Assembly (NCBI GenBank): GCA_947494335.1
Contig: CANLUT010000007.1
Span: 1-64,000, forward strand
Source of the DNA: Oligoflexales bacterium
GTDB taxonomy: Bacteria; Bdellovibrionota_B; Oligoflexia; Oligoflexales; RGVZ01
DNA length: 64,000 bases
Direction of reading: 5' to 3'
Shown: positions 1 to 64,000 of the stretch, piece after piece
Layout of the letters: each line of letters starts with the position of its first letter
How positions within the stretch are numbered: position 1 is the stretch's first letter
Notes under the pieces: model-generated
What the model was told of the DNA's origin: nothing
Database searches by the model: none
The model's input: the letters and a program-made list of their open reading frames with translations, nothing else
Made by a program: the position numbers and the translations under genes

Positions 1-270
1 AAAATTTACAGGTAACAGATTGCTTATTTATTTAAGTCTCCAATGGAGACCTGTCATCTGCAGTCCGAAGACCACAGCGACGAAATACAGCAACCTGTTT
101 ATTGGTTCTTGTTTTTCTGTCGATTCACTATTCAGTTTTCAAAGAGCACTCGATTTTTCGAGGAAAGCGGTTTTACCCATTGCGACCATTGTTGTCCAGA
201 GAAATCTACTGAAAATCCGTATTTTTCCCGAGCCCCGATCGCTAAAAAACCACAATCCCTAGAAACGAGG
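1..270 (-). other. Leader of an rRNA operon running off the left edge
   Basis: No protein gene is credible here. Read on the minus strand, the stretch begins after a strong rRNA-type promoter (278-306). It carries a hairpin and a boxA-like antitermination site (141-162) and ends close to where a 16S gene would be expected to start. Near the edge are an inverted repeat GTCTCC/GGAGAC (36-41 and 45-50) and an outer pair ACAGGT/ACCTGT (8-13 and 49-54), consistent with a precursor processing stem. The distance from boxA to the window edge, about 140 nt, is similar to boxA-16S distances in known operons. The 16S gene itself is not in the window, so the identification is an inference. Confidence 0.6.
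141..162 (-). promoter_or_regulatory. boxA-like antitermination site with preceding hairpin
   Basis: On the minus strand, TGCTCTTTGAAAACT (from 148 leftward) matches the TGCTCTTT core of boxA, the NusB/NusE site in rRNA leaders. Immediately upstream on the same strand is a perfect hairpin CTCGA-AAAA-TCGAG (149-162), placed like a boxB. Together they suggest rRNA antitermination. Confidence 0.6.
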
Positions 271-306
271 GAGGCCGGTTATAGGCGAGACCAAACATGC
301 CGTCAA
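271..306 (-). promoter_or_regulatory. Strong sigma70 promoter, rRNA type
   Basis: On the minus strand there is a -35 TTGACG (301-306), an exact 17-bp spacer and a -10 TATAAC (278-283). It is followed by the GC-rich discriminator CGGCCTCCC, a feature typical of growth-rate-controlled rRNA promoters. The upstream flank (about 307-350) is AT-rich like an UP element. Transcription would run leftward through the boxA into the presumed 16S gene. Confidence 0.7.
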
Positions 307-563
307 TTCATTTTTGGAGGTTTTTCAACAATAATATTTTGTCATTAATTTCTGTGGCTTACAGATGCTCAAAAAACCTTCTCCAAGGCCTAAAAAATTG
401 TCCAACCAGCCAACTTATCCAGCCAGCAAAAACTTTCTTTCGCCAGTCTTACCGGGTGCCGCCAGAAATCGACAAAAACGTAGATTCTGCAAATTGCGGC
501 GAAATTTACGTCTGTTTTTCCATCTCAGATTTTTCGCGCGCGGACTAAACAAACAAAGATTCA

Positions 564-592
564 TTGCACCACACGTCTCATCCCCTTAGATT
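564..592 (+). promoter_or_regulatory. Possible promoter of gpmI operon
   Basis: TTGCAC (564-569), a 17-bp spacer and TAGATT (587-592) lie 44 bp before the gpmI start. The fit to consensus is moderate. The stretch 307-563 between this site and the divergent rRNA-type promoter shows no gene. Confidence 0.35.
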
Positions 593-635
593 AAACGCAG
601 ACTTAACTCTTAATTTGTTTTCTGGAGATGAAAAG

Positions 636-2279
636 ATGACCAAACCCGTGGCTGGTCGACGCGTACTCACCGTTGTGATGGACGGCATTGGACTTTCAAG
701 TAATGACTTTGGAAATGCCGTCGCAAACGCGTGGATGCCGAATCTGAAATGGCTGATGCAAAATGCTACGTGGACAACGCTAAACGCACACGGAAAAGCT
801 GTCGGCCTTCCCTCGGACAGTGACATCGGAAATAGCGAAGTTGGTCACAACGCTATCGGAGCTGGGCGCATCTTCGATCAAGGCGCAAAACTAGTACAAA
901 ATGCGATTTCGTCTGGATCTCTATACGGCGGCGATACGTGGAAACAGATGTTAAAACAAGTCGCCAGTCAAAACACAACTCTACATTTCATCGGACTTTT
1001 GTCCGACGGTAACGTTCACTCTCACGAACAGCATCTTTACTCCATGATGCGCCAAGCAAAGAAAGACGGCGCAAAAAAAGTTCGCGTGCATGTTTTGTTT
1101 GATGGTCGAGATGTTGGTGAGAAAAGTGCAGAAATTTACGTAGAAAGACTGGCATCAGTAATTCAAGAGCTGAAATCTGATAGTTTTGACGTCGCCGTAG
1201 CTTCCGGCGGCGGACGGATGCACATTACCATGGATCGCTACCAAGCGGACTGGTCCATGGTAAAACGCGGATGGGACTGCCACGTCCATGGGATCGCTCC
1301 AAATAAATTCAAAAGTCTCGACGATGCATTGCGAAAATTTCGAGAAAATTCGTCGATCACAGATCAGTATATTCCCGAGTTTGTCATCGCTGAAAACAAG
1401 ACGCCCGTTGGTAAAATTCAGGACGGCGATGCTGTCGTATTTTTTAATTTCCGGGGCGATAGAGCCATTGAAGTCACCCAAGCATTCACCGAAAAGACTT
1501 TTGAAAAATTTGATCGCGGCCAGACGCCTCGTGTGTTTTACGCAGGAATGATGGAGTACGACGGCGACCTGAAAATTCCGGAAAAATATTTAGTATCACC
1601 ACCAGCAATCGCTGACACCCTAGGGGAGTATCTTGCAAGGTCTGGCGTTCGCCAGTTTGCATGCAGCGAAACACAAAAATTTGGACACGTAACCTATTTT
1701 TGGAATGGCAACCGTAGTGGTTACTTCAGTAAATCCCTGGAAGAGTACCTCGAAATCCCATCTGATAACGATGTGACATTTGATTTTAAGCCATGGATGA
1801 AGGCTTACGAGATAACACGAGAGACTGTAAAACGAATGCGTGCAGGCTCATTTGACTATGCCCGTATTAATTTTGCTAATGGAGACATGGTAGGACACAC
1901 AGGAAATTACGAAGCTGCACTTTTAGCCGTAGGGACAGTGGATCTCATGCTGTCTCACCTTATTGCGGCCGCACGCGAGTCAAATACGATCCTCATGGTA
2001 ACTGCCGATCATGGAAACGCTGACGAGATGTTTGACGCCAAGGCAAAGGATTTTCCAAATTGGCGCGACCTGCCACTTTCCAAACGTCCGACGCCAAAGA
2101 CGTCGCATACGTTGAATCCCGTACCGTTTACAGTGTTTGACCCCGCAAGATCAAAGCCCTGGCGCTTAAACGCAGATGTCAAAAGCCCCAACTTAGGCAA
2201 CGTCGCAAACACGATTTTGACACTCATGGACATTCCAAACAGGGATTTATATTTACCAAGCCTCGTCGTGAAGGATTGA
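636..2279 (+). CDS. gpmI: 2,3-bisphosphoglycerate-independent phosphoglycerate mutase
   Basis: Interconverts 3- and 2-phosphoglycerate in glycolysis and gluconeogenesis in the cytoplasm, using two metal ions and a phosphoserine intermediate. The 547-residue length is normal for the family. The metal-binding MDG is near residue 15, the nucleophile is Ser67 in the DIGNSEVGH motif, and the C-terminal DHGNADE supplies further metal ligands. An in-frame ATG at 564 exists, but ATG 636 is preceded by GGAG at 8 nt spacing and begins with the family's conserved N-terminus. First gene of a compact gpmI-mazG-rnhA cluster; its stop lies 5 nt before mazG. Confidence 0.96.
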   Translation: MTKPVAGRRVLTVVMDGIGLSSNDFGNAVANAWMPNLKWLMQNATWTTLNAHGKAVGLPSDSDIGNSEVGHNAIGAGRIFDQGAKLVQNAISSGSLYGGDTWKQMLKQVASQNTTLHFIGLLSDGNVHSHEQHLYSMMRQAKKDGAKKVRVHVLFDGRDVGEKSAEIYVERLASVIQELKSDSFDVAVASGGGRMHITMDRYQADWSMVKRGWDCHVHGIAPNKFKSLDDALRKFRENSSITDQYIPEFVIAENKTPVGKIQDGDAVVFFNFRGDRAIEVTQAFTEKTFEKFDRGQTPRVFYAGMMEYDGDLKIPEKYLVSPPAIADTLGEYLARSGVRQFACSETQKFGHVTYFWNGNRSGYFSKSLEEYLEIPSDNDVTFDFKPWMKAYEITRETVKRMRAGSFDYARINFANGDMVGHTGNYEAALLAVGTVDLMLSHLIAAARESNTILMVTADHGNADEMFDAKAKDFPNWRDLPLSKRPTPKTSHTLNPVPFTVFDPARSKPWRLNADVKSPNLGNVANTILTLMDIPNRDLYLPSLVVKD

Positions 2280-2284
2280 CGTCA

Positions 2285-3142
2285 ATGAGCGATAATCACG
2301 GGAACGATACTGCCGAGTCATTTAAGGATTTTTGCAAAACAATTGCCGCCCTTAGACATCCGGTGACCGGATGTCCCTGGGACCTCGAGCAAACTCATGC
2401 AAGCTTACGCCGATACATGATCGAGGAGGCTTACGAAGCTGCGGAGGTTATGGATCCAGTGGATCCCAAAAAACTCTGCGAAGAGCTTGGTGACGTGCTT
2501 CTTCAAGTGGTGTTGAATTCACAACTCGCCAAAGATGAGGGAACATTCACTGTCGATGACGTTATCAACGGCATCAATCAAAAAATGAGAAGACGGCACC
2601 CACACGTCTTTGGAGACAAAGACACAGATACCTCACAACACTCACGCGAAGCATCAGCGATCCGTGCAAAGTGGGAAGAGATTAAAGCCTCAGAAGCCCG
2701 GGCGAAGGGCCAAAAACCAAGCGGCAAACCAGGTGTTTTTGACCATTTAAAGCCAGGATCTATGTCCCCGGCATCTCAACTCGCAGTTGCCATCGGGAAA
2801 ACAGCAAAAAACATCGCTTTTGATTGGGACACCAGCAAAGCTGTCTTTGACCAATTTCAAAGCGAGGTGAAAGAATTAAAAGACGAAATCGACTCAGGTC
2901 GAGACAAAGCTAAAATCTATGAAGAGATGGGTGATGTTATGTTCTCACTCAGCCAACTCTGCAGACATCTCGATGTCGACCCAGAAATCTGCGCCATGGA
3001 TGGTAATAAGAAGTTTCTAAAACGCTTTCAAAACTTGGAACAAATTGCCAAGGCTGAAAGCATAGACGTCACAACTGCAGGAACAGCAAAACTTGAAGAG
3101 CTATGGCTTAAAGCCAAAAAATTTGAGGCGAAGCGAAAATAA
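2285..3142 (+). CDS. mazG: Nucleoside triphosphate pyrophosphohydrolase MazG
   Basis: House-cleaning enzyme hydrolysing NTPs and dNTPs to monophosphates and pyrophosphate. It has the tandem MazG arrangement of the long form (285 aa): an N-terminal domain with EEAYEAAE and EELGD (about residues 45-75) and a second domain with EVKELKDE and EEMGD (about 195-225), all acidic metal ligands of the helical fold. A TTG at 2276 overlaps the gpmI stop, but AAGGA at 2271-2275 is correctly spaced only for ATG 2285. The next gene, rnhA, begins directly after the stop, so translation is probably coupled. Confidence 0.95.
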   Translation: MSDNHGNDTAESFKDFCKTIAALRHPVTGCPWDLEQTHASLRRYMIEEAYEAAEVMDPVDPKKLCEELGDVLLQVVLNSQLAKDEGTFTVDDVINGINQKMRRRHPHVFGDKDTDTSQHSREASAIRAKWEEIKASEARAKGQKPSGKPGVFDHLKPGSMSPASQLAVAIGKTAKNIAFDWDTSKAVFDQFQSEVKELKDEIDSGRDKAKIYEEMGDVMFSLSQLCRHLDVDPEICAMDGNKKFLKRFQNLEQIAKAESIDVTTAGTAKLEELWLKAKKFEAKRK

Positions 3143-3592
3143 ATGACCGTCAAACCCACAGATAAAGTGACCATCACGACCGACGGTGCCTGCCTCGGAA
3201 ATCCGGGACCAGGGGGATGGGCTGCCCTTCTTCAGTTTAAGGATAAGGAAAAGCTAATCTCAGGTGGCGACGCGGAAACCACCAATAATCGCATGGAACT
3301 TCAGGCTGTCATCGAGGGATTAAGTGCTTTGAAGAGACGCTGCCACGTCACTGTGGTGACTGACAGCCAGTATGTGATGAAGGCCTTCAAGGAGGGCTGG
3401 CTTGCCAACTGGGAGCGCAACGGATGGAAGACGGCCGACCGTAAACCCGTCAAAAATCAGGATTTATGGCAGTCGCTCATGGAACTTGAGGAGAAGCACG
3501 ACGTCCACTGGAAGTGGGTGAAGGGTCACGCCGGCCACCCTGAAAACGAGCGGGTCGATGCTGAGGCGAGGAGCCAAGCCGAAAAAGCTTAA
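3143..3592 (+). CDS. rnhA: Ribonuclease HI
   Basis: Degrades the RNA strand of RNA-DNA hybrids (R-loops, primer remnants). The 149-residue length is normal. The four catalytic carboxylates are visible: Asp14 in TTDGAC, Glu52 in NRMEL, Asp74 in VTDSQY and Asp139 in NERVD; His129 in KGHAGH matches the catalytic histidine loop. The basic handle region with its Trp residues (about 83-105) is present, as in the E. coli type. The start ATG abuts the mazG stop, making it the last gene of the gpmI-mazG-rnhA cluster. Confidence 0.96.
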
Positions 3593-3630
3593 GTGCCTCT
3601 CACCATGCCCATTTCCGGGTCAGCTATCCC

Positions 3631-3659
3631 TTGACAGATGCGGGGCACATTGCTACAAC
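3631..3659 (+). promoter_or_regulatory. Sigma70 promoter of rpsT
   Basis: Perfect -35 TTGACA (3631-3636), 17-bp spacer, -10 TACAAC (3654-3659). It lies in the 149-bp gap between rnhA and rpsT, so rpsT has its own strong promoter with an mRNA leader of about 75 nt. Confidence 0.7.
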
Positions 3660-3741
3660 CACCCCCTCTGTTTGGGTCATGAATGTACCAATCAGAGAAA
3701 GATAAGTCAGATTTAAACATTCGAATCAATTGGGGTTTCCT

Positions 3742-4032
3742 GTGGCCAATCATAAGTCAGCAACAAAAAGAGCTCGTTCCGCGCTTGTTAAGCGCGACCG
3801 CAATAGCCAGTACCTTGCTAGCGTTAGAACTGCCGTTAAGCGTTTCCGCTTCGCGCTCGAAGGTCTAAAAGCAGGTACCGAGAAAGACATCAAGAAAGTT
3901 GAAGGCGCATTGTCAAAAGCTCAAGAGCTATTGATGAAGGCTGCTAGCAAAGGCGTCGTTCATAAAAAAGCAGCGAGCCGCAAGGTAAGCCGCATGACCC
4001 AAGCTAAAAAAGCTGTTACTGACAAAAAGTAA
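3742..4032 (+). CDS. rpsT: 30S ribosomal protein S20
   Basis: Small basic protein that binds 16S rRNA during assembly of the 30S body. About 96 residues starting VANHKSATKRARS, the typical S20 N-terminus, followed by Lys/Ala-rich helices with conserved SKGVVHKKAASRKVSRM. The GTG at 3742 was chosen because it yields the conserved N-terminus and has GGGG 6 nt upstream; a TTG at 3730 would add four unusual residues. Transcribed alone from the promoter at 3631-3659 and ended by the hairpin at 4055-4087. Confidence 0.95.
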   Translation: MANHKSATKRARSALVKRDRNSQYLASVRTAVKRFRFALEGLKAGTEKDIKKVEGALSKAQELLMKAASKGVVHKKAASRKVSRMTQAKKAVTDKK

Positions 4033-4054
4033 TCGCTAATTTATCGAATTCGAT

Positions 4055-4087
4055 AGCCACTGGTAGCCTCGCTACTGGTGGCTTTCT
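4055..4087 (+). terminator. Hairpin terminator after rpsT
   Basis: A 12-bp stem with two G-U pairs (AGCCACTGGTAG at 4055-4066 with CTACTGGTGGCT at 4072-4083), 5-nt loop, followed by a short TTTCT. The 3' arm contains the stop codon of the convergent minus-strand gene, so the hairpin may serve both directions. Confidence 0.6.
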
Positions 4088-5787
4088 AATTTATCGATTG
4101 CAGTCAGGAGATTTGGGTGATCACCTAGTGACTCCCTGATAGATGTAAGAACATCCAAGGAAACTGAGTTATCAGGATTTTCAAGACAGGCTTGAACCAA
4201 AATACTGAGCGAAGGGGATTCTGGGCCACCGACGGCAACCGCCTTCTGGAGCCAAAAAACGGACTCCTCAAACATTTTTAGCCTTCGATATACAAGCCCC
4301 ACACCCATTAGACACTGATAATCATTCGGGTTAACGGCAAGGCCGCGTTTAAAAAAACTGAGCGCATCTTCGTGACTATGACCATGCCACGCAAGATAGC
4401 CTAGGCCGCGCAAAGCCTGAAAGTTGGTATGGTTTATTTTGAGAGAGTGCTCAAAAGATTGAATCGCTTCGTCGGCTCGTGAAAGAGCAACCAGCGCGTC
4501 ACCGCGAATACGCATAATTTCTGAGTAATGCTCCAATTCGCAAGTCGAGGCGAAATCACGAAGTTCCTCACATTTAACTAAAACATCACACGCATCCCGG
4601 TATGTCACCGGCACCTGATGTTGCTTGATAAATGTATTTAGTCCTTGGCGACGAGAGATTTTAGCTTCGTTATGACAAACTTTATCTAGAGCTTTCAGAA
4701 AAATCGCAGCCGACTTTTCAGAACTAAGAATTGCCGAGGCCGACTGTGAGGTAAACCGTCGTAAATCTTGCGGCGGAGCAGCTTCAACCAGTTTTGCGAG
4801 TTCGAATGCTAAATCCGCAGAACTGAAGTCGTCAATTTTCGTCACATCAACGCCAGTAAGCCATTCGTCTGCGACTGATCCTCGAGGCAGGATGACCTGA
4901 ACACCAGCACATGCAGCAGCTAACGCGTGCCATGGCAACGGCTCAAGCTCATGCTTTTTTGTCCATCGACCTTCAATCAGCAGATCCGTCGCTGCCAAAA
5001 GATCTGACAAAAATGGAGACGTATCCTGAGCAAGAAACAACACCTTAGAACCCAAACCCATATCAGACGCCTCATACTTGAGCTTACTTTGGGATTGGCC
5101 ATCACCACAGACAAGTAAACGGACCTTTGACCTAAGACCAGGAGCGATACGATTCATGCAAAGTCTGACACCCTGCATGATGGTCAGAGTTGGATCGATA
5201 TCTTCAAGTGAAGTTTTAATTGTAATGAGCACAGCATCATCAGGAATTCCAACGTAGCGTCGGAATTTTTGCCGCTTACTGGGGTCAAAAGCAAAGTCTG
5301 ATCCCCGCATCACCGCTGGAAGTCGAACCATTCGGTCAGCCGAAACGCCTTCGATTTGGAGAAGCTGCTCAGTTTTTCTAGAAGACGTAAAAAATAAATC
5401 CGCGAATTGATGGATGTCGTACTGAATGGCTCGAATGTTCGCATATTTCTCATATACGAAGGGCGAAAACTCGTGGGCAATACAGCAAAACTTGACGCCT
5501 AACTTGCGAGCGGCGCGCAGAGATTGAAAGGAAAAAAGACGACTTGTGTCGATCGCTACAATCAGATCGGCTCCAACCAGAAAGCGGTCTACGTCGCGCA
5601 TAAAACCCGGCATATCTGGAATAAGCGGAAACATTGTAACCGGCAATGTCGTACATACCGGATGGTCAATTGATTCAAGAGCAAGTAACTCAACGCTGTG
5701 ATAAGCCGCGACGGACTCCCACATGGCAAGCATCGCAGCATCTCGATGCGAGCCAATCACAACTTTAATTTTTAATGACGAGGACAT
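4072..5787 (-). CDS. GT-B glycosyltransferase-like protein with C-terminal TPRs
   Basis: A 571-residue protein without signal peptide. Residues 1 to about 350 resemble a GT-B-fold (group 1) glycosyltransferase: alternating strands and helices, LLVCGDGQSQSKL (the donor-domain strand near 230) and a domain proposing donor selection around WHALAAACAGVQVILPRGS. The usual EX7E motif is not clearly present, so activity is uncertain. Residues about 400-540 contain tetratricopeptide repeats (ALSFFKRGLAVNPND and neighbours). ATG 5787 is preceded by AGGAG 5 nt away. It sits 8 nt downstream of the S41 protease gene and is probably co-transcribed with it. The sugar and acceptor cannot be told. Confidence 0.6.
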   Translation of the reverse strand: MSSSLKIKVVIGSHRDAAMLAMWESVAAYHSVELLALESIDHPVCTTLPVTMFPLIPDMPGFMRDVDRFLVGADLIVAIDTSRLFSFQSLRAARKLGVKFCCIAHEFSPFVYEKYANIRAIQYDIHQFADLFFTSSRKTEQLLQIEGVSADRMVRLPAVMRGSDFAFDPSKRQKFRRYVGIPDDAVLITIKTSLEDIDPTLTIMQGVRLCMNRIAPGLRSKVRLLVCGDGQSQSKLKYEASDMGLGSKVLFLAQDTSPFLSDLLAATDLLIEGRWTKKHELEPLPWHALAAACAGVQVILPRGSVADEWLTGVDVTKIDDFSSADLAFELAKLVEAAPPQDLRRFTSQSASAILSSEKSAAIFLKALDKVCHNEAKISRRQGLNTFIKQHQVPVTYRDACDVLVKCEELRDFASTCELEHYSEIMRIRGDALVALSRADEAIQSFEHSLKINHTNFQALRGLGYLAWHGHSHEDALSFFKRGLAVNPNDYQCLMGVGLVYRRLKMFEESVFWLQKAVAVGGPESPSLSILVQACLENPDNSVSLDVLTSIRESLGDHPNLLTAIDKLESHQ

Positions 5788-5795
5788 TCTTGCTC

Positions 5796-8312
5796 CTAGT
5801 GCGACATTTTTTCGCTTGCTGACTTTGATTGGTCGGCCATATTTGTTAGGACTTCTGCCGTTGAGTTCGAAACATCGAAGCCAGATGACGTTGAAACAGT
5901 AAGCCCGACAACTACAGAGGACGACTCCAACTTCTCTTTACCATCCATCCGCACCATAATTTCGCCAGAGCTACCGCCGTCAACCTGATCCAACTTAAAT
6001 TCAGTCTGCGGAATTGATATTTGAGCACCACCCAAATTGGAAATTTTTAAAGAAACATCCTTGGCCATGACAGAGGATGGATTTGAGACTACTACCCGGA
6101 GTGAACCGGCCTCCAGAGGCTCAAGCTGCCCTGCTTTCTGACTGCGAGCCCCATCAACAAACTCAACACTAGCACTCAACGAAAATCTTTTTTCATCACT
6201 AACTTCAATTAAGAATTCACCCTGTGCATTTGGAATTGCCTGAGCGTCAATTGCTATGCCGGCATTCACGTAATGTCGTCCTACACTGAGAGCCGCGGGG
6301 ATAAATACGTTTAATTTGCCCTCTCTTGTCTGCCCAGCAGGAATTTTCCCTACCAAAAATTCCTTAGTCTCAAGTCCTGCGATCGGTGATTGAACGAAAA
6401 CAGAAACGTTCTCTGCATTTTGAGATCCCAAATTAGTTATCTTCCAAGGCACTTCGAGCAAGTTACCCGTCCGCGCTTGAAGACCCTCATCTGGAGCTTT
6501 GATTTGCAACGCTAAAGCCGCCTTCTCAACCTGTCGGAATGGATCTGTCATCCAGTCGACAAGGATGTCATTTTTCAACCATTTAGCTGATTTTTCTGAC
6601 ATGGCTCTCAAACGATCTTTCACGTCCGGCATAGCGAGCGCTAATGCATGACTCGATCGTCTTGCACTTTCGGGAAATGTAGATCCATAAGTATCCCGCA
6701 GCTTTGCAAAAAGCGTCATAGCGACATCCATCTCAGGGTCTGCTTTATCCTCAGATTCGGGCACAGAATCCTTCAAAAAATACCCTTTTATTACAGGACG
6801 AACAGAGAATTGGGTGGACGTCACCGCACTCAAATGGTTCGGGAGAAACTGCTCATTTCGATATCTGTAAGGACCAAATAAATTATCGTTAGCCGCAGAC
6901 TTGATCACGGGTTGGATCCAGATATCAGGCATGATTCCTACGTTCTGAATACTTTTTAAAGACGGTGTAAAATAGCGAGCAATCGTCAGTTTTAAGGCGC
7001 GTTTTTCCGGAAGCTCGAAAACGGTCTGCACGGAGCCCTTCCCAAAGCTCGGTTGACCAACAACAACAGCGCGACTATTATCCTGTAGCGCCCCTGCAAC
7101 AATCTCACTAGCCGAGGCACTGTCCTCGTCCATCAACACGACGAGCGGAAAATTTACCTCATTGAAATTTTTAGTGGCTCGCTCCGTCTCCTCGCGACGA
7201 CCGCGCGTAGTAACAACAATCCCTTGGTCTAGGAAGATGTCACTGACATGGACAGCCTGATCCAGAAGGCCACCTGGGTTCCCACGAAGATCCAATACGA
7301 TTCCACCAATGGGGTGCTTTTTTCGAAACCGCTTAATGTGATCTGTAATTTCCTTTGCTGTACGCGAGGCGAAATTCTCAACTTCAAGACGCAATATATG
7401 AAGACCGCCATCATGATGCTCATGGGCTTGTACCGAATCGACCTCAATAATCTCACGCTTTAAACTGAGCAACTGTGGCGACCAACCACCCGGTCTTAGG
7501 GTAACTAAGTTGGCCACTGTCCCGGGTTCACCGCGCATGTAGCCAACTAACTTGTCCAAACCGAGGCCAAAAGTCATTTGACCATTAATAGATATAATTT
7601 TGTCGTGCTTTTGGATGCCAAGCTTAATCGCAGGACTTCTCGGTAATGGTTTGAGAACAGTCAGTACGTTCTCACGAACACCAACTAGGACGCCAAGGCC
7701 ACCAAAGGCACCTTCAGTGTCATGTCTTAGCTCCTCGTAAGCATCCTTGGACATCAGCGAAGAATGAGCATCTAATGAACTTAGAAGGGCATTTACAACG
7801 ATGGAGGACTCATCTCGTTCTCCACCCAACATTATATTCTCACCTTTATTCATTAGCTCATTGATTTTAATTCTTTCACAAAACGCGATGAGACTCTTGA
7901 GACGTCCGAGCAGTTCTTCATAGTCCATTTCCTCGTCTACAGCGAACTCGAGAATCTCGGTGCCGTTACTGATTGAAATGGAAGAGTCTGACTCAACAAG
8001 CTTCAGTGCTGGGATCGCATAGGATAAAGACCTCATGGTGCCAGCGATCAGTTGGCCGCCGGTGACCCGTTCAGAATCGACATAGTAGCTTTGGACCAGG
8101 CTTACGATTGAGTCCAGTAAGATGGCAGACGATGTCTCAACCTGACCAGACAGTTTTCCTAGCTTAGAGACTGTTCCCTCTCCAGCCCGACCTTTTGCGG
8201 ACTGTCGACCTTCTCTCGGAGCAAAAATTACGAATAATGATAGGGCAATCGCTGCAAATGCAACGGTATTCAAGCCCATTTGGCCGGAATTTCGTGAGCC
8301 CTTTTGGAACAT
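5796..8312 (-). CDS. S41 (C-terminal processing) serine protease with PDZ domain
   Basis: Periplasmic protease of the Prc/CtpA family, which cleaves proteins at their C-termini using a Ser-Lys dyad. An N-terminal membrane anchor (residues 13-31) is followed by a helical region, a PDZ domain (about 195-275) and the protease core. Ser400 in DSASASEIVAGALQ and Lys425 in PSFGKGSVQT have the 25-residue spacing of Prc. After the core comes a long C-terminal part (about 620-838) with two Ig-like CARDB-type segments, unusual for CtpA and giving a total of 838 residues. The alternative start at 8279 (Met12) would still keep the anchor. Followed at 8 nt by the glycosyltransferase-like gene. Confidence 0.88.
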   Translation of the reverse strand: MFQKGSRNSGQMGLNTVAFAAIALSLFVIFAPREGRQSAKGRAGEGTVSKLGKLSGQVETSSAILLDSIVSLVQSYYVDSERVTGGQLIAGTMRSLSYAIPALKLVESDSSISISNGTEILEFAVDEEMDYEELLGRLKSLIAFCERIKINELMNKGENIMLGGERDESSIVVNALLSSLDAHSSLMSKDAYEELRHDTEGAFGGLGVLVGVRENVLTVLKPLPRSPAIKLGIQKHDKIISINGQMTFGLGLDKLVGYMRGEPGTVANLVTLRPGGWSPQLLSLKREIIEVDSVQAHEHHDGGLHILRLEVENFASRTAKEITDHIKRFRKKHPIGGIVLDLRGNPGGLLDQAVHVSDIFLDQGIVVTTRGRREETERATKNFNEVNFPLVVLMDEDSASASEIVAGALQDNSRAVVVGQPSFGKGSVQTVFELPEKRALKLTIARYFTPSLKSIQNVGIMPDIWIQPVIKSAANDNLFGPYRYRNEQFLPNHLSAVTSTQFSVRPVIKGYFLKDSVPESEDKADPEMDVAMTLFAKLRDTYGSTFPESARRSSHALALAMPDVKDRLRAMSEKSAKWLKNDILVDWMTDPFRQVEKAALALQIKAPDEGLQARTGNLLEVPWKITNLGSQNAENVSVFVQSPIAGLETKEFLVGKIPAGQTREGKLNVFIPAALSVGRHYVNAGIAIDAQAIPNAQGEFLIEVSDEKRFSLSASVEFVDGARSQKAGQLEPLEAGSLRVVVSNPSSVMAKDVSLKISNLGGAQISIPQTEFKLDQVDGGSSGEIMVRMDGKEKLESSSVVVGLTVSTSSGFDVSNSTAEVLTNMADQSKSASEKMSH

Positions 8313-8408
8313 CCTCTAGTTACCTCAATCGTTTCCAAAGTTATCGGCGCTGCCTCAATGGCCTTGACGCTAGGTGGAAAAGAGGACTCTTTTTGAGGTT
8401 TTCTCAAA

Positions 8409-8438
8409 ATCGTAATTACCCGTTATTATTGATATCAA
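8409..8438 (-). promoter_or_regulatory. Possible promoter of S41 protease operon
   Basis: On the minus strand TTGATA (8433-8438), 18-bp spacer, TACGAT (8409-8414), in the 238-bp gap between the divergent protease and TPR genes. Moderate match only. Confidence 0.35.
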
Positions 8439-8514
8439 ATAGATTTCTTGCTTTTTCTTAAAGTTACTCCTCAATTTCGGCCGACACCTACCGATTCGTT
8501 CCTGTGAGGGAACT

Positions 8515-8535
8515 GAAGGCAACGGATATGCCTTC
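8515..8535 (+). promoter_or_regulatory. 5'-UTR hairpin with GGA loop before TPR gene
   Basis: Perfect 7-bp stem GAAGGCA/TGCCTTC with loop ACGGATA, 15 nt upstream of the ATG at 8551 and just before the ribosome-binding site AAGGGG. A GGA in a hairpin loop near a start codon is the arrangement recognised by CsrA/RsmA, but this is only a suggestion. Confidence 0.3.
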
Positions 8536-8550
8536 GAGAAGGGGCCAAGA

Positions 8551-10062
8551 ATGCCAAAGTATCAAGTGAACCTATGGAAACTCATTCGATCGATTTCATC
8601 GACGACATGGATTGTTTTTTCTGGTGCAGCCACAGCGACAGCAACTCCGAACAGCGAGTTGTCATCTGCATCCAAGGAACTTTCATCGAGTGAGTTCACG
8701 AAGATTGAGGAAGCCATTTTCGATGCGATTGAAAGCGATTTGCCTAAACTAGAAATTAGGGTCGCCCGCATGCTGCAGAACAACCCGGGAAATATCCATG
8801 CAAATTATCTGATGTCGACACTTCTTCTCAAAATGTACACGACCGATCCTGGATCATTCATACTCATTAAGCAAAGTACAGATTTGGCCGCGCAGACCTA
8901 CGACCTAAGCCGAAAGAATGAATTAGGGATCGCAGCCCTAGCAAATATTCTTGAAATTTCTGGAGAGTCTGAGAGAGGACTATCCATGCTCAACGAGGTC
9001 GAAAGACGCGGTATTCCTATTGGCTGGCGTACAAAGCTTGCTAAAGCCAAACTCCTGCAAAGTAGTCACAACCCTGAACTTGTTCTGCAAGCTTTAGAGG
9101 ATGCTCTAAGCGACCCACGCGCCTCTCACCACTTGATTTCTCCAGTATTGATCCAAGTCTTGTTGGAAAAATATGATGGAGACGAGCAAATAAATAAGCT
9201 TAAAGAATGGAAAACTCGCTGTAAATCCGTTGCAATGGATCTGGCGCTGGCTGCATCGCATGCGATTAGTGGCGAGAATGAGGCTGCCATGAAAATATAT
9301 TTTTCGATTCTGGAGCAACATCCGAACAATATCGAAGCTTTAATCAATCAAGGGATCATTGCAATGCGACTAAAAAACTACGGTTTGGCAGTCAAGCGCT
9401 TCTCATCAGCCATTGAAAATGGAACCTTGCCAGGAGATATTACGGCTGCTCAGACAAATCTAGCCAATGCCCTGATAAGCGAAAAGCGTCAACCAGAGCT
9501 TGCAAAAAAGGCTGCGTACGATGCAATTAAGGGTGCTAGCGACACCGAGGGCGTTTTAATTGGAATCTTGGCAACATATCGTAAAGAGAGCTCCGTTGGT
9601 GCAACCTTATCTTTCCTTGACGATTTAGAAACGTCCGTCCCAGGTCTTCACTTAGGATATGCCTTAAAGGCTGAATTACTTAGCGAAAAGCTTGGACGCT
9701 ACTATGATGCAATGCAATCATTTACTAACGCCATCACGCTTGAGCCAATGCGTAGTGAGTATTATAACGGACGAGGACTTGCCTGGATGGGTATTGGTCG
9801 AATTGAGATCGCTCTAAATGATTTTGAAAGTGCCACTTTTACAAATCCCGACGATGCCTCCGCCCGCTACAATTTTGCTTGTGCGCTAGCGAGACTGGGC
9901 CGCAAGGAAGATGCCGTCATCGCACTCGGAATGGCCTTTGAAATGGATCAAAGACTCATGATTCATGCTCAGACGGATCAGGATTTGGCATCACTGAGAC
10001 CTGAGCCCTCTTTCAAAGCATTGTTCGATGGAAACTCAAAGCAATTTAGCGTGGCCCACTAA
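8551..10062 (+). CDS. Exported TPR-repeat protein
   Basis: A 503-residue protein with a basic N-terminus and a hydrophobic stretch (about 10-30, ending ATATA) that looks like a signal peptide, so it is probably periplasmic. The remainder is built of tetratricopeptide-like helical pairs. The clearest are at about 245-290 (IYFSILEQHPNNIEALINQG), 385-420 (GRYYDAMQSFTNAITLEP) and 420-455 (ALNDFESATFTNPDDASARY). Such domains scaffold protein complexes; no enzymatic domain is visible and the partner is unknown. Its 3' end overlaps the convergent NamZ-like gene by 17 nt. Confidence 0.75.
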   Translation: MPKYQVNLWKLIRSISSTTWIVFSGAATATATPNSELSSASKELSSSEFTKIEEAIFDAIESDLPKLEIRVARMLQNNPGNIHANYLMSTLLLKMYTTDPGSFILIKQSTDLAAQTYDLSRKNELGIAALANILEISGESERGLSMLNEVERRGIPIGWRTKLAKAKLLQSSHNPELVLQALEDALSDPRASHHLISPVLIQVLLEKYDGDEQINKLKEWKTRCKSVAMDLALAASHAISGENEAAMKIYFSILEQHPNNIEALINQGIIAMRLKNYGLAVKRFSSAIENGTLPGDITAAQTNLANALISEKRQPELAKKAAYDAIKGASDTEGVLIGILATYRKESSVGATLSFLDDLETSVPGLHLGYALKAELLSEKLGRYYDAMQSFTNAITLEPMRSEYYNGRGLAWMGIGRIEIALNDFESATFTNPDDASARYNFACALARLGRKEDAVIALGMAFEMDQRLMIHAQTDQDLASLRPEPSFKALFDGNSKQFSVAH

Positions 10063-11242
10063 GCTTTCGAGGATAAATCAGAAGTGGCGACACTTTCTCG
10101 ACATATCCTTGAATTCCTTCATGCCAAAATGGATCAGACAACGAAAAGTCCTTATTAAGGAATTTTTCCGCTGACTTTTGGCTGCCGTAAATCAACTTCA
10201 TAGGTAAGGTCTTATGATCATACTCATAGGGAGGATCTTTCCAGGCAAAGCCTCCTTCACCCAACTCAATAGCAGCTCTCACAAGCGCAATTGACAAATC
10301 AAGACTTCGAACCGCTCTGTAGTCAGTTATGTGAATCTGAATGCCTTTGCAGGTTTTGCCAGCCCATTTTTGCGATGTGGGTTCGAATTGAGCATCACGA
10401 ATAAAAACACCTGGTGACTCACCACCAAGAAGGTTCATGACTCTTTCCCGATACACGGAACCCTCGGGGATATATGGGGCTCCAATCAGCTGAAACGGCA
10501 AACCAGTTCCACGGCCTTCCGATATGTTTGTACCCTCAAATATAACTGTACCTGGATAAACATAAACTGGGTCTATGGTCGGAAGATTTGGTGATGTTAA
10601 AACCCACGGGCGACCTAAGTCACTCCAATAACTTTTTGGATCCCAGCCTTTAAGTTCGACAATTTCTAGTTCGCATCCAATGAATGAATTAAAGAATTTC
10701 GCCGATTCACCAGCAGACAATCCATGTCGCATGGGAATGGGATACTCGCCGACAAATGAAGTACTATCCATGTCCAACACCCGCCCCTCGCACACCATAC
10801 CACCGACGGGATTTGGACGATCCAGGACAACCACTTTTTTTCCATGTTTTTTTGCTGCGCGCATACACCCGGCAATCGTCGCTTTCCATGTATAAATGCG
10901 ACAGCCGACAATCTGCAAGTCGATCACTATTGTATCTAGGTTTGACAGCATTTCGGCTGTTGGTTCTCTAGTCTCCGAATACAGACTAAAAAGCGGAATT
11001 CCAAATCTGGAAAACTGCCCATGACCAGTCTCGATCATGTTGTCCTGCTTCGTACCGTAAAACCCGTGCTGAGGTCCAAAAAGCGCAGTAAGCCTTGGTC
11101 CAAGCACTGTTTTTAAAACGTCCCATGCCGGCAAAAATTCAGAGGTGACCGATGCCTGATTACACACGAGGCCACATCGTCCCCACGATCGAGCCAAAGA
11201 GCTGTCAGCCGACACACGCTCCAAACCAACCAGACATTTCAT
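10046..11242 (-). CDS. DUF1343 / NamZ-like exo-beta-N-acetylmuramidase
   Basis: 398 residues matching the DUF1343 family (glycoside hydrolase GH171, NamZ), which releases MurNAc from the non-reducing end of peptidoglycan fragments. Family hallmarks are FGPQHGFYG (about 54-62), the Rossmann-like strand DTIVIDLQIVGCRIYTW (about 103-119), DRPNPVGG, and the long signature PTIDPVYVYPGTVIFEGT followed by SEGRGTGLPF. No signal peptide is visible at ATG 11242, which has AGGA at good spacing, so a cytoplasmic recycling role is more likely than secretion. Preceded at 17 nt by an 80-residue gene in the same direction. Confidence 0.85.
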   Translation of the reverse strand: MKCLVGLERVSADSSLARSWGRCGLVCNQASVTSEFLPAWDVLKTVLGPRLTALFGPQHGFYGTKQDNMIETGHGQFSRFGIPLFSLYSETREPTAEMLSNLDTIVIDLQIVGCRIYTWKATIAGCMRAAKKHGKKVVVLDRPNPVGGMVCEGRVLDMDSTSFVGEYPIPMRHGLSAGESAKFFNSFIGCELEIVELKGWDPKSYWSDLGRPWVLTSPNLPTIDPVYVYPGTVIFEGTNISEGRGTGLPFQLIGAPYIPEGSVYRERVMNLLGGESPGVFIRDAQFEPTSQKWAGKTCKGIQIHITDYRAVRSLDLSIALVRAAIELGEGGFAWKDPPYEYDHKTLPMKLIYGSQKSAEKFLNKDFSLSDPFWHEGIQGYVEKVSPLLIYPRKLSGPR

Positions 11243-11259
11243 AATTGTTCCTGCAAGAG

Positions 11260-11502
11260 TTACAGACCGAGACGTTGTCCGATCCTGGACACTAAATTAC
11301 CCAAGCAATCGTCTACTGACTTACCGCTGACGGACTCAACAAAGCTATTGCGATCCGTAGAATGCTCTCCGTGGCCTGTGAAGGTCCCATCACTGAATTC
11401 GTCGATTTCTAATTGATAAGTCACGCCCTTCACCATGTAAGTGAAGTTGTGGACTTTGAATAACTTGCCCCCGGCGTGAACTTTAATATCTTTCCATGAC
11501 AT
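11260..11502 (-). CDS. Small conserved-looking protein upstream of NamZ-like gene
   Basis: 80 residues, not recognised. It is soluble, with no signal peptide; the N-terminal half reads as beta strands (SWKDIKVHAGGKLFKVHNF, then YQLEIDEF) and the C-terminal part as an amphipathic helix ending SRIGQRLGL. A proper ribosome-binding site AGGAGA lies 8 nt before ATG 11502, supporting a real gene. Just 17 nt separate it from the NamZ-like gene, so the two are probably co-transcribed. It could be a regulator, chaperone or accessory protein of that hydrolase, but this is context only. Confidence 0.6.
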   Translation of the reverse strand: MSWKDIKVHAGGKLFKVHNFTYMVKGVTYQLEIDEFSDGTFTGHGEHSTDRNSFVESVSGKSVDDCLGNLVSRIGQRLGL

Positions 11503-11635
11503 GAGGATTGTCTCCTGGGAATTTTTTGCTTGTGCTGATCAAACTATTAATGACTTTTAGAACTGACCTCTAGTTTACGTTATTTGGACATATCTAGTCC
11601 ATAAACCGGCAAGATTTCAGTAACATGCATCATCC

Positions 11636-11665
11636 TTGCTGTATTGAGTCGTCTTTTGGTAAGAT
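11636..11665 (+). promoter_or_regulatory. Possible promoter of the structured RNA
   Basis: TTGCTG (11636-11641), 18-bp spacer, TAAGAT (11660-11665). If used, the transcript would begin within the perfect hairpin at 11670-11690, giving an RNA with a protected 5' end. The match is weak and the placement is the main support. No gene is visible in the flanking sequence 11503-11635. Confidence 0.3.
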
Positions 11666-11721
11666 AGTAATGAGGTCACAAAGACCTCATAGACTATACG
11701 TCTAGGAAAGGAGGTGGTGCT

Positions 11722-11772
11722 GTGGGTTGTTGTAAACAAAACCCTAGTAGCGCGGAGGTGCGTGTCTCTTAG
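11722..11772 (+). CDS. Possible 16-residue peptide inside the structured RNA
   Basis: GTG at 11722 is 7 nt downstream of AAGGAGG, an ideal distance, and opens a 16-codon frame MGCCKQNPSSAEVRVS ending at TAG 11770-11772. The adjacent cysteines and lysine are notable for so small a peptide. The ribosome-binding site matches the complement of the 16S 3' end over 10 nt, stronger than any other gene in the window. The reading frame overlaps two RNA stems, so it may be a leader peptide, a tiny functional peptide, or chance within a non-coding RNA. Confidence 0.35.
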   Translation: MGCCKQNPSSAEVRVS

Positions 11773-11797
11773 CTGAGACATCGGACCTGAAAGCTAC

Positions 11798-11856
11798 CAA
11801 CCGGCTCCCCTCCTTTCACAAATGGTTTCTTGATGGGGATGCCGGTTGCTCTTTTT
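11798..11856 (+). terminator. Intrinsic terminator of the structured RNA
   Basis: Stem CAACCGGC (11798-11805) with GCCGGTTG (11841-11848), extended by TCCCC (11806-11810) with GGGGA (11835-11839) across one bulged T, followed by CTCTTTTT (11849-11856). It separates the RNA from the carboxypeptidase gene at 12027. Confidence 0.8.
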
Positions 11857-12026
11857 CCACCCCTCCTCATCCCTATATGTCGCCCTATTAGACAGTGTGG
11901 ACCTTTTAGCCATCCCAAGACCGCTTCAATTGATATAACTATCTAATATAACTTAATAAATTTTCATAAGCTTTCCTTATTTTATGGCACTGCTCTTGCA
12001 ATCATACAGGCAAGGAGCCTAATGCC

Positions 12027-13052
12027 GTGACCTACTTGAAGACTAAAACAACATGTCAAAGCCGCACGATTATTACCGTGCTCCTGGCTAGTCTTTTTTT
12101 GGTTTATGGCAACGCCTACGGCAAAGATGGTTTCGGACTGGACGAATTTAAAAGGCCGGCTGAAGTTATAACCAAACCGGCTCAACCATATCGAACAAAG
12201 TTTGGTAACCCGATTCATGTCTATACGATTAAAAATAGCGATAACAACCAAGACGCCTCAACCGTGCGCTTTTTGATCCAAGGTGGCCTACATGGAAACG
12301 AACTACTCGCAAGTGAGTACGTAGGCTGGCTAGCAAAAAGATTTGCAAAAGGAGAGAGCCTCCTCAATACGATCAACTCGGGTAATGTAGAAATCGATTT
12401 CATTCCATTTGCAAATCCGGACGGTACAATTCAATTCACGCGTTACAATGGAAATAAGATCAATCTAAATAGAAATTTTGGTGTTCTCTGGGGAACTACC
12501 AAGGAAAACCCTGGGCCAAAAGCATTTAGCGAGAGTGAGACAAGGGCTATCCGCGATCTTTTAACAACTCGTAACTATGCTGGTTCAATAGACGTCCACG
12601 GCTATGTGAATTGGGTCGTAATTCCAACTTCACCAAACGATGGACTTCAGGGACTCCCTACCGTCAATAAAACAAGGGTTGAGGCCTATGAGAAATGGAG
12701 AAAGTCCGTTGAACGTGAAACAACTAAAACAATGCCTGGCTACCAAGTAAAAACTGCCGGTGCATTAGGTGATGGCGGTGCCTTTGAAGATTATGCATGG
12801 TGGGGCGCTGGCGTTCCCTCTGCTTGTCTTGAGGTCTTTTCGGAAGAACGTTACATCGCGAAGACATTAGCAGGAAAAGTATTTGACTGGATCACGCCGA
12901 GTATTTTTACGCGCAACAGAGCCGATGCCAGCATGACAGACACTTTCCTGATATATGAGTCTTACATGCATGGGCTTTTTATGGAGGCTCTGAAGCTACG
13001 ACCTGAAGGTTCAGGAAACAAAGAGCTGGCCGGCGATATTTTAAAGAAATAA
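12027..13052 (+). CDS. Exported M14-family zinc carboxypeptidase-like protein
   Basis: 341 residues with a signal peptide (hydrophobic 15-27, cleavage near NAYG-KD). Zinc ligands of metallocarboxypeptidases are visible: His89 and Glu92 in GGLHGNEL and His191 in DVHGY. The substrate-binding Asn-Arg is in NLNRNF (148-151), and Glu269 in ACLEVF is the likely general base. Family members cleave C-terminal residues from peptides or peptidoglycan stems; the latter fits a periplasmic location. GTG 12027 was chosen because AAGGAG lies 9 nt upstream. Its stop is 1 nt from that of the convergent speE. Confidence 0.85.
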   Translation: MTYLKTKTTCQSRTIITVLLASLFLVYGNAYGKDGFGLDEFKRPAEVITKPAQPYRTKFGNPIHVYTIKNSDNNQDASTVRFLIQGGLHGNELLASEYVGWLAKRFAKGESLLNTINSGNVEIDFIPFANPDGTIQFTRYNGNKINLNRNFGVLWGTTKENPGPKAFSESETRAIRDLLTTRNYAGSIDVHGYVNWVVIPTSPNDGLQGLPTVNKTRVEAYEKWRKSVERETTKTMPGYQVKTAGALGDGGAFEDYAWWGAGVPSACLEVFSEERYIAKTLAGKVFDWITPSIFTRNRADASMTDTFLIYESYMHGLFMEALKLRPEGSGNKELAGDILKK

Positions 13053-13053
13053 T

Positions 13054-13911
13054 TCAGTTAAAATTTCCGTCAATTTTACTAGCGTAAAATTTCGGCAACG
13101 CAAACGCACCCGTCATCAAATCCAAGCTCAGATACTCAAGGCCTTTTTCAACTCGGCTAAAACGCGCTTTATCGAAGGACGCAGGCTCGATCGGCGACTG
13201 AGACGCCACTGTCCACGACCAACTTCCGCGGGGATACGTCGGTATCGGAGCTACGTAGCTTTTTCTGTGTTTAAAACCGCCGCTGATGTTTCTATGGATA
13301 CGCCCCAGTGCATCTTTAGTAAACCACGGGGATTCACTTTGAGCAGCCATTAGACCTCCAGGGCGAAGTGCCGTAGCGACGTCGCGGTAAAACTCCCGGC
13401 TAAACAGTCCTTCTCCTGGCCCAATAGGATCGGTGGAATCCACCAATATGACGTCAATCTCCTCTTTCAGCTCTTTGATAAATGCAATTCCGTCACCGAC
13501 ACGTACCTTTACGCGCTTGTCGACACCTGGATTCAAACAATTTGCCACATGCGGGAAAAACTTTTTGCTTGCATCAATGACCATGGCATCGATCTCGCAA
13601 AGAATCACTTCTTCTACTTCTGGATGTTTTAATATCTCTCTGACCGTACCACCATCGCCGCCACCAATAACGACCACGCGACGTGGATTGTTGTGAAGAC
13701 ACAAAGGGATGTGGGAAATCATCTCATGATAGATAAATTCATCGGCATCGGTAATCATGACCAAGCCGTCAAGAAGTAACATCGTTCCGTAGGCCTTGGT
13801 TTCAACAACGTCGACACGTTGAAACTCGCTTTTTCCACTGAAAAGAACTTCCGTTACAGCCCATCCAGTTCGGATATGATCACTCTCTTGCTCGGTTACC
13901 CACAGATCCAT
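13054..13911 (-). CDS. speE: Spermidine synthase (polyamine aminopropyltransferase)
   Basis: Transfers the aminopropyl group of decarboxylated S-adenosylmethionine to putrescine. 285 residues, normal length. The N-terminal beta domain is followed by a Rossmann-like fold with VVVIGGGDGGTVREI (about 80-94, cofactor loop), CEIDAMVI (Asp after strand 2) and VDSTDPIGPGEGLF (the DSTDP catalytic and gatekeeping loop). The downstream YPRGSWSWT segment is also typical. No speD or arginine decarboxylase gene lies nearby. It is convergent with the carboxypeptidase gene and 33 nt downstream of the ribbon-helix-helix gene in the same direction. Confidence 0.95.
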   Translation of the reverse strand: MDLWVTEQESDHIRTGWAVTEVLFSGKSEFQRVDVVETKAYGTMLLLDGLVMITDADEFIYHEMISHIPLCLHNNPRRVVVIGGGDGGTVREILKHPEVEEVILCEIDAMVIDASKKFFPHVANCLNPGVDKRVKVRVGDGIAFIKELKEEIDVILVDSTDPIGPGEGLFSREFYRDVATALRPGGLMAAQSESPWFTKDALGRIHRNISGGFKHRKSYVAPIPTYPRGSWSWTVASQSPIEPASFDKARFSRVEKGLEYLSLDLMTGAFALPKFYASKIDGNFN

Positions 13912-13944
13912 GAATTAATCCCTCAAATCAGACCACAAACTTAA

Positions 13945-14475
13945 TTAACGACGCTTTTTTTCCTGATTGCGGACATATTCAAGGAATGCCGCCTTATCTT
14001 GCAGAAGGTCCATAGCATTAGCATGCTGGCGAGCCTGTCTCTGAAGTTTTTTCTGAGCCTGGCGATTTCCACCCTGCTGAAATTGGCTACGGTGTTGCTG
14101 ATGACCCTGCTGGGAGTTCCCACTGGCGACATTGCCATTAACATTGCCATTTTGGGGATTCCTATTGAAGTTACCCTGATTGCCGCCGCGCATTGTATGC
14201 TTCCGCTCCACGATCTCCCAAGCGCGTAACACGACTCCCTCGGCTAGAAGTTCGGAGATAAGCTCATCAATGGTCACACCCTCTTCGCGAGCGTTATCCC
14301 GAAGCTTCCTGTGCAGATTCTTCGAAATACGAATCGTCAGGTTCTCTGGCAGCGGCTCTGGCGCCTCATCAAGAACCTCTTCGAGCTCCTCGTCCTGCAC
14401 ATCGCGAGTAACCTGATGATTAGATGTATCAATGCGGTTTCCGCGATTATCAGCGTCCTGATTAAACTTAGCCAT
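13945..14475 (-). CDS. Ribbon-helix-helix protein with Asn/Gln/Gly-rich linker
   Basis: 176 residues in three parts. Residues 1-43 are acidic and polar. Residues 44-85 (NLTIRISKNLHRKLRD then EEGVTIDELISELLAEGV) form a typical Arc/MetJ-type DNA-binding fold. Residues 96-137 are almost entirely Asn, Gln and Gly, and the rest is a basic C-terminal helix (QKKLQRQARQ through the terminal KKRR). RHH proteins dimerise and bind operators; the low-complexity stretch could drive self-association or RNA binding. ATG 14475 has AAGGA 8 nt before it. A GGGCC/GGCCC inverted repeat at 14494-14509 just upstream could be an autoregulatory operator. Target unknown. Confidence 0.7.
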   Translation of the reverse strand: MAKFNQDADNRGNRIDTSNHQVTRDVQDEELEEVLDEAPEPLPENLTIRISKNLHRKLRDNAREEGVTIDELISELLAEGVVLRAWEIVERKHTMRGGNQGNFNRNPQNGNVNGNVASGNSQQGHQQHRSQFQQGGNRQAQKKLQRQARQHANAMDLLQDKAAFLEYVRNQEKKRR

Positions 14476-14493
14476 AATGGATCCTTAAGATTT

Positions 14494-14509
14494 GGGCCGA
14501 ATCTGGCCC
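14494..14509. promoter_or_regulatory. Inverted repeat upstream of RHH gene
   Basis: GGGCC-6 nt-GGCCC, 19 bp upstream of the RHH start codon, could be an operator for the RHH protein or an mRNA hairpin. There is no direct evidence of use. Confidence 0.25.
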
Positions 14510-14590
14510 GTTTGTTCCGAGCCTACGCTCGATCACGTGTGGTGTCGTTCAGCTTAAACTGAAACCTGAGTTAAAATTTTGACTCTTAAA

Positions 14591-15928
14591 TCAATTTGTT
14601 ATTGGGTCATGCCAATGGGCCGAAACGGCTTGAAAATCCGTGAACCCATCATGTGCCTGATTTGACAGGGCTACGTCAAGCGCAAAATCATAAAGTCCCC
14701 GCTTAATCCCGGATATATCAATAAAAACAGCCACGCTTCCCGGACCATACTTTAACCACGGCCAACGACCACTCAGCTCCTGGTTTGAAAAGTCCTTCTC
14801 TAAAGCCAGATAAGGCGGAGGGGACTGTTTAAGCGCCTTTTCATCAACACGAACATTGGCCATAAAACTGCCAATTTTGCTGTGCCCTTTCACTGAAAAA
14901 ACTCCGGAGGGACTGTGATCGAACGCCGTTTTCTTGAAGCCCTCATAACCTGGTCCAGATGCTGGCAAAAATTCTAAATTCGCATCAAGCGACCATGCGG
15001 CATCTTTTGAATACCTCAATATATAGGCCATTCCTGATCCACGACTCAGGTAAGAGGATGGATCAAAAACAAATTCGATTTTTGTCGGGATTTGAAAATA
15101 GTCGTCATAAAACACGAGCTCACTGAATAGATGTAAGTTCAATGCTCCAAAAAATCGTCTTAGCTTTGCGCCGACCGCAACGATACTGCGCACTGGACCA
15201 GAGCGCCAAGACTCAACCTCTGATGTAAAATCTTTTTCACCAAAGTAAAAGGACGGCAGAACGAAGATTCGAGGGATCAGCGGCATTACAAACGAGCTAC
15301 CTGCGAAGACCTGCTTTGGCCCGTCAGACGTTTTCACCATAACGTCGCCAATCAACATCGGCTGCCCCGATCTAAACACATATTTATATTTTGAGGTTTC
15401 TACCTTTGATAAGGTTGGATCAAAAAGTGGCTGAAAAACGTCTTGCGTGGTAATACTTCTGACTTCTCCGATTAGGACTGAGCCCAAGTATGCGTCGCGC
15501 TCGCCGCAAAAATCAACACGTGCAAAATCGATTAGTGATGCTTTAAGATCTTTGGACAACTTCTTGCCATTGAATGGTTCACCTAAACTAGTCCCTTTGA
15601 TGCTGAGCTCATCATTGTTGTCAAAAATCTCATCATCAGTTCCACTCGTGAATGGTATCCCTCCCTCAAGAACATAGTTTTCATCAGCATTCACTTCATC
15701 GATCTGAATCGGTATCTTTGACCATTTTCCGGACCTAAATGTCCATCCCTGAATAGAATGGATAGATCGCCCCCGTAACCAAGACGCTCCTTTGATCACA
15801 ACAGGAAATCGGAAGGTTTTTTGGGGTACACTGGTCGCCACGCAACCATCAGACTTGGCTAAAATCGGCATCGCATTGACTAGCGACACTATGTGAATCC
15901 ATAAAACAGCAACCAGAAAGGTCTTCAT
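14591..15928 (-). CDS. Exported protein of unknown function
   Basis: 445 residues with a clear signal peptide (hydrophobic 3-22, MPILAKSDG after it). The N-terminal third contains FRFPVVIKGASWLRGRSIHS, IPIQIDEVN and DNNDELSIKG, a pattern I associate with poorly characterised exported proteins of delta-proteobacteria-like genomes, but I cannot assign a named family. The rest is beta-rich with two Pro-rich turns and no catalytic motif I recognise. The start overlaps the end of pepP by 4 nt (ATGA), so the two are translationally coupled and the protein is probably made with PepP. Confidence 0.6.
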   Translation of the reverse strand: MKTFLVAVLWIHIVSLVNAMPILAKSDGCVATSVPQKTFRFPVVIKGASWLRGRSIHSIQGWTFRSGKWSKIPIQIDEVNADENYVLEGGIPFTSGTDDEIFDNNDELSIKGTSLGEPFNGKKLSKDLKASLIDFARVDFCGERDAYLGSVLIGEVRSITTQDVFQPLFDPTLSKVETSKYKYVFRSGQPMLIGDVMVKTSDGPKQVFAGSSFVMPLIPRIFVLPSFYFGEKDFTSEVESWRSGPVRSIVAVGAKLRRFFGALNLHLFSELVFYDDYFQIPTKIEFVFDPSSYLSRGSGMAYILRYSKDAAWSLDANLEFLPASGPGYEGFKKTAFDHSPSGVFSVKGHSKIGSFMANVRVDEKALKQSPPPYLALEKDFSNQELSGRWPWLKYGPGSVAVFIDISGIKRGLYDFALDVALSNQAHDGFTDFQAVSAHWHDPITN

Positions 15929-17235
15929 AGCCGTTCAACGTCAGCTATTTCTTTTGGAATAGACGCTGTTAGCACCTCGTTGCCAGTTGTGGTGATTAGA
16001 ACGTCATCTTCGATACGAATGCCAATTCCTCGAAATTCCTCCGGGACGGATTGATCAGTGGAATTGATGTAAATACCCGGCTCCACACTAAAATACATTC
16101 CAGGTTCAAACGGGATTGGGGTTTCGCCTTCTTTGTACATACCTGCATCATGCACATCGAGGCCAATCCAGTGACTGATACCATGCGGGCAAAAATGCTT
16201 ATGAATATTTTTCTGCAAAGCTTCGTCCACGGACTCTTTGATTAGACCGATATCAATTAGTCCCTTAGTTAAGGTCTTGAAAGCTGCGTCTTGTACATCA
16301 ACCCAACTCGCTCCCGGTTTAGCCGCGGCGATAGCGTCCTTTTGTGACTGAAGGCAGATTGAGTAAAGAGACTTCTGAGCGGCACTAAACTTACCATTTA
16401 TCGGAAAGGTTCTGGTGACGTCGGATGCATAGTTATCGACTTGGCAACCGGCGTCGATCAGCAACAGTTCTCCGTCGCGCAAGGTCGCATTGTTATCACG
16501 ATAGTGAAGAACACAGGCATTATTTCCGCCTGCTACGATGGAGCCATAGGCCTCCATTTCTGCCCCGCCTTTTAAAAACTCGTGCAAAAGAGTGGCATGG
16601 ACATCCCGCTCAGATTGACCGGGCTTCAACTCCTTCAACACGCGCGCGAAGGCACCTGACGTAATTTTTGCGGCAGCTTTCATACGCGCGACCTCGTCAG
16701 GACCTTTGCGAACACGGAGACTCCCACCAATGAGTGAAGGATCGGAAATGGTCAGCATTCCGGCTGCATTGCGAGCAGCCGTCGCACGATGTCGACGAAG
16801 TGCTTCTATAACTTTACGGTCAAAATCATGCCAAAGGCCTAAGGAATAAAATAAGCCCTGCGCACCGTTTAACAAGTTCGGTAATTTTTGCCACAAATCG
16901 TCCCAGGAGAAAGCCTCATCGATCGGCAGTTTTTCCTTGGCAGCGGCCACACCCAAGCGAAGACCATTCCAGAGTTCTGCATGAGGATCTTTGTCACGAA
17001 GAAATAAAATCACCCTTGGTTCCGAGGGTCCACGGTGAGAAAGAACTAATAGTGCTGCGTCTGTTTCACTAAATCCCGTCAGATAATAAAAAAGACCGTC
17101 CTGACGCCAAGGAGCTTCCACCGTGCTATTTCTATACGCTTGGGGCTGAGCCATGATCAGCATAGCCTGGCCGTTAAGTTTTGAAATGACTTGATCAAGA
17201 CGACGACGAAAGTTGATTTCCGGAAGAGACAGCAT
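15925..17235 (-). CDS. pepP: Xaa-Pro aminopeptidase (PepP type, M24B)
   Basis: Removes N-terminal residues that precede proline; dinuclear manganese enzyme. 436 residues, close to E. coli PepP (441). It has an N-terminal creatinase-like domain with FYYLTGFSETDAALL and a C-terminal pita-bread domain with the ligands in order: DAG and DYASDVTRTF-type Asp pair (LLIDAGCQVDNYASDVTRT region), HGISHWIGLDVHD, SVEPGIYI and GIGIRIEDDVLIT. A TTG at 17271 would add 12 residues, but ATG 17235 has GAGG 6 nt upstream and starts near the conserved FRRRL. Coupled to the downstream exported-protein gene. Confidence 0.93.
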   Translation of the reverse strand: MLSLPEINFRRRLDQVISKLNGQAMLIMAQPQAYRNSTVEAPWRQDGLFYYLTGFSETDAALLVLSHRGPSEPRVILFLRDKDPHAELWNGLRLGVAAAKEKLPIDEAFSWDDLWQKLPNLLNGAQGLFYSLGLWHDFDRKVIEALRRHRATAARNAAGMLTISDPSLIGGSLRVRKGPDEVARMKAAAKITSGAFARVLKELKPGQSERDVHATLLHEFLKGGAEMEAYGSIVAGGNNACVLHYRDNNATLRDGELLLIDAGCQVDNYASDVTRTFPINGKFSAAQKSLYSICLQSQKDAIAAAKPGASWVDVQDAAFKTLTKGLIDIGLIKESVDEALQKNIHKHFCPHGISHWIGLDVHDAGMYKEGETPIPFEPGMYFSVEPGIYINSTDQSVPEEFRGIGIRIEDDVLITTTGNEVLTASIPKEIADVERL

Positions 17236-17315
17236 AAAGGTCCTCGAAACTTTATTTAGAGACCTATTCAATCATCCAGGTCACTTTAGATCAACTAGGT
17301 AAGGCGGACTTAAGA

Positions 17316-17352
17316 GCAAAAGAAAGAGGGTACGCGGTGAACGCGTACCCTC
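17316..17352 (-). terminator. Terminator of the HU-like gene
   Basis: Perfect 11-bp stem GAGGGTACGCG/CGCGTACCCTC (17326-17336, 17342-17352) with a 5-nt loop; on the minus strand it is followed by TTTCTTTTG. It lies 33 nt after the HU-like stop codon. Confidence 0.85.
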
Positions 17353-17384
17353 TGCAATATACCTAAGAGTTCAAAAGGATGGAA

Positions 17385-17792
17385 TTATACCATTTCCTTA
17401 AGAGCTTTAAGAGCGCGAACCTTCACAACGTTGCGAGCAGGCTTAGCTTTGAAAACTTGCTCTTCGCCGGTGAATGGGTTGATGCCCTTGCGAGCCTTAG
17501 TAGCAGGCTTGTTAACGCGTGTGATCTTCATAAGGCCTGGAACTGTGAAGATACCTGGACCTTTCTTGCCCACATCGAGACCGATGACTTCGCCAAGAGC
17601 GTTGAAAAGTGCGCCAACGTCTTTGCGTGTCAAACCTGTGTTTTCAGCAAGAGCAGTCATGATTTCGCTCTTGGTGCGTGGCTTGTTAACAGCCTTCAAC
17701 GCAACAGGTGATTTGTTGGTGTGTGCAGCAGCCTTTGCTTTTGGAGCTTTAGCTTTTGCGGTCTTCTTTGCGGTTGTTTTCTTCTTAGCCAT
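17385..17792 (-). CDS. HU-family DNA-binding protein with Lys/Ala-rich N-terminal tail
   Basis: 135 residues. Residues about 38-130 are an HU/IHF domain (KSEIMTALAENTGLTRKDV, then NPFTGEEQ as the beta-arm base), which bends and compacts DNA. The first about 37 residues (MAKKKTTAKKTAKAKAPKAK and onward) are a Lys/Ala/Pro tail like that of histone H1 or of tailed HU proteins, adding unspecific DNA binding. HU alone is about 90 residues. It has its own promoter (17845-17873), a leader hairpin CGGAAC/GTTCCG (17821-17837), a GGGAGG ribosome-binding site and a strong terminator, so it is an abundant single-gene transcript. Confidence 0.88.
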   Translation of the reverse strand: MAKKKTTAKKTAKAKAPKAKAAAHTNKSPVALKAVNKPRTKSEIMTALAENTGLTRKDVGALFNALGEVIGLDVGKKGPGIFTVPGLMKITRVNKPATKARKGINPFTGEEQVFKAKPARNVVKVRALKALKEMV

Positions 17793-17844
17793 TTAATGGG
17801 CCTCCCTGAAAATTTCATTCCGGAACAAATCGTTCCGACAAAAA

Positions 17845-17873
17845 ATCATAAAAGGCTGTATTTGAAAAATCAA
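17845..17873 (-). promoter_or_regulatory. Sigma70 promoter of the HU-like gene
   Basis: On the minus strand TTGATT (17868-17873), exact 17-bp spacer, TATGAT (17845-17850), 53 bp before the start codon. Five of six -10 positions match consensus. Confidence 0.7.
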
Positions 17874-17885
17874 GTGTGTTCCCTC

Positions 17886-17903
17886 AAAAAAATGCATTTT
17901 TTT
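17886..17903. repeat. Perfect AT palindrome between two minus-strand genes
   Basis: Seven A, TGCA, seven T; flanked by CTC and CGAG that extend the stem by three pairs with one bulge. It sits directly after the stop of the 591-residue gene and before the HU promoter. It may act as a terminator for that gene or as AT-rich promoter DNA. Confidence 0.4.
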
Positions 17904-17919
17904 CGAGAAAAATGAATAT

Positions 17920-19695
17920 TCAGCTCGGAAGGGACAAAGAAACTGAATTCCAGCTCGCCGGATGTTCCACCATGAAGTGCACCAAACGAATTCGCAGATG
18001 GCGATCAAAAGTCTTGGAACCCAGTCTGCGCTGGACGTCCATGACGAGCGCCTTGGTGTCTTCGTCCAAAGAGGAAATGTATTTCTGCTTGAGCTCTGTG
18101 TACGTGCTTGGGGATTGCCGGATCATTTTATCCAGTTCGTCCTGAGCCAAACGGCGCAAATTTTGAGCCAAAGTGACTTGTTTCTGCGATTTTGGGGGTT
18201 CAGGCTTGACAGTTAAGCTGTTTGCGGGCACCGATTCCGGAGTCTTTAACTCGTTTTTCGGCCATTTTTCCGCTGATTCAACAAACACTGATTCTTTTCT
18301 CGAGCGGTAGTCCATGACAGATTTTTTACAGACTGTCTCGATATCAGCCCGCAAAACCCCGGAGGCCAGCGAAAATTGCCCGTCATTCTTAACTGTGTAA
18401 CGCAATTCCTCAGACCGTCCTGCCAAGGACAAAAACTCGCGGTAACGCTGGGTGACGTTTGCCAAAGAAACACTCGAAACCACGTTGAAAATCGGATTTT
18501 TCATGATCACATCAGGAAGGGGGGCAAGGCAGCCAGGTTGGGATCTTGCAACCCACTCAATAAATAGCATCGGCGCCTGAGTCATTAAACCAGGACCCAT
18601 AATAAAAGCGCCAGCGGACTCATCGGAAATCCGAGTCCAAATTCCCTCGAGAAGTTCGGAAACCTGCTTGGACTTTGCCGGACAAAGTCGAGCGAACGTT
18701 GATAAAAGCATACCCATCTGCGGTGTAAGGCCGTTTTTGACCACCTTAGTAGATGCTAAACCAAAATACTCCGATTCTGCACGCGATCTCAGTCTTTCCG
18801 ATGATGCCTGCCACACCAAAAGAGGCGATTGCGACGAGATCCCATTTTCAAGGGCAACAAATCCGTTATCAGGCTCTCGCTGAATAACGCCATGGGCCGT
18901 CAGTCTTCGACCCAATTTTCCCACTAAACGCAAGCGATCCATTAACAAAGTTGATGCCGTCTCCTGAGTTTTCTTGCCAAGTTTTACACCGGCCGTCAGC
19001 TCATCTAAAGGCGCTCCAACCAGTCCGTCGAGACCAAGCCATGCAGACTCATTTTGCATGGCTGATTCCATACGGGCATAAACCAACTGCTCAGACAACG
19101 ACAGCTCCAGCCAAACCGGAGTCCAGAGAACCAGAGGAGATATACCTTTGTTTACTGAGGCCAAACTTGGCCCACCTGTAAGTCGCCTTATAAAATCAAG
19201 GTGAACATCTGTAAACCCAGTCAACAACTCCAGCGCGATAGACGTGGGTTTTAGCCTCAAATGGCTGAGCTCTGAACCGTTGGCATTGCCACTCCATGTT
19301 TCACTCTCAAAAAGTGGAAACACTCGAAATAACCCGGATTGATCTTGAATTGGAAATCGTAATTGAGCGAAAGATTCAAAGACTCCCGCCAACCGCTCTC
19401 TCGCTTGATAATCGATTCCATTCAACTGTTTTTGCGATCTGCTCCAGTCCAACTCAACAAAGCCAGACATATTCTCATCCAAAAGTTGGCGCTGAACATC
19501 ACCTAACAAGACCGCCAGGAGACTTAGCTCCTGAGAGCTAAATCGAGGCAGCACTCCTCCAGCACATAAGCGAACATCCGTCGACAAAGGATCAGCCGGA
19601 GAAAAAAGTGACTCAAACGCATGGAACCACCAACCAGGAACAAACGTTCTGGCAGTCTCAAGTTTTAGGGACGGACTGCTGTTTGGTGGGACCAC
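17920..19695 (-). CDS. Large protein of unknown function
   Basis: 591 residues, not recognised. Soluble, no signal peptide or membrane segment. Residues 1-130 contain a helical SSQELSLLAVLLGDVQRQLL segment; 190-280 read as helices with a possible winged-helix-like stretch (KTQETASTLLMDRLRLVGKL). Residues about 480-520 are a Pro/Lys-rich linker (TPESVPANSLTVKPEPPK), followed by a charged C-terminal helical domain about 70 residues long (LAQNLRRLAQDELDKMIR). The overall plan resembles DNA-binding or replication-type proteins only loosely, so no function is proposed. The GTG start is uncertain because the upstream ribosome-binding site (GGAG) is 12 nt away. Confidence 0.5.
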   Translation of the reverse strand: MVPPNSSPSLKLETARTFVPGWWFHAFESLFSPADPLSTDVRLCAGGVLPRFSSQELSLLAVLLGDVQRQLLDENMSGFVELDWSRSQKQLNGIDYQARERLAGVFESFAQLRFPIQDQSGLFRVFPLFESETWSGNANGSELSHLRLKPTSIALELLTGFTDVHLDFIRRLTGGPSLASVNKGISPLVLWTPVWLELSLSEQLVYARMESAMQNESAWLGLDGLVGAPLDELTAGVKLGKKTQETASTLLMDRLRLVGKLGRRLTAHGVIQREPDNGFVALENGISSQSPLLVWQASSERLRSRAESEYFGLASTKVVKNGLTPQMGMLLSTFARLCPAKSKQVSELLEGIWTRISDESAGAFIMGPGLMTQAPMLFIEWVARSQPGCLAPLPDVIMKNPIFNVVSSVSLANVTQRYREFLSLAGRSEELRYTVKNDGQFSLASGVLRADIETVCKKSVMDYRSRKESVFVESAEKWPKNELKTPESVPANSLTVKPEPPKSQKQVTLAQNLRRLAQDELDKMIRQSPSTYTELKQKYISSLDEDTKALVMDVQRRLGSKTFDRHLRIRLVHFMVEHPASWNSVSLSLPS

Positions 19696-19754
19696 GGGAC
19701 CCAGTCACTCCAAGGCTTTTGACAGTTTTGCGGTTAAATCGAACATCTTTGGTA

Positions 19755-19810
19755 CTAATTTTGACTCTCGCTGTCGATTAAATTCGACCTAGCAGAGAGG
19801 GCAAAATTAG
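19755..19810. repeat. 56-nt imperfect palindrome (long hairpin)
   Basis: Arms CTAATTTTG (19755-19763) and CAAAATTAG (19802-19810) enclose CTCTC/GAGAG, GCT/AGC and GTCGA/TCGAC around a TTAAAT loop: 22 pairs with small bulges. It lies in the 209-bp gap between the end of the nuo cluster and the 591-residue gene. No U-run follows in either direction, so it is not a standard terminator. It could be an mRNA structure, a repeat element or a protein-binding site. Confidence 0.6.
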
Positions 19811-19904
19811 ACGCGTAAACCGCTAAAATTTCAGAAAAAAACGCTCGTAGCCCGCGCAACCCCAAGATTGGCTGGCTATCTGTGATCCCGCGAAGAAGAG
19901 TTGC

Positions 19905-20507
19905 TCAATGGTGTCCGTGTCGAACCAACGAATGAATCTCTGCCTCTTTAGCGTGCGGCTTGTCGGTGATCGGATGTTTTTCATTTTCATCCTTAACACT
20001 CGAAATGCCTCCGTGAAGCGTCGAACGCTGGGCCAGATAATCCTTAGTGTAGACCCACTTTTCTTCAGCTAATCCAGCCATCACGTATTCGGGGCCAAGG
20101 CGAATGGCATCTACTGGACAGGCCTCTTCGCAGTATCCACAAAAAACACAGCGAAGAATATCGATCTCAAAGCGTACGGGATATTTCTCAATTTCGTTTG
20201 TTGGGTGCTGGCCGGCTTCAATATGAATACATTGGGCTGGACAATTAGTCGCACACAGAAAGCAGGCAGTACAACGAACATTACCATCATCACGAAGGGT
20301 TAGAAAATGCTTGCCCTTAAAACGGTCGCTGTAAGTCGCCTCCTGCTCGGGCCACTCAAGTGTTTCCGTTTTCTCCCGACCAGTTATTTGAAGGACGAAA
20401 GTCTTCATGGTGAACTTCATACCAGTCATAATACTTGTGAAATAACCCCAAGCCGCGGCAAAGGGATTTGCATCAACAGGCGGTGGAGCAACTTTTTTTA
20501 CTGCCAT
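19905..20507 (-). CDS. nuoI: NADH-quinone oxidoreductase subunit I
   Basis: Ferredoxin-like subunit of complex I carrying iron-sulfur clusters N6a and N6b between NuoG and NuoB. 200 residues with two [4Fe-4S] motifs, CTACFLCATNCP (about 77-88) and CVFCGYCEEACP (about 117-128), preceded by an amphipathic N-terminal segment that contacts the membrane arm. The ATG at 20507 is preceded by AGGGGG; a TTG 69 nt upstream overlaps nuoG and is less likely. Last gene of the nuoCD-E-F-G-I series; nuoH, normally between G and I, is absent here. Confidence 0.95.
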   Translation of the reverse strand: MAVKKVAPPPVDANPFAAAWGYFTSIMTGMKFTMKTFVLQITGREKTETLEWPEQEATYSDRFKGKHFLTLRDDGNVRCTACFLCATNCPAQCIHIEAGQHPTNEIEKYPVRFEIDILRCVFCGYCEEACPVDAIRLGPEYVMAGLAEEKWVYTKDYLAQRSTLHGGISSVKDENEKHPITDKPHAKEAEIHSLVRHGHH

Positions 20508-20523
20508 ATCTAAAATCCCCCTT

Positions 20524-22017
20524 TTAGTGCGCCGTTTTATAAGCTTCGGAAAGAGCGGCCACTGTGCCACCAACACATTGCGCGCCTGCTACAGGACACG
20601 CGTATGGCGTCGTTAAGTGACCTTCTTTTCCTTGATGGTTCATGAAGGTCCCGCGTTTTTCAGCAAATCCCTTAAGTGGGATAATGTGCTTAGCGGATTT
20701 AACCTCATCGACCATTCCATTAACTGTCCAGAACGAAACAAAATCCAACTCAGACAGAGCGATCAAATGAGATTTAAGGCTTGGAAACCCGGATGGAAGC
20801 TCAGGCACTAACGCTACAACAACCTTCGCACCAGATTTTGCCAATTCTTCGTGCTGATTTCTGGCTTTATCAGCGGTCACTCCATGCCTGTGAAGTGATG
20901 CCATCAGACCGGCTGTATTTGCATTGCGGTCGCCGCGTAGCAATAGACCATCGAAGTCTTCGACTTTTTCTGTTGGTTCACGCCATTGATAGACTTTTTT
21001 GACACCAAGTTTACTGACAAAGAAATCAAAAAGTGCGTCGTACTCTTCATTTGTATATTGGGCAGAAACCAGCAGTGCAATTTCCTCGGGCTTGTGTGTT
21101 TTTAGCTTGTGGGCCAAAACCTTTACTGCCTCCGAAACCTCTGCATCCCTTCGTTTACCATGATCAACAATGACGGCGACACGCTGGCGTTCCTCGGCAT
21201 TCAAATGACGATAGGTTCCACGTCCATAGTCACACATCCAATGACCATTTTGTTCACCCTCGCGTGGTTTAACACGGTAATAGGTACCAGTTTGTTCCTT
21301 ACCAAACACATCAACCTGACATCCTGTCGAACAACCAGGACAGGTGGCCGGTTTTTCTTTCAAAAACCAAACGCGTTGTTTGAATCTAAAGTCTTTGGAG
21401 GTAAAGGCACCTACCGGACAAATATCAACTAGGTTGGTCGTATAACCGTGACTAATTTTCTTTCCGGGATACGTTCCAATGATAGCGTGATCGCCCCGAT
21501 CAAAGATTCCCAGTGCACCGGTTTTGGTAACTTCTTTTTCAAACCGCACGCACCGGCTGCAAAGAATACAGCGTTCCGTATCAAGAACCAAATCACCACC
21601 AATGTCCAGAGCCTTGGGCTTTAGCACCTTGGGACGATCCATTTGGCTCTGATATTTACCTACTGACATATAATAGTTTTGGAGTCCACACTCACCAGCC
21701 TGGTCGCAGATTGGACAATCCAGTGGGTGGTTGATCAGGTGGAATTCAAGAGCCCACTTGTGAGCATCTTTGACTTCATCCGTATCGGTCCTTACCTCCA
21801 TCCCCTCAGTTGCTTGCAAATTACAAGCGATCTCAAGCTTAGGGCGACCTTCAATTTTAACTAAACAAAACCGGCACACGCCAGCGACAGAAAGACCCGG
21901 ATGCCAACAGAAATGCGGAATGGCGATCTTCATCTGCTGAGCAGCCTGCATTACAGTCGTACCTTTGGGTACAGAAACCGCCTGACCGTTTATTTTGAAT
22001 GAGACTGTATCGCTCAC
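20524..22017 (-). CDS. nuoG: NADH-quinone oxidoreductase subunit G (short form)
   Basis: Electron-transfer subunit of the peripheral arm of complex I. 497 residues, much shorter than the 700-900 of many NuoG proteins. The N-terminal cluster motifs are complete: [2Fe-2S] CRFC region (about 34-66), the His-ligated cluster H-x3-C-x2-C (PLDCPICDQAGEC), the CILCSRC/DICPVG pair, and the N7-type CPGCSTGC. The inactive molybdopterin-oxidoreductase-like domain is reduced to about 230 residues. GTG 22017 overlaps the nuoF stop by 4 nt (GTGA), indicating coupling. There is no sign of a frameshift, so the short form seems genuine. Confidence 0.93.
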   Translation of the reverse strand: MSDTVSFKINGQAVSVPKGTTVMQAAQQMKIAIPHFCWHPGLSVAGVCRFCLVKIEGRPKLEIACNLQATEGMEVRTDTDEVKDAHKWALEFHLINHPLDCPICDQAGECGLQNYYMSVGKYQSQMDRPKVLKPKALDIGGDLVLDTERCILCSRCVRFEKEVTKTGALGIFDRGDHAIIGTYPGKKISHGYTTNLVDICPVGAFTSKDFRFKQRVWFLKEKPATCPGCSTGCQVDVFGKEQTGTYYRVKPREGEQNGHWMCDYGRGTYRHLNAEERQRVAVIVDHGKRRDAEVSEAVKVLAHKLKTHKPEEIALLVSAQYTNEEYDALFDFFVSKLGVKKVYQWREPTEKVEDFDGLLLRGDRNANTAGLMASLHRHGVTADKARNQHEELAKSGAKVVVALVPELPSGFPSLKSHLIALSELDFVSFWTVNGMVDEVKSAKHIIPLKGFAEKRGTFMNHQGKEGHLTTPYACPVAGAQCVGGTVAALSEAYKTAH

Positions 22018-23288
22018 GCCGAAGTACCTCTCTTAATATAGTCTCGGATTTCGTCTCCGAATTTTTTTGTTATGGCCATTGTAGGCATCGCAGCGGCATC
22101 AGAAAGAGCGCAGATCGTTCGTCCACCCATCTGTTTTGCCACTGTCCACATTCTATCGACATCAGACTCATGACCAGCCTTGTCGTAAATTCCGCCCATA
22201 ATGTTTGCAAGCCATCCCGTTCCCTCACGGCAAGGAGTGCACTGACCACAACTTTCGTGATGATAGAAGTCTGCAATCACCTTCATGATCTTCACCATGC
22301 TGACACGGTCATCAATGATCATGATAGCGCCTGAGCCAAGCATTGAGCCTTTTGCCGCAATGGCCTCGTAATCCATAGTCAGGCCTTTTAATTCTTCTGG
22401 AGTTAGAACTGGGGCCGACGCTCCACCTGGAATGCAGGCCTTCAAAGTCCTTCCAGGAAGCATTCCACCGCAGTCTTCATTCAGAAGCTTTTCAAAAGAG
22501 TAGCCTAGAGGAAGCTCATAGACTCCTGGCTTTTTGATGGCGCCGGCAATTGAAAATAATTTTGTACCGGGAGACTTCTCGGTACCGATAGCTTTATAAG
22601 CGGAGGCGCCATTATTGATAATCCAAGGGACCGCTGCGAAAGTCTCAGTGTTGTTTACTACAGTTGGCTTACCGAGGTAGCCACTTACAGCTGGGAAAGG
22701 AGGCTTTAACTTCGGCTGCCCTTTCTTTCCTTCGAGTGACGATATCAACCCAGTTTCTTCACCACAAATGTAAGCGCCGGCTCCAGTGTAGTGATCCAAG
22801 TCAAAATCAAAACCAGATCCCATGATATTTTTTCCGAGTAACCCAGCCGCATAGGCTTCCTTGATCGCCGTCTCTAGCCAGCTTATTTCCTCGAAAAACT
22901 CGTATCTTGTATAGATATAGCCCTTCGTTGCACCAATTGCCTTGGCAGCAATAATCATTCCCTCAACGATCATGTGGGGGCTTAGTTCAGCGATGTAACG
23001 ATCTTTGAAAGTTCCCGGCTCACCTTCATCGTTATTGCAAATGAGATAGCGAGGCCCAGGAATATTTTGCGGAACAAAGCTCCATTTCAGACCCGTCGGA
23101 AATCCCGCTCCACCTCGACCACGAAGACCAGATTGCTTCACCTCTTCGATGACCTGAGCAGGCTGCATGGATAATACTTTCTTTAAAGCGGAGTATCCAC
23201 CCTTTGACTGGTACGTTGACAGCGCGCGACTGTTCGGCACGCCTTCAAACGCAGTGAGGATTTTTACTTTATCGGTGGAATTTGCCAT
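22014..23288 (-). CDS. nuoF: NADH-quinone oxidoreductase subunit F
   Basis: Binds NADH and FMN and carries cluster N3; entry point of electrons into complex I. 424 residues, normal. GLRGRGGAGFPTGLKW (about 53-68) is the NADH-binding glycine loop, CNNDEGEPGTFKDR and the GAGAYICGEETGL segment line the FMN site, and ESCGQCTPCREG plus a later Cys (TICALSD) ligate the [4Fe-4S] cluster. 9 nt separate it from nuoE upstream, and it overlaps nuoG downstream. Confidence 0.97.
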   Translation of the reverse strand: MANSTDKVKILTAFEGVPNSRALSTYQSKGGYSALKKVLSMQPAQVIEEVKQSGLRGRGGAGFPTGLKWSFVPQNIPGPRYLICNNDEGEPGTFKDRYIAELSPHMIVEGMIIAAKAIGATKGYIYTRYEFFEEISWLETAIKEAYAAGLLGKNIMGSGFDFDLDHYTGAGAYICGEETGLISSLEGKKGQPKLKPPFPAVSGYLGKPTVVNNTETFAAVPWIINNGASAYKAIGTEKSPGTKLFSIAGAIKKPGVYELPLGYSFEKLLNEDCGGMLPGRTLKACIPGGASAPVLTPEELKGLTMDYEAIAAKGSMLGSGAIMIIDDRVSMVKIMKVIADFYHHESCGQCTPCREGTGWLANIMGGIYDKAGHESDVDRMWTVAKQMGGRTICALSDAAAMPTMAITKKFGDEIRDYIKRGTSA

Positions 23289-23297
23289 CTAATCACC

Positions 23298-23786
23298 TCA
23301 CTTCAATGGGGCATATTTTTCGAGAATTTGATCAACATTATCAACAGTCACCTTGTGATGACGGTCTTTATTTACAATGATCGCCGGTGCTTGGTCACAA
23401 ACCCCTAAACACGGAACGCCGATAACTTCAAACGGAGCATTGTCTCCATGCTTTTCTTCAAGACGCTTCACATGACCTTCTATCTTCTCAATCAACTCAT
23501 CTGCACCCATCATGCAGCAAACAATGTTGTCGCAAACTTGGATCGGATGTTTACGAGGTTTTTTCTGATAGTAGGCTTTGTAAAAAGTCAAAACTTCTTT
23601 CACCTGAACGCGATCAAGGCCGTACGAATTGTTAAGAGCCTCGATGTGCTTTTCTTCAACCCATCCACACTCATCTTGAATGGCGTGCAAAACAGGCAAA
23701 ATAGATGTCCGCTTTGTCTCATAGCGCGTGAGTTCTTTTTTGATTTTTTCCTGAAGACCAGATGAAAACACGTTGCTGTCACTCAT
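23298..23786 (-). CDS. nuoE: NADH-quinone oxidoreductase subunit E
   Basis: Thioredoxin-like subunit holding [2Fe-2S] cluster N1a next to NuoF. 162 residues. Cluster ligands are in CDNIVC (about 86-91) and CLGVC (about 126-130); an N-terminal helical bundle precedes them. It lies 17 nt downstream of nuoCD and 9 nt before nuoF in a continuous minus-strand operon. Confidence 0.96.
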   Translation of the reverse strand: MSDSNVFSSGLQEKIKKELTRYETKRTSILPVLHAIQDECGWVEEKHIEALNNSYGLDRVQVKEVLTFYKAYYQKKPRKHPIQVCDNIVCCMMGADELIEKIEGHVKRLEEKHGDNAPFEVIGVPCLGVCDQAPAIIVNKDRHHKVTVDNVDQILEKYAPLK

Positions 23787-23803
23787 AGTAACTACGTCCT
23801 CTA

Positions 23804-25519
23804 TTAACGGTCCAATTCACCGGCGATAATGTTGATTGTACCCAAGGTCGCCGCAATATCTGCAATCATGTCTCCTTGAACCAACTCGGAGACTGCCTGG
23901 AATATAGCAAAGCAAGGTGGACGACATTTGACGCGGTAAGGAACACCGCTACCGTCTGAAACAACATAAAAGCCCAACTCACCGTTGGCAGCCTCATAGC
24001 CTTGGTATATCTCCCCAGCAGGAACCTTGACACCATTGATCACTTGCATGAACTGGTTCATGAGGCCTTCGATATTGCCGTAAACATCTTGCTTGTTCGG
24101 CAACACAATCGCTGGATCTTCGACGTCGATCGGACCGCTTGGAATATTATTTAAACATTGATCAAGGATCCGGCAACTTTCCAAAATCTCTGCCATGCGC
24201 ACCTGATAACGGTCGTAGCAGTCACCACGATCACCAACCGGAACGTCAAACTCCAACTGATCATAGCCATAGTAGGGAGCATACACACGCATATCAAGCG
24301 GAACACCTGATCCGCGCAAGCTCGGCCCTGTCCAACCCCAGTTAATCGCATTTTCAGCCGACATTTTCCCAACGCCAACCATTCGTTTCACGAAGACGCG
24401 GTTTTTTGTACACAGCAAATCAATCTCGCGGTGTGCCTGACGGATAGCCTTGATAACGTCGCGCGCTTCATCAAACCACCCATCTGGGAAGTCAAAACCC
24501 ATGCCACCGATTCTTGAAAGAGACACCGTCAAACGGGCGCCGCAAAGCTTCTCAAACAGAGTGTAAACTCGCTCACGAGCAGAAAATCCAAGCCAGAAGT
24601 TGGTGAGTCCACCCAAGTCAACCAAGTTGGTTGTGATACAGACGAGGTGATCAATACAACGGCTAAACTCGTCCAAGATTACACGCATGGTTTGGGCTCG
24701 TGCAGGAATCGTAATCCCTAGCTGTTTTTCAATCGCGCGGCACCAAGCGTTGTTATTTATCGGAGCAGAGCAGTAGTTGAGACGGTCAGTGTAAGGAATG
24801 ATCTGATTGTAGTTGTGATTTTCACACATCTTCTCAAAGCAGCGGTGGAGATAACCGATTTCAACATCGCACTTTTCTATCGTCTCACCAGATAGCACGG
24901 CCATGAATCGAAGAGTTCCATGCGTTGCAGGATGAGCTGGGCCAATGTTGATCCAAACACGGTCTTCAAGAAAATCGTCTTGAGTTTTAAGCATGCGTTC
25001 GCGATCTTTCTCGAACGTGTGATGCATCGGAGTCTTCAGCTCTTGATTTCGATCTGCAGGGTAGTCTTTTCTAAGAGGGTGTCCGACGAAATCTTCGTGA
25101 CACAAAATGCGTCGAAGATTCGGGTGACCACTGAATTTCAAACCAAATAAGTCAAAGGCCTCGCGTTCAAACCAGTTGGCTGATTTATAAACGGGAGTCA
25201 GAGAGGGAATTTCGTCTGTCTCACCAACGCGCGACTTCATGCGAAGGCGCTGATTGTTATCTGGATTTACAAAGTGGTAAACAACTTCAAAACGCTTGTC
25301 ACGGTTTTGATAATCGACACCACAGACATCAAGCAAATATGGGAACTGCTTTTTAAGGTCACGCGCGACTTCAAGAACATTACTGTGATTTACATAGATG
25401 GTATCTTCGTCGGTGAAGCGCTCGTTCTTCACATACTCAATTCCAGCTTGAGGAAATTTTGTCTTGAGCTCTTGGCTGAGAGTATCAACATACCGAAGTT
25501 GACCAGATGAGTCGTACAT
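23804..25519 (-). CDS. nuoCD: NADH-quinone oxidoreductase subunits C and D, fused
   Basis: 571 residues joining the 30-kDa (NuoC, about 1-180, with ANWFEREAFDLFGLKF and HPLRKDYP) and 49-kDa (NuoD, from about 190: VWINIGPAHPATHGTLRF) subunits. NuoD lines the quinone pocket; the GPAHPATHG and RGSG motifs are conserved. C-D fusions are known from several bacterial groups. ATG 25519 has AAGGAG upstream; a TTG at 25573 would add 18 residues without a site. First gene of the local nuo series; upstream there is neither nuoA nor nuoB. Confidence 0.95.
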   Translation of the reverse strand: MYDSSGQLRYVDTLSQELKTKFPQAGIEYVKNERFTDEDTIYVNHSNVLEVARDLKKQFPYLLDVCGVDYQNRDKRFEVVYHFVNPDNNQRLRMKSRVGETDEIPSLTPVYKSANWFEREAFDLFGLKFSGHPNLRRILCHEDFVGHPLRKDYPADRNQELKTPMHHTFEKDRERMLKTQDDFLEDRVWINIGPAHPATHGTLRFMAVLSGETIEKCDVEIGYLHRCFEKMCENHNYNQIIPYTDRLNYCSAPINNNAWCRAIEKQLGITIPARAQTMRVILDEFSRCIDHLVCITTNLVDLGGLTNFWLGFSARERVYTLFEKLCGARLTVSLSRIGGMGFDFPDGWFDEARDVIKAIRQAHREIDLLCTKNRVFVKRMVGVGKMSAENAINWGWTGPSLRGSGVPLDMRVYAPYYGYDQLEFDVPVGDRGDCYDRYQVRMAEILESCRILDQCLNNIPSGPIDVEDPAIVLPNKQDVYGNIEGLMNQFMQVINGVKVPAGEIYQGYEAANGELGFYVVSDGSGVPYRVKCRPPCFAIFQAVSELVQGDMIADIAATLGTINIIAGELDR

Positions 25520-25593
25520 GCCTGCTAAGCTCCTTAAAAAATTCCAAGCCGCGTTGTCTCGACTTGACCTCAATTTAGAGAGGACTCACAAAC

Positions 25594-25607
25594 CTGACAA
25601 ATGTCAG
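25594..25607. promoter_or_regulatory. Perfect palindrome upstream of nuoCD
   Basis: CTGACA-AA-TGTCAG lies 75 bp before the nuoCD start in the 317-bp nuoCD/aspS divergent region. It is a plausible operator for control of the nuo operon; the regulator is unknown. Confidence 0.35.
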
Positions 25608-25646
25608 AATTCAGTGGTGTTTTTGCCAAAAACTAACGCTAATACC

Positions 25647-25690
25647 CTACCACCGGCAGCCGGCATGGGCAAGCAAAGGGATCACCTCCT
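25647..25690 (-). promoter_or_regulatory. Extended Shine-Dalgarno sequence with short frame, nuoCD leader
   Basis: AGGAGGTGATCC (minus strand, 25690-25679) is the exact complement of the 12-nt end of typical 16S rRNA. A TTG at 25676 lies 8 nt after AGGAGG and opens a 9-residue frame ending at 25647. It could be a leader peptide of nuoCD, a ribosome-binding element, or chance. The plus strand here carries the anti-Shine-Dalgarno sequence itself. Confidence 0.3.
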
Positions 25691-25766
25691 GGGCGAGCCT
25701 ATTTTTTAATCAAACGCATTGCTAAAACAACACGTATGCGTTTAAGTGTTTCCCGCGGCTTCACGC

Positions 25767-25775
25767 TGCTATAAA
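25767..25775 (+). promoter_or_regulatory. Extended -10 promoter of aspS
   Basis: TGCTATAAA is an extended -10 element (TGn plus TATAAA), 61 bp before the aspS start, without a clear -35. It is the best promoter candidate in the gap. Confidence 0.45.
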
Positions 25776-25836
25776 ACGTTACCCTTAATGCGACTTCGGG
25801 CGCGTGAAAAACCTGCAAACCAAGGATCACACGGTC

Positions 25837-27660
25837 ATGACACAAGCAGCATCAATGTGGCACCGCACCCACACTTTGGGCGAATTAAACAAATCTCATG
25901 CGGGGCAGGACGTAATTCTAACCGGATGGATCAATCGTCACCGAGACCACGGGCAATTTATTTTTCTAGATCTTCGAGACAGATATGGCATCACTCAAGC
26001 AGTCGTAGACCCCGAAAAAGCTCCAGCGGCCTACGAAATCGCGCGCTCACTTAGAGCAGAGTTCGTGGTGGCCATTAAAGGCAAGGTCAATCTACGCCCT
26101 GAGGGGATGATCAATAAAAACATGGTCACCGGCGAGGTAGACATCCTTGTGTCTGACATTCGCATTTTAAACAAATGTGATGTGTTGCCATTTACTGTTC
26201 ATGATGAATCCGAGGCGTCCGAAACTTTACGTCTAAAATACAGATACTTGGATCTTCGTCGCCCCACCCTCAAAAGTAACATGATAAGTCGCAGCAAGTT
26301 TGTCCGCGAGATGCGTCGAGCCCTTGACGATCGCGGATTTATGGACATCGAAACTCCATTTCTCTACAAGTCAACTCCAGAGGGCGCCAGGGAGTTTCTT
26401 GTCCCTTCGAGGATTCACACTGGACACTTCTACGCACTTCCGCAAAGCCCACAGTTATTCAAGCAAGTTCTGATGATCAGCGGATTCGACCGCTACTATC
26501 AGATTGTAAAATGCTTTCGTGATGAAGACCTTCGTGCCGACCGGCAGCCCGAGTTCACTCAAGTTGATATTGAGATGAGCTTCGTTGACGAAGCTCTGGT
26601 GACCAACACTCTCGAAGCCGTCACAAAACAAACCGTCACAAAATTTTATGATGGGAACGTAAAACTTCCGGAAAAATTTCCTCGACACACGTATGCACAA
26701 GTTATGGAAGATTACGGCGTCGACAAACCAGACATGCGATTCGATTTGAAGCTTAAAAATATCACTGATCTCGCAGCGCAAACTAAGTTCACCATATTTA
26801 AAGACGCAGTGGGATCTGGCGGCATTGTGAACTGCATCGTCGTCCCGGGCGCAAGTGAGAAATTCAGCCGCAAAGATCTCGATGAACTATCTGAGCTGGC
26901 AAAACAGCATGGCGGCAAAGGCCTCGCATGGATCAAAAAGGCTGCAGGCGCTGGAGTTGCAAGCTGGAGCGGACCGATTGCCAAATTTTTTACAGATGAA
27001 AACTGTGCTGCGATTGAGGAGCGGGCCAATATTAAGCCCAATGACCTAATTCTCTTCGGAGCGGGAGACTACGACTCCACCAAAGCGATGTTAGGTGCTG
27101 TGAGAAATAATCTCGGGGCAAAGCTTAAACTCTATGACCCGAAAGAGCTTTGTTTCCTTTGGGTCACCGAGTTCCCTCTTCTGGAAAAAGACAAAGAATC
27201 AAATCGTTGGCTTGCAAGACACCATCCTTTTACCTCGCCACGACCCGATGATCTCCACTTAATGAAATCAGATCCTGGGAAGGTTCGCGCCTCGGCCTAC
27301 GATTTGGTGTTAAACGGTTACGAGATCGCTGGTGGGTCGATTCGTATTCACGATCCCGATGTGCAGAAACTCCTGTTTGAAACCATCGGACTAACAGAGC
27401 AAGAGGCGCAAAGTAAATTTGGATTTCTTTTGGACGCACTCAAATTCGGAGCGCCTCCCCATGGCGGCATGGCTTTTGGCGTTGACCGAATGGTCATGTG
27501 TCTCACAGGTGCAGAAGCGATTCGAGATGTTATCGCGTTTCCAAAAACCCAAAAAGGCACTTGCCTCATGACAGGTGCCCCGAGCCTTGTATCGAATAAC
27601 CAACTTAAGGACCTCCATGTCAAAGTTGATGGAGTGATCGAAGGAGCCGAACACTTATGA
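25837..27660 (+). CDS. aspS: Aspartyl-tRNA synthetase, probably non-discriminating
   Basis: Charges tRNA(Asp) with aspartate. 607 residues in the bacterial layout: OB-fold anticodon domain (1-110), class II catalytic core (FRDEDLRADRQPEFTQVD, motif 2; GGMAFGVDRMVM, motif 3) and a GAD insertion. In the anticodon domain, His38 (NRHRDHG) and Gly90 (RPEGMIN) are offset by 7 from His31 and Gly83 of the P. aeruginosa enzyme, residues linked to charging of both tRNA(Asp) and tRNA(Asn). ATG 25837 has AAGGA at 10 nt spacing; the GTG at 25804 is less likely. Overlaps the next gene by 4 nt. Confidence 0.96.
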   Translation: MTQAASMWHRTHTLGELNKSHAGQDVILTGWINRHRDHGQFIFLDLRDRYGITQAVVDPEKAPAAYEIARSLRAEFVVAIKGKVNLRPEGMINKNMVTGEVDILVSDIRILNKCDVLPFTVHDESEASETLRLKYRYLDLRRPTLKSNMISRSKFVREMRRALDDRGFMDIETPFLYKSTPEGAREFLVPSRIHTGHFYALPQSPQLFKQVLMISGFDRYYQIVKCFRDEDLRADRQPEFTQVDIEMSFVDEALVTNTLEAVTKQTVTKFYDGNVKLPEKFPRHTYAQVMEDYGVDKPDMRFDLKLKNITDLAAQTKFTIFKDAVGSGGIVNCIVVPGASEKFSRKDLDELSELAKQHGGKGLAWIKKAAGAGVASWSGPIAKFFTDENCAAIEERANIKPNDLILFGAGDYDSTKAMLGAVRNNLGAKLKLYDPKELCFLWVTEFPLLEKDKESNRWLARHHPFTSPRPDDLHLMKSDPGKVRASAYDLVLNGYEIAGGSIRIHDPDVQKLLFETIGLTEQEAQSKFGFLLDALKFGAPPHGGMAFGVDRMVMCLTGAEAIRDVIAFPKTQKGTCLMTGAPSLVSNNQLKDLHVKVDGVIEGAEHL

Positions 27661-28622
27661 TGTCAACGACACTCAAAACGTCTCTGACTTCATTCCCGAT
27701 GGGACCACACATCCAGAAATGGATGAATGTGGGTCATGACCAGTACAAGGGCCATGGAAACACCAACCCCTCTGCAGAAGAGGTTGCTGTTTTCACGGAA
27801 GCATTTCTTGCGCGTCTTGAGGATGGTTCTCCCGATCACCGCGATCACCTTGTGGATCTTCTTGAAGAACTGGTGGCAATGAATTTGCCTTTGCTTGCCA
27901 TCAAATTGGTAGATGCATATCCCGATCTTTTTCCTCAAGACGATTTTCGTGCACTGCTCCACCTCGGCAATGCCGCAATGCTTGTCAGCGATCTCGCGCG
28001 CGCCGAGTCGGCCTTCATCGATGCTCAAAGACTTGTTCCAGAAGAACCAGCACCCTACGTCAATCTAGTTCAAATCTATTGCCATGACGGACTGATGGAT
28101 CAAGCGGAGCGCTGGTGCCAAGCAGGTCTTGATGCAGAGAGTGATAACACGCGACTTTGGGAGTTAATTGCGTGGATTGAGCAACAAAAAACAGGAACAG
28201 ACGAATTGGACGCAAAAGCTGTTGCTCAGCGCATTCGCTCTTTAGCGCTCTCCAAAAACTCATGGGCCGGACTATCGTTAGCTAGTGAACTAGAAAATCC
28301 GGAAGACGCGCTTTCAAAAGTGGCTGTTCTAGAACCATTTTGGAGTGAGGGCTGCAGGGACGATGCGTTTTTAATCGAGTACACAGCGGCACTCGGCATG
28401 GCTGGTAAGTACGATAAAATTCCTGCGATTATTTGGCAGGCTGAAAAGCAAGAAACTAATAAAAAGTTGGCTTGGCAACTTTACCTGCATCTCATTCAAT
28501 CATTCATGGGACTTGGGCGAGACGACGACGCGAGAGAAACCTTGAAAAAATTGGAACAACGAAACGACCTGCCAGATGCCGCTGTTAACGTGATCTCCGC
28601 TCTCAAAAGCGAGCTAGGCTGA
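27657..28622 (+). CDS. TPR-like helical protein coupled to aspS
   Basis: 321 residues, cytoplasmic, built of helical pairs resembling tetratricopeptide repeats (LARAESAFIDAQRLVPEEPAPYV is the clearest, about 115-137; QAERWCQAGLDAESDNTRLW follows). No catalytic motif. Its ATGATG start overlaps the aspS stop, so the two are translationally coupled; a role linked to the synthetase cannot be inferred beyond co-expression. A weak hairpin (28637-28654) follows. Confidence 0.65.
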   Translation: MMSTTLKTSLTSFPMGPHIQKWMNVGHDQYKGHGNTNPSAEEVAVFTEAFLARLEDGSPDHRDHLVDLLEELVAMNLPLLAIKLVDAYPDLFPQDDFRALLHLGNAAMLVSDLARAESAFIDAQRLVPEEPAPYVNLVQIYCHDGLMDQAERWCQAGLDAESDNTRLWELIAWIEQQKTGTDELDAKAVAQRIRSLALSKNSWAGLSLASELENPEDALSKVAVLEPFWSEGCRDDAFLIEYTAALGMAGKYDKIPAIIWQAEKQETNKKLAWQLYLHLIQSFMGLGRDDDARETLKKLEQRNDLPDAAVNVISALKSELG

Positions 28623-28636
28623 TCGTCAAAAGCAAA

Positions 28637-28654
28637 CCGGCGGCTAGCTGCTGG
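28637..28654 (+). terminator. Weak hairpin after aspS-TPR operon
   Basis: CCGGCGG-CTAG-CTGCTGG, 7 pairs including two G-U, followed by an AT-rich run without a proper U-tract. A possible terminator. Confidence 0.3.
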
Positions 28655-28775
28655 CCTAAAATATTTCTCAATAAATACAGGTGTTTATTTTTCCTTCACG
28701 TATCAATACTTAGGAAGCGAACCAGCACCTGACCGTTAATATATTTAATTATATCAATGATTTTATGCAAAGTGG

Positions 28776-28804
28776 TTGACATTTGATACCAAACGCGCTA
28801 ACTC
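28776..28804 (+). promoter_or_regulatory. Promoter candidate of NtrC-type regulator
   Basis: Perfect -35 TTGACA (28776-28781), 17-bp spacer, poor -10 TAACTC (28799-28804). Downstream, an inverted repeat ATTCTAT/ATAGAAT (28824-28830, 28838-28844) lies 18 bp before the start codon and could be an operator. Confidence 0.4.
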
Positions 28805-28862
28805 AGCGCTTGAAAGCGACATAATTCTATTGATTTTATAGAATCCACCTGGAGCCCCGCCC

Positions 28863-30356
28863 ATGAAAGCTTTAGTCGTCGATGATGATAGCACTCTGCG
28901 TCTCGTACTTCGCACCGTACTTGAGAAAAGAGGCTTTAAGGTTCTAGAGGCAGAAGATGGGCAAATGGGGCTTGAGCTCGTCCAGCGCCATCCCGATATC
29001 GGAGTCGCAATTCTTGATGTGAACATGCCGCGTATGAACGGTCTTGAGGCACTAGCCAAAATAAAGGCTATCAACGCCTCGATTTTTTGTTTGATCGCTA
29101 CCGCATACTCCAACATGAACGATGCGATCACCGCAATTAAACACGGCGCCTATGATTATCTTCAAAAGCCAGTGGATCCGGATCGACTGGCAAAGCTACT
29201 CGACAAGGCCACATCAGCAAACAACATGATCCTAGAGGCTAGCTTTTCCGCGCCTAAACTAGACTTTGATGAAGGTCGAAGCATCATCGGTGGAAGTTCT
29301 CAACTGAAACAAGTGTTCGACGTTATCTACAAGCTAGCTCGCGTCGACACATCGGTATTGATTCGAGGCGAGAGCGGGACGGGCAAAGAACTCGTGGCTC
29401 GCGCTTTACACTTCAACAGTCATCGTAAACATGGTCCATTCGTTGCCATCAACTGTGCGGCAATTCCAGAGTCTTTGCTGGAGAGTGAACTATTTGGACA
29501 CGAAAAGGGCGCATTTACAGGAGCGGACAAACGAAAAGTTGGTAAATTCGGTCTGGCCGAAGGCGGAACATTGTTCCTTGACGAGATTGGAGACATCAGT
29601 CCCGCCACTCAGGTGAAGTTGTTACGAGTTTTACAAGAACGAACATATACACCAGTAGGTAGCGGCCAGGAAATCAAAGCAGATGTCCGAATCGTGGCAG
29701 CCACACACAAACCATTAGAAAAAATGGTTGAAAAAGGGGAGTTCAGATCAGACCTTTTCTTCCGTTTAAATGTGCTACCCATTACTTTGCCTCCACTTCG
29801 CGATCGTAAAGAAGACATCCATTTGTTGTGTCAATATTTGATCAAGAAGTTTAACAAGTCACATAAACGCAAAGTTACCTCAATAAGCGAACAAGCGATG
29901 AAGTTACTGATGGCTCATCAGTGGCCCGGAAATATTCGCGAGCTTGAAAACGCCATCGAACGCGCCTTCATTATGGAGTCTGGTGATACGCTTCAAGCAG
30001 AGGCCTTCGACTTGCAAGCATCATCACAAGGAATGTTGATACCTGCATCATCCCCAAGCGCAATGAAGCAATTACAATTCGTGACGTCTACGAGCTCAAC
30101 TCCGAAATTGGAATTACCAGCTCAAATTGAACCGATTACAAAAATCAACGATAAGAGCAGCCTTATACCCGATGGTCAGGAATTGAATTTCCCAATATTA
30201 AGAGAGCGTTTTGAGAGGGAATTTATCATCAAAGCTCTAACTGCGTACCGTGGCAGGATCAATCAGACGGCTGAGGCGACCCAGATGACCAAGGTTACGC
30301 TCCTTAGGAAACTGGAAAAATATGGCATAGATGCCAAAGATTACTTCAAGATTTAA
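28863..30356 (+). CDS. Sigma54-dependent response regulator, NtrC family
   Basis: Activator of RNA polymerase-sigma54. 497 residues: receiver domain 1-115 with phospho-acceptor Asp52 (AILDVNMP), Thr79 and Lys101; AAA+ domain about 140-370 with Walker A GESGTGKE (168-175), the sigma54-contacting GAFTGA loop (215-220) and Walker B LFLDE (236-240). A long Pro/Ser-rich linker leads to a Fis-type helix-turn-helix ([20 protein letters not shown]) at the end. No histidine kinase is adjacent, so the partner is encoded elsewhere. The following large gene runs the same way after 94 nt. Confidence 0.94.
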
Positions 30357-30450
30357 TGGTTACCATAATTTTCGCGAAGCACGCCCTAGCATGCTATAAT
30401 TAAGAGATAAAATCTCAAAAATTTGTGCATGTTGGAAGCCTGGTTCGCTC

Positions 30451-32916
30451 ATGTCACTCTCTGAAACAAAAAAGTCATCTGGCGCAATAAGTTCGACGAC
30501 CCTAGCCCTCGTCAGACTCAGTCGATGGCACCATCTTACCCCTGAAACCTTAGCATTGGTTAAGGCAGAGGTTGCTAAATCTTTGGGGCTGGAAGACAGC
30601 TCAACAAACGCTGGCATGCGAGAATCTGCTAGACCATACGGTGAGCAAGACCCCGCAAAATTGACACCGCAGATGCGACACCTGATTGGAGCCGGGGCTC
30701 CGTGGCACGTGATTTCGGATGTGTTGTGGCAGGATTATAACTCTGGGCCTAGTCCAATCAAGGCTGCTCGAATCCTGGAGACAGCGTTTGTACAGGCATC
30801 ACCCTCGGAGACGTTGGATATTTTCACGCGCATCATGTCCTCGGGGCTAAAAGGCTTTTATTGGTACCTCCACCCAAAATTACGCGACTTCATCGTTGAA
30901 CACGCACCAGAACAGCACCTTGATCATCTTTATTGGGTAATCGCTCGAGAAACCGATGAATCAAAACTTAGCGGTATCGAGATGAATTACATCTTCCTAC
31001 GCGTTGCCATGACCTCTGACAAAACAGCCGCTTGGATGTATTTCCGTAGGCATAAGAATAAAATTCTCGACGCATTCGGTAGCTCTAGACATTTTGGTTT
31101 AACCAAAAACCAGCTAGTCATGAAAGCTGGCGAGTTAGCTTTGAGCCTTGGATACAATGAAGATGCGAAGAATCTTTTCCAACTATTCCCGCAGGATTCT
31201 AATGAGCGTGAAACCGCGGTTCAAATGCTACTTCGCTTCGAAAGTAATGTCGTAGATAGAGGCAAGAACAGTTATCTCGCGACTATCGACGATACACCAG
31301 AGTGGAAAGATCGCCTGAAGCTTCTCTCTAATTTCTGTGACAACCATCGAAAACTGGGATCGGTCCGTGACCCAAACAGGTCGTCTTTAGATCTGCTTTT
31401 GAAATCTGTTCTTCAGTGGGTTCCAAAAAATCCCGAAGGCTGGCGAATGGTTGGCGACCTCATTATCCATCATCGCGATCTCGCAAACTCCCTTCCTGGA
31501 CTTTTAAAACCTCTATTCGATAACGCTGTCATATACCATGGACCGGATATTGATGCTGCTCTTTGGCACGCTTCGGGAAACATCGAGCCCAGAAATTTCT
31601 TGGAACAGTATCTTGTGGCCACTGGCCTACTTCATAAGTATGTAACCAATCCCCGCTTGGGAGAATCGTTGCTCTGGGATGCGCAAAGGCTAATGATGCA
31701 CCCCGACGCCGTTTCCTCAAACACACCATGGACATGGCGTGATTTACTAAAAACGGGATCTCAATGGCTAAATAATACTACTTTACTTCTAGATCGTGAC
31801 AGAAAGCGCGGGTTGGCTGCTCTTCGTCTCGCTCAGGACGGCGTCCTCGCGTCACAGGATACCGTTGAAACATACCTCTCCCATTGTAGAAACATACCCG
31901 ACGGCCTTCTGCAATCGATTGCAAAGAATGCCACCGCCTCAGGAAACTTTGATTTCGCAAAAAATCTGATAGTAAAAAGCGGACATTCCCGTGCATTCAC
32001 AAATAAAGACTTACTAAACCTCTGGAACATGGCTGTGCGGGGTGACAATCCTGATTTCTCATGGCGGGTTGCGACGATTCTGAGTTCACGCGACTCGCTA
32101 CCTGATTTGATCAAAAACTCCTGGGAAATAAGTGGCGAACGAAGAACAACCTACGTCCCGATCACGATCACCCAACAGGATATAGAATGCGCTTTGGCGC
32201 AGATAAGTCCCGTGACGAAAAAGATCTGCCTAGCTCTGTGCATCATTGGTGGGCGTATTAATGATTTAGCCCAAATTAATGGAGCTTCGAGCCATCACTC
32301 TCCACCTATGACGGGAAGCTCCGGTGCCGAGCTAGCGATTATCAATGCCCTAAAAACCTGCCCAGTGTTACCAAAACCAACCAAGTCAGTTGTAGAAGCA
32401 CGCGGCGTACACATGGTGCCAGAGATTTCTGCTCCCTTGGCTCAATCAATCATAAATGGCCCATGGCTTTTTGCCTTGCGCCTCTTAGCTGAGCGTTTAT
32501 CCATCCCCGCATGGGGTTGGAGTGTCAGCGTACTTCAGGAAATCACAAAATCAGTACTCCCTCTTATTGGAACGGAATCCTCGCAACGAAGCTCTCCGAA
32601 GCTTTCAAAATGGGTCTTAAGCCTGACATCACAGGAGCGGGCGGCCTGGGCTGAGGTTGCCAATTCCGCATCAGGGGAATCCACTGAACAAATTTCTGCT
32701 GAAATGACGAAATTCATATGCAGATTGGCACTACTTGTTTATCCAAGCCATCTCCATGCCCTAAAAACACTTCAGCAATTACGGATGCCTTTGGAAGTTC
32801 TTCGAGACTTAGAATGGTTTGTACTTTGTGATGAAATATCTTCGTTCAGACTTCGCCACAACATTGCAAATCGAGTCGTAATTCCAGAAACATTGAAAAG
32901 CCATATTCAAATTTGA
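30451..32916 (+). CDS. Large helical protein of unknown function
   Basis: 821 residues, not recognised. No signal peptide, membrane segment or catalytic motif. The sequence is largely alpha-helical with a loose alternation of helix pairs (FHLTPETLALVKAEVAK-like and GWRMVGDLIIHHRDL-like stretches), suggesting a helical-repeat scaffold. Pro/Ser-rich loops occur near 640-660. The ribosome-binding site (GGAAG, 12 nt away) is weak. It follows the NtrC-type gene in the same direction and its 3' end overlaps the convergent hydrolase gene by 10 nt. Co-transcription with the regulator is possible. Confidence 0.55.
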   Translation: MSLSETKKSSGAISSTTLALVRLSRWHHLTPETLALVKAEVAKSLGLEDSSTNAGMRESARPYGEQDPAKLTPQMRHLIGAGAPWHVISDVLWQDYNSGPSPIKAARILETAFVQASPSETLDIFTRIMSSGLKGFYWYLHPKLRDFIVEHAPEQHLDHLYWVIARETDESKLSGIEMNYIFLRVAMTSDKTAAWMYFRRHKNKILDAFGSSRHFGLTKNQLVMKAGELALSLGYNEDAKNLFQLFPQDSNERETAVQMLLRFESNVVDRGKNSYLATIDDTPEWKDRLKLLSNFCDNHRKLGSVRDPNRSSLDLLLKSVLQWVPKNPEGWRMVGDLIIHHRDLANSLPGLLKPLFDNAVIYHGPDIDAALWHASGNIEPRNFLEQYLVATGLLHKYVTNPRLGESLLWDAQRLMMHPDAVSSNTPWTWRDLLKTGSQWLNNTTLLLDRDRKRGLAALRLAQDGVLASQDTVETYLSHCRNIPDGLLQSIAKNATASGNFDFAKNLIVKSGHSRAFTNKDLLNLWNMAVRGDNPDFSWRVATILSSRDSLPDLIKNSWEISGERRTTYVPITITQQDIECALAQISPVTKKICLALCIIGGRINDLAQINGASSHHSPPMTGSSGAELAIINALKTCPVLPKPTKSVVEARGVHMVPEISAPLAQSIINGPWLFALRLLAERLSIPAWGWSVSVLQEITKSVLPLIGTESSQRSSPKLSKWVLSLTSQERAAWAEVANSASGESTEQISAEMTKFICRLALLVYPSHLHALKTLQQLRMPLEVLRDLEWFVLCDEISSFRLRHNIANRVVIPETLKSHIQI

Positions 32917-33860
32917 TCTTTTGGCTCTGTACTTTTAGCAGGCCTAAACCGCAAGTCTTGTAAAAGACCCTCGGACTCTTCACGCCCAAAAATATTAAGT
33001 GCAAAGTCAACTGTTCCACTTGATGCGAGACCAACCACGGAGACAGCAAGCATCGATTTGAAGGTTTTCTGATGATCTCTGGATGTGAATGGATCGACTC
33101 CAAGAGCTGATCTTGCAAACATACTTGGACCTTGAGCGTCATCATGAGTCGCGTTAGGAACGCTGATTTCTAGAATATCGCCGGCAGCGTGCTTCCAAAA
33201 CTTATCTCTGCCCCTTGACGTAAAGACAAGTTTATCAGCGCCCAGCAAAATAATAGGCAGATCTATATCCTGAAGATCTTTCAAAACAGTTTTATGAACA
33301 ACGGCTGGATCAAGTAAAACTAAACCTAATACGGGAGAACCTTGACGCGCTGCAATCACAGAAGCACTGCCACCGAACGAATGGCCAACTAAAATCATCC
33401 TTGATGTATCAGCATTTCGACCAAGGATATCCGGTCGTCGGTAGATAAGCTCCGTCAATGCTTTTAAACGCGAACCATTATCAAGCCACTGATTCCGATT
33501 AGGCAAGTCACTAACTACGACATGAAAGCCCCATGATGCCAAATAGCGAGCCTGAGCGTTATGAGCATCTCGGCTTGAATAATTACCATGTGTTATAAAA
33601 ATCACTGGGATCTTCTCGATCGTCTGCGGATAAAAGTGATCAATAACTAATGTGTTATTAAAGTCGATCGCCAACTCTCGACCTCGTTTTTCAGAGACGG
33701 AAAACGGGCCGTTGCCGTGAAAGCTTCTTAATCTCGGCTCCTTAAGTATCACGCGTGAATGCAGTTCATCCACGCCTAGGCGAGTATCCGAGAAACTCTG
33801 CAAAGAAACGCAGGCATTGCCCAAGAGACTGAATACCAGCAATATTTTTGAAAGCATCAT
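32907..33860 (-). CDS. Exported alpha/beta hydrolase
   Basis: About 318 residues starting at ATG 33860, giving MMLSKILLVFSLLGNACVSL, a signal sequence (or imperfect lipobox LGNAC). The fold is of the dienelactone/platelet-activating-factor acetylhydrolase type: oxyanion strand IPVIFITHGNYSS, nucleophile in VGHSFGGSAS, acid Asp in LLGADKLVF or LLDPAVV, and a late His (NATHDDAQ). Substrate unknown. An upstream TTG frame extends to 33956 but would put 32 non-signal-like residues before the hydrophobic segment. Convergent with the 821-residue gene; divergent from the lipoprotein at 33958. Confidence 0.75.
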   Translation of the reverse strand: MMLSKILLVFSLLGNACVSLQSFSDTRLGVDELHSRVILKEPRLRSFHGNGPFSVSEKRGRELAIDFNNTLVIDHFYPQTIEKIPVIFITHGNYSSRDAHNAQARYLASWGFHVVVSDLPNRNQWLDNGSRLKALTELIYRRPDILGRNADTSRMILVGHSFGGSASVIAARQGSPVLGLVLLDPAVVHKTVLKDLQDIDLPIILLGADKLVFTSRGRDKFWKHAAGDILEISVPNATHDDAQGPSMFARSALGVDPFTSRDHQKTFKSMLAVSVVGLASSGTVDFALNIFGREESEGLLQDLRFRPAKSTEPKDQI

Positions 33861-33957
33861 TAACAACTCAAACTCCACCAGAAAATCTGCTAAAATAATC
33901 GGTACATCTCGCAAAAAATTGACAAAGACGCTCAGCGGCAATCTGGAGCCAAGCATA

Positions 33958-34518
33958 ATGCAACGACAACACTTGTTTTTTTTAAATTTTTTGATGTCTA
34001 TCCAAATTTTGGGATGTAAAAGCCTTTATGACTTCAAAAACTACTCCAAGTCTAATGTCAAAGGAAACATCTCAGGCACAGAGTGGACCTATGCTTATGC
34101 CTATACAAATCCCGAGGCTAAACTCGCCGACGGACAGGAAATTATGATTGTTTTAGTTACGGCTAAGCCCAAAAACGCATGTCCGGACGTTAACGATAAA
34201 CTCGCAGACCAGAGAGAGGTGGCCATTGCCATCGACGGCAAAATCGGAGAGATGAAAATTGGGGCTGCTTCAGATCGTCTTGAAACTAGTGACGACATGT
34301 TTACTTATAGAAAATTAGACCGCCAGGCGTCTGTAGCCTTTTTTGATCCTTCAAAGCCTAACGATGAGCAGTATAAATTTGCCACATCAGGAAAGGTCAA
34401 AATTACAAAAATTAGTAAAGAAACGATTGAAGGTGCAATTCTCGCAAAGATCAATCGATCAATTTTTGTAAACGGACGCTTTAAAGCGAAGGTTTGTAAA
34501 TACGGACAGCTTAATTAG
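33958..34518 (+). CDS. Lipoprotein of unknown function
   Basis: 186 residues. ATG 33958 has GGAG at 9 nt spacing and gives a signal peptide ending IQILGC (lipobox, Cys about 19), so it is exported and lipidated by Lgt. The mature part is beta-rich with two later Cys (ACPDVND and KVCKYG) that may form a disulfide. No family recognised. An in-frame ATG exists at 33817, but it would add 47 polar residues before the signal and overlap the hydrolase gene. Its stop overlaps that of the convergent small membrane protein by 4 nt. Confidence 0.65.
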   Translation: MQRQHLFFLNFLMSIQILGCKSLYDFKNYSKSNVKGNISGTEWTYAYAYTNPEAKLADGQEIMIVLVTAKPKNACPDVNDKLADQREVAIAIDGKIGEMKIGAASDRLETSDDMFTYRKLDRQASVAFFDPSKPNDEQYKFATSGKVKITKISKETIEGAILAKINRSIFVNGRFKAKVCKYGQLN

Positions 34519-34799
34519 TCGCAGATTTCATGCTCTATTTTACGTGGCGCATCCTGCCAGGGCCTGTATGCCCATGCCTCCGATAGCGGTAATAGAAAAA
34601 GAAGACCACCAAGAGCGCAAGCCAAAAGCTCAATATTGATTGGAGCAGCACGATGAGACTGCAGTGAATTCCAGGCGATCGCCGATGTGATAAGCGCCAC
34701 AGCCAGAAATGTTGCCGCAAAGTTTATGAAACGCTGCTTCGGATTCACAAGCAATGTCACGACCTTTGCAGATACCACATTGTCAACTTGCTTTGCCAT
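34515..34799 (-). CDS. Small two-helix membrane protein
   Basis: 94 residues with two hydrophobic segments (about 25-43 and 58-76) separated by a short loop (QSHRAAPIN). No recognised domain. It lies 26 nt downstream of another small membrane protein in the same direction, so the pair is probably expressed together. Function unknown. Confidence 0.55.
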   Translation of the reverse strand: MAKQVDNVVSAKVVTLLVNPKQRFINFAATFLAVALITSAIAWNSLQSHRAAPINIELLACALGGLLFLLPLSEAWAYRPWQDAPRKIEHEICD

Positions 34800-34825
34800 C
34801 TTTTACCCCCAATAATTTAGTCGTC

Positions 34826-35179
34826 CTACTTTTTTGTTTCTTGCGATTTTTGACTGGTAAACTTAAGGGTGCTTGCCTGACCGTGAACACCCCATCGAAG
34901 CCATGCAATAATCGTTGTTGTGCCACCAACAAAAATGAAATTCCAAACCGAAATCTGAGACATTGTAGCCAGATCAGTGGCTGCATACATGCACACCCCG
35001 ATCGCCATCAATGTGATTGAATAGGTTAAATGTGCGAGGTCATCTCGGCGATCCACACCTTTGAGGCTAGTTAACAAAATCACCACCCAGAAGGCGCATA
35101 AAAGCAAAGACCACGGAGCAAAAGGTATAACCCCATCCCACCACTCACGCAGACTACCGCTAAATAGACTGGTCGACAT
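34826..35179 (-). CDS. Small three-helix membrane protein
   Basis: 117 residues with three hydrophobic segments (about 25-40, 55-70, 78-95) and a polar C-terminal tail (KFTSQKSQETKK). ATG 35179 has a perfect AAGGAGG 10 nt upstream; a TTG at 35188 directly touches that site. Not recognised. Paired with the 94-residue membrane protein downstream. Confidence 0.55.
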   Translation of the reverse strand: MSTSLFSGSLREWWDGVIPFAPWSLLLCAFWVVILLTSLKGVDRRDDLAHLTYSITLMAIGVCMYAATDLATMSQISVWNFIFVGGTTTIIAWLRWGVHGQASTLKFTSQKSQETKK

Positions 35180-35304
35180 ACTGCCCAATCCTCCTTCGCA
35201 GTCCTAAAGATCGGCAGTTAAACCTGCGACTTAACAGGCAATACTTGCCCAGTAGGGACTCCTAGGTTACCATTAGGACACTTCCCCGCGTACTGGAGAT
35301 AAAC

Positions 35305-36369
35305 ATGCCGACCAAGGTCCTGCCATTTTTGGCTATTGTGATGATCCTCGCCACAATTGAGACTGCGCCAGCAGCAAGCCGCTCTGCAGAAGCTCGGTCT
35401 GTAACTAAAAACAATCGTCTAACCAACGAGCCATCAGGTGTGATCTCCTTTGACAAACCAGTTATCGACTTTGGACTGGTTAAAAGAGGACAAAAACTAC
35501 CAGCAAAATTTCCGTTCAAAAACATCGGAAAAGGAACATTATCCGTTCAAGGGGTTCAGGCGTCTTGCAACTGTGCAACAGTGGACGCTGCGAAAGGCAA
35601 AGCATTTGCGCCGGGGGAAAGTGGTCTCATTGAAGTTTTGTTTGATACTACCGACTATTCCGGCAAAGTCTCAAAAGCAATCACAGTCATCACAAATGAA
35701 CGATCAATGCCAGATCGCACCCTGACAATCACCGCTCTGGTAAATAGCGAGCTCGACGCAACACCGCCATTAGTAGACTTCGGCGACGTCGTACTCAACC
35801 AAACACCCCAACAGACCATAAGACTCAAAAACAATATGAAAACCGAACTTAAAATTGAGCGTATTCGCTTCAATGAAGAGTTTCTTGATGTTGGCTATAC
35901 TAAGGATGGCCGTGAGTTCACCATTTACGTTAAATTGAAGCCGACGGTACCAATTGGTTTTTTCAAAGATACTATATGGGTAAAAAATAATTCTGCATCG
36001 CTCCCCGAGATGCCAATTCCAATTCGCGCGTCAATTCGAGGTCAGATCTCTGCTAGCCCGGCCTACATTGAGTTTGGATCAGTGTCCGCGAATGAAACAG
36101 CTGCCAGACAAATCGCGCTTCGAGCCTCGAAAGAGTTTGAGATTACGGATAACTCTGTTGAATTGAATGTCAACGGCAGCAAAGCCGATGATGGTCAGAA
36201 GCTCATAAAGATCAGTGTGCAGCAGGTAGATAAGACCGGCAAAAACATATCACTCGAACTAAAAAATCCAGGAAACAAATCCGGAAGCGTTCACGGTAAA
36301 ATCACCCTTCAGACCAATAATCCCCAGCAGAAGAATTTGGTAGTAGACTTTTACGCGTTCTTCCGCTGA
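35305..36369 (+). CDS. Exported DUF1573-domain protein
   Basis: 354 residues with a signal peptide (hydrophobic 5-22, cleavage near PAASRS). The segment VIDFGLVKRGQKLPAKFPFKN followed by VQASCNCATVDA is the DUF1573 signature; a second Ig-like repeat starts with VDFGDVVLNQTPQQTIRLKN and a third with IEFGSVSANETAARQIALR. The domain is common in periplasmic proteins, but its role is not established. ATG 35305 has GGAG at good spacing. Convergent with miaB, 1 nt apart. Confidence 0.8.
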   Translation: MPTKVLPFLAIVMILATIETAPAASRSAEARSVTKNNRLTNEPSGVISFDKPVIDFGLVKRGQKLPAKFPFKNIGKGTLSVQGVQASCNCATVDAAKGKAFAPGESGLIEVLFDTTDYSGKVSKAITVITNERSMPDRTLTITALVNSELDATPPLVDFGDVVLNQTPQQTIRLKNNMKTELKIERIRFNEEFLDVGYTKDGREFTIYVKLKPTVPIGFFKDTIWVKNNSASLPEMPIPIRASIRGQISASPAYIEFGSVSANETAARQIALRASKEFEITDNSVELNVNGSKADDGQKLIKISVQQVDKTGKNISLELKNPGNKSGSVHGKITLQTNNPQQKNLVVDFYAFFR

Positions 36370-36370
36370 T

Positions 36371-37798
36371 TTAGTGTACTAGCTCGCCGACCAAAGCCGT
36401 CTTATTTCCTCCCATAATTTTAACAGGGAGAGTCTTGCCCGCAAGATCAGCCGAACTATGAACGCGTACAACCCGAAACTCTGGAGTTTTGCCAATCCAA
36501 ACTCCGGGTTCTTTTTTACTGTTGAATACAAAGAGTACATGTTTAACTGATCCAACATCTGCCAGAGCCAGTTCCAGGGTAATCTTGTCCTGAAGCTGAT
36601 TTAAAGCCGCAAGGCGGCGCTCTTTGATGTCCTCAGGTATCTGATCCAAAAATCTGGTCGCAGCAGTACCCTTACGCGGTGAGTATTTGAACGAGTAGAT
36701 AAAGCTAAAACGCACAGCTTCTATAAGCCTCAATGTCCCTTCAAATTCTTCCTCGGTTTCACCGGGAAAGCCCACAATCAGGTCGGTGCTTATCGCAATT
36801 CCAGGGACGGCGTCTCGCAGCCATTTAATGCGCTGCATATATTCTTCGACAGTCACCTTGCGTTTCATTCTTTCAAGGGTTCTATCGTGTCCAGCTTGAA
36901 CAGGAAGATGGATGTATCGTCCAAGCTTAGGATGACTTGAAAATAGCTCGGCCAATGGCTTGGTAAAGTCATGAGGATTTGATGTCGTAAAACGAACCCG
37001 ATCTACTCCCGGCAAATCAGACACCGCCTTAAGAAGCTCAACAAACGGGCCTCCATCAGCCGGTACATCATCACGACCCAACAGGTCTAGACCGTAACTA
37101 TTCACGTTCTGTCCAAGCAATGTGATTTCCTTGGCTCCTTGCGAAACCATGTATTCAACTTCTTTGACTATCTCTGGAATTGGCCTGCTGATCTCACGGC
37201 CGCGGGTAAACGGGACCACACAAAACGTACAGAAGTTATTGCAGCCTTGGATGATATTCACGAAGCGATTCACTTCTGGTTTACCAGAAATTGATGGAAT
37301 ATGGATCATCGGCTCATCACTAATAGTCGAATGCTCCGCCCCCCGATCACCATGTTCATCTTTATGACGATCAAAGCCCGTCGCGACTGCAGACACCCCG
37401 GTCTGCTCACGTTCCTCAAGAAGACGCGGCAACTCATCAATTTTTCCAGGTCCAATAAGAACATCGATCTGAGGAGCCAGCTCAATCAATTTTTTACCGT
37501 CAGCCTGAGCCACACAGCCAGTAACCGCAATTTTTAAACCTGGCTTTTTTGACTTGATGCGATCAAGAACTCCCAGCCGACTGAGAACCTTGTGTCTTGC
37601 TTTCTCCCGAATATGGCAGGTATTTAAAAGGATCAAATCTGCTGCTTCCGGGCCTGAAGCCGTCAGCTCATAATTGTTTGCCTCCAGAAGAGAGAGCATA
37701 CGCTCACTATCCGCCACATTCATCTGGCAGCCCCAAGTCTCAATGTGAACTTTACGCCTAAGCACCAGATTGTCAGCTTTTGTCGGCTCTACATTCAT
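36371..37798 (-). CDS. miaB: tRNA-2-methylthio-N6-dimethylallyladenosine synthase
   Basis: Radical SAM methylthiotransferase that thiomethylates i6A37 in tRNAs reading UNN codons. 475 residues: UPF0004 domain with cluster cysteines in ETWGCQMN, LNTCHIREK and VTGCVAQ; radical SAM CxxxCxxC in GCNNFCTFC; and a C-terminal TRAM domain (VKIMGGNKTALVGELV). Lies 18 nt downstream of ffh, so it is part of an ffh-miaB unit. Confidence 0.96.
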   Translation of the reverse strand: MNVEPTKADNLVLRRKVHIETWGCQMNVADSERMLSLLEANNYELTASGPEAADLILLNTCHIREKARHKVLSRLGVLDRIKSKKPGLKIAVTGCVAQADGKKLIELAPQIDVLIGPGKIDELPRLLEEREQTGVSAVATGFDRHKDEHGDRGAEHSTISDEPMIHIPSISGKPEVNRFVNIIQGCNNFCTFCVVPFTRGREISRPIPEIVKEVEYMVSQGAKEITLLGQNVNSYGLDLLGRDDVPADGGPFVELLKAVSDLPGVDRVRFTTSNPHDFTKPLAELFSSHPKLGRYIHLPVQAGHDRTLERMKRKVTVEEYMQRIKWLRDAVPGIAISTDLIVGFPGETEEEFEGTLRLIEAVRFSFIYSFKYSPRKGTAATRFLDQIPEDIKERRLAALNQLQDKITLELALADVGSVKHVLFVFNSKKEPGVWIGKTPEFRVVRVHSSADLAGKTLPVKIMGGNKTALVGELVH

Positions 37799-37816
37799 AA
37801 ACTTTGTCCCAAATAA

Positions 37817-39361
37817 TTATCGGCGATTTTTTTTGCGAGCGTCTTTGGCGGCCTTGCGCATTTTCTTTAACTTTTCACGATCAACTTTCTTGGGAGTCGC
37901 AGCGCCCAGACCACCACCAAAAAGATCACCCATTCCACCCATTCCACCAGGTAATCCACCCTGGCTCATCATGTTTTGTGCCATTTTCCGCATATTATTG
38001 AGCTGACCTAGGCCACCCATTCCTGGAATTTTACCAAGCATGCCACCAAAACCTTTGCCCATCATCCCCATCATTTGCCGCATGGATTTGAAACGCTTAA
38101 TCACATCATGAACGTCATTGGGCTTTGTTCCGCTGCCTTTGGCAATACGACGAATGCGGTTATCATTGAAAACTGCTGGATTTACTCGCTCTTGCTCAGT
38201 CATGGAGTCAATCATGGCCTTAACCTTGACAAGCTCACGATCATCCAAATTAGCTTCCTTAGGCAGCATGCCCTGCATCGGCAGCTTTGCCATAATATCT
38301 TTCAAAGAGCCCATCTGCTGAATCATGGACAGCTGATTGTAAAAATCTTTGAAATTAAATTGCCCTTCGAGCATTTTGAGCATCTCGGCTTCTTTGTCGC
38401 CTGTGTGAACACGCTCAAAGTCCTCCATGAGGCCAATGACATCTCCCATGCCTAAAATTCGGCTGGCAAGACCCTCCGGTCTAAACTCCTCAAGGCGCGC
38501 GAGATCTTCTCCCATACCGAGAAATTTCAGAGGCTTTCCCGTCACGCGTCGAATACTAAGCGCCGCGCCACCTCGGGTATCACCATCGAGTTTCGTCATG
38601 ACGACGCCTGAGATATCCAAGCGATCATTGAATGATTTGGCAGTTGTTACTGCATCCTGGCCCATCATCGCATCACAGACAAAAAAGATGTTGTCGGGTT
38701 TTGCCAGAGCCTTAATATCGTCAAGCTCCTGCATCAACTCGCTGTCAATTGTCAGTCGACCAGCCGTATCCAACAGCACGACATCACATCCGAGCTCAAA
38801 CGCTTTCTGAATGGATTTTTCGCAAATTTCTTGGGGCTTAGCGCCGTCAACGTGGAAAACAGGAATTTCCAGCTTTCGACCAAGGACTCTCAATTGTTCA
38901 ACGGCCGCTGGACGATAGACGTCAGCTGCAACCAATAATGGCTTTCGCTTAAACTTTGTCATCAAATAGTTTGCAAGCTTACCAGTTGTCGTCGTCTTAC
39001 CACTTCCCTGTAAGCCCACCATCATAATGGTTGTGGGACGATTGACGGCAAAACGAATAGACGCGTCGGGTTCACCCATCAGAGCTTCGAGCTCTTTTTT
39101 ACATATCTGTACGAAATGATCGGCAGGTGTGACGCGAACCCGTTCAGATCCTGATCCAGCGCGAACTTGAACAGTCTGACCCAACGCCTCAGACTTCACT
39201 TTGCTCAAGAAGTCCTTGGCGACCCCATACTCAACATCGGCTTCAAGAAGACTCTTACGAATCTCTCCTATTGCCTCATTAATGTTTTCTTCCGTCAGAG
39301 TTGCTTTGCCAGTGAACTTTTCGCGAGCGACACGAAAGCCATCACTCAAAATATCAAGCAT
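37817..39361 (-). CDS. ffh: Signal recognition particle protein Ffh
   Basis: GTPase that binds 4.5S RNA and signal sequences and targets ribosomes to the membrane with FtsY. 514 residues: N domain, G domain with GLQGSGKTTTTGKLA (P-loop), DTAGRL and TKLDGDTRGG, then a methionine- and glycine-rich M domain (MGKGFGGMLGKIPGMGG), ending in a basic tail KKMRKAAKDARKKNRR. ATG 39361 follows AAAGGAG by 6 nt. Driven by its own promoter (39437-39465). Confidence 0.97.
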   Translation of the reverse strand: MLDILSDGFRVAREKFTGKATLTEENINEAIGEIRKSLLEADVEYGVAKDFLSKVKSEALGQTVQVRAGSGSERVRVTPADHFVQICKKELEALMGEPDASIRFAVNRPTTIMMVGLQGSGKTTTTGKLANYLMTKFKRKPLLVAADVYRPAAVEQLRVLGRKLEIPVFHVDGAKPQEICEKSIQKAFELGCDVVLLDTAGRLTIDSELMQELDDIKALAKPDNIFFVCDAMMGQDAVTTAKSFNDRLDISGVVMTKLDGDTRGGAALSIRRVTGKPLKFLGMGEDLARLEEFRPEGLASRILGMGDVIGLMEDFERVHTGDKEAEMLKMLEGQFNFKDFYNQLSMIQQMGSLKDIMAKLPMQGMLPKEANLDDRELVKVKAMIDSMTEQERVNPAVFNDNRIRRIAKGSGTKPNDVHDVIKRFKSMRQMMGMMGKGFGGMLGKIPGMGGLGQLNNMRKMAQNMMSQGGLPGGMGGMGDLFGGGLGAATPKKVDREKLKKMRKAAKDARKKNRR

Positions 39362-39436
39362 TCAAGGCTCCTTTAGTTCAGCCAGACTATGCCACCTAAA
39401 AATCTCAAAAATCCCAGTAATGTCCGAGATTAGGAC

Positions 39437-39465
39437 CGTATAATGGGATTCGTTTGTAACGTCAA
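39437..39465 (-). promoter_or_regulatory. Sigma70 promoter of ffh-miaB
   Basis: On the minus strand TTGACG (39460-39465), 17-bp spacer, TATACG (39437-39442), 76 bp before the ffh start. Confidence 0.6.
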
Positions 39466-39509
39466 TAAAAAGGGTCAAAAGGGGGGCGTTTTGCGCCTCC
39501 TCGAGCTCA

Positions 39510-40613
39510 CTAAAATCCTGAATTTAACACCTTAAAAAACAGCCCAGATGCGTCAGCCAGGATTTTTTGGCGCCACCGGCTATCTTGCGGAAAAAAAAGA
39601 TTTTTAAGGTGCCTCGACGCCTTGGAATCAGGTCCAATTTTACCCCTTAGCCAAGCGCCGCGCTCAGATCTCAAACCACGTAACACTCTAAAATCATTAT
39701 AGGTACCAAATTCCTGTAAAATATAGCGAACTTTCGACTTTGGAAAGGCCTGGTAAATGAGGTTTGAAAAGCTACCAAAAGACCTATAAGTCGAGCGGCC
39801 CTCGATCTCGTCCAAGGTCAGCTTCACGTTCAGTTGCCGCTGCATCAGCTGAAGATCACCTTGTTCCGCGACTTCCGTCGAAAAAAGTGCCTCAAACCCA
39901 TAGGGTCCAAGTCCCGTGTGAATGTCGACGGCGAACACTCGTTGAACATCAGAAAAATTTTGCTCAAAGAAATTTTTGAGTCGTGACAACTCCGGTTGCC
40001 ATTTATCTCCGCCGTAGAAAAAACCATCGGCATAATGATACTGGCCACCTGAAAGCCCCTGCATCAAAAATTGCTTTCCTCGCCGAATAGTCATTGCCGC
40101 TAAACGCAACCAGCAAAGCCAGCGGCGCCAGGACTCGTCGGTTAGGATCTGATGCACCTGATGGTAGGCCCTACCATCAGGCAAATTGTCTCCGGTTAGA
40201 AACGCATTACGATTTAAATCAACATTATCTGCATTGTTTCGTCGAAGCCAACTCATGCCATAAGCGTTCACGGTATGAACGAACACGACGCGAATCCGCG
40301 GTAATGCGTCAATTCGCCCCGACTTTTTTAGTGCAGAGAGCTCCCTAAGAATTTGCAGCTGAGCTGCACTCCCAGCAAAGCCTTCCACTCCATGCACACC
40401 GGACACATGTAAAAAAAGATCAGATGGAGAGTTTTTAGACGAATGTCCCAGCAAAACTGTCCCAATACCAATTGAGAGACTTTCACCGCCTGGACCTTTT
40501 TGTCCAAGGTCGAGGCTTTGAAACTCGCCACCAATTTCACCAATACTTAATATGAAAGCTTTGCGTGCGTCCGACCATGAGTCAAAACACACACCACCCG
40601 TCTTTTCATTCAT
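39510..40613 (-). CDS. DUF2817 (M14-like) metallopeptidase
   Basis: 367 residues, no signal peptide. The family motifs SGVHGVEGFAGSAAQ (zinc ligands His and Glu), RRNNADNVDLNRN (arginine of the substrate site) and AVDIHTGLGPYG (third zinc ligand) match DUF2817, a branch of the M14 carboxypeptidase clan. The catalytic Glu is probably the one in ILQEFGTY. Substrate unknown. ATG 40613 has AAGG 9 nt upstream; a GTG at 40634 would overlap the preceding gene. It directly follows the 530-residue lipoprotein gene in the same direction. Confidence 0.8.
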   Translation of the reverse strand: MNEKTGGVCFDSWSDARKAFILSIGEIGGEFQSLDLGQKGPGGESLSIGIGTVLLGHSSKNSPSDLFLHVSGVHGVEGFAGSAAQLQILRELSALKKSGRIDALPRIRVVFVHTVNAYGMSWLRRNNADNVDLNRNAFLTGDNLPDGRAYHQVHQILTDESWRRWLCWLRLAAMTIRRGKQFLMQGLSGGQYHYADGFFYGGDKWQPELSRLKNFFEQNFSDVQRVFAVDIHTGLGPYGFEALFSTEVAEQGDLQLMQRQLNVKLTLDEIEGRSTYRSFGSFSNLIYQAFPKSKVRYILQEFGTYNDFRVLRGLRSERGAWLRGKIGPDSKASRHLKNLFFPQDSRWRQKILADASGLFFKVLNSGF

Positions 40614-40627
40614 CAGAGAAAACCTTC

Positions 40628-42208
40628 TCACCACTGCTTAATGGAGAGATTACGCGACGATCCCCACGCAATCTCACCCGAAGTTGTAGGCGTGTTTTCC
40701 TCATCTACATCTTCAGAGTCAAGCGGATTCGGAGGCAGAACATGAACTTTGTATTGATATTTTCCATGGGGCAAACGAAGAAGCTTGGATTGGCCATTGT
40801 CTAACACAAACTCAGTCTCTGAACTAAGTGACTGCTGCAAATAGCGTGACAAGGACGCCACTTCCTTATTCTCATCATCTTCGTGCTCATAAATAAAACC
40901 ACACTCAAAATTGAATCCCTCACCGGTGAGTTTCATACCATCTGCGATTCTCATCAGGCCCCAAGATTCAGCAAACAACGGATGCCAACACATGTCGGAA
41001 CGCGCTGCAGCAACAATCGGCGCGACTGTAACGTGTTTAGGCTTCACATCAGTTTGCCGGTGTCCCTTTTTTCGAGCCACTCGTCGCGCCAGACGCTTTG
41101 GCTGATCGTCACGGTCTGAGCGACCAAGATATTTTCGCGCCTCGGCAACCAGGCGGTCAGAAACCTCATTATCTGGCGAGATCGTGACGCGAAGAGGCTG
41201 ACGTGACGTGTCTTCAGCACGTCCAGGAATGACATCCGAGGGAATCCTCACACTTAATACGCCGACACGACTGATTCCCTCATAGAGCTCACGTAACATC
41301 GCTAATTCCTGGGTACCTTTAGCCAATCCGTATAATGCAGCCTGACGTCGCAAATCACCTTGACCTGAGCACAAAGCATTCTGCCATCGCCTTGAGGTCA
41401 TCACTACTGGAAGCTCTTCGGGAAGACTAAACTGGAGGATCTTGCAAAACTTTGCGAAGCCTTCATCGTTGGACATGTAGGTCGCCGTTTTTGCAAGCGT
41501 GGCGACGACTCCGGTACGTCTCGCTAAAATGTAGGGCTGTCTGCTCCATTTCCTGATCATTGATTTTTGAAAATCTTCTGTTTTAACAAGCGCTGGCTGG
41601 GGAAGTAAAGAATCCAATGTACACTTTGCTGTTTGTCCCACGACTTCAATAGCCTGGCAGTCCGGGATCATCTTCACCATCACATCTTTGACAACAGCTC
41701 GAAGAGGGGCTAACGATTCTTCACTTACAACTAAAAAATTGCCCCGATAACCTCGCATGCTCTCACATGCCGTTTGTTTGATTTCTTGTGGCATTACGAA
41801 GCCTGTGACTTTAGATTCGGAGTCTTCAATAGTCACAACAGAAATATGACCAGCGTCCTCCTCGAGGACCATGTCATATCCGACACCCAAAACATGAAGG
41901 GTTGTTCGGAATGAAAACTTCTGATCAATGCAAGACCGCGCATTCATCAGCACAAAAGCAGAAGCAGATGGATTATTCGAGGAGCGGATTTCGATCCAAT
42001 TTTCTTTGACCGGGTCAACAATTGATATCAACTTGGATTTTTTTTCAGCTTCCGGAGACGTTGACTCGCGCGTCACCATCCCAGGATCAGTGGAGTTAGG
42101 CATATGACTCGAGCATGACGCTCCGGTCATCATCATGAATAGTAGAAATGGGGAAATAGAATGCTTAGCGGCGCTCAATCTTTTGAACGGCGAAAATGAC
42201 TTTTTCAT
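40628..42208 (-). CDS. Lipoprotein of unknown function
   Basis: 526 residues beginning at ATG 42208, preceded by GGAGG at 5 nt. The N-terminal hydrophobic segment ends TGASCSSHM, an approximate lipobox with Cys about 32, so the protein is probably a periplasmic or outer-membrane lipoprotein. Seven or more further Cys suggest disulfides. A basic low-complexity region (KRLARRVARKKGHRQTD, about 395-412) interrupts otherwise mixed structure; the C-terminal about 60 residues are beta-rich. No family recognised. Its start lies 44 nt inside the upstream tail-tube-like gene, so the two are translationally coupled. Confidence 0.6.
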   Translation of the reverse strand: MKKSFSPFKRLSAAKHSISPFLLFMMMTGASCSSHMPNSTDPGMVTRESTSPEAEKKSKLISIVDPVKENWIEIRSSNNPSASAFVLMNARSCIDQKFSFRTTLHVLGVGYDMVLEEDAGHISVVTIEDSESKVTGFVMPQEIKQTACESMRGYRGNFLVVSEESLAPLRAVVKDVMVKMIPDCQAIEVVGQTAKCTLDSLLPQPALVKTEDFQKSMIRKWSRQPYILARRTGVVATLAKTATYMSNDEGFAKFCKILQFSLPEELPVVMTSRRWQNALCSGQGDLRRQAALYGLAKGTQELAMLRELYEGISRVGVLSVRIPSDVIPGRAEDTSRQPLRVTISPDNEVSDRLVAEARKYLGRSDRDDQPKRLARRVARKKGHRQTDVKPKHVTVAPIVAAARSDMCWHPLFAESWGLMRIADGMKLTGEGFNFECGFIYEHEDDENKEVASLSRYLQQSLSSETEFVLDNGQSKLLRLPHGKYQYKVHVLPPNPLDSEDVDEENTPTTSGEIAWGSSRNLSIKQW

Positions 42209-42659
42209 GAAGACCTCCAACCTCTGGATTGCCGGCTTCTACAGTCCACGCAACAGGCTGCGACATGCGCAACGTGTGACGAGCAACTTCAACACCCTCA
42301 GCATTTTCAGAGATCAGAGTGACATCTTTCAAACCAGTATTTCCTCTCATCAGAGAGTTGGCCCAAAGATACAACGAAGGATCCGTTACAAAATCGCGAC
42401 TGAGCTCAACGCGAGCGTGCTCGGAAGAACCTATCGACGCTCCTAAGCCGTCGATGTCCGCGACTGGACTAAACGCACCGTAATTTACGCCCTCAATCTC
42501 CACCACCATTCGTGATGCTTTGCCGGAGAAACTAGCGGGCAATCGCTGAGTCGCTGCGATTGGAACCAATAACATGGCAAGTAACAATAAGTTCGCAATT
42601 CTGACTTTGCGACTTGAAGAGGTGTCTAAATTGAATTGGCGCAAGAGGCGCACTTTCAT
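42165..42659 (-). CDS. Membrane-anchored phage tail-tube (gp19)-like protein
   Basis: 164 residues. Residues 20-37 are a hydrophobic anchor or signal. From residue 51 the sequence follows the T4 gp19-like tail-tube pattern (tail-tube and related proteins): VVEIEGVNYGAFSPVADIDG, then an ELSRD strand, PSLYLWANSLMRGNTG, VTLISENAEGVEVARHTLR, and a closing EKVIFAVQKIER, all in canonical order. The usual glycine/proline-rich loop is short. An export signal on such a domain is odd. ATG 42659 is almost touching AGGGG; GTG 42653 would be better spaced. It overlaps the lipoprotein gene by 44 nt. No other phage genes are near. Confidence 0.55.
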   Translation of the reverse strand: MKVRLLRQFNLDTSSSRKVRIANLLLLAMLLVPIAATQRLPASFSGKASRMVVEIEGVNYGAFSPVADIDGLGASIGSSEHARVELSRDFVTDPSLYLWANSLMRGNTGLKDVTLISENAEGVEVARHTLRMSQPVAWTVEAGNPEVGGLHEKVIFAVQKIERR

Positions 42660-42805
42660 CCCCTGATTGAATTCTGTTACTGATAACTGAGGTTACAAAT
42701 AAATTCTAACACCCACTATCAAAAAACACCAGATCCCCACTCAAAAAAACTTGACAGCCCATTTTTTAAACCTTCCAGGATCTTGACTGGGTTATCGACA
42801 AGATC

Positions 42806-43189
42806 TCAAGAAAGTTTAGCTATCACATCAATTTCCACGTTTACATCGCGCGGCAATCTGGCCACTTCCACCGTAGCTCTGGCCGGAAACGGTTGTGGGA
42901 AGAAGCTTCCGTAGACTTCATTGACCACCGAAAAATTATTCATGTCTTTGAGAAAAATGGTGGTTTTTACAACGTCACCAAAACCTCCACCAGCAGCCTC
43001 AAGTATGGCTTTGAGGTTTTCCAGGACTTTTTTGGTTTCGTCAGCAACTCCTGACTTAACGAGCTCGCCCGTCTTTGGATCCAAAGGGATTTGACCCGAA
43101 ACAAATAGGAGATCCCCGGCGCGAACAGCTTGGGAATAGGGACCTATAGCGGCTGGAGCATTTGCGGTTTGAATGACTTGTTTTTTCAC
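42806..43189 (-). CDS. ridA: RidA family enamine/imine deaminase
   Basis: Hydrolyses reactive 2-aminoacrylate formed by PLP enzymes. 127 residues, typical, with [19 protein letters not shown] at the start and conserved [12 protein letters not shown] (Arg of the active site) near the end. A single gene between the tail-tube-like operon and the divergent lgt. Confidence 0.95.
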
Positions 43190-43304
43190 GTCTCACCTCA
43201 CGGTTTTAACTTGGCACTTTGCTCAAAAAACAACGTATTTGGAGTCCATTCATAGTGACTTTAACAAAAACAAAAAACAATACATTTATTCAATAGATTC
43301 AAGG

Positions 43305-43333
43305 TTGTAATCCCGAAGGCTTGTTCCTATAAT
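43305..43333 (+). promoter_or_regulatory. Sigma70 promoter of lgt
   Basis: TTGTAA (43305-43310), exact 17-bp spacer, perfect -10 TATAAT (43328-43333), 72 bp before the lgt ATG at 43406. Confidence 0.7.
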
Positions 43334-43405
43334 AGGCAGCCAAGTGATCAACAAAAAGCTGCACTCTTTCACTAATTGGGCCAAAAAACGGGGGCTCGGC
43401 TTACT

Positions 43406-44171
43406 ATGACGTTTCCTCAAATCAATCCGGTTTTCTTCTCCATCGGTCCCTTTGAACTTCGATGGTATAGCCTAATGTACGTCATCGGGCTGCTAGCCGT
43501 TTATTTCTTCTTCAGATATGCATCTCGCAAAGGCACATTGAAATTAACGCACCAGGAAATTGAATCCGTCATGCTTGTTGGCATGATAGGCATGATTCTT
43601 GGCGCGCGATTGGTCTATGTGTTTGTCTACAACTTCGACTTCTATATTGAACGTCCCAATGAAATATTCGCCACGTGGCGTGGGGGCCTATCGTTTCATG
43701 GCGCAATCCTTGGCATCGCCATTGCCTTACTGATCTATTCAAAACAAAAAAACAAAAGCTTCTTCAACATCACTGATCACATGGTGACTATTGCCCCCGT
43801 AGGTCTCGGTTTTGGAAGAATAGGAAACTTCATTAATGGCGAACTCTGGGGGCGCGTGACCGACGCTCCTATCGGAATCATCTTTCCAGACGCAGGGCCG
43901 TCACCGAGACATCCCTCTCAGCTTTACGAGTCCATGTTTGAAGGCTGGATTCTTTTAGCCATCATGTTTCTTTTCTATAGCAGAAGGCCTCGAACTGGAG
44001 TGCTGTCTGCAGTCTTTCTGATTGGTTACTCTACGTTTCGCTTCTTTATAGAGTTCTTCCGAGAGCCTGACAAACAGCTTGGAGAAGTACTGGGTCCGTT
44101 TAGTATGGGACAGGTCCTTTGTGCGATCATGTGGGTCATCGGCGCGATGATTCTGACCTATTCCCTAAATT

Positions 44172-44197
<26 letters not shown>
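43406..44197 (+). CDS. lgt: Phosphatidylglycerol-prolipoprotein diacylglyceryl transferase
   Basis: Inner-membrane enzyme that attaches diacylglyceryl to the lipobox cysteine of prolipoproteins. 263 residues with about seven membrane helices. Diagnostic motifs: WYSLMYVIG, RGGLSFHG and GRIGNFINGELWG (the family signature), then HPSQLYE. A TTG at 43376 would lengthen it by 10 residues; ATG 43406 matches the usual N-terminus. The many lipobox proteins in this window are its likely substrates. The 3' end overlaps convergent ruvC by 26 nt. Confidence 0.96.
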
Positions 44198-46604
<2,407 letters not shown>

Positions 46605-46605
<1 letters not shown>

Positions 46606-47036
46606 TGTTTACTAATGTCAGCGTCTTCAATCTTCTTATCGCCGCCATCGGCGGAGCCTCATTTGGCATCGTCTTCAGAATTCCTTATCGCTATTTTTTG
46701 CACGTCGTTTTACTGGCGATGGTGGCAAAACTTGGCGTTGACGTCATATCTCAAAAGGCAAATGTCGGTTTTGCAACCTTCGTATCCACATTTATTGTGG
46801 GTGCTATTAGTCACGTGTTTGCACGCGCAACGGGAAAGCCAGCTCAGGCATTTTTAATACCGGGTGTGATGTTTTTGGTTCCCGGAACAAGCTTATACAA
46901 ATCATTTGCAGGAGCCATGACAGCCGACTACCAGGCTGCAATGGCACTTTTGGTCCAAGCCATCATCGTGACGGTATCTATTTCATTTGCTCTGCTACTT
47001 GCAAACTGGGTCGTACCCAGCAAAAAAACGCTTTAA
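46605..47036 (+). CDS. yjjB: YjjB-type subunit of ThrE-like exporter
   Basis: 143 residues, four to five membrane helices, DUF3815/ThrE C-terminal half: GKPAQAFLIPGVMFLVPGTSLYKSF is the characteristic segment. ATG 46605 overlaps the yjjP stop by one base (TGATG) with GGAG 9 nt upstream; ATG 46590 has no site. With yjjP it makes a split ThrE transporter. Confidence 0.87.
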
Positions 47037-47720
47037 TTAAAATCTAATTCCGTAAGAAACGCTGACCTCGCGCTCAAACGGTGACTTTTCCGGAAACTTA
47101 TATAGAAACAAGCTGTATTCGGCCAAGAAGTACATCGCTCGCCCCAATTTGACACCGGCACCGGCACCACAGGTAGGCTTGTAGGTAATAGGACTCTCAA
47201 AGCTAATTGGCTCTTGACCATCAGCTTCCTTGGAGAATAGACGCTGCGTTGCAATGACGCCAGCCTTTGCCCGCAATATGAAAATTGAAAAGCTTGGATC
47301 GATTGCAAGCACGGCTGAGGCTTTGCGCTGAGTTTCTTTAATTGTGACTTCCTTTTCTGGATCTGACGTATCCATATCCAGATCTTTTTCAAAGTCGATT
47401 TCACCATAGTCGTCAACAGCAGCACTCGTCTTTGAGGTAGTCGTTAGCTCGTTTTGTCCAACTCCAAGTTGGAATTTAAAAAGCTTTGACAAACCGACTG
47501 TTGCACGTAGGCCGTATGTCGTACGCTGTTTGATTGTTTCTGTCTCGGTGGCAGCACCAGAAGTCGAATCAGACTTGTTACTTCCTGCCTTATCCGGCTT
47601 GATCTGCTTCGTCGAACTAATGCTTACGAACGGCTCGATACTGATACGTGCGAATGCGACCGACTGCTGGAACAATAATCCAGCGCAAAGTATCCACTTG
47701 AATTGGCTAAACCTCGACAT
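47037..47720 (-). CDS. Outer-membrane beta-barrel protein
   Basis: 227 residues. A signal peptide (hydrophobic 9-23, cleavage after AFA) is followed by alternating amphipathic strands and a C-terminal Phe (VSYGIRF), the terminal signal for barrel assembly. A Ser/Thr-rich acidic loop (AGSNKSDSTSGAATETET, about 45-63) probably faces outside. A small 8-strand barrel is likely; the function is unknown. ATG 47720 has GGGAGG upstream. Its stop abuts that of yjjB. Confidence 0.75.
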   Translation of the reverse strand: MSRFSQFKWILCAGLLFQQSVAFARISIEPFVSISSTKQIKPDKAGSNKSDSTSGAATETETIKQRTTYGLRATVGLSKLFKFQLGVGQNELTTTSKTSAAVDDYGEIDFEKDLDMDTSDPEKEVTIKETQRKASAVLAIDPSFSIFILRAKAGVIATQRLFSKEADGQEPISFESPITYKPTCGAGAGVKLGRAMYFLAEYSLFLYKFPEKSPFEREVSVSYGIRF

Positions 47721-47908
47721 GATGTTGACCCTCCCGAGTTTCTGGCGAAGGGATCGGAATGATTGACTTAAAACTTAAAATTTCAAAACCGCCACGCTAA
47801 ATTAGGCATTGGTAAAACGAAAAAAAACAGCGAAAATAGGTTCATTCTTAATGGTTTAGAATTCAATTGATCAGGCCACGTGAGCCTTAGTTTGATCGGG
47901 AGTGTTTT

Positions 47909-48364
47909 ATGACTGCGACCGCCCAAGGCGCTTCACCCGCTATTATCACTTGTTCACATCTTGTCGTAACGTCGAAACACGTGCCGACTATGACGAAGTT
48001 TATGGAAACTTTTTTTGAGGTAAAACCTCACTATGCAAATCGACAATTTGCCGATTTTGTCCTACCTAGCGGATTTCGAATTGCATTCTTTGCCGCGATT
48101 GGCAAGACCGTGGAATATTTCTCCGCTGATGGAGAGCGACACTTTACATCCATTGGAGTCACAACAAAAAACATCGATCAGCTCTATGAAAAAAGCCAAG
48201 CCAAAGAGTTTTTAGACCTTGGAGTTCGGGTTAGTGGACCACCGAAAGAACATCCTTGGGGAGAAAAAAGTTTTTTAATGATGGACCCTGATGGTAACCG
48301 CTGGGAGATCACAGAATCGCCAAGCGAATCAGGGATGCTGGTCAACAAAGACTTTGAGCCATAA
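47909..48364 (+). CDS. VOC-superfamily (glyoxalase-like) protein
   Basis: 151 residues forming the beta-alpha-beta-beta-beta fold of vicinal-oxygen-chelate proteins: N-terminal CSHLVVTSKHVPTMTKFMETFF and the closing SFLMMDPDGNRWEITES. Such proteins are metal-dependent dioxygenases, lyases or resistance proteins; the substrate cannot be told. GGGAG 8 nt before ATG 47909. Ended by a strong terminator. Confidence 0.8.
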   Translation: MTATAQGASPAIITCSHLVVTSKHVPTMTKFMETFFEVKPHYANRQFADFVLPSGFRIAFFAAIGKTVEYFSADGERHFTSIGVTTKNIDQLYEKSQAKEFLDLGVRVSGPPKEHPWGEKSFLMMDPDGNRWEITESPSESGMLVNKDFEP

Positions 48365-48392
48365 AAAAGGAGTCCCCGTGGGGACTCCTTTT
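48365..48392. terminator. Bidirectional intrinsic terminator
   Basis: AAAAGGAGTCCC-cgtg-GGGACTCCTTTT: 12-bp stem with A/T runs on both sides, between the convergent VOC and aldehyde dehydrogenase genes. It serves both. Confidence 0.9.
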
Positions 48393-48412
48393 GTTCAAAC
48401 ATCAGAGAAAAC

Positions 48413-49951
48413 TCAAATATCAAACTTGATGCCCTGCGCAAGCGGCAGTTGCGTTGAATAATTGATGGTGTTGGTTTGACGACGCATGTAGGCCTTCCAC
48501 GAATCAGAACCAGACTCACGTCCGCCGCCTGTTTCCTTTTCGCCACCAAAAGCTCCGCCAATTTCTGCACCGGACGTACCAATGTTGACGTTCGCAATAC
48601 CACAATCAGATCCAGCTGCTGACAAAAAGGCTTCTGCTTGGCGCAAGCTATCCGTAAATATCGCCGAACTTAGACCCTGCTTCACATCGTTTTGCATGTG
48701 AATCGCATCATCGACACTGCCGCTGTATTTCATGAGGTAAAGAATCGGAGCAAATGTCTCTTCTTGGACAACTGACATTGAGTTCTTGGCCTCGACTATC
48801 GCGGGCTTCACGTAGCAACCAGATTCAAAACCATCTAGTACTTCGCCTCCGAAGATGACCTTGCCGCCCTCCGCTTTTGCCTGAGTGAGAGCTTTTTGCA
48901 TCATTGTGACAGCACCTTTATCGATCAACGGTCCTACATGATTTTTCTCATCTAATGGCGACCCAATCCTCAAACCCGCATAAGCCTTCAAAAGCATTTC
49001 TTTAACTTTGTCATACATCGATTCATGAACGATCAGACGGCGAGTCGTAGTGCAACGCTGACCGCAGGTACCAACGGCACCGAAAACAATACCAGGCGCA
49101 GCAAGCTGAAGATTGGCGTTTTCAGTCAAGATGATCGCATTGTTTCCACCTAGCTCGAGAAGGGAACGTCCTAGGCGTTTGCCAACAACCTCTGCCACAC
49201 GCTTACCCATGCGACACGATCCGGTGGCTGATACCAATGGCACGCGTTCGTCAGCAAGCATTGGCTCACCAACTTCTGCGACATCTCCAACAATCATCGC
49301 CAATGTGCCTTCAGGAACATTGTTCGCAATCAGCACATCTTTAATGATGTTGAAGCAGGCGACTGCCGACAGAGGAGTTTTTTCACTTGGTTTCCAAATG
49401 GAAACATCACCGCACACCATGGCGATGAAGCTGTTCCAGGACCATACAGCCACTGGGAAATTGAACGCTGAAATAATTCCCACAACTCCCAATGGATGCC
49501 ATTGCTCATACATTCGGTGCGAAGGGCGCTCGGAGTGCATTGTCAATCCATAGAGTTGACGCGCGAGACCAACAGCGAAATCTGCGATATCGATCATCTC
49601 CTGAACTTCACCCAAGCCCTCTTGAAGAGATTTTCCCATTTCATAGCTGACGAGTTTACCAAGGGGCTCTTTGAATTCGCGTAGCTTCATTCCGATTTGA
49701 CGCACAACTTCACCCCGTTTGGGGGCTGGCACCTTGCGCCATTCAGCAAAAGCCGATTGCGAAAGCTTTACCAAAGAATCGTAATCAGACTTGGAGGCCT
49801 TAAAGACCTTACCAATCAACTTACCGTCAACAGGACTATAACTTTCAAAGGCTCCTTTATTGCGTGAGCCAGATGCTTTGTTGCCCGTATGAATGGCATC
49901 CACGTCACCGCGAATCCCAAGCTGATCCAAAAAATCCATAGATATTGTCAT
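48413..49951 (-). CDS. ALDH7-type aldehyde dehydrogenase
   Basis: 512 residues, NAD-dependent. Active-site Cys in GTCGQRCTTTRR and Glu in LLELGGNN, cofactor loop NFPVAVW. The C-terminus GAEIGGAFGGEKETGGGRESG and YMRRQTNTINYS is diagnostic for the ALDH7A1 (antiquitin, alpha-aminoadipic semialdehyde dehydrogenase) branch, suggesting lysine catabolism or osmolyte or aldehyde detoxification. No saccharopine or pipecolate genes nearby. ATG 49951 has GGGGG 6 nt upstream. Confidence 0.9.
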   Translation of the reverse strand: MTISMDFLDQLGIRGDVDAIHTGNKASGSRNKGAFESYSPVDGKLIGKVFKASKSDYDSLVKLSQSAFAEWRKVPAPKRGEVVRQIGMKLREFKEPLGKLVSYEMGKSLQEGLGEVQEMIDIADFAVGLARQLYGLTMHSERPSHRMYEQWHPLGVVGIISAFNFPVAVWSWNSFIAMVCGDVSIWKPSEKTPLSAVACFNIIKDVLIANNVPEGTLAMIVGDVAEVGEPMLADERVPLVSATGSCRMGKRVAEVVGKRLGRSLLELGGNNAIILTENANLQLAAPGIVFGAVGTCGQRCTTTRRLIVHESMYDKVKEMLLKAYAGLRIGSPLDEKNHVGPLIDKGAVTMMQKALTQAKAEGGKVIFGGEVLDGFESGCYVKPAIVEAKNSMSVVQEETFAPILYLMKYSGSVDDAIHMQNDVKQGLSSAIFTDSLRQAEAFLSAAGSDCGIANVNIGTSGAEIGGAFGGEKETGGGRESGSDSWKAYMRRQTNTINYSTQLPLAQGIKFDI

Positions 49952-50096
49952 TACAAACCCCCGGGGATTGTCACAAAAAGTTTCGAGGCGGCAGTCTATC
50001 CCTAAATTCCCTTCTATTTCTACAAACTTCCCGATATCATCTGTGTTTTCAGGACTATTTCCACCTTATCTCTTGTTCCGGAGCCTTAGTTCGACC

Positions 50097-51326
50097 ATGT
50101 CAGCCGCATCCCTCATCGCTAAGCGTTATCTGGTCGCCTCTCGAGGTAGCCGATTTCTACGCTGGATGACGGGTCTATCCATTGCCGGAATCAGCATTGG
50201 CATTGCAGCGATGATCGTCGTTCTTTCGGTTATCAATGGATTTGAATCACAACTTCGTGAACGATTTTTGGCTGCAAATGCCCACATTTTGGCCTTTCAA
50301 TTCCCCGCAGGCGTCGAAGACATCGAAACTTGGAGCAAGCAAATTGCAGAAGACTTTGGTAGCGAGATCAAGGGAATGAGTCCATTCGTGCATTCGGAAA
50401 CCATGGCCACCAAAGATGGACTGATGCACAACATTTTGATTCGAGGTATTCATCCGAGCAAACGCAAAGAAGCTCAGGACTTGACCCCGCTCATCCGTCC
50501 TGCAGGAGCTATGGACGAACTACAGAAAAGCTTTGAGGCGCCTGACAAGTATCCAGCGCCCAAACCAATTATTGTTGGCAGTGGTCTGCTGTCCATTCTT
50601 CAAGCTGAAATTGGCGGTAACATCAAACTTGTTGCTCCGGAGTCATCGTCCATTGGAGAGCTTCGCGAGTACAAAGTTGTCGGCGTGTATGACTCTGGCC
50701 TCAAGCACTACGATAATCGAATTGGCATCATGGCGATCAACGATAGCCAGGAATTCTTTAAAATGAAAAAGAGGGTTCACGGCCTGGAAATCGGATTGAA
50801 AAATCCTCGTGAGTCAAAGTCTATTGCATTGCAGATGAGTCGAAAATACTCGCTCACGATCAAAGAGTGGCAATCATTTAATAAGCAAATGTTTGAATCT
50901 CTGCAAATGGAGCGGGCCGTTATTGCGCTGATTGTCGCCCTAGTCGCGATTGTTGCCAGCTTTAATATTTTGACAACACTTCTCATCACCGTAACTCAGA
51001 AACAAAAGTCTATTTCAGTTCTAAAAGCCCTGGGCGCCTCCAATTGGCAAATTCAACGAATTTTTCTGCTTCAAAGTTTTCTCATTGGAACCCTTGGCGC
51101 TGCTGTGGGAATGGTTTTCGCACTGGGAATCAGTAAAGTACTTGAGACTTTTAAAATCGTGGATTTGCCGGATCTCTACCTTCTCGCCCGACTGCCTGTG
51201 ACTTATGACCCTATGGTCTATATCTCCATGGCTGCGGCGGGCTGCCTAATTTGTGTGCTGGCTGGTGCCTATCCAGCGTGGGCAGCCAGTAGGGTTAATA
51301 TAGTAGATGGTTTCAGAGGACGTTGA
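50097..51326 (+). CDS. LolC/E-family lipoprotein-releasing ABC permease
   Basis: 409 residues with four membrane helices and a large periplasmic domain between the first and second (about 50-275): LIAKRYLVASRGSRF at the start, GISIGIAAMIVVLSVINGFE, and the MacB/FtsX-like C-terminal core ILTTLLITVTQKQKSISVLKALGASN. The LolCDE complex extracts lipoproteins from the inner membrane. The LolD ATPase and second permease are not adjacent. ATG 50097 matches the usual N-terminus; a longer frame from 49968 is unlikely. Confidence 0.88.
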   Translation: MSAASLIAKRYLVASRGSRFLRWMTGLSIAGISIGIAAMIVVLSVINGFESQLRERFLAANAHILAFQFPAGVEDIETWSKQIAEDFGSEIKGMSPFVHSETMATKDGLMHNILIRGIHPSKRKEAQDLTPLIRPAGAMDELQKSFEAPDKYPAPKPIIVGSGLLSILQAEIGGNIKLVAPESSSIGELREYKVVGVYDSGLKHYDNRIGIMAINDSQEFFKMKKRVHGLEIGLKNPRESKSIALQMSRKYSLTIKEWQSFNKQMFESLQMERAVIALIVALVAIVASFNILTTLLITVTQKQKSISVLKALGASNWQIQRIFLLQSFLIGTLGAAVGMVFALGISKVLETFKIVDLPDLYLLARLPVTYDPMVYISMAAAGCLICVLAGAYPAWAASRVNIVDGFRGR

Positions 51327-51455
51327 GTGGCGCGGGTTTCGCGTAAGCCTCTGAAATTTATATTTAATTGAAACAATAAACTATGCTAGGCTTACCAGTG
51401 GCCCTGGGTTCATGAGGAATGCTGGCCAAAAGTCCACACGTGATGAGTTTAGACC

Positions 51456-52247
51456 TTGGCAAAGTATAAGAAAAAAAAATCACCTGTTGAAACCAAAACT
51501 CAGGCTCCGAAGACTTCCTCTGCGCCAAAAACCGCACCGCTTCAGATTTCTGCACCTAATATCCAAGACGACAAAAAGCTCAAAAAACTCGCCGCGGGAT
51601 CATTGAAGCTTCAATTCGCAGGTGATCTTATTCTCGTAAAGAATCCTCAGAAGTCCCTTAGTGGGCTGTTTAAGCGCTATGCGGCTCTATTTGAAGCTTT
51701 AGCCAACCTACCCAAAGACCAGCGCGGTCTCGCGTACAAGATCATGACCGGGCTTATGCTGACGAGTCACGCAAAGAAATCTACAAATAGCGATGAAAAA
51801 CGGCGACTGTTCGAAATGAAAAATCAGCTATTCTTAGCTATTGCTAACGATCGCGCCTTGAGACGCCAGGTTGAATTCAAATATCTTGTTAGCAAGAACT
51901 TCCGCGTCAGCCAGTATTGTCAGACCTGTCAAAAGTCAAACTCGGAACTTGGTCTTGATCGTCACAAATGGAAATACTGCAAGGCTTGTGACGTCGATCA
52001 TAATTTCTATAACTTGCTTTCGTTGGAAGCGAGATTCCCTCAAGGTTTTGCGAGAATTTTTATCTCAAACGATCAACTTCCGAAAATAGAACACTTTAAA
52101 ATGCCAAGAAAGATCAAAGCCGACCTTCTAAAAGAAGAAGCCATGATTGATCAGTTTCACTACAACACCAGAAATTTGGATGCCATCGATCTGGAGTCCA
52201 TTACAAAACTCCACGATAGACTCGTGATAAAAGGCGCGACGCCCTAA
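51456..52247 (+). CDS. Zinc-ribbon protein of unknown function
   Basis: 263 residues. The first about 40 residues are Lys/Pro/Thr-rich and disordered; a helical middle region follows. Cys155, Cys158, Cys175 and Cys178 (YCQTCQ ... YCKACD) form a four-cysteine zinc ribbon with a 16-residue loop. The start is a TTG (51456), forced by an in-frame stop at 51450. Function unknown; the basic tail and zinc ribbon would suit nucleic-acid binding. Upstream weak ribosome-binding site. A gap of 129 bp separates it from the permease gene. Confidence 0.55.
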   Translation: MAKYKKKKSPVETKTQAPKTSSAPKTAPLQISAPNIQDDKKLKKLAAGSLKLQFAGDLILVKNPQKSLSGLFKRYAALFEALANLPKDQRGLAYKIMTGLMLTSHAKKSTNSDEKRRLFEMKNQLFLAIANDRALRRQVEFKYLVSKNFRVSQYCQTCQKSNSELGLDRHKWKYCKACDVDHNFYNLLSLEARFPQGFARIFISNDQLPKIEHFKMPRKIKADLLKEEAMIDQFHYNTRNLDAIDLESITKLHDRLVIKGATP

Positions 52248-52286
52248 ATTATTCTTAACTCTCAACATCAATTTAAGTCTAGACGA

Positions 52287-53387
52287 TCAGTCTTGACTGA
52301 AGATTCTATGGAAGAAACCACCTGACGTATTAATGGTTGTCTCTTCCTTGGAAATTTCGGCGTATTTTTGCAAAAGCTCTTTTTGTTCTTTGCTGAGTTT
52401 TTTCGGAACCACAACACGCAACTGAATGTGCATATCGCCACGACCAACACCTTTTAAGTGAGGCACTCCCGCGCCGGCCAGAGTCACGCGATCACCGGAT
52501 TGCGAGCCTGCGGGAATCGAAATATCGGATTCACCATCCAGTGTTTTGATTTTAAGATCGCAACCCAGAGATGCTTGAGCAATACCAATCGGCTGCTCAA
52601 CGATCAAATCAAGACCATCACGAACAAAACGCTCGCTCTCTTTTACATGGAGAACAACGTATAAGTCACCGTTCGGTCCACCGGCCGGTCCTGGTTCTCC
52701 CTCTCCTGACAGGCGAAGTCGCACACCTGAATCAACTCCAGCAGGGACCTTTACAGTCAGTGTACGCTTTTTGTTGACCCGCCCCTGACCACGGCAGTCG
52801 TCACACGGTTTCTCAACAATTGTTCCTTCACCACCACACGCGTGACAGGTCGTTCGAATGGCAAAAAAACCTTGGGTACGATTAACCTGACCTTGACCAC
52901 CACAAGTACGGCAAGTGATTCTGCCACTTCCTTTTTTCGCACCGGATCCATCACAGGTTTCACAACGGATCGGGCGCTCTAGCTCAACCTGACGCTCAAC
53001 TCCGAAAACGGCCTCTTCAAACTCAATGGCCATATCATATCGCAGGTCCGCTCCACGTCGAACGCGTCCTCGACCCTGACCAGCTCCGGTGAATCCAAAG
53101 AAATCCTCAAAAATGGATCCAAAACTTGAAAAGATATCATTTACATCTTGAAAACCTTGGCTTCCGACACCTTGATGACCAAAACGATCATATCGAGCGC
53201 GTTTATCCGAATCCGAGAGGACTTCGTAAGCTTCGCTGGCTTCTTTAAATTTTTCCTCGGCAGCTTTGTCGTCGGGATTTCTGTCAGGATGATATTTTAG
53301 AGCAAGCTTGCGGTAAGCTGCCTTAATGTCACTTGCGCTTGCACTGTTGGCAACGCCCAAAACTTCATAATAATCACGCTTGGCCAT
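52287..53387 (-). CDS. dnaJ: Chaperone protein DnaJ
   Basis: Hsp40 co-chaperone of DnaK. 366 residues: J domain with YHPDRN, Gly/Phe region, four CxxCxGxG zinc repeats ([32 protein letters not shown]) and the substrate-binding C-terminal domains. dnaK and grpE are not adjacent. It lies 56 nt downstream of panB in the same direction. Confidence 0.97.
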
Positions 53388-53443
53388 GAGCCCCGTTTCC
53401 TCAAAATAGTCAAAATCCCTAAGCCCGCAGACTCTATAACAGT

Positions 53444-54265
53444 TTAGGAACCAAAGCTATGTTCCGCTGCGGGAAACTTCTTAGATTTAACGTCTTTATT
53501 GAAACTGACAAGGGCATCCCCAACGATTTTATTTAAGTCTGCATATTTCTTTAGAAATTTTGGTTTAAATGACTCATCGAAACCCAAAAGATCCTGAAGT
53601 ACGAGCACCTGCCCATCACAGCCAGCCCCCGCACCAATACCGATCGTAGGAATGGAGAGCGATTTAGATACAGACGCTCCGAGGGCAGCCGGGATCATCT
53701 CCAGCACCAAGCAAAAGACTCCGGCATCTTGCAACGCTTTGGCATCCGCTAAAAGTTTTTTCTGGGCCGCCTTTTCCTTTGCCTGAACCTTGTAACCGCT
53801 TAACGCATGAACACTTTGCGGCGTTAACCCTAAATGACCGATCACAGGAATGCCATTAGCGACAAGCGCTTCGATCTGAGGGCAAATCACCTCTCCACCT
53901 TCAAGCTTGACAGCATGAGCTCCACCTTTTTGAACGAGCTTTGCAGCATTTCTAAGTGCGTCGTCCTTCGTCGCGTAAGTCATAAACGGCATATCTGTAC
54001 CCACGAAAGGACGTCGAACCACGCGAGTGACTGCAGCTGTGTGATGCACCATGTCATCGATTGTTACAGGAATCGTGGAATCATGACCCAGCATGACGTT
54101 GCCAAGACTATCGCCAACGAGAACCATATCAATGGGAGACGCCTCCACAATTCGGCCAAAGGCCGAGTCATAGCACGTCACCATGGAAATCGGCTCACCC
54201 GCATCTTTCTTAGCCTGAATAGCCGCAACAGTGATCGGCTGAACTTTACTTGCTGCATGACTCAT
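53444..54265 (-). CDS. panB: 3-methyl-2-oxobutanoate hydroxymethyltransferase
   Basis: First step of pantothenate synthesis: transfers a hydroxymethyl from methylene-tetrahydrofolate to 2-oxoisovalerate. 273 residues; metal ligands and substrate contacts in [18 protein letters not shown]-type and KLEGG segments (HAVKLEGG), [13 protein letters not shown], and [11 protein letters not shown] 54265 has GGAGG at 8 nt; a TTG at 54280 is unlikely. Adjacent panC is absent. Confidence 0.96.
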
Positions 54266-54350
54266 AGTGACGCCCTCCAAAGGACTCCCGTATACTAGGG
54301 AAAGTATTCATATTACAATAAAAACTCTCCAATTCGGAGCTAACTTCATC

Positions 54351-55028
54351 ATGGATCTTTTTGCTCCCCTAGACTTGTATTGTGAACGAACAGAGGCTCA
54401 CCTCCTCAGTGAACCTCTAAATCTCATATCAAATCTAGCGTTTATCATCGCTGGAGCCCTAATATTGCGAAAATTAGGACGACCGGGCTCGTCTCAAAGA
54501 GATTCAGTAGCAAGACTTTTAGGCTGGCAAATTGTAGCGGTCGGTATTGGCAGTGCACTTTTCCACAGTTTTGCCACAGGGTGGGCTCAGCTCTGCGATA
54601 TTATTCCCATTGGGATTCTTATTCTGACCTATTTGTGGTTGTTTTACCGAAAGCTTGTTGATTTGACTAGGCTTCAAAGTTTTTTAGGGCTGATAGCATT
54701 TCTCCTCGTATCCGTCGTAATGGCTTGGTTGTCGGACCCCATTAAGGCAAATGGCGGGCAGTTTTATTTTGGGACTTGGTTAACCCTTACATGCTTATGC
54801 ACCTACGTCGCGGGGCGTCAGAATTTGCTTCAATTCAAACCCATGTTCATGGCGAGTGTTCTGTTTTCATTTTCAATTTTGATGCGCACGATTGACTTAA
54901 AGTTTTGCGAAGAGTGGCCTTTCGGAACGCATTTGTTCTGGCATTTAACAAACGCAACTGTGCTTTATCTGGTGGTCAACGTACTGATCAATTCTATACC
55001 CGAAGACGCACGAACCCGTGAGGGTTAG
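54351..55028 (+). CDS. Ceramidase-family (CREST) membrane protein
   Basis: 225 residues, about seven membrane helices. MDLFAPLDLYCERTEAHLLS followed by EPLNLISNLAF is the start of the alkaline-ceramidase-like family; a conserved Ser/His pair (GSALFHSFAT) and Asp (CDIIPIG) and two His in GTHLFWHLTNA fit the zinc-hydrolase CREST pattern. A bacterial substrate is unknown. ATG 54351 has GGAG at 11 nt; a longer frame overlaps the panB start. The 274-nt stretch that follows contains no gene, only a nested hairpin GACGC/GCGTC around GGGA/TCCC (55091-55127). Confidence 0.75.
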   Translation: MDLFAPLDLYCERTEAHLLSEPLNLISNLAFIIAGALILRKLGRPGSSQRDSVARLLGWQIVAVGIGSALFHSFATGWAQLCDIIPIGILILTYLWLFYRKLVDLTRLQSFLGLIAFLLVSVVMAWLSDPIKANGGQFYFGTWLTLTCLCTYVAGRQNLLQFKPMFMASVLFSFSILMRTIDLKFCEEWPFGTHLFWHLTNATVLYLVVNVLINSIPEDARTREG

Positions 55029-55302
55029 GACCGTTGAGAAGAGAGTAAGCAGAAAAACAAGGAAGAGATTAAGGTGGGCTTCAGACGTGCGACGCGCTTG
55101 TGGAGGGATGGTCCCGTGCGATGCGTCATAATTACATAAGCAAGCAGCGTGCCAAGATGATCAGTGATGTTTCGCACAAAAATTGTTCAAAATTAGACTG
55201 CTCAAGGGTTTGGCGGTATCATTAATGTACCAGTAGCGCAAAGACATGGTATCAAGACGAATCAGTACGCGAATCTAACCAGCCATGACAGGCCTCTAAA
55301 CG

Positions 55303-56364
55303 ATGATCTCGATCAAACAAAATGTGCCGTTAAAAAACCTCTCAACGATTCACACCGGTGGGAACGCTCAATTTTTCGCCACGTGTAAGAATGAACGCGA
55401 CATCATCGATGCCCTGCAACACGCTGCATCGCATTCGATACCTGTTACAGTGCTTGGCGGGGGAAGTAATAGCTTGATCTCTGACAATGGAATCAGGGGT
55501 CTAGTTCTAAGAATCGAATTGGATGGGTTCAGCATTAGCAGCTCGGGACTTACTACATCTGGCGCGGGCGTATCATGGGACCTATTGGTTGCCGAAACCT
55601 GCCGCCAAGGCATGACAGGAGTCGAAGCCTTGTCTGGAATACCGGGACTTGTTGGCGCAACCCCCATTCAAAACGTCGGAGCTTATGGTCAGGAGGTTGC
55701 AGAAACCATTAAATCTCTGCGTGCAATCAATAGAAAGACTCTCGAAACAAGAATTTTCTCTAACGCTGAATGCAGCTTCTCTTACCGAAATAGCCGCTTC
55801 AAAGAAACTGATAAAGACTCATGGATCATCACTGAGGTCTCATTTCAACTTGACGCGAAAGAGGAACCAAAACCGCGGTATGACGAGTTGCAAAAGTCTT
55901 TACTGAACGACAAGCGATGGAGCCTCTCTAACCGAGAAGAAAAACTACTTCTGGTCCGTGAGCACGTACTTAAAATTCGTGCTCAAAAAGGAATGGTTCT
56001 AGATCCATCTGATCATGACACAGTCAGCCTCGGTAGTTTTTTTACAAATCCTTTGATCGACCAAAATACCAAACAAGCCATTGAAGAACGTGCAGCATCT
56101 CTAAACACTAAAGCAGTACCCATCTTTCACAGATCTGGGGACAACCTCTGGAAGATATCTGCCGCATGGCTTATCGAAAGCGCTGGTGTTACAAAAGGGT
56201 TTACGATGGGTAATGCAAGAATTTCATCCAAACATGTACTTGCCATTACAAATCCTGGAGAGGCCACAACACTGGATATCCTGCAGTTACAGAGACACGT
56301 CGAATCCCAGGTACTCAAGGTATTTAACGTGAAATTACAGCGTGAACCGGTATTTCTTGATTAA
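55303..56364 (+). CDS. murB: UDP-N-acetylenolpyruvoylglucosamine reductase
   Basis: FAD enzyme that makes UDP-MurNAc. 353 residues, type I (E. coli-like) with FAD-binding LGGGSNSLISDNG, GIPGLVGATPIQNVGAYGQE, the catalytic Ser in SLGSFFTNP and the C-terminal Tyr-loop AWLIESAGVTKGF. A standalone gene, not in a dcw cluster. Confidence 0.97.
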   Translation: MISIKQNVPLKNLSTIHTGGNAQFFATCKNERDIIDALQHAASHSIPVTVLGGGSNSLISDNGIRGLVLRIELDGFSISSSGLTTSGAGVSWDLLVAETCRQGMTGVEALSGIPGLVGATPIQNVGAYGQEVAETIKSLRAINRKTLETRIFSNAECSFSYRNSRFKETDKDSWIITEVSFQLDAKEEPKPRYDELQKSLLNDKRWSLSNREEKLLLVREHVLKIRAQKGMVLDPSDHDTVSLGSFFTNPLIDQNTKQAIEERAASLNTKAVPIFHRSGDNLWKISAAWLIESAGVTKGFTMGNARISSKHVLAITNPGEATTLDILQLQRHVESQVLKVFNVKLQREPVFLD

Positions 56365-56456
56365 CTCTCGCATCACTGCTTTTTGATTTAGACAGCGGCT
56401 TGCCTGGATTCAGCGGGACCGAGTAGCCTTGTGTAAAAAATAATCCCCTGTAATTC

Positions 56457-56500
56457 TTTGGCATTTTTAGTTGCCAAAATTACTCAACATTTGGGATAGT
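56457..56500 (+). promoter_or_regulatory. Promoter and overlapping inverted repeat of PuuD-like gene
   Basis: TTGCCA (56471-56476), 18-bp spacer, GATAGT (56495-56500). An inverted repeat TTTGGCA/TGCCAAA (56457-56463, 56472-56478) overlaps the -35, so a bound repressor or activator could control it. The promoter match is moderate. Confidence 0.35.
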
Positions 56501-56553
56501 AGTGCCGTGACGTCAATTCACTCGACGCCAACATCAATGGAGGAACTCGCTGC

Positions 56554-57258
56554 ATGGAATCATCAGAGGTCATTTATTATTTAATGAAGTGGTTTCACTA
56601 TGTTTTTGGAATTATCTGGATTGGGCATCTCTACTACTTCAACTTCACCCAAGTTCCATTTTTCGGTGAAACGGATGCAGCGACAAAATCGAACGCTATT
56701 CAAAAACTGGTGCCGAGAGCTTTATGGTGGTTTCGTTGGGGCGCGATGTTTACCTTCATCACCGGCGTGATTATGCTTTATATGTGGGGTGAAAAAAGCG
56801 GTCACGCTGCATTCATGTCCACAAGCTTTGGTTTGTTTATTTCTGTGGGTGCTCTCCTTGGAACAGTTATGTTCCTCAACGTTTGGCTTATCATTTGGCC
56901 ATCGCAGAAAGTTGTCATCGAGTCTACGACTAATGTTGCGCAAGGTAAGGCTGCACTGCCTGAAGCTGCAGCCAAGGGTGCTGCTGCACTGCTCGCTTCC
57001 CGCTCAAACACCATGTTCTCATTGCCAATGTTGTTTTTTATGGGTGCGGCATCCCACTTACCAATACTGCAACCTCCCGCAGACGGATCGACGGCTAATT
57101 ACTCCACAGCCTTCTTGGCTGCGCTGGTGGTCATCGTACTACTTGAAGCGAATGCCATCAAAGGAAAGCTCGGTCCCTTGGCAAGTGTCAAAGGCGTGAT
57201 CCATGCTGGCGTTGGTCTGACAGCGGTGCTCTTTGGACTTCTTTACGCAATGGCCTAA
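56554..57258 (+). CDS. PuuD-like (urate hydroxylase N-terminal) membrane protein
   Basis: 234 residues with about six membrane helices. Conserved His in MKWFHYVFGIIWIGHLYYFNF and a late ASHLP fit the heme-binding membrane domain of the PuuD (DUF989) family. In PuuD this domain is fused to a C-terminal cytochrome c; here the cytochrome is a separate gene 24 nt downstream. True urate activity is not established; a general cytochrome oxidase-like electron-transfer role is equally possible. ATG 56554 has GGAGG at 10 nt. Confidence 0.75.
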   Translation: MESSEVIYYLMKWFHYVFGIIWIGHLYYFNFTQVPFFGETDAATKSNAIQKLVPRALWWFRWGAMFTFITGVIMLYMWGEKSGHAAFMSTSFGLFISVGALLGTVMFLNVWLIIWPSQKVVIESTTNVAQGKAALPEAAAKGAAALLASRSNTMFSLPMLFFMGAASHLPILQPPADGSTANYSTAFLAALVVIVLLEANAIKGKLGPLASVKGVIHAGVGLTAVLFGLLYAMA

Positions 57259-57282
57259 TCACAATCCGAAAGAACGCTTTCT

Positions 57283-57636
57283 GTGATTTTTAAACTTTTG
57301 TCATCAGTACCTTTATTACTGGCTCTGACGAGCTGCCGCTGCCAAAGCGGTGGCTCATCAGAAGCCAGTAAAGCTTCGCCAGAGGCTCAGCTGATTGCCC
57401 GTGGGCGAGCCGTCTATGTCTCAAACTGCACAGCCTGCCATGCTACAAACCCCAAGCTTCATGGTAGTCAGGGTCCAGATGTATACGGTTCATCTAAGGA
57501 GCTACTGACAGCTCGTATCCTTGAAGCAAAGTATCCTGAAGGATACAAACCCAAGCGCGAGAGTGCCGCCATGCCAGCCTTGCCTCATTTGAAAAATGAC
57601 ATCGATGCTCTCCACGCATATTTAAACGCTCCATAA
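57283..57636 (+). CDS. Lipidated c-type cytochrome
   Basis: 117 residues. GTG start; signal peptide ending LTSC (lipobox, Cys18). A single heme motif CTACH (Cys49, Cys52, His53), with Met97 (AAMPAL) as probable sixth ligand. It sits 24 nt after the PuuD-like gene, and together they would rebuild the two halves of a PuuD protein. Anchoring by lipid would keep it next to the membrane subunit. Confidence 0.82.
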   Translation: MIFKLLSSVPLLLALTSCRCQSGGSSEASKASPEAQLIARGRAVYVSNCTACHATNPKLHGSQGPDVYGSSKELLTARILEAKYPEGYKPKRESAAMPALPHLKNDIDALHAYLNAP

Positions 57637-57731
57637 GATCAGCCAAGCAATCTGCGCGACCCCAGGTGGACTGTTTAGGGCCCTTGGGCTACCATGTTGA
57701 AATATTCAACAAACTCATAAGGCTTTTCGAC

Positions 57732-58661
57732 ATGTCTCTGCATCTAAACCAGGAACGTTCAGATGTATCCCTAGCCGACCTTGCAAAGTTCTACCCGGAA
57801 CTTTGGCAGGAGGTCATGGGCAGCATCAAACTTGCTGTCGAAAAAAAGCAAATGTCAGAACTAGCGACCATGAGTCAACGTGCGGGTGCTACCATTAGTC
57901 GATGGAGTGGCGCAGGTGACAGCCCAATTGCACAAACGCAGCATGCAAAGCGAGAACTACTAAAAGCTCAGATGACAGCGTTAGCTATTGAACAATTCGT
58001 TGCAGCTTTCACAAATCTGGACCACAGGCCTTCACTTCGCGATCAAGTTCTTCTCAAGTGGGGAATCACGAGACATTTACAGTCTGGGCGTCTATTGAGT
58101 CTAACAAGCTTCCAAAAAGGTTGGTCGAGACTTACGGATAAAGGTGCCGCTGCGTCGGGCGTGCAATCAGCAGGATTTTGGTCCATACCTACGAGGGAGC
58201 TCTGTCTTGGTTTGAAAGAATATATCAAAGACCGTGAGGTTCTTGAGGTGGGAGCTGGCAGGGGATTATTTGTTTCTGCCCTTCGCGAAGTCGGGGTACG
58301 AGTCACGGGAATCGACGACTGTAGCTGGTCCATGGCAAAAAATGTTATTGCTGGCGCCAAATCATTCATGAAGGTCGAATCGGCCGAGACCGCACTAAAG
58401 ACCATTAATCCCTCAGTCGTTCTTTCCGTTTATCCACCACCAGGCAATCAGTTTGAACGAACTATTTTCGCTACAAAATCCGTGGATCTATATTTAGCAG
58501 TCGTGAGCTCTCATCAATTTGCCAGCGGCAACTGGCAAGACTATAAAGCTCAGGACGCACGAAACAGCCCGTTTTCGTGTGTTATGAATGAGTCTTTAAA
58601 CAAAATGCTGAGGCCCATTGAATCGGATCAACGACTACTCATTTTTCGTCGCAATAAATAA
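57732..58661 (+). CDS. SAM-dependent methyltransferase-like protein
   Basis: 309 residues. The N-terminal about 150 residues are helical with no recognised domain; the C-terminal domain has motif I EVLEVGAGRGLF and VTGIDDCSW (acidic residue after strand 2) typical of class I SAM-binding folds. Substrate unknown. ATG 57732 has AAGG at 9 nt; an upstream frame to 57666 would add 22 residues. Followed 20 nt later by a beta-barrel gene. Confidence 0.65.
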   Translation: MSLHLNQERSDVSLADLAKFYPELWQEVMGSIKLAVEKKQMSELATMSQRAGATISRWSGAGDSPIAQTQHAKRELLKAQMTALAIEQFVAAFTNLDHRPSLRDQVLLKWGITRHLQSGRLLSLTSFQKGWSRLTDKGAAASGVQSAGFWSIPTRELCLGLKEYIKDREVLEVGAGRGLFVSALREVGVRVTGIDDCSWSMAKNVIAGAKSFMKVESAETALKTINPSVVLSVYPPPGNQFERTIFATKSVDLYLAVVSSHQFASGNWQDYKAQDARNSPFSCVMNESLNKMLRPIESDQRLLIFRRNK

Positions 58662-58681
58662 CCCAAAGAAAATCTTGAATT

Positions 58682-59815
58682 GTGATTATCCAAGTAGCAA
58701 AATTGTCCGCCATTGTAATCATCACCTCAGCCTTTTTGGCTATAGGCGAAACCGTGATTGCTCAGAAAGCCAGTCATGCTTCTGAACTTGAATACATTGT
58801 ACTCCCAGGCGTATTTCGCGCTCCAGAGACAGGCTTTGGTGCTGGGCTGGGCTTGTTTATATTAAGCCCGCCTCCTCAGGGATCTCGAGGCTCCCAGGGT
58901 GACGCGTTTAAAATTGGCGCTATATATACTGAAAAAAAACAATTTGTGATGCGAACGTTGCTGGAGAAATATGTCAATGACCACCGCGATCACCTGAGCT
59001 TTTCAGCAAATGCACAAAAGTATCCAGACTCATTTTTCGGCGTTGGCGGCAACACTCAAGTCAAAGATGAAGAAAAATACACGTCATACGCCTGGGACGC
59101 ACAACTCCGCTATCTACATGAGTTTGCGTCGACATTTTATATTGGCGGCCAAGGAGTCCTCTATAATGAACGCATTACAGACTTGAATCCGCGTGGTTTT
59201 TTAACCAAAAAAACAGATCAAAACGGCCAACACATTTACGGCACTGAACCCGTGCGACACGCGGGATTTGGAATTCTTTCCCGTATTGATACCCGCGATG
59301 ATCTCCAAGATCCCGATCGAGGACATTTCATAGAGATGGGAACTATCGCTCGAAATAAATTGTTGGGAAGTGATTTTGATTTCAACACAGCACAGATTGA
59401 TGCTCGAGGATTTATCCCCCTCTCCGATAACAAGCGCCCCATAAGGCTTGCATGGCAAACCGTCGTGATCTCACACGATGGCAACCCTCCATTTCAGGCA
59501 CTAGCGCCCCTTGGGGGACGTGACCTTCTCAGGGGATATTTTCTAGGACGATACCGGGATAGAAAGCTTCTATCATCGCAACTTGAAATTCGAATTCCCC
59601 ACGGAGAAAAGTGGGGAACAGCCCTCTACGTGGGCGCTGGTAACGTTGCTCGCAACTGGAAGGCTATGACTCTTAAATCATTTAAGCCAGCTTGGGGTGC
59701 GGGTGCACGGTACCGGATCTCAAGCACTCAAAAAGTAAACATACGCCTTGATCTGGCCTGGGGTAAAGTCACCCCTAATCCCAGTGCATATCTTAGCCTT
59801 GCGGAAGCGTTCTAG
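58682..59815 (+). CDS. Omp85-type beta-barrel without POTRA domains
   Basis: 377 residues with a signal peptide and a C-terminal barrel ending AEAF. The loop GGRDLLRGYFLGRYRDR carries the L6 (V/I/L)RG(F/Y) motif of the Omp85/BamA/FhaC superfamily, and long strands alternate through residues 60-377. N-terminal POTRA domains are missing, so it is more like the barrel halves of patatin-type or Bac_surface_Ag proteins. Function unknown. The GTG start is weakly supported. Convergent with uvrA, 3 nt apart. Confidence 0.75.
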   Translation: MIIQVAKLSAIVIITSAFLAIGETVIAQKASHASELEYIVLPGVFRAPETGFGAGLGLFILSPPPQGSRGSQGDAFKIGAIYTEKKQFVMRTLLEKYVNDHRDHLSFSANAQKYPDSFFGVGGNTQVKDEEKYTSYAWDAQLRYLHEFASTFYIGGQGVLYNERITDLNPRGFLTKKTDQNGQHIYGTEPVRHAGFGILSRIDTRDDLQDPDRGHFIEMGTIARNKLLGSDFDFNTAQIDARGFIPLSDNKRPIRLAWQTVVISHDGNPPFQALAPLGGRDLLRGYFLGRYRDRKLLSSQLEIRIPHGEKWGTALYVGAGNVARNWKAMTLKSFKPAWGAGARYRISSTQKVNIRLDLAWGKVTPNPSAYLSLAEAF

Positions 59816-59818
59816 CCG

Positions 59819-62584
59819 CTAATGAAATAAAAATTTCTGAGTGATACTGATCTTATTGTCTTTTAGTCCAGTCGGCTTCCCGCAATAGACAACCTCTCCG
59901 CCTCGAGCCGCCGCATCAGGTCCCATTTCAATCAGCCAATCAGCCTGCCGAAGAACATCGAGGTGATGCTCAATGACAATGACCGTATGACCAGATTTCG
60001 CCAGATCCTTGAACTGCGAAAGTAGGCTTGCCACATCAACATCACTCAATCCAGTAGTCGGCTCATCAAAAATCAAAATTCCTGGCTTACCCTTCTTAGC
60101 GTCACGCATGATCTGCACCAGCTTTAAACGCTGCGCTTCACCGCCACTAAATGAGCTAGTTGACTGCCCAAGCGTGACGTAACCCATGCCAACCTTCAAG
60201 ACAGCATCCAAACATTCCGAGATGGCTCTGTGATCAAAAAAGAATGTTCGTGCTTCATCTGCGGTCATAGCCAAAACATCGATCAAATTTTTTCCCTTGT
60301 GCTGAACAGAGAGAACAGACTCCTGAAATCTGGCGCCATTACAGGCCGGGCAAATGATCTCCATTTCTCCGAGAAACGATAGATCTTCCACCACGGTTCC
60401 AAGACCCCTACAGGTTTCACAACGAGCACCAGGACTATTAAAACTAAAAGAACCTGGAGTCAGGCCAAGATTTTTTGCCGTCTCCTGGGATGCAAATATT
60501 TTACGAATATGATCCATCACATCCAAGTACGTCGCAATCGTGCTGCGACTACTGCGCCCAAGAGCCACCTGTGACACCATGAGCACATTGTCATGAAGTT
60601 TGATAAGGCTTTCTGGACCAATAGACCCAGTCACCTCTTTTGGGATTTCTTTTTCCGGACCTCCGGAGAGTTTTGCAAAACTTAGCTCCAAAAGAGGAAA
60701 CAATGTATGTCTAATCAGACTTGTTTTCCCGCTGCCGGACACACCACACACAGCAGTGACCTTCCCGACAGGGATCTTCACCTCTGCATTTTTAAGATTA
60801 TGAATCGTTGCGTTCTTTAGATGCAGAAACTTCGCCGCCTTATCATCGAGCCCAATCGCTGACTCGACTATTGGTGACTTCTGAGTCTTTCGATCACTAG
60901 GACGGCCTGCGTAAACGAGATGACCACCTTCGTGACCAGCTTTGGGACCAATTTCTATGAAATGATCTGATCCATTAATGATGGTTCTCTCATGTTCAAC
61001 AACAACCACCGTATTACCCTGCTGCTGAAGCTCCCGAATAACACCGAGTAGATTCTCACTGTCTCTAGCATGTAGTCCTGCCGTCGGCTCATCCAAACAA
61101 AAAAGTGTCTCTGTCAAAATAGAACCCAGACAGCGGGACATATTGATTCGCTGCAACTCTCCACCACTCAGTGTTTTGGCGCTTCGATCCATGGAAAGAT
61201 ATGAAAGCCCCATCTTCATGAGGTAACCTAGTCTAGATTTCGCCTCCAAAAGCGCCTCAGCGAGCCCTTGCCCTCCAGACTCCCGCCCCTCGATGGCTTT
61301 AAGATTTGCCGCTTCAATACCGTCAAACCATGTTTGAAGCTCCTTAATACTAATTTTTGCAGTTTCGTTGATGGATTTACCAAGTACCCGAATTGACCGC
61401 GCCTTAAGGTTTAACCTTTGGCTATCACATTCTGGACATGTCACATATTTGCGAAAACGTGCCGCATGAATCCGGTAGTGAGTTTTGTAGCGTTTTGTGT
61501 CAAGCCAGCGGAAGTATCCATTGATACCACCAAAATACTTTTTGTCGCCCTTCCAAAGCCATTCAATCTCCTCTTTGGTGTAATCCGAAAATTTCTTCTT
61601 TTTGATATCCCACTTTTTGGCTGTTGCAGATTTAAGAGCGTCTTTATAGCAAACGACGTGTTCTCCAAAGTTCCATGCAACAACACCCTGCTCTGCAAGA
61701 GTAGATGACTTATCAGGAATGATTTTTAATGGATCAAGCTCGGTACTGCTCCCGAAACCTTGACAGGTACCACACGCCCCAATGGGGTGATTGAATGAAA
61801 ACAGCGCCATCGTTGGCTCTTGGTATTGGACACCACAACAAACTAGACGCTTTGAAAATTCCACAATTTTTCCGTCTGACCCAATCACGCCGGCCCGTCC
61901 ACGACCAAGCTTAAGTATGAGACTGGATGCCTCGGCAAGACGTTTTCGCGCGTCAGGGCTGACTGAGATCCTATCCACGACGACCCAAGATTTTTCCCGG
62001 TCAATTTTCTTGAGATCTTCAAGACGAACCACATCTTTATTGACCCAAATTCTAGTAAAGCCCTGGCCCTGTAGAAGTGATTTCAATTCTTTATCTGAGA
62101 TACTTTCCCAGGCATCCACAGGAGCAACCATTAAGACTTTGTCATCTGACATTTCTTTCAGAATGCTCGAAGCCATTCGATCAGGATCAGCCTTCTCCAC
62201 GTTACGACCACAAGACGAGCAAACGATAACGCCCGCAAGGGAGTAAACGACGCGCAAGATGTCGTGAAGCTCTGTTAGCGTTCCAACTGTTGAGCGATTA
62301 TTAGCTCCCGAGCGAGACTGCTGCACAGCGATCGCTGGTGGAAGTTGCCGAACGCCAGAGATTTTTGGCTTTGGCATTGCCTTCAAATACTGACGAGCGA
62401 AGCTACTTAAACTTTCCACGTATCGGCGATACGCTTCCGCGTAGATCGTATCAAAGACAAGAGAGCTCTTGCCGCTGCCCGAAACTCCTGTCACCGACGT
62501 AAGCTCGTAAAGGGGGATTTTTACGTTTATTCCCTTGAGGTTATTCGTCTCAACGCCATCAATTTCAATAAAGTTTCGAGTCAT
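59819..62584 (-). CDS. uvrA: UvrA-family excision-repair ATPase (divergent)
   Basis: About 921 residues (944 if started at 62653). Two ABC halves with Walker A VTGVSGSGKSSLVF and VCGVSGSGKTSLIR, two LSGGE/FSGGE signatures and zinc motifs including RCETCRGLG and CPACNG, so it is a UvrA. Unusual points: the second Walker B reads IFDEPTTGLSDVDV where UvrA usually has TGLHF, and RSTIATY replaces the usual RSNPATY. This suggests a UvrA2-like paralogue. It retains the UvrB-interaction region (about 130-240). Start 62584 (Met24) matches UvrA N-termini best. Confidence 0.88.
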   Translation of the reverse strand: MTRNFIEIDGVETNNLKGINVKIPLYELTSVTGVSGSGKSSLVFDTIYAEAYRRYVESLSSFARQYLKAMPKPKISGVRQLPPAIAVQQSRSGANNRSTVGTLTELHDILRVVYSLAGVIVCSSCGRNVEKADPDRMASSILKEMSDDKVLMVAPVDAWESISDKELKSLLQGQGFTRIWVNKDVVRLEDLKKIDREKSWVVVDRISVSPDARKRLAEASSLILKLGRGRAGVIGSDGKIVEFSKRLVCCGVQYQEPTMALFSFNHPIGACGTCQGFGSSTELDPLKIIPDKSSTLAEQGVVAWNFGEHVVCYKDALKSATAKKWDIKKKKFSDYTKEEIEWLWKGDKKYFGGINGYFRWLDTKRYKTHYRIHAARFRKYVTCPECDSQRLNLKARSIRVLGKSINETAKISIKELQTWFDGIEAANLKAIEGRESGGQGLAEALLEAKSRLGYLMKMGLSYLSMDRSAKTLSGGELQRINMSRCLGSILTETLFCLDEPTAGLHARDSENLLGVIRELQQQGNTVVVVEHERTIINGSDHFIEIGPKAGHEGGHLVYAGRPSDRKTQKSPIVESAIGLDDKAAKFLHLKNATIHNLKNAEVKIPVGKVTAVCGVSGSGKTSLIRHTLFPLLELSFAKLSGGPEKEIPKEVTGSIGPESLIKLHDNVLMVSQVALGRSSRSTIATYLDVMDHIRKIFASQETAKNLGLTPGSFSFNSPGARCETCRGLGTVVEDLSFLGEMEIICPACNGARFQESVLSVQHKGKNLIDVLAMTADEARTFFFDHRAISECLDAVLKVGMGYVTLGQSTSSFSGGEAQRLKLVQIMRDAKKGKPGILIFDEPTTGLSDVDVASLLSQFKDLAKSGHTVIVIEHHLDVLRQADWLIEMGPDAAARGGEVVYCGKPTGLKDNKISITQKFLFH

Positions 62585-62667
62585 GGGGACTGGAACTCCG
62601 GCCTTGTAGAAATGTCTATTTGTCGCCATAATTAAGCCAAGATCAGACGACACTATATAGGTACATC

Positions 62668-63135
62668 ATGCAGAAGACTATTGCCATCGTGGCCACTCTA
62701 CTTTTGGGTATTTTTATTGGAGTCTTTTCGGTCTCTGCATTGAACAAAAAGGTTAAACATAAATCCGAGACCCAAGCCGAAACTAATGCTGAGAATCCGG
62801 CTATAAAATCCAAAGCATCTGAAGATCAGGCCGTCTTTTATACAAGTGTGGGTGGATCCTCTCCGTCAAGCGATAATGCGCCCAGTTCTGGACGAGTTGC
62901 CACTAGGTATACGATCGAGCTCGGCACCGTCAACTCTCAGGCAGATGCTGAGTCACTGCTGTTAAAGTTGAAAGATCGCGGTATCGATGGTTTTTATACG
63001 CCCATGCGCCGCGGAGGTCGGGTGATCTTTCATGTGAGAATTGGGCTTTTTGCAAGCGCTGACGACGCAGAGCAAAATTTAAAAAAGATTGCAGCTCGCG
63101 CAAATGTCAAAGGACGCGTCACGAGGCTCCACTAA
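62668..63135 (+). CDS. SPOR-domain protein
   Basis: 155 residues. One N-terminal membrane helix (5-25), a polar low-complexity linker (about 28-80) and a C-terminal SPOR domain (YTIELGTVNSQADAESLLLKLKDRGIDG, then GRVIFHVRIGLFASADDAEQ). SPOR domains bind septal peptidoglycan lacking stem peptides, so it probably acts in division. Divergent from uvrA. Confidence 0.88.
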   Translation: MQKTIAIVATLLLGIFIGVFSVSALNKKVKHKSETQAETNAENPAIKSKASEDQAVFYTSVGGSSPSSDNAPSSGRVATRYTIELGTVNSQADAESLLLKLKDRGIDGFYTPMRRGGRVIFHVRIGLFASADDAEQNLKKIAARANVKGRVTRLH

Positions 63136-63168
63136 CATTTAGACTAATTGATGTCTAAGAAAACTGGG

Positions 63169-63552
63169 CTAATTCTTGGGGGATGACTGAGTTAAACGCT
63201 CTTTCGCAGGCCCACCCGTAACGGCGTCAATGACACCATTTCCATCAAAGTCATACGCCCACATATAAGGCTTGCCCTCTGAGTCCAAGGCCTCAAGCAT
63301 GTCAAAACTTCCATCGCGATCAATATCCCAACCGCGAAATCCTTCCTGCGAGCTTTTTCCGCCATCCGAGTACGTCCAATTTACGAATATCTTCGTCAGA
63401 TTTGGTAGCGGGGCTCGGTGCTCTATGGCGGTACCCTCTTTAAGGGTGTAGAAGGCCGGCGAGGCCACATTAACCTCAGCCATCTCGGGTGATTGAATGG
63501 TTGAACAACCAACCAATCCTAGCGCAATTGCCAGAGTCCAAACGTTCTTCAT
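63169..63552 (-). CDS. Lipoprotein with EF-hand-like loops
   Basis: 127 residues. [20 protein letters not shown] is a signal with lipobox LVGC (Cys16); ATG 63552 has GGGAGG at 7 nt. Two Asp-rich loops, DIDRDGSFD and DFDGNGVID, match the calcium-binding consensus D-x-D-x-(D/N)-G, though the flanking helices are not obvious. Probably an outer-membrane or periplasmic lipoprotein; function unknown. Confidence 0.7.
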
Positions 63553-63606
63553 GGATAGCCCTCCCACATAGACACGACAAAACAGCCACTTTCAGAGGGT
63601 TTTCGG

Positions 63607-63635
63607 TTGCAGTAAGCCAAAGCTTTAAGCACAAT
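63607..63635 (+). promoter_or_regulatory. Possible promoter of lepA
   Basis: TTGCAG (63607-63612), 17-bp spacer, CACAAT (63630-63635), 34 bp before the GTG start. Confidence 0.4.
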
Positions 63636-63668
63636 AGGGCCCTTCAAGACTGGGGAGATCGGAAATCC

Positions 63669-64000
63669 GTGCAAGATCCTAAATATATTAGAAATTTTTG
63701 TATCGTGGCTCATATTGACCATGGAAAATCGACTCTTGCCGACCGCCTGATCGAATATACCGGCACGCTATCCAACCGCGAGATGACCAATCAGGTCCTC
63801 GACTCCATGGATTTGGAGCGCGAGCGGGGCATAACCATCAAGGCCCAAACCTGCTGCATGCGCTACAAAGCTAAAGACGGCAAAGTGTATCAGCTAAACC
63901 TGATCGACACCCCAGGTCACGTTGATTTCTCGTATGAAGTATCGCGAAGCTTATCAGCCTGTGAGGGCGCTCTTGTCATTGTTGACGCTAGTCAAGGCGT
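63669..64000 (+). CDS. lepA: Elongation factor 4 (LepA), 5' part; cut by window edge
   Basis: GTP-binding translation factor that back-translocates ribosomes. 110 codons are visible and open at the right edge: [20 protein letters not shown] (P-loop), [11 protein letters not shown] (switch I, with the conserved RGITI) and [11 protein letters not shown] (switch II DTPGH). The N-terminus DPKYIRNF is specific to LepA rather than EF-G. GTG 63669 has GGGGAG about 11 nt upstream. Confidence 0.95.

Follow-up and report, generated by a model that had tools for sequence, protein, structure and literature searches.

The intergenic gap at positions 11503-12026 of the window (the whole 64,000-nt stretch of DNA analysed here, from a draft genome of the order Oligoflexales with homologous contigs titled Oligoflexus, Pseudobacteriovorax and Oligoflexales) raises the question of what the RNA predicted within it does: whether it regulates a neighbouring gene, specifies a peptide or acts as an RNA in its own right. 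The gap is 524 nt long, as given in a preliminary description of this DNA, and is flanked by an 80-codon ORF on the minus strand (11260-11502) and an M14-peptidase-like gene on the plus strand (from 12027). The 80-codon ORF has a DUF1343-like gene as its neighbour; some ten Oligoflexales genomes conserve the pair, and the ORF has the look of a genuine gene for a small protein. Folding of 11666-11856 gave -80.3 kcal/mol compared with -54.9 ± 4.4 kcal/mol for shuffled sequences (z = -5.7; 0/200 shuffles as good), which confirmed the highly structured RNA described for this interval. The RNA gene spans 11670-11856, and the gap contains, in plus-strand order, promoter-like boxes, hairpins P1 and P2, a Shine-Dalgarno sequence (SD1), P3, a mini-ORF, a second Shine-Dalgarno sequence (SD2), P4, a copy of the anti-SD sequence and a terminator:

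11636-11665, plus strand: putative sigma-70-type promoter read from the sequence (TTGCTG at 11636-11641, 18 nt, TAAGAT at 11660-11665).
11670-11690, plus strand: P1 hairpin, ATGAGGTC/GACCTCAT, an 8-bp perfect inverted repeat at the probable RNA 5' end.
11691-11703, plus strand: P2 hairpin, AGAC-UAUAC-GUCU, immediately 5' of SD1.
11704-11716, plus strand: SD1, AGGAAAGGAGGTG, with 11 nt complementary to the 16S rRNA 3' end.
11717-11753, plus strand: P3 hairpin with the start codon, GUGCU (11717-11721)/AGCGC (11749-11753), upper stem GGGUU/AACCC.
11722-11772, plus strand: mini-ORF, MGCCKQNPSSAEVRVS, 16 codons with a GTG start and a TAG stop.
11754-11760, plus strand: SD2, GGAGGTG, within the mini-ORF, ending 9 nt 5' of the stop and masked in P4.
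11747-11797, plus strand: P4 hairpin, GUAGC/GCUAC base, AGGU/ACCU and GUGUCUC/GAGACAU, with the stop codon in the loop; the base shares bases with P3.
11809-11817, plus strand: anti-SD copy, CCTCCTTTC, which mimics the 16S 3' end, shares bases with the uppermost part of the terminator stem and is the exact complement of 11706-11714 in SD1.
11798-11856, plus strand: intrinsic terminator, CAACCGGC(U)CCCC / GGGGA(U)GCCGGUUG and then a U-run, identified as an inverted repeat and in the predicted fold.

Within the window, the promoter-like and terminator sequences are the features that bear on stand-alone transcription. A TANNNT box was kept at the place of TAAGAT in every same-genus copy (TAAACT, TAGACT, TACAAT, TATAAT, TAGAAT); the putative promoter at 11636-11665 was not found by a consensus promoter scan, and the evidence for it is therefore graded as moderate. 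The strong terminator of the preliminary description is present, with arms at 11798-11810 and 11835-11848 and a U-run after them; a simple terminator scan of the window missed it because of its long loop. A terminator follows most family copies, with a different sequence in some.

Homologues were gathered by blastn, by covariance models and by a pattern scan of named genomes. Using 11640-11900 as the query, blastn identified all five same-genus genomes at 79-88% and about a dozen genomes of other families at approximately 75% over the core. Covariance model R1 located the element in 28/43 Oligoflexales genomes with one copy each, bearing out its conservation in related genomes, and a second copy was present in one genome. 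A second, diverged copy from family f6 (L049, G025:C18:72441-72550) lies in an unrelated context and has an intact ORF (MTSFDNSSMEVRTS). Scanning 84,980 named species genomes for the pattern returned Oligoflexales, three Bdellovibrionales metagenome-assembled genomes (MAGs) and one distant MAG, Centralia_MAG_338. Pattern matches in Crocinitomicaceae (L086), Gemmataceae (L090) and eight viral contigs were rejected as due to chance: they fall inside coding DNA, and the stop is absent from all of them. Model R2, which spans SD1 to the stop and was built from Oligoflexales, three L070-type copies and L080, revealed one copy each in 65/291 genomes of the Bdellovibrionota group, and in the third phylum it matched 6/7 genomes of the class of Centralia_MAG_338 and 15/400 of its phylum. 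Two families gave no match in the covariance searches, f11 of the order Oligoflexales and f12 of the class to which this order belongs. The element is thus conserved in three phylum-level groups of a genome set in which Oligoflexales and the Bdellovibrionota group were sampled as separate phyla; in the NCBI taxonomy, Oligoflexia belongs to Bdellovibrionota. A second conserved block, GTGGGGGGGCGATGTTTCAAC...GTTGAAGCATGGATGCTTCGCATCGTCCTTTTTT, was observed approximately 150-250 nt 3' of the element in the three Bdellovibrionales MAGs (L070 on the minus strand, L075 and L089), and resembles a further small RNA that has a terminator of its own.

Rfam gave 0 matches above the gathering threshold for the window, HD100 and third-phylum loci, and the matches seen at relaxed thresholds (HCV stem-loop, E 7.6; MicX, E 0.19) were dismissed as noise. 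Genome G384, which we take to be that of Bdellovibrio bacteriovorus HD100 and whose coordinates agree with those of APsRNA2, contained a single R2 match (535,202-535,270, plus strand, E 7e-5). This match falls on the same strand inside APsRNA2, a 134-nt RNA at 535,188-535,321 (plus strand) with a mapped transcription start site and an RPKM of 8,869 in the attack phase compared with 204 in the growth phase (Karunker et al. 2013, PMC3627812, Table 2). The published start coordinate falls precisely on the base with which P2 begins, and P1 is absent from the HD100 member. Judged by position and strand, the HD100 member of the family is the published APsRNA2, with which the window RNA shares a terminator-ended, predicted stand-alone form and the locus of its HD100 homologue, where the transcription start site lies at P2. 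Since APsRNA2 is a mapped transcript, the family is transcribed as a separate RNA at least in HD100 (PMC3627812). The published account differs in that APsRNA2 is non-coding there and Bdellovibrio-only, its authors having found no significant homology for the APsRNAs outside B. bacteriovorus (PMC3627812); it mentions neither the ORF and the two SDs nor the wide distribution. A full-text literature search found no later paper naming APsRNA2. The preliminary statement that the RNA belongs to no known family is accordingly right for Rfam, but overlooks this published member. Taken together, these comparisons identify the window RNA as one member of a deeply conserved, stand-alone small-RNA family that was previously unrecognised. 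What is new is the family and its conserved reading frame; one member was already known as an orphan transcript, and this orphan predator sRNA is now joined to homologues in three phylum-level groups, with a precise and testable anatomy.

The most conserved feature of the family is the mini-ORF, which the preliminary description had left unnamed. A purely non-coding structured RNA with an accidental ORF would agree with the strong conserved helices P2-P4 and the folding z-score; this reading is refuted statistically and retains next to no probability. In 94/94 copies (79/79 from Oligoflexales and Bdellovibrionota and 15/15 from the third phylum), a start codon (ATG, GTG or TTG) 4-12 nt 3' of the SD1 GGAGG opens an uninterrupted frame of 12-23 codons, which ends at a stop exactly three codons past SD2 (GGAGGUG). 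The identical test in the other two frames gave 0, and this is despite SD1-SD2 loop lengths that cover all three values modulo 3, the start shifting and the frame being preserved. All three stop codons are used (56 TAG, 33 TAA, 5 TGA), and the TGA codons in the third phylum rule out the possibility that UAR is an RNA motif instead of a stop codon; among viral-contig sequences that fit the DNA pattern by chance, 0/8 had the stop. The first 20 loci were picked by blastn and are hence unbiased as to the ORF. R1 and R2 contain the stop columns, which introduces some bias for the weakest matches only; the strongest matches are independent of these columns and the blastn set is free of them.

To assess the strength of the two SDs, we compared them with the 16S rRNA 3' end (GGATCACCTCCTTTC / GGAUCACCUCCUUUC), which was confirmed in HD100 and in two genomes of the order; the 16S end of the window genome was not found in its draft genome, and relatives of the order were used instead. 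The match of SD1 had a family median of 11 nt, and exact GAAAGGAGGTG occurs once in the 64-kb window, at SD1. SD2 matched over 7-8 nt, which exceeds nearly all genuine SDs in the window, where 41 long ORFs had matches of 4-6 nt and at most 8. Together with the frame, start and stop kept in every copy, the length of the SD1 match strongly supports, at the level of sequence, the earlier suggestions of a tiny frame and of a small RNA that contacts ribosomes. The distance from the SD1 GGAGG to the start was mostly 7-8 nt; that from SD2 to the last sense codon was always 8 nt, and the SD2-stop distance was invariant in 94/94 copies. With the stop codon in the A site, the GGAGG thus lies 8 nt from the P-site codon, and a ribosome at the stop would be placed as at initiation.

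The helices surround these elements. Pairing of P1 was kept among same-genus copies and its sequence was variable. P2 showed compensatory changes from G-C to A-U at two pairs, with 100% of cells paired in 18 sequences. For P3, 93% of cells were paired across three phyla and native 3' arms outfolded swapped arms in 65/79 copies; covariation of P3 across the three phyla was not above that of shuffles, because its arms hardly vary. Native 3' halves of P4 outfolded swapped halves in 68/79 copies, with several pair types per position. The pairs proposed earlier at 11747-11751/11793-11797 (GUAGC/GCUAC) exist, and are replaced by compensatory UCGC/GCGA in the same-genus loci L029 and L035. The partners to which SD2 is paired in P4 vary from clade to clade, and the stop codon lies mostly in the P4 loop in Bdellovibrionota copies. 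At least 4/6 SD2 bases were paired downstream in 88/94 copies compared with 66% when the motif was grafted at random positions in these loci. In the predicted folds, the P4 hairpin masks SD2 around the stop.

A conserved frame could point to a small mRNA whose functional product is a secreted or intracellular peptide of 12-23 amino acids. Conservation of frame, start and stop in all copies favours this reading, as does the recurrence of peptide sequence inside single clades (DITKAEV in Bdellovibrio-like copies; MDSSH...CTEV in the class of Centralia_MAG_338), but we consider it unlikely. Peptides diverge freely among copies (MGCCKQNPSSAEVRVS, MVKNVDITKAEVTSS, MVSLPSTEVRMP, MDDSHSYSSGIRCTEVTAN), their length varies and the N-terminal part is not conserved. 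The recurrent EV is SD2 itself, and in three copies (L028, L170, L183) Glu is replaced by Gly where GGAGG becomes GGGGG, which argues that the SD2 RNA with its purine run is kept and not the amino acid. The other recurring residues sit in the arms of P3 or P4 and change along with their pairing partners, as in L029, where PSS becomes PCR and the 3' arm of P4 changes to match. The residues conserved within clades coincide with SD2 and helix arms, and across clades only residues encoded by SD2 and by the P3 and P4 arms recur.

The preliminary description had centred on a pseudoknot between SD1 and the terminator loop, which might switch the RNA between translation of a tiny frame and sequestration. 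GAAAGGAGG (11706-11714) and CCTCCTTTC (11809-11817) are indeed exact 9-nt complements; the chance of such a complement in approximately 190 nt is, by our own estimate, about 0.07 and thus only mildly improbable on its own, and the pseudoknot is absent from the predicted minimum-energy structure. At the terminator, however, 6-12 nt of 16S-like sequence were kept in 20/29 Oligoflexales copies, compared with 6-8 nt in 19/50 Bdellovibrionota copies, and the sequence was missing in several families. The proposed switch is present in many Oligoflexales copies; as a core mechanism we reject it, since the pairing is lost in other Oligoflexales copies, reaches at most 6-8 nt in Bdellovibrionota and is not family-wide. 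SD1/anti-SD pairing looks like an added layer.

These C-rich sequences bear on a further explanation, a trans-acting anti-SD small RNA in which target mRNAs would be bound at their SDs by the 3' arm or loop, the RNA's own SDs and ORF serving only to control how exposed the arm is. Runs of the CCTCCTTTC type reach 12 nt in many Oligoflexales copies and are shorter elsewhere, the P4 3' arm is complementary to SD2 and would be freed by translation, and APsRNA2 is regulated with the attack phase (PMC3627812). Against this, the anti-SD run is missing in several families, there is no known target and the fixed SD2-stop distance would go unexplained, and we hold this explanation to be quite improbable.

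The anatomy of the element, with its terminator, resembles that of a leader peptide, and in the window's genus and several relatives an M14 gene lies downstream on the same strand; a cis-acting attenuator for the downstream gene (the M14 carboxypeptidase gene in the window) could account for both. The position of the element is syntenic within much of the order Oligoflexales, but the next gene varies and includes M14, spermidine synthase (convergent), Xaa-Pro aminopeptidase, ketoacyl-synthase-like and other genes (names assigned by reading translations), with the unrelated cheA in HD100, and downstream genes are convergent in families f6 and f3. Furthermore, the HD100 RNA ends at its own terminator as a transcript of approximately 134 nt (PMC3627812). 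The tie to M14-peptidase genes is thus not borne out: because the neighbouring gene varies in family and strand, the element is not a leader of the M14 gene and a cis-regulatory role is unlikely, leaving attenuation largely refuted and very improbable. In L055 and L060 (family f3), the element is flanked on one side by the beginning of the S10 ribosomal-protein operon together with rpsU and on the other by purF/purL, and its strand is opposite to that of both. In L052, L053, L059, L062 and L066-L068, from several families, an Orn (oligoribonuclease-like) gene ends directly upstream on the same strand, and co-transcription of this gene with the RNA is possible at those loci.

The explanation we favour, at somewhat better than even confidence, is a ribosome-engaging small RNA on which ribosomes would load at SD1 and be retained by SD2 once they reach the stop. 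A 30S subunit would load at SD1, and translation of the 12-23 codons would melt P3 and P4. At the stop, SD2 would lie where it could pair with the anti-SD of 16S rRNA in the geometry of an initiation complex, so that a terminating or post-termination ribosome would be held on the RNA and the 3' half would stay open. The likely purpose would be to park or to titrate or count ribosomes, or to expose the C-rich 3' arm to the SDs of other mRNAs; in many Oligoflexales, the anti-SD copy would re-mask SD1 when the RNA is ribosome-free. Attack-phase induction fits a role in non-growing cells. Counting against ribosome engagement, both the start and SD2 are masked by the helices P3 and P4, and translation may be low. 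Recent profiling found no general pausing at SD-like sequences inside genes (reviewed in PMC7829197), and holding at SD2 must therefore rest on the strength of SD2 together with the stop codon. The fuller proposal, of a new class of ribosome-engaging sRNA older than the split of several phyla, in which SD2 locks the terminating ribosome, the peptide is irrelevant and the RNA parks or counts ribosomes, is tentative and in our estimate falls short of even confidence. Through its invariance in 94 copies, the SD2/stop geometry serves as a natural test of whether terminating ribosomes can be retained by an SD that precedes a stop, a point in dispute for SD-like sequences. If the SD2/stop lock is real, this would be a new kind of RNA. 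The family also suggests one way in which a predator that is not growing might manage its ribosomes.

Several known systems share part of this anatomy. The prfB (RF2) frameshift site also carries an SD-like element at a fixed distance 5' of a stop; there, a spacing of approximately 3 nt between the SD and the P-site codon induces +1 frameshifting within a protein-coding gene, whereas here the spacing is 8 nt, the stop is normally UAG or UAA and no frame continues. The TnaC, ErmCL and TrpL leader ORFs similarly combine a tiny ORF, a strong SD and translation-meltable helices with a terminator right after them; in contrast, the family described here has no conserved downstream gene, a short stand-alone transcript and no conserved peptide. 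Peptide-coding or dual-function small RNAs include RNAIII, SR1 and SgrS. The likeness to this class (PMC5521070) lies in a small, structured, stand-alone RNA with a short, translated-looking ORF; in those RNAs the peptide or the seed is conserved, whereas here it is the ribosome-binding geometry, the frame and the stop.

Stop codon choice was also skewed. In the 79 Oligoflexales and Bdellovibrionota copies the stop was TAG in 50, TAA in 29 and never TGA, compared with TGA in 25-42% of nearby genes, and a link of this bias to release factor 1 is conceivable. The last sense codon encoded Ser in 44 of these 79 copies.
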